Program-made: the position numbers and the translations under genes
In this document: one piece after another, positions 1 to 12,087 of the stretch
Layout: each line of letters opens with the position of its first letter
Position numbering within the stretch: position 1 is the stretch's first letter
The notes under the pieces: generated by a model
What the model was told of the DNA's origin: nothing
The model's database searches: none
Seen by the model: the letters and a program-made list of their open reading frames with translations, nothing else
Assembly (NCBI GenBank): GCA_937858455.1
Contig: CALLYN010000260.1
Coordinates: forward strand, 1 to 12,087
Reading direction: 5' to 3'
Origin: an uncultured Kouleothrix sp.
Lineage (GTDB): Bacteria > Chloroflexota > Chloroflexia > Chloroflexales > Roseiflexaceae
DNA length: 12,087 nt

Positions 1-331
1 CCTGATGGACGGCGTGGATGAGCGCGAGGTTGGGCGGCTGGCCGGCGAGCTGGGGCTGCCCGACGACTACGTGGCGGTGTCGGCGCAGCGCGGCTGGGGC
101 CTCGAGGCGCTGCTGGGCCGGATCGAGGAGACGCTGGGCCAGCGCATGCGCCCGATCGAGGCGTTCATCCCCTACAAGCGCAACGACCTAGTGGCGCTGT
201 GGCACCAGCGCGGCGTCGTCGATGCCGAGCAGTACGAGGCCGACGGCACGCGCATCAGCGGGCGCGTTCCTGCCGCAATCGCCGCGCAGATCGCGCCGTT
301 CCGGCTGAGCGGCGACGGCGCGGGCGCGTGA
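1..331 (+). CDS. hflX: GTPase HflX, C-terminal part (5' end outside window)
   Basis: This is the last ~109 residues of HflX, the ribosome-associated GTPase that splits or rescues stalled ribosomes, notably under heat stress. The frame is open from base 2 to the TGA ending at 331, and the true start lies upstream of the window. The G5-type motif is visible (V-S-A-Q-R-G-W-G, bases ~77-100), as expected at the end of an Obg/HflX-type G domain. It is followed by the HflX C-terminal extension, with I-P-Y-K-R-N-D-L-V and the G-V-V-D-A-E-Q-Y-E-A-D-G-T segment before a beta-strand end (R-V-P-A). The Ala/Gly tail after the last conserved residues is not conserved in the family. Only the C-terminus is seen, so a related Era/Obg-like GTPase cannot be excluded completely, but the tail motif is HflX-like. 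Confidence 0.85.
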   Translation, partial: LMDGVDEREVGRLAGELGLPDDYVAVSAQRGWGLEALLGRIEETLGQRMRPIEAFIPYKRNDLVALWHQRGVVDAEQYEADGTRISGRVPAAIAAQIAPFRLSGDGAGA

Positions 332-359
332 CCGCCGGCACACTTCCTATCGCAGTTAC

Positions 360-396
360 GCGGCGCGAGGAGCACTCCCTCGCGCCGCAGTTTGTT
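360..396 (+). terminator. Probable hairpin terminator of hflX
   Basis: An 11-bp perfect GC-rich stem (360-370 with 378-388) has a 7-nt loop and is followed by the short T-rich run AGTTTGTT. It starts 29 bases after the hflX stop codon. The U-tract is interrupted, so termination may be only partly intrinsic. A second, weaker hairpin (415-434; stem GCTCG/CGAGC plus CAA/TTG with a CG bulge) lies between this one and the converging DinB gene and could serve the opposite strand. Confidence 0.5.
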
Positions 397-449
397 GCAT
401 CCGCAAACATTTCCGCTCGCGCAAAGTTGCGAGCCTGCCACGCTCAGCG

Positions 450-941
450 TCAGGCCGCGCCTTCCCGATCGTGCAGCGCCGTCGCCAGCAGATCGATCTG
501 GCCAATATGATGTGTTGCGTGGAGCAGGTTGCGCAGGATGGCCTTCACGACACTGTGCGCCTCGCCGCGAATGTAGACCGTGCGGGCAAAGTCGTCGTCG
601 GTGAGCGCCTCGAGCGTGGCGAACAGGCGCTGCCAGCCGGCATCCCAGCGGGCCATGATCTGCTGCCGGGTGTCGCCGCCCTCGTGCACAAACTCGCGCG
701 GGCGCTGGCGATCGGCCTTCTCGCCATCGCTGGTCAGGAAATCAGTCCAGCGCGAGATGAAGTTGCCGCCGATGTGCTTGACCAGGATCGCAATGCTGTT
801 GGTGTGATCGTCGCCACCTTCTTTCAGCTGAGTGAAAAATGCCTCGTCGTCGACGCGGCCCAAGGCTGCCTCGGCCATGGCCTTCTGCTCCTGGTACTGG
901 GCAATCACCTCGGCCTTGAATTCCATCCACGCGCTGCTCAT
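450..941 (-). CDS. DinB-like / DUF1572 family protein
   Basis: A 163-residue protein of the DinB/YfiT-like four-helix bundle superfamily, closest in pattern to DUF1572. These are usually metal-binding proteins of unknown or thiol-transferase-like function; no substrate can be read from the sequence. Candidate metal ligands are His56 (in L-V-K-H-I-G-G-N) and His141, His144 and His145 (H-A-T-H-H-I-G-Q-I), the hallmark helix of the family. The start is chosen at the ATG at 941 because AGGAG sits 9 bases upstream. A longer reading frame to 1067 exists, but it would add a basic, family-foreign N-terminus and run into the palindrome at 1010-1102. The protein is complete by family length. It converges with hflX and follows another DinB-like gene on the same strand, about 300 bases away, so it probably has its own transcript. 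Confidence 0.85.
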   Translation of the reverse strand: MSSAWMEFKAEVIAQYQEQKAMAEAALGRVDDEAFFTQLKEGGDDHTNSIAILVKHIGGNFISRWTDFLTSDGEKADRQRPREFVHEGGDTRQQIMARWDAGWQRLFATLEALTDDDFARTVYIRGEAHSVVKAILRNLLHATHHIGQIDLLATALHDREGAA

Positions 942-1009
942 AGTCTCGTTCTCCTGTTGTCGGTAGCTCACAGAATGTACGCGGCGCTTCCCCTGCGGCC
1001 TTCGCGCTT

Positions 1010-1102
1010 CGGCAGAGCGGTACTTTTTCATGGATGGTGCTGAGATGTTGGCGCAAAGCGCCAACATCTCAGCACAAACGAAAGCGAAGTACCATGCTGC
1101 CG
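1010..1102. repeat. 93-bp imperfect palindrome with perfect 18-bp core stem
   Basis: The core is a perfect 18-bp inverted repeat (1037-1054 with 1058-1075) around an AAA loop. Outside it, after symmetric 11/11-base mismatched segments, comes a 7-bp stem (GGTACTT 1019-1025 with AAGTACC 1087-1093). After symmetric 3/3 mismatches comes a 6-bp stem (1010-1015 with 1097-1102). Equal loop lengths on both sides suggest a once-perfect palindrome that has decayed. It lies between two same-strand DinB-like genes. No T-run follows on either strand, so it is not a standard intrinsic terminator. It could be a MITE/REP-like element or a structured RNA. Confidence 0.7.
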
Positions 1103-1240
1103 CAGGCAGAAGGAGCCGATAGCGCAGGCGACCGCGTTTGTCCTGAATTTGAAAAGCATATCATACCAAATTTGGTGCGATGTTTGCGTTGGGTGTGGTG
1201 TGCTGTGCGACGATAAGCATCGTCGCGGGCGCGCGTAGCC
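1103..1240. other. Spacer downstream of the second DinB-like gene
   Basis: No gene is seen. There is a 12-bp perfect palindrome, ACCAAATTTGGT (1165-1176), in a locally AT-rich stretch that resembles an operator. There is also an 8-bp perfect hairpin with a 4-nt loop (1207-1214 with 1219-1226) just after the stop codon of the - strand gene ending at 1241. That hairpin has no U-run after it on the - strand, so it is at best a weak terminator. Confidence 0.4.
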
Positions 1241-1945
1241 TCAGGCTGGCTTGGCGCTCAGATCTTTGTCTTGCATCTCCCAGGCGTGATCGAGCGTGTG
1301 AAACACGGTGTGGCGGATGAGGTAGCGCAGCGGCCACGTGCGGGCCAGCTTGCCCTGGGCATGCAGCGCGCGAATGGCGCCGCAATAGGCGTCGCGGTGC
1401 GCGCTCAACCCCTCGGCGGTGAGCATTGCCTCGGCAGGCGTGAGCACGCCCAGCTTCCTCGCCCAGTCCTGCTCTGCGGCAAACGTATGGCGAACGATAT
1501 GGTCGCGATCGCGCCCTCCGCCGCGCGGGCCGCGCTGCATCTCGGCCGACACGCGCGCGCGCACAGCGTCGAAAAACGCCCAGCTCGCGCGCATCAGGCT
1601 CAGCTCGCGCTCGAGCGCCGCGCCCGGCACGGCCTGCTGGTCGATGCTCGAAAACCCGAACGAGATGCCCCAGAAGTCGGTGGAGCCAGTGCCGGGATAG
1701 CGCTCGGCGACCTCGACGCCGCTGATCGCCGCGAACTTGGCCAGCATCCCGGCCAGCTCGGCCACCGCCGCATAGCGCGGAACGTAGGATCGCAGGCGCT
1801 CAATCGCGTCCTGCTCGGTCGCCGCCCCGCGCGCGAGGCCGGGCCAATCCGGCGCCACCGCCACAACCTTCTTGCCTCTCGGCCCGATTTCCAGCATCAC
1901 CCGCATATGCTTCGTCACGGCGGCTCCAATCATCGTAGTAGGCAT
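1241..1945 (-). CDS. DinB-like protein with HicB-like N-terminal segment
   Basis: A protein of up to 234 residues. Residues ~80-234 look like a DinB-type helical bundle: Asp/Arg/His-rich R-D-H-I-V-R-H-T-F (His149, His153) and the C-terminal Y-L-I-R-H-T-V-F-H-T-L-D-H-A-W-E, whose His212, His216 and His220 are probable metal ligands. Residues ~14-65 (M-L-E-I-G...V-V-A-V-A-P-D-W-P-G-L-A-R-G...A-I-E-R-L-R) resemble the short alpha/beta fold of the HicB/UPF0150 type (predicted antitoxin-like), here fused rather than separate. The start is uncertain. ATG 1945 has no clear Shine-Dalgarno but lies just after a TATGAT, which fits a very short leader. The in-frame GTG at 1918 has GGAG five bases upstream and would remove nine residues. 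The function is unknown; stop TGA is at 1241-1243. Confidence 0.75.
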   Translation of the reverse strand: MPTTMIGAAVTKHMRVMLEIGPRGKKVVAVAPDWPGLARGAATEQDAIERLRSYVPRYAAVAELAGMLAKFAAISGVEVAERYPGTGSTDFWGISFGFSSIDQQAVPGAALERELSLMRASWAFFDAVRARVSAEMQRGPRGGGRDRDHIVRHTFAAEQDWARKLGVLTPAEAMLTAEGLSAHRDAYCGAIRALHAQGKLARTWPLRYLIRHTVFHTLDHAWEMQDKDLSAKPA

Positions 1946-1956
1946 GGTGTGACTCT

Positions 1957-1962
1957 ATCATA
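1957..1962 (-). promoter_or_regulatory. Possible -10 box for the 1241-1945 gene
   Basis: On the - strand TATGAT (5 of 6 to TATAAT) ends 11 bases before the ATG at 1945, implying a leader of only a few bases. No good -35 is seen. This is weak evidence on its own, but the MFS gene shows the same arrangement more clearly. Confidence 0.3.
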
Positions 1963-2021
1963 GTTTGCGGGGTTTGGCGCTGCACAAAGCGGGCCACCAT
2001 TGCGCGGCGCCGATCGACATC

Positions 2022-2546
2022 CCCCGCGCGGCGACTTGCATTCCCCGCGCCACGACTAGCACTCCATGCCCGCCGAGCGACATCCCCCGCCCGGCGACTT
2101 GCATTCCCCGCGCGGCGACTTGCATTCCCCGCGCCATGACTTGCATTCCATGCCCGCCGAGCGACATCCCCCGCCCGGCGACTTGCATTCCCCGCGCCAC
2201 GACTTGCACTCCATGCCCGCCGAGCGACATCCCCCGCGCGGCGACTTGCATTCCCCGCGCCATGACTTGCATTCCCCGCGCCATGACTTGCATTCCATGC
2301 CCGCCGAGCGACATCCCCCGCGCGGCGACTTGCATTCCCTGCGCCACGACAATCATTCCATGCCCGCCGAGCGACATCCCCCGCGCGGCGACTTGCATTC
2401 CCTGCGCCACGACTAGCACTCCCCGCCCGGCGACTTGCACTCCCCGCCCGGCGACTTGCATTCCCCGCCCGGCGACTTGCATTCCCCGCCCGGCGACAAT
2501 CATTCCGCACCCGCCGAGCGACATCCCCCGCGCAATAACTAGCATT
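2022..2546. repeat. Tandem array A: 25 in-register 21-bp units
   Basis: Twenty-five consecutive units of exactly 21 bp without a single indel. There are three unit types. A is CCCCGC(G/C)CGGC then GACTTGCATT. B is CCCCGCGCCA(C/T) then GACTTGCATT. C is CCATGCCCGCC then GAGCGACATC. The order is A B C A A B C A B C A B B C A B C A B A A A A C and a diverged last unit (2526-2546) containing AATAACTAGCATT. C-A-B (63 bp) is thus the basic higher-order unit. Some units carry GACAATCATT or GACTAGCACT variants. Because 21 is a multiple of three, frames without a stop in the consensus stay open on both strands. The long open frames here (1965-2753 + and 1958-2632 -) are explained by that and are not called as genes. 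There are no spacers, so it is not a CRISPR array. Confidence 0.95.
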
Positions 2547-2551
2547 CTTGT

Positions 2552-2590
2552 TGTGATGCCCTGCCCGGCGAAGCCGGGCAGGGCATCACA
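2552..2590. repeat. 18-bp-stem hairpin with GAA loop, copy A
   Basis: A perfect inverted repeat: 2552-2569 pairs with 2573-2590 around GAA. It lies five bases after array A and is identical at 7238-7276. Neither strand has a T-run following, so classical intrinsic termination is not supported. The same design (18-bp stem, 3-nt loop) occurs with unrelated bases at 1037-1075. Confidence 0.85.
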
Positions 2591-2663
2591 CAAAGAAATT
2601 CGGGAGTGGCTTCGCCGCCCCCGAACCCCCACAATACAGCACCTGTTCAGCCGAAGGAAGAAA
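2591..2663. repeat. Conserved tail of the array element, copy A
   Basis: This tail is repeated at 7277-7349 without indels and with five substitutions. It contains a small hairpin (GTGGC-TTC-GCCGC, 2606-2618, one G-T pair) flanked by TTCGGG and CCCGAA, then the A-rich AGGAAGAAA where similarity to the other copy stops. Confidence 0.8.
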
Positions 2664-2922
2664 CTCTTGCAACCGCGCGTGGTGCTTCGCTGCGCTCACA
2701 GCGTACCAAGCTGGCCCGCCGCATATACTAAAAATTCTCTTTGGTGCGTTTAGTAAAAAACAGGATATTTCACAACCCCGCTGCCAGGGCGCCGCGACCA
2801 CGCAGCCATGCAACGGTATGCGTTTAGATCGCGCAACGTCGCAACCTTTCTAGACGTACTTAAGGATACAATGACCGATAGCGCCGACAACACAGTTTGT
2901 CGTGAATACAAGGAGCCGTCGC
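2664..2922 (+). promoter_or_regulatory. Upstream region of the CHAT unit with AT-rich inverted repeat and -10 candidate
   Basis: No gene is seen in these 259 bases. An unusually AT-rich island (about 2721-2780) holds a 7-bp inverted repeat, TACTAAA (2726-2732) and TTTAGTA (2749-2755), spaced by 16 bases, which is suitable for a dimeric regulator. TACAAT (2867-2872) is a plausible -10 and would give a leader of ~43 bases to the ATG at 2923, but no clear -35 precedes it. A 6-bp hairpin (CGACAA 2885-2890 with TTGTCG 2897-2902) would lie in that leader just before the Shine-Dalgarno. Regulation by structure or a repressor is possible but only inferred. Confidence 0.35.
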
Positions 2923-3273
2923 ATGGAACAGCTCACACCATTCCGCGTTACACTTCCGGCTTCTCTGCCGGCGAGCGATCGTGAGACGCTGATCGCTTCG
3001 CTGCAAACCGTGGCTACGGTACAAATCGCCGAAAAAAAAGACCCCACGATCGACGCGATCTTTGCCGTTGTCAAGCAGGCCGGCGATGCCGCCGACGCAA
3101 TCATCAATATCGTGACACTGGCCGGCATGATCTATGGCTGGGCGCGCGCGTTGCACAAGCGCGGCATTATCCCCGATGTCACGCTGTTCCGACCCGATCA
3201 GCCCGAGCTTAATCTTTCGCGTGTTCAGAGCACGCAAGAGATCGAAGCCTGGCTGCGCCACATGACTCGCTAA
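2923..3273 (+). CDS. Small protein preceding CHAT-STAND gene (possibly EACC1-like)
   Basis: A 116-residue protein that I do not recognise with certainty. ATG 2923 is chosen because AAGGAG lies 7 bases upstream; the in-frame GTG at 2902 has no such site. The order of elements is a strand-like start (F-R-V-T-L), a helix with polar residues (18-32), then a hydrophobic, Gly/Ala-rich helical middle (about 43-76, ending Y-G-W-A-R-A-L-H-K-R). Next comes a beta-like P-D-V-T-L-F with a short L-N-L-S strand, and a final helix (E-I-E-A-W-L). This order resembles the small effector-associated constant component proteins (EACC1) described next to STAND NTPase conflict genes, but no diagnostic motif allows a firm assignment. 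A weakly membrane-associated helix is the alternative. It ends 17 bases before the CHAT gene, so the two are almost certainly co-transcribed and probably act together. Confidence 0.75.
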   Translation: MEQLTPFRVTLPASLPASDRETLIASLQTVATVQIAEKKDPTIDAIFAVVKQAGDAADAIINIVTLAGMIYGWARALHKRGIIPDVTLFRPDQPELNLSRVQSTQEIEAWLRHMTR

Positions 3274-3290
3274 TATCAAGCAGAGGCAGT

Positions 3291-6200
3291 ATGAGCACAC
3301 AGGCCAGCACCCGCCCTTTACGCATGCTCGCCCTGATCGCAGCGCCACTTGTGCAGCGCCGGGCCGAAGGCGAGGCTTTGCCGATCCAACCGTTGAATAC
3401 TGTGCGCGAGCTTGAAGGGATTATCGAGGCGTGCAAACTTGCCGACACGCCAGTCGCCATCGATATCCAGACCGAGATCGCCACCACCGAGGCGCTTGGC
3501 CGCGCCTTTGGCAGTGTGCAGGGCAGCTTCGACCTTGTACATTTCAGCGGCCACGGTGCCGGGAGCGCCGATGGCGCCGCGCTTGTGCTTGAAGACACTG
3601 CCGACCTTGGCGCCGCCCGCCTGGTCGATGCCGCCGAGCTTGGCGCTCTGCTTGGCCCGCATCCATGTCGCCTGGCGTTTCTCAGCGCCTGCCACTCGGA
3701 AGGTCTCGCCGCAGCTTTGATCGGGCGCGGCGTTGCGCATGTCGTCGCAATCAATGCCGACGACGCCATCCTCGACCTTGCGGCGCAAGCGCTCGCTCGC
3801 TGCTTCTACAGTGTACTGCTGAGCGGGCGCAGTGTGCAGGAGGCTTTTGATCGGGCAGTTCAGGCAGTGCGCTCGGACGACGCGCTGCGGAAGATCCTCG
3901 ATCCGCACACCCTGCAGCCGGTGAACCTTGCCGAGGCGCTCAAGTTCCGGCTGCTTCCAGACAATGATCAGGCTCACGCAGCGCCGCTCGCGCGCGATCT
4001 TCCTCAGGGCGAGGCTCGCTTTCGCCGGCCGCCGTGGAATGAGCGCACGAATCTTTCGAACGAGCCACGCGGCGCAATCTTTGTTGGGCGCCAGCGCGAA
4101 ATTCACCATATCACCGGGCTGTTGCGCAGCCACCGCTGCGTCAGTATTACCGGATTTGGCGGCATGGGCAAAACCGCCCTCGCCGAGGCTGCCGGCCGCT
4201 GGCAGCACGAGCGCGCGCGCTGGCCCGACGGCGTGGTGCTAGTGGAGCTGCGCGCTGTGCAGCGTGCCGCCGATGCGCGCGGTGCGATTGCTCGCGCCCT
4301 GACCGACCAGGCGCACATTGTAGCTGGCGACCAGGCGAAAATCGCCGAAAGTAACATCGCGCTGGCCCAGGCACTGCGCGATCTGCATATGCTACTCATC
4401 CTCGACGATGTCGACGCATTGATCGAGGCCGACCCCACGGGCCTCACGGATATACTTCGGCAGCTGCTAGGTACACGCGCCTTGCGCCTGCTGCTGACAA
4501 GCCGGCATTCGGTTACACAGCAGATTGTCCATCGCACCATTCTATTACCCCGGCTCGTGCCCGAAGAAGCCTTTGTTGCATTTCGCAGCTACGCGCCGCC
4601 GGATAGCTGGGGCAAGTTTACCGACGTTGATCGCGCAGCGCTGCCCGAGCTGCTGCAGCTGCTCGACGGCTACCCTTTCCCCATACGCCTGGCCGCCGCC
4701 TATCTGCAGCAGCAAGGCTGCGGCATCGCCGGCCTGGTTCAGAAGCTTCGCAAGCAGCCACACGTTCCAATGCAGTACCAGGGCGAGCAAGCTAATCGCG
4801 AGACCAGCCTGGTAGCAACGCTTAACCTGTCATATCAGGCTCTACCTTTGGCGGCACAGCAGCTGCTGCCAGTGCTAGCGTTGTTCCCAGCCGGGCTTAG
4901 CCGCACGGCGGCCCGCGCCATTCTTGGCACCGAAGGTGTTGACCTTCTAGAGACGTTGACACGCTATGCCCTGGCCGAGCGGCGTGAAGACCCTCTCGCA
5001 TTCGGAGCAGCGGCTGATGACCACACAGTGTATCAGCGCTTTATTCTACCCGAGCCGGCTCGCTGGTATGCCGAAGGGCACCAGCAGCCCGGATTGCTTG
5101 ACCAGTATGCCCCAGCTGCGCTGGAATATTTCCATCGCTTTATCGGCGATGTCGATACACAGATCAGCGGGCATGGCAAAGCCGCCGAAGGGCGCCAGCT
5201 ACTCGCGATCGAGCAGCCCAACTGGCGCCGCTTCCTCGACTGGGGGTACACAAATGAACAAACTGAACGCAGCTGCCTGAGCGCCCAGGCCACGGGCCGG
5301 CTTGGCAACTACTGGACGCTCACCGGTGAACAAAGATTGCCAGCGATATCGGAGCGCCTACAACACGCGCTGGCGGCAGCACGGCGCCTCCATGATCGCG
5401 CGGCCGAAGCGAATGTGCTCCAGGCGATCGGCGATGTCCAGCAGTTTCGAGATGATCGCGATGCCGCGCTGACCAGCTACACGCAGGCCCTCGCCCTCTA
5501 CCGCGAGATTGGCGATCGTCTCGGCGAAGCGAATGTGCTCCAGGCGATCGGCGATGTCCAGCAGTTTCGAGATGATCGCGATGCCGCGCTGACCAGCTAC
5601 ACGCAGGCCCTCGCCCTCTACCGCGAGATTGGCGCAAATCTCGGCGAAGCGAATGTGCTCCAGGCGATCGGCGATGTCCAGCAGTTTCGAGATGATCGCG
5701 ATGCCGCGCTGACCAGCTACACGCAGGCCCTCGCCCTCTACCGCGAGATTGGCGATCGTCTCGGCGAAGCGAATGTGCTCGCGGCACAAAGCCGCTTGCT
5801 GCTCGATAGCAATGTGCAAGCTTCCGAGCAGCTGCTCGATCAAGCGTTCCATATACGCCGTGAAATCGACGATGTGTATGGTGAAGGCGCCGATCTTGGC
5901 AACTACGGTATCGCCCTGCTGCAGCGCGGCAAGCATGCCGAGGCGCTTGGCTATCTCGAGCGCGCACGCGAGCTTTTTCGCGCGCGTGGGATCCACGAGC
6001 TGCTTGCTCAAATCGATCAGCTCATCGCGCAGGCCCGCCAGGGGCACGCCTCAGCCTCAACGCGCCCCGCCGACACAACCGAGCCAGCATCTGTCACGCT
6101 TCCCGACGGCCTCGCGGCCCGCCTCGTGGCCGCCGGCGCCACCGACGAAGCAAGCCTACGCCGCGCCCTCGACGCCGACGCGCAGCTTCGCGAAGAGTTC

Positions 6201-6929
6201 GAGGCATTCCTGGCAGCGCATCACGAGCAGCGCGCGCAAGCCAGCCTGAACAAACTGCTCCAGGCGTTCATCGCCGTCGGCAATCAGGATGCTCTAGCCG
6301 GCTTCTGGCAATCACTACCGCCGGAGCTAGAAGGCAGCTTTACTGCCTTTGTCGAAACACAGATCCGCCAGGCCGAGCAATCGGGCAACCGCGATCTGGC
6401 CGAAGGACTGCGCCAGCGCCTCGATGGATTAGATTGGCTGCGCTCGGGCCAAATGTCGCGCGTTGCGGAATTGCAGCGCGCTTTTGAACGCTACCAGCAG
6501 GCATACCAGGCCGCCGAACAATCCAACGATGTACAGCTGTGGCAGGCCGCCGCCGAGGCCGGCGCGGCCCTGCTCGCGCCAGAGTTCGCTGCGACCCCTG
6601 GCGTCGGGTGGGATGACCTGCGCGCGTACCTCGCCGACACTTATAACCGCCTGGGCAATGCCCACGGAGACGCCAACGACAAAGCGGCAGCCCTGGCAGC
6701 CTTTGAGCAAGCCATCGCGCTTCAGCCCGATGTTGCAATGTGGCGCCGCAACCGCGCAGGTACGCTGATCGACCTGGGCGAACTCAACATGGCCGAGGCC
6801 GAAATCGCCGCCGCACGCACGCTTGAGCCCGAGGCGCCGCGCCTGGACGAGCTTGATGCCGCGCTAACCCAGGCCCGTGCAATGCCTGCAAGCACCGAGC
6901 CACCGGGCAGCGCACCAGCAACCTCGTAA
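3291..6929 (+). CDS. CHAT protease - NB-ARC/STAND NTPase - TPR protein (NLR-like)
   Basis: A 1212-residue protein, probably a cytoplasmic signal-activated protease switch. Residues ~10-225 form a CHAT (caspase-like) domain with His88 in V-H-F-S-G-H-G and Cys134 in F-L-S-A-C-H-S, so the catalytic pair is intact. Residues ~260-560 are an NB-ARC-type STAND ATPase: Walker A G288-F-G-G-M-G-K-T295, Walker B L-L-I-L-D-D-V-D (368-375), sensor-like L-L-L-T-S-R (400-405) and a GLPL-equivalent G-Y-P-F-P-I (460-465). Residues ~690-910 are TPRs, including three 40-residue units identical but for two residues. Residues ~930-1050 are a helical segment (L-P-D-G-L-A-A-R-L, F-W-Q-S-L-P-P-E-L-E) of a kind common beside CHAT/TPR modules. 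About 1105-1197 is a final TPR-like pair. The start ATG has AGAGG four bases upstream. It shows frequent CTT/CTC leucine codons, unlike the CTG-dominated MFS gene. Role in phage defence or regulated death is inferred from architecture. Confidence 0.9.
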   Translation: MSTQASTRPLRMLALIAAPLVQRRAEGEALPIQPLNTVRELEGIIEACKLADTPVAIDIQTEIATTEALGRAFGSVQGSFDLVHFSGHGAGSADGAALVLEDTADLGAARLVDAAELGALLGPHPCRLAFLSACHSEGLAAALIGRGVAHVVAINADDAILDLAAQALARCFYSVLLSGRSVQEAFDRAVQAVRSDDALRKILDPHTLQPVNLAEALKFRLLPDNDQAHAAPLARDLPQGEARFRRPPWNERTNLSNEPRGAIFVGRQREIHHITGLLRSHRCVSITGFGGMGKTALAEAAGRWQHERARWPDGVVLVELRAVQRAADARGAIARALTDQAHIVAGDQAKIAESNIALAQALRDLHMLLILDDVDALIEADPTGLTDILRQLLGTRALRLLLTSRHSVTQQIVHRTILLPRLVPEEAFVAFRSYAPPDSWGKFTDVDRAALPELLQLLDGYPFPIRLAAAYLQQQGCGIAGLVQKLRKQPHVPMQYQGEQANRETSLVATLNLSYQALPLAAQQLLPVLALFPAGLSRTAARAILGTEGVDLLETLTRYALAERREDPLAFGAAADDHTVYQRFILPEPARWYAEGHQQPGLLDQYAPAALEYFHRFIGDVDTQISGHGKAAEGRQLLAIEQPNWRRFLDWGYTNEQTERSCLSAQATGRLGNYWTLTGEQRLPAISERLQHALAAARRLHDRAAEANVLQAIGDVQQFRDDRDAALTSYTQALALYREIGDRLGEANVLQAIGDVQQFRDDRDAALTSYTQALALYREIGANLGEANVLQAIGDVQQFRDDRDAALTSYTQALALYREIGDRLGEANVLAAQSRLLLDSNVQASEQLLDQAFHIRREIDDVYGEGADLGNYGIALLQRGKHAEALGYLERARELFRARGIHELLAQIDQLIAQARQGHASASTRPADTTEPASVTLPDGLAARLVAAGATDEASLRRALDADAQLREEFEAFLAAHHEQRAQASLNKLLQAFIAVGNQDALAGFWQSLPPELEGSFTAFVETQIRQAEQSGNRDLAEGLRQRLDGLDWLRSGQMSRVAELQRAFERYQQAYQAAEQSNDVQLWQAAAEAGAALLAPEFAATPGVGWDDLRAYLADTYNRLGNAHGDANDKAAALAAFEQAIALQPDVAMWRRNRAGTLIDLGELNMAEAEIAAARTLEPEAPRLDELDAALTQARAMPASTEPPGSAPATS
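5405..5780 (+). repeat. 120-bp tandem repeats encoding TPR units
   Basis: Three full copies and the start of a fourth follow a strict 120-bp period inside the CHAT-STAND gene. Each encodes one 40-residue TPR unit (A-N-V-L-Q-A-I-G-D-V-Q-Q-F ... A-L-Y-R-E-I-G). Copies are identical even at synonymous positions, except for the GATCG versus CAAAT change near 5635-5639. That pattern means recent duplication or ongoing gene conversion rather than old, selected repeats. Confidence 0.97.
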
Positions 6930-7001
6930 TCAATACTTTCATGGACGGTACGGATTTCGGCAGCGCCCACAGAGGCACAAAGGCGCACACAAACAAACCG
7001 C
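6930..7001. other. Spacer between CHAT gene and array B
   Basis: No gene or terminator-like hairpin is seen directly after the CHAT stop codon. A short stretch (6936-6949, ACTTTCATGGACGG) resembles bases within the palindrome at 1010-1102, which may be chance. Confidence 0.3.
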
Positions 7002-7232
7002 GCGCACCCGCCGAGCGACATCCCCCGCGCGGCGACTTGCATTCCCCGCGCCACGACTTGCACTCCATGCCCGCCGAGCGACACTCCCCGCGCGGCGACT
7101 TGCATTCCCCGCGCCACGACTAGCACTCCATGCCCGCCGAGCGACATCCCCCGCCCGGCGACTTGCATTCCCCGCGCGGCGACTTGCACTCCATGCCCGC
7201 CGAGCGACATCCCCCGCGCAATAACTAGCATT
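7002..7232. repeat. Tandem array B: 11 in-register 21-bp units
   Basis: Eleven units of the same three types as array A, in the order C A B C A B C A A C and the same diverged terminal unit (7212-7232, identical to 2526-2546). The C-A-B triplet order is cleaner here than in array A. Array B begins 72 bases after the CHAT gene stop codon. Confidence 0.95.
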
Positions 7233-7237
7233 CTTGT

Positions 7238-7276
7238 TGTGATGCCCTGCCCGGCGAAGCCGGGCAGGGCATCACA
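7238..7276. repeat. 18-bp-stem hairpin with GAA loop, copy B
   Basis: Identical in every base to 2552-2590: 7238-7255 pairs with 7259-7276 around GAA. It is the strongest hairpin downstream of the CHAT gene and might mark its transcript end, although no T-run follows. Confidence 0.85.
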
Positions 7277-7349
7277 CAAAGAAATTCGGGAGCGGCTTCG
7301 CCGCCCGCGAACCCCCGCAATACAGCACGTGTTCAGCCCAAGGAAGAAA
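7277..7349. repeat. Conserved tail of the array element, copy B
   Basis: Matches 2591-2663 with five substitutions and no indel. The small hairpin here is GCGGC-TTC-GCCGC, fully paired; copy A has a G-T pair at the same place. Confidence 0.8.
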
Positions 7350-7386
7350 TTCGCAGGCGGCGATGCCGCCACCAAACCCCCGGCAA
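7346..7386. repeat. Diverged second copy of the tail hairpin motif
   Basis: GAAATTCG, then a GGCGGC-GAT-GCCGCC hairpin (7356-7370), then AACCCCC and CAA, repeat the layout of 7281-7320 with different loop and flanking bases. Array A has no equivalent at this position. The spacing and the preserved pairing suggest a small structured repeat of its own. Confidence 0.55.
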
Positions 7387-7483
7387 CGTGCAAGTGATCA
7401 GGCGAAGAGCGTTGGCCATAACCGCAGGCGCGATGTAGCGCGCGCGTAGATCGGCGGCGAACAGCGCACGCCAGGTTCTCCCG

Positions 7484-7489
7484 TATAAT
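7484..7489 (+). promoter_or_regulatory. TATAAT -10 box of the MFS gene, leaderless-type spacing
   Basis: A perfect TATAAT ends 6 bases before the ATG at 7496, which places the expected transcription start on or next to the start codon. No recognisable TTGACA-like -35 is present, and no Shine-Dalgarno could fit on such a transcript. Confidence 0.6.
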
Positions 7490-7495
7490 CAGGCA

Positions 7496-8803
7496 ATGTC
7501 TACTCAACCACATCCCGCGCCCGCGGCGACCTCGCCCGCCACGATGCGCCGGAACTTCCGCCTTGGCGTTGCCAACGGCGTGCTCTTTACGCTTGGCGAG
7601 GCGATGCTGAGCGCGAACGTGGTGCTGGCGCTGCTGGTGCGCGAGCTTGGCGGCTCGCTGGTGCTGGTGGGGCTGCTGCCGGCGCTGCAGACCGGCGGCT
7701 ACCTGCTGCCGCAGCTGCTGGTCGGCGGGCGCATTCAGGGCATGGCCGCTAAGCTGCCGCTGTACCGGCGCGCGGCCGTGGCGCGTGTGGTGGCTTACCT
7801 GGTGCTGCTGGCGGCCATCTTCGGCGCCGACATGTTTTCGCCCAGCGTCAGCCTGTGGCTGATTGTCGCCAGCTTCAGCATCTTCAACCTGGGCGGCGGC
7901 ACCTCGACGCTGGCGTTTCAAGACGTTGTGGCGAAAGTGATACCACCCCGGCAGCGCGGCAGCTTCTTCGGCACGCGCCAGCTGCTCGGCGGCCTGCTCA
8001 CCTTTCTGATCGTCGGGCCGCTGGCGCGCTGGCTGCTGAACGACAACGCCCCGCTCGGCTTTCCGAATAACTACGGCGTGCTGGCGACGCTCGGCCTGCT
8101 GGGGATCGGCAGCGGGCTGCTGTCGTTCGCGCTGATCGACGAGCCGGTGCAGGCCCAGCCGGGCGCGCGGCTGCGGGTGATCGAGGGGCTGCGGCGCGCG
8201 CCGGCGATTATTCGCGAGCACGCCAACTACCGCTGGTTTATTATCTCGCGCATCCTGACGCGCGTAGGCCAGATCGCCGAGCCGTTCTATATGGTCTACG
8301 CCACCGAGGCGCTGGGGCTGCCGACGAGCGCCGCCGGGCTGTTTCTGGCGGTGCGCGCCATCACCGGCGCGCTCTCGAACTTGCTGTGGGGCCGCGTGAG
8401 CGACCGCAGCGGCAACCGCAGGCTGGTGGTGCTGAGCGGAATGTTGCTGGTGCTGCCGCCGGTGCTCGCGCTGGCCGGGCCGATCGTAGCCACGCGGCTG
8501 GGGATGGGCAGCGGCGGGCTTATGCTGGCGATCGGGCTGGTGTTTCTGGCGAGCGGCGCGGCCAACGACGGCAGCAACATGGCCGCAAACACCTACCTGC
8601 TCGAGATCGCGCCCGACGACGAGCGCCCGACGTATATGGGGCTGGCGAATACGCTGCTGGGCGCGGCGACGTTTGTGCCGGTGCTGGGCGGCTGGCTGGT
8701 CGAGCGCGCCGGCTTCTTCGCCACCTTCACGGTGGGGCTGGTATTCGCGCTGCTGGGGCTGCTGGCGTCGTCGCGGCTGGGCCAGGGCGACGCAGAGCGC
8801 TAG
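7496..8803 (+). CDS. MFS transporter
   Basis: A 435-residue inner-membrane transporter of the major facilitator superfamily, with roughly 12 hydrophobic segments split in two halves by a polar loop (about 215-245). Visible family features are a motif-A-like loop G-G-R-I-Q-G-M between segments 2 and 3 (77-83) and a clear second-half motif A, W-G-R-V-S-D-R-S-G-N-R-R (298-309). A conserved-looking segment A-P-D-D-E-R-P-T-Y-M-G-L-A-N (372-385) follows. The substrate is not predictable; sugar or drug efflux-type MFS are both possible. The N-terminus (1-17) is Pro/Ala-rich and cytoplasmic; ATG 7496 is supported by the TATAAT six bases before it. Leucine is coded mostly by CTG. It converges with potC, leaving only 21 bases between the stop codons and just a weak hairpin (CCTGG/CCAGG, 8808-8819) for termination. 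Confidence 0.9.
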   Translation: MSTQPHPAPAATSPATMRRNFRLGVANGVLFTLGEAMLSANVVLALLVRELGGSLVLVGLLPALQTGGYLLPQLLVGGRIQGMAAKLPLYRRAAVARVVAYLVLLAAIFGADMFSPSVSLWLIVASFSIFNLGGGTSTLAFQDVVAKVIPPRQRGSFFGTRQLLGGLLTFLIVGPLARWLLNDNAPLGFPNNYGVLATLGLLGIGSGLLSFALIDEPVQAQPGARLRVIEGLRRAPAIIREHANYRWFIISRILTRVGQIAEPFYMVYATEALGLPTSAAGLFLAVRAITGALSNLLWGRVSDRSGNRRLVVLSGMLLVLPPVLALAGPIVATRLGMGSGGLMLAIGLVFLASGAANDGSNMAANTYLLEIAPDDERPTYMGLANTLLGAATFVPVLGGWLVERAGFFATFTVGLVFALLGLLASSRLGQGDAER

Positions 8804-8824
8804 CCCACCTGGTGCCAGGCCGCG

Positions 8825-9643
8825 CTACTTGCCGCCGCCGGCGACCTCGGTGGTATCCTGGGTGAGCCGGTTGGCCAGCAGGATCGGCAGAAACGTCGCG
8901 GCGATCACAAACACCGCCACCACGTTTGTCACCGGGCGGTTGCGCGGGCGCACCAGCTGGCTGAGAATCCAGATCGGCAGCGTTTCTTGCTGGCCGGCGG
9001 TAAACGTGGTGACGATCACCTCGTCGAACGAGAGTGCGAACGCCAGCATGCCGCCGGCAAGCAGCGCGGTAGCAATGTTTGGCAACACCACGTAGCGAAA
9101 TGTCTGAAAGCTGGTGGCGCCCAGGTCCATCGACGCCTCGATCTGCGAGGCCGAAGTGCGGCGGAAGCGCGCCAGCACATTGTTGTACACCACCACTACG
9201 CAGAAGGTCGCATGGCCGAGCACGATCGTCCAGAAGCTGAACGGCAGCGCGGCCAGGCTCATGGCCGAGCGCAGCGCGATGCCGGTGACAATGCCGGGCA
9301 GCGCCAGCGGCAGCAGCAGCAGAAACGAGATCGCCTCGCGGCCGAAGAACGCGCTGCGGTACACCGCCATCGCGGCCAGCGTGCCGAGTACAAGCGCCAC
9401 CGTGGTGGAGACGGCCGCCACGCGCAGCGAGAGGCTGATCGCCTGCCACACGTCGTCGCGCGCCCAGGCCACGCCAAACCAGCGCAGCGTCAGGCCCGGC
9501 GGCGGGAAGGTGAACGTCGCGTCTTCGGTGCTGAAGGCGTACAGAATAATGATCAGGAATGGCACGTACAGAAACGCCAGCACGCAGGCAGTGGCGAGCT
9601 TGAGCAGCAGCGGCGCGCGGGGCTGGGTTGCCTGTGCACTCAC
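8825..9643 (-). CDS. potC: ABC transporter permease, spermidine/putrescine type (PotC-like)
   Basis: A 272-residue inner-membrane permease subunit of a polyamine-type ABC importer. About six transmembrane helices can be seen (for example 15-37, 72-95, 106-125, 137-158, 191-210, 240-257). The cytoplasmic EAA loop that contacts the ATPase is at 169-190 (E-A-S-M-D-L-G-A-T...F-R-Y-V-V-L-P). The late F-D-E-V-I-V-T-T-F stretch is typical of PotC/PotI. The length matches the family. The start is GTG 9643, with GGAG seven bases upstream. It begins 12 bases after the potB stop codon, so the two are translated from one message. The actual substrate depends on the binding protein (PotD/F-like), which is not in the window; other putrescine/thiamine/iron-type members share this fold. 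Confidence 0.9.
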
Positions 9644-9655
9644 GCGTAATCTCCT

Positions 9656-10606
9656 CTATAGCGCATCGAACGCGCCAAGCCTGCGCGCGCCGATCAGGTA
9701 CAGCGCCATGATCACCATCGGCACAACCGTGAACGCCGCGGCCAGCGGGATGTTGCCGGCGGTGCCCTGCTGCTGCTGCACGGCCTGGCCGATGAATAGG
9801 CTCGAGTTGCCAAACGTGCCGGGGATGATGAAGTCGCCGAGCGTGAGCGAGAAGGTGAAGATCGAGCCGGCGACCACGCCGGGGAACGCCAGCGGCAAAA
9901 TCACATTGCGGAAGGTCGCGGCCGGCCGCGCCCCCAGGTCGCTCGAGGCCTCGACGAGCGAGCGCGGCACGCGCTCAAGCGCCGCGACGATCGGCAGGAT
10001 CATGTACGGCAGCCAGACGTACAGAAACGCCAGGAACATGCCGATCGCAGAGACCGACAGCGAAGGCCCGCCGATCGCGGGGATGCTCAGCAGCCCATCG
10101 ATCAGCCCGCCAAGCCCGAGACGCGCGAAGAACCAGGTGAGGATGCCTTCTTTGGCGAGGATGAGCTTCCAGGCGTAGATCCGCACCAGGTAGCTCGACC
10201 ACAGCGGCATTGTCACGGCCAGGTACAGCAGCGCCCTGGCGCGCGGGGTCGCGTAGCGCGCCATGTAGAATGCCAGCGGGAAGGCCAGCAGCGCCGCAGC
10301 CAGCGTCACAAGCGCGGCCATGCTGGCGGTGCGCGCGGCGATATCGAGATTCGCGCGCGTCAGCAGGTCGGCGTAGGTGGCAAGCGTGAAACGACGCACC
10401 ACCTGGCCGGTGAAGCCGTCGAGGTGAAAGAAGCTCTGGGTCAGCAGCGCGAACAGCGACCCGAGATACACCAGGCCAAGCCACAGCAGCGGCGGGGCGA
10501 GCAGCAGCGCCAGCGCGAGGCGCGGCCGGCGGTAGAGGTAGGTTGCCATGCGGCGGCCGGGCGCCGCGCCGCCCGCTTGTGATGGTTGCGCTACGCTTTC
10601 TGCCAC
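9656..10606 (-). CDS. potB: ABC transporter permease, spermidine/putrescine type (PotB-like)
   Basis: A 316-residue inner-membrane permease, the partner of the following PotC-like protein. After a polar N-terminus (1-28) come about six membrane helices (30-56, 95-117, 124-145, 184-208, 238-258, 287-306). The EAA loop is at 219-239 (E-A-S-S-D-L-G-A-R-P...F-R-N-V-I-L-P). The L-W-S-S-Y-L-V-R-I-Y-A-W and G-D-F-I-I-P stretches are characteristic of PotB/PotH. The start is GTG 10606 with GGAG nine bases upstream. It begins 23 bases after the stop of the Uma2 gene, tight enough for co-transcription with it. Stop TAG at 9656-9658 directly abuts the Shine-Dalgarno of potC. Confidence 0.9.
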   Translation of the reverse strand: MAESVAQPSQAGGAAPGRRMATYLYRRPRLALALLLAPPLLWLGLVYLGSLFALLTQSFFHLDGFTGQVVRRFTLATYADLLTRANLDIAARTASMAALVTLAAALLAFPLAFYMARYATPRARALLYLAVTMPLWSSYLVRIYAWKLILAKEGILTWFFARLGLGGLIDGLLSIPAIGGPSLSVSAIGMFLAFLYVWLPYMILPIVAALERVPRSLVEASSDLGARPAATFRNVILPLAFPGVVAGSIFTFSLTLGDFIIPGTFGNSSLFIGQAVQQQQGTAGNIPLAAAFTVVPMVIMALYLIGARRLGAFDAL

Positions 10607-10629
10607 GGCACGTCGCTCCTTCGAGTATG

Positions 10630-11376
10630 CTAGCCGTCCTTCCGGCCCAGCAGCGCGCGCAGGCGCGCAACCTCGGCCTCGGCGGCACTGGCGCGGGCGG
10701 ATTGTTCGGCGGCGCGAGCCTCGGCGGCAAGGCGCGCCTCGGTTTCGGCCAGCAGCCGGATCTCGGCCTCGTGGCGTGCGGCCTCGGCGGCGCGGCGCGC
10801 CAGTACTTCTTCATCGGAGATCGGCAGCCGCTCGCCGGTGGCGGCGTTATACAGGCGCAGCGCCTGATCCTCGGCGCGCAGCTCGAGGCCCAGCACTGCG
10901 CAGCGCAGCGGAAAGGTATCGATCGGCGCGTACGCGCCATTCGCCAGGCGGTAGCCTTGCAAGCGCGGCGCCAAGTAATCGCCGTATGGGTCGAACAAAA
11001 AGTACTCCTGCACGCCAAGGCGGGCATACAGCGCAGGCTTGATATCGCGGTCGGCGGCGCTGGTCTTCTTCGACGTGATCTCGATCACCACGGCGGGCAC
11101 GCGCCCATCCTCGGCCCACACCTTGTAGGTGCGGCGGCGGCGCTGCTCGGCGCCAAGGATCACAAACACATCCGGCGCGACAACCGCGCGCGGGTTGCCT
11201 TCTTCAAAGTACACAAACAGGTTGCCGGCAACATACGCCTGGACATTCGCCAGAAACCACTTGAGCGCAAAGATCAGGTCGGTCATCAAGTCGCGGTGCA
11301 GGTCGGTTTCGCCGATCGGCTTGCCATCGCTTTCGGGGTAGTGCAGGTTGCGGGCGGGCGCTGGTATGCTGCTCAT
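10630..11376 (-). CDS. Uma2 family (DUF820) putative restriction endonuclease with coiled-coil tail
   Basis: A 248-residue protein. Residues ~20-170 form a Uma2-type PD-(D/E)XK nuclease fold: P-D-V at 68-70 (Asp69), V-V-I-E-I-T-S at 96-102 (Glu99) and D-I-K-P-A-L-Y at 111-117 (Lys113), then G-V-Q-E-Y-F-L-F-D. The active-site set looks complete. Residues ~185-243 are Ala/Glu/Arg-rich heptad-like sequence, a probable coiled coil seen in many longer Uma2 members. The family is abundant in Chloroflexota and cyanobacteria, and its biological role is not established. The start ATG 11376 has AAAGG eight bases upstream; a TTG six bases earlier would be too close to it. It sits between potA and potB, 78 bases after the former and 23 before the latter, with its own TATAAT upstream. 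Confidence 0.88.
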   Translation of the reverse strand: MSSIPAPARNLHYPESDGKPIGETDLHRDLMTDLIFALKWFLANVQAYVAGNLFVYFEEGNPRAVVAPDVFVILGAEQRRRRTYKVWAEDGRVPAVVIEITSKKTSAADRDIKPALYARLGVQEYFLFDPYGDYLAPRLQGYRLANGAYAPIDTFPLRCAVLGLELRAEDQALRLYNAATGERLPISDEEVLARRAAEAARHEAEIRLLAETEARLAAEARAAEQSARASAAEAEVARLRALLGRKDG

Positions 11377-11427
11377 CGGCAATGCCTTTACACGCTACAA
11401 TTTCGCCTGGCAGAGGCAGGTAGCGCC

Positions 11428-11433
11428 ATTATA
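11428..11433 (-). promoter_or_regulatory. TATAAT -10 box upstream of the Uma2 gene
   Basis: A perfect TATAAT reads on the - strand in the 78-base gap between potA and Uma2. It would give a ~45-base leader to the ATG at 11376. TGAGCA (- strand, 11457-11452) is a poor -35 candidate at an 18-base spacing, overlapping the potA stop. The spacer holds the 12-bp palindrome CGCGCCGGCGCG (11437-11448), a possible operator or end-of-potA structure. Confidence 0.5.
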
Positions 11434-11454
11434 CATCGCGCCGGCGCGGCATGC

Positions 11455-12087
11455 TCAGCCAATGCGCTGGGTGTGCTGGCGCGGCCACAGCAGCCGAACC
11501 GGCCGGCCGTAGGCGGCGCGCGCGTCGACGGCGCCGCCGTCGAGGTTTTGCGCAACCACCGTCAGCTCGCCGCCGCCGTCAAGCTCCACCTGGTAGCGCG
11601 TGTGCATCCCCAGGTACACGACATCGCGGATGTGCCCGGCGGCGGCGAACATATCGCCCGGCACCGGCGCGCCCGGCTCGGCCATGCGGATCTTCTCGGG
11701 GCGGATGGCGAAGGCGTGCTCATCGCCGGTGATCGCCGCCGCCGCCGCGCCGCGCACAATGTTCGAGATGCCGACGAAGCCGGCCACAAACGCGCTGGCG
11801 GGGTGCTCGTACACCTCCGAGGGCGCGCCGAGCTGCTCGATCGTGCCGTGGTTAAACACGGCGATCCGATCGCTCATCGTCAGCGCCTCCTCCTGGTCGT
11901 GCGTGACATACACAAACGTAATGCCGACCTGCTGCTGGATCGCCTTCAGCTCGATCTGCATCTGCTGGCGCAGCTTAAGATCCAGCGCGCCGAGCGGCTC
12001 GTCGAGCAGCAGCACGCGCGGCTGGTTCACCAGCGCGCGCGCCAGCGCCACGCGCTGGCGCTGGCCGCCCGAGAGCTGGGCGGGCCG
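11455..12087 (-). CDS. potA: ABC transporter ATP-binding protein, PotA-like (5' end outside window)
   Basis: The C-terminal 210 residues of the ATPase subunit of the same importer. The frame is open through the right edge of the window, so the N-terminal part with Walker A is not seen. Visible in order are the ABC signature L-S-G-G-Q-R-Q-R at the very edge, Walker [13 protein letters not shown], the switch-histidine loop V-T-H-D-Q-E-E-A-L, then [19 protein letters not shown] leading to F-V-G-x-S-N. A C-terminal TOBE-type regulatory region follows (I-R-P-E-K-I-R and beta strands). These are the marks of the PotA/MalK/FbpC (CUT1/polyamine) group. The two Pot-type permeases downstream make PotA the best name. 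The protein works at the inner face of the membrane and drives uptake by ATP hydrolysis. Confidence 0.9.

Follow-up and report, generated by a model that had tools for sequence, protein, structure and literature searches.

In an uncultured Kouleothrix sp. of the Chloroflexota, a small gene is a real partner of the CHAT-STAND-TPR gene that follows it, being the constant neighbour of genes of this type in four genera. Together they probably form a divergent variant of a predicted bacterial system for defence or self-destruction. They are located in the window analysed here, the 12,087 nt at positions 1-12,087 of contig CALLYN010000260.1 (assembly GCA_937858455.1).

Organization of the two-gene unit

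The small partner gene (2923-3273, plus strand; 116 aa) is recognized from its reading frame (2902/2923-3273 in the ORF listing), its relatives and its structural model, and the ATG at 2923 is preceded, 7 nt upstream, by AGGAG (2911-2915). The large gene (3291-6929, plus strand; 1212 aa), defined by ORF, Pfam and alignment, begins with the ATG at 3291, 17 nt after the small-gene stop. It codes for a CHAT domain (residues 1-255; 3291-4055), an NB-ARC/NACHT-like STAND ATPase situated between effector and repeat sensor (residues 260-480; 4068-4730), three nearly identical 40-residue TPR units delimited by repeat and unit comparison (residues 705-824; 5403-5762), and a second TPR stretch near the C terminus, detected by Pfam and alignment (residues 1115-1190; 6633-6860). 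Scans for promoters and terminators gave nothing scoring above shuffles, and Rfam and tRNA scans gave no match.

In the Pfam scan of the full-length large protein, the AAA_22, NB-ARC, nSTAND1 and TPR families exceed their cut-offs and CHAT is unlisted, whereas the CHAT profile reaches 49 bits (cut-off 24) for the isolated residues 1-255 and 49.2 bits when the genome is searched. Such members may therefore escape surveys of long repeat proteins. His88, within a GHG motif (codon 3552-3554), and Cys134, within SACHS (codon 3690-3692), are invariant in all six aligned members; they coincide with the GHG and ACC of the SAVED-CHAT protein 8tl0, and the CHAT fold is matched. By profile, fold and His/Cys dyad the large protein is thus a CHAT protein, and protease activity is predicted. 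Lys294 of the Walker A motif GFGGMGKT (4152-4175) and Asp372/Asp373 of Walker B (4392-4409) are invariant in the same six proteins. The original prediction had described an NLR-like effector-switch-sensor layout with an intact His88/Cys134 pair, a complete Walker A/B STAND ATPase and a small gene 17 bases upstream, and it is borne out by the alignments, the Pfam matches and the agreement of ORFs and start codons; its catalytic pair also passed the comparison with a known CHAT protease. The solved proteins closest to the STAND-TPR part are TPR scaffolds and the transcription regulator AfsR, with Roq1 also among the solved relatives; the AfsR match spans the ATPase and the TPR part (E 3.7e-15). 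In PHROGs, the large protein has three weak matches of unknown function. The organism's own genome has eight CHAT matches over the cut-off on seven contigs (L001-L008), the window's included, and the remaining ones look like different CHAT proteins.

The repeat sensor is the variable part of the protein. The N-terminal 660 residues align well among the six members, and the number of units and the tails vary. For example, the three units of the window are 93-97% identical in protein and 96-99% in DNA, and the L020 relative has two units, identical in protein and 99% in DNA. The L026 relative has five, 47-93% identical in an ungapped protein comparison in which a one-residue length change in one unit lowers the figures. 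One unit is found in L023, at least two precede the contig end in L019, and L022 is cut off. The C-terminal extension with the second TPR stretch does not occur in the same form in the five aligned relatives. Diversification of sensors by repeat recombination has been described for fungal NLRs, and near-identical units with changing copy number suggest that it also takes place in these bacteria.

The small protein has been modelled from 51 sequences (pLDDT 78.6, pTM 0.68) as one compact alpha/beta domain with the order strand-helix-strand-strand-long helix-strand-strand-helix. Its most conserved residues lie at the C-terminal end, where L96 and W110 are invariant in 51/51 members and an RPxQPxLxL motif, followed by E and WL, is nearly invariant. 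The best 19-residue Kyte-Doolittle mean is 1.43 in the window protein and at least 1.6 in 32 of the 51 members, and the hydrophobic stretch is modelled as a strand and a helix within the compact fold. Across the six complete pairs, mean pairwise identity (15 comparisons) is 47.5% for the small protein, against 63.3% for the CHAT domain, 62.9% for the ATPase and 59.3% for the region that follows, so the small protein evolves faster than its protease partner. A fold search with the model gave no informative match, and neither of the two small proteins scanned had a match in PHROGs.

Conservation and distribution of the pair

Sequence searching with the small protein retrieved eight proteins at 66-100% identity, itself among them, and profile searching retrieved 59, whose names include Roseiflexus, Chloroflexus, other Chloroflexi MAGs and two Cyanobacteria (Merismopedia and Coleofasciculaceae; P0050, P0051). 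Within the class, the small gene occurs at 12 places in 11 of 158 genomes (E<=0.01). Six of these places directly precede a CHAT-STAND-TPR gene (G000, G004, G006, G011, G015 and G034), giving six complete pairs. Another (G017) runs into a contig end within the first 45 residues of the CHAT protein, of which 35 aa are 88.6% identical to that of L026, and one (G040) is cut by the contig end; at the other four the unit has decayed or been disrupted (G045, G047, G054 and the second G004 copy). In the reverse direction, the CHAT profile of this type finds six genes (E<=1e-20) in the same 158 genomes, all six behind the small gene and none without it. Conservation of the small gene beside the CHAT gene in relatives, the test set in the original prediction, is therefore supported. 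Relatives keep the pair at identities of 24-32% for the small and 50-57% for the large protein, which is more than chance. In the five relatives the candidate CHAT starts overlap or touch the stop of the small gene, the true starts being uncertain, and translation of the two genes is on these grounds likely to be coupled. A phylum-wide draw (10 of 400 genomes at E<=1e-4) added no genome to those already known. Plasmids gave no match to the small protein; matches to the large protein there cover its ATPase part only, in other regulators as far as annotated. The candidate small-gene locus L018 was dropped, because it lies on the strand of another gene's long reading frame.

Turnover and surroundings of the locus

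Restriction-modification genes stand at three of the four disrupted copies. In G045, the small gene is intact; behind it come two frames, one XamI-like (restriction) and one for an Eco57I-type methylase, and the CHAT-gene sequence that follows them starts at residue 638. The small gene can thus persist without the protease part, at least temporarily. In G047, XamI and methylase frames come after a remnant of the small gene that contains stops, and behind them is a weak trace of the region following the ATPase (33% over 81 aa, E 4.6e-5). The extra small-gene copy of G004 is truncated; the same restriction-modification pair follows it, and then a complete small-CHAT unit. These restriction and methylase frames lie at L024:6600-9853, L071:5993-9091 and L020:3435-5764; the XamI frame of L024, at just 142 aa, is perhaps interrupted too. 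In G054, the 3' end of the small gene is disrupted, and the 16 kb examined gave no CHAT match. The sharing of one site by restriction-modification genes and the two-gene unit in three genomes would suit a locus of the defence type.

In the window, tandem arrays of 21/63 nt and an imperfect 53-nt palindrome flank the unit on both sides (1976-2632 and 7003-7352). The two flanks form direct repeats with 96% identity over 157 nt, through which the unit may be lost by recombination. Copies of the palindromic part are scattered through the genome (84 matches, with 40 of 339 candidates scored); on other contigs, identity reaches at most 96% over short pieces, and 78-93% over most, so that its position around the unit may be incidental. 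Upstream lie a DUF1572/DinB-like gene (450-1067, minus strand; 164.8 bits) and a 234-aa frame without Pfam match (1241-1945, minus strand). Behind the unit (7496-12051) there are an MFS transporter gene (77.1 bits), two ABC permease genes and an ABC ATPase piece on the opposite strand; a gene for a Uma2-family putative restriction endonuclease (10630-11382, minus strand; 79.2 bits, cut-off 27) is placed between the ABC transporter genes.

Relation to EACC1 and other known systems

The closest parallel in layout is provided by the EACC1-caspase systems, which are enriched in multicellular bacteria (PMC7159879). In these systems, the 5' gene encodes a small protein with one conserved transmembrane helix, rich in small residues, between alpha/beta ends, and the 3' gene an N-terminal caspase-superfamily domain followed by one of as many as 50 alternative domains at the C terminus, among them STAND NTPases (PMC7159879). 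The Kouleothrix unit likewise has a small 5' gene, whose product may bear, between its alpha/beta ends, a hydrophobic helix containing small residues, directly before a 3' gene for an N-terminal caspase-superfamily protease with STAND and repeat parts, one of the many options of EACC1. The hydrophobic stretch, however, is transmembrane-like by hydropathy in 32/51 members only, the six 3' genes seen all share one STAND-TPR tail type, differing in repeat number and tails, and the word CHAT does not occur in the text of the EACC1 paper (PMC7159879).

At the sequence level, none of the small-family members scanned reaches the EACC1 (PF19953) cut-off of 23.7 bits, which corresponds to E 4.9e-5, and the window protein has no EACC1 match in Pfam. 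EACC1 is the Pfam family matched by most members, at sub-threshold scores in 8/51 (best E 9.2e-4), with alignments over profile positions 6-99 of 107 in P0043 and 6-103 in P0047; beyond the 51, P0063 and P0023 score 17.3 and 15.3 bits, also below threshold. Of four consensus sequences, one matches EACC1 (15.4 bits), one HTH_32 (17.4 bits) and two nothing. Controls score comparably: three of the four reversed consensus sequences match other families at 12.7-16.6 bits, two shuffles match none, and NCBIfam gives chance-looking families in up to five of the same 51 members, with E down to 0.0038. The EACC1 signal is thus only slightly above background, and a direct assignment of the small protein to EACC1 was rejected. 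Clear EACC1 proteins occur in six of 301 genomes of the phylum (E<=0.001; three over the cut-off), none of them in G000, and at two places in one of three named plasmid records searched. Their small number and their divergence precluded a useful profile. As tblastn queries they retrieved only themselves, a tblastn search with L048 had no hits, and hhalign against single EACC1 proteins of Embleya was uninformative. The original label "EACC1-like" accordingly fits gene order and topology, and the sequence does not establish it: the small protein resembles EACC1 in layout and is a candidate member of that family.

Links with other CHAT and STAND proteins have also been considered. The CHAT fold and His/Cys dyad are shared with the TPR-CHAT of Craspase and with SAVED-CHAT of type III CRISPR systems, SAVED-CHAT being the best structural match; however, no CRISPR element (Rfam), gRAMP or SAVED domain (Pfam) was found here, and activation would instead run through the STAND module. 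Fungal NLRs with an N-terminal CHAT domain and a TPR sensor, some of them beside gasdermins, have been described (PMC10197012), and the present unit is like them in its CHAT-NB-ARC-TPR layout with internally conserved repeats. The neighbour here is modelled as a small alpha/beta protein rather than a gasdermin, for which the window proteins scanned with Pfam gave no match. The effector-STAND-repeat sensor order is also that of bacterial antiviral STAND proteins such as Avs and bNACHT (PMC10907252), from which the unit differs by its protease effector and separate small partner; in PADLOC 2023 neither Avs nor bNACHT was matched, and the hits were limited to a generic TPR model and a weak one to PDC-M40B. 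Among the open papers listed, no study of this pair was found by title or abstract.

Possible functions of the pair

The preferred reading, to which a probability of about 0.5 is assigned, is a two-gene NLR-like protease conflict system working like the predicted EACC1-caspase systems. From the observed parts, their conservation and their pairing, we infer each functional step on the basis of sequence. The small alpha/beta protein would bind the CHAT domain, or the junction between CHAT and ATPase, and gate the protease. Binding of a ligand by the TPR array would lead to nucleotide exchange and oligomerization of the STAND module, bringing the CHAT domains together and activating them to cut a cell protein or the complex itself. 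The outcome would be growth arrest or death of a cell that is infected or in contact with non-self. This reading draws on the pairing, the intact dyad and ATPase motifs, the TPR variation against a conserved N-terminal part, the EACC1 layout and the restriction-modification genes at the site; counted against it are the sub-threshold EACC1 homology, the generic PADLOC result, the non-defence role of AfsR, one of the closest solved proteins, and the small gene standing alone in G045.

The small protein could alternatively be the protease substrate, with the cut fragment acting as effector or signal. CHAT substrates are often encoded beside the protease, as for Csx30, the neighbour cut by TPR-CHAT (PMC9729208), and the faster evolution of the small protein (47.5% vs 63.3%) agrees with this idea; yet the model is a single compact domain, with its conserved residues C-terminal and without an evident disordered linker carrying a conserved site, and the idea appears rather unlikely. 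The large protein could also be an AfsR-like STAND regulator or signalling protein with no role in defence, its CHAT part processing a regulator; this would account for the AfsR match over ATPase and TPR part and for the transporter and housekeeping-like genes of the window. However, the Pfam scan shows no DNA-binding or SARP domain, and the patchy occurrence (11/158 genomes), decayed copies, restriction-modification genes at the same site and homogenized repeats suit conflict better, which makes such a role unlikely. Least probable of all is a dedicated inhibitor whose loss releases the protease, as in toxin-antitoxin pairs: the upstream position, the likely coupled translation, the intact small gene of G045 without CHAT and ATPase part and the lack of any CHAT gene of this type without the small gene would be expected of it, but any required partner gives the same pattern, which bears no sign specific to inhibition.

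A bolder version of the preferred conflict-system reading is tentative and, on balance, doubtful. The small family would be an independently evolved, non-EACC1 gatekeeper of a bacterial caspase-NLR, and the homogenized, copy-variable TPR arrays a diversifying sensor of non-self or kin, as has been proposed for fungal NLRs; together they would form a two-component receptor and caspase clamp of filamentous-type Chloroflexota.

Biological significance

The unit is now defined as two genes, in which a small family without a model of its own is tied to a CHAT protease. The question of what gates a bacterial caspase-NLR, and what it cuts, is thereby reduced to two proteins. As judged from its predicted domains, a bacterium related to Roseiflexus and Chloroflexus carries an immune-receptor-like gene that joins a caspase-like protease to an ATP switch and to a sensor made of repeats.
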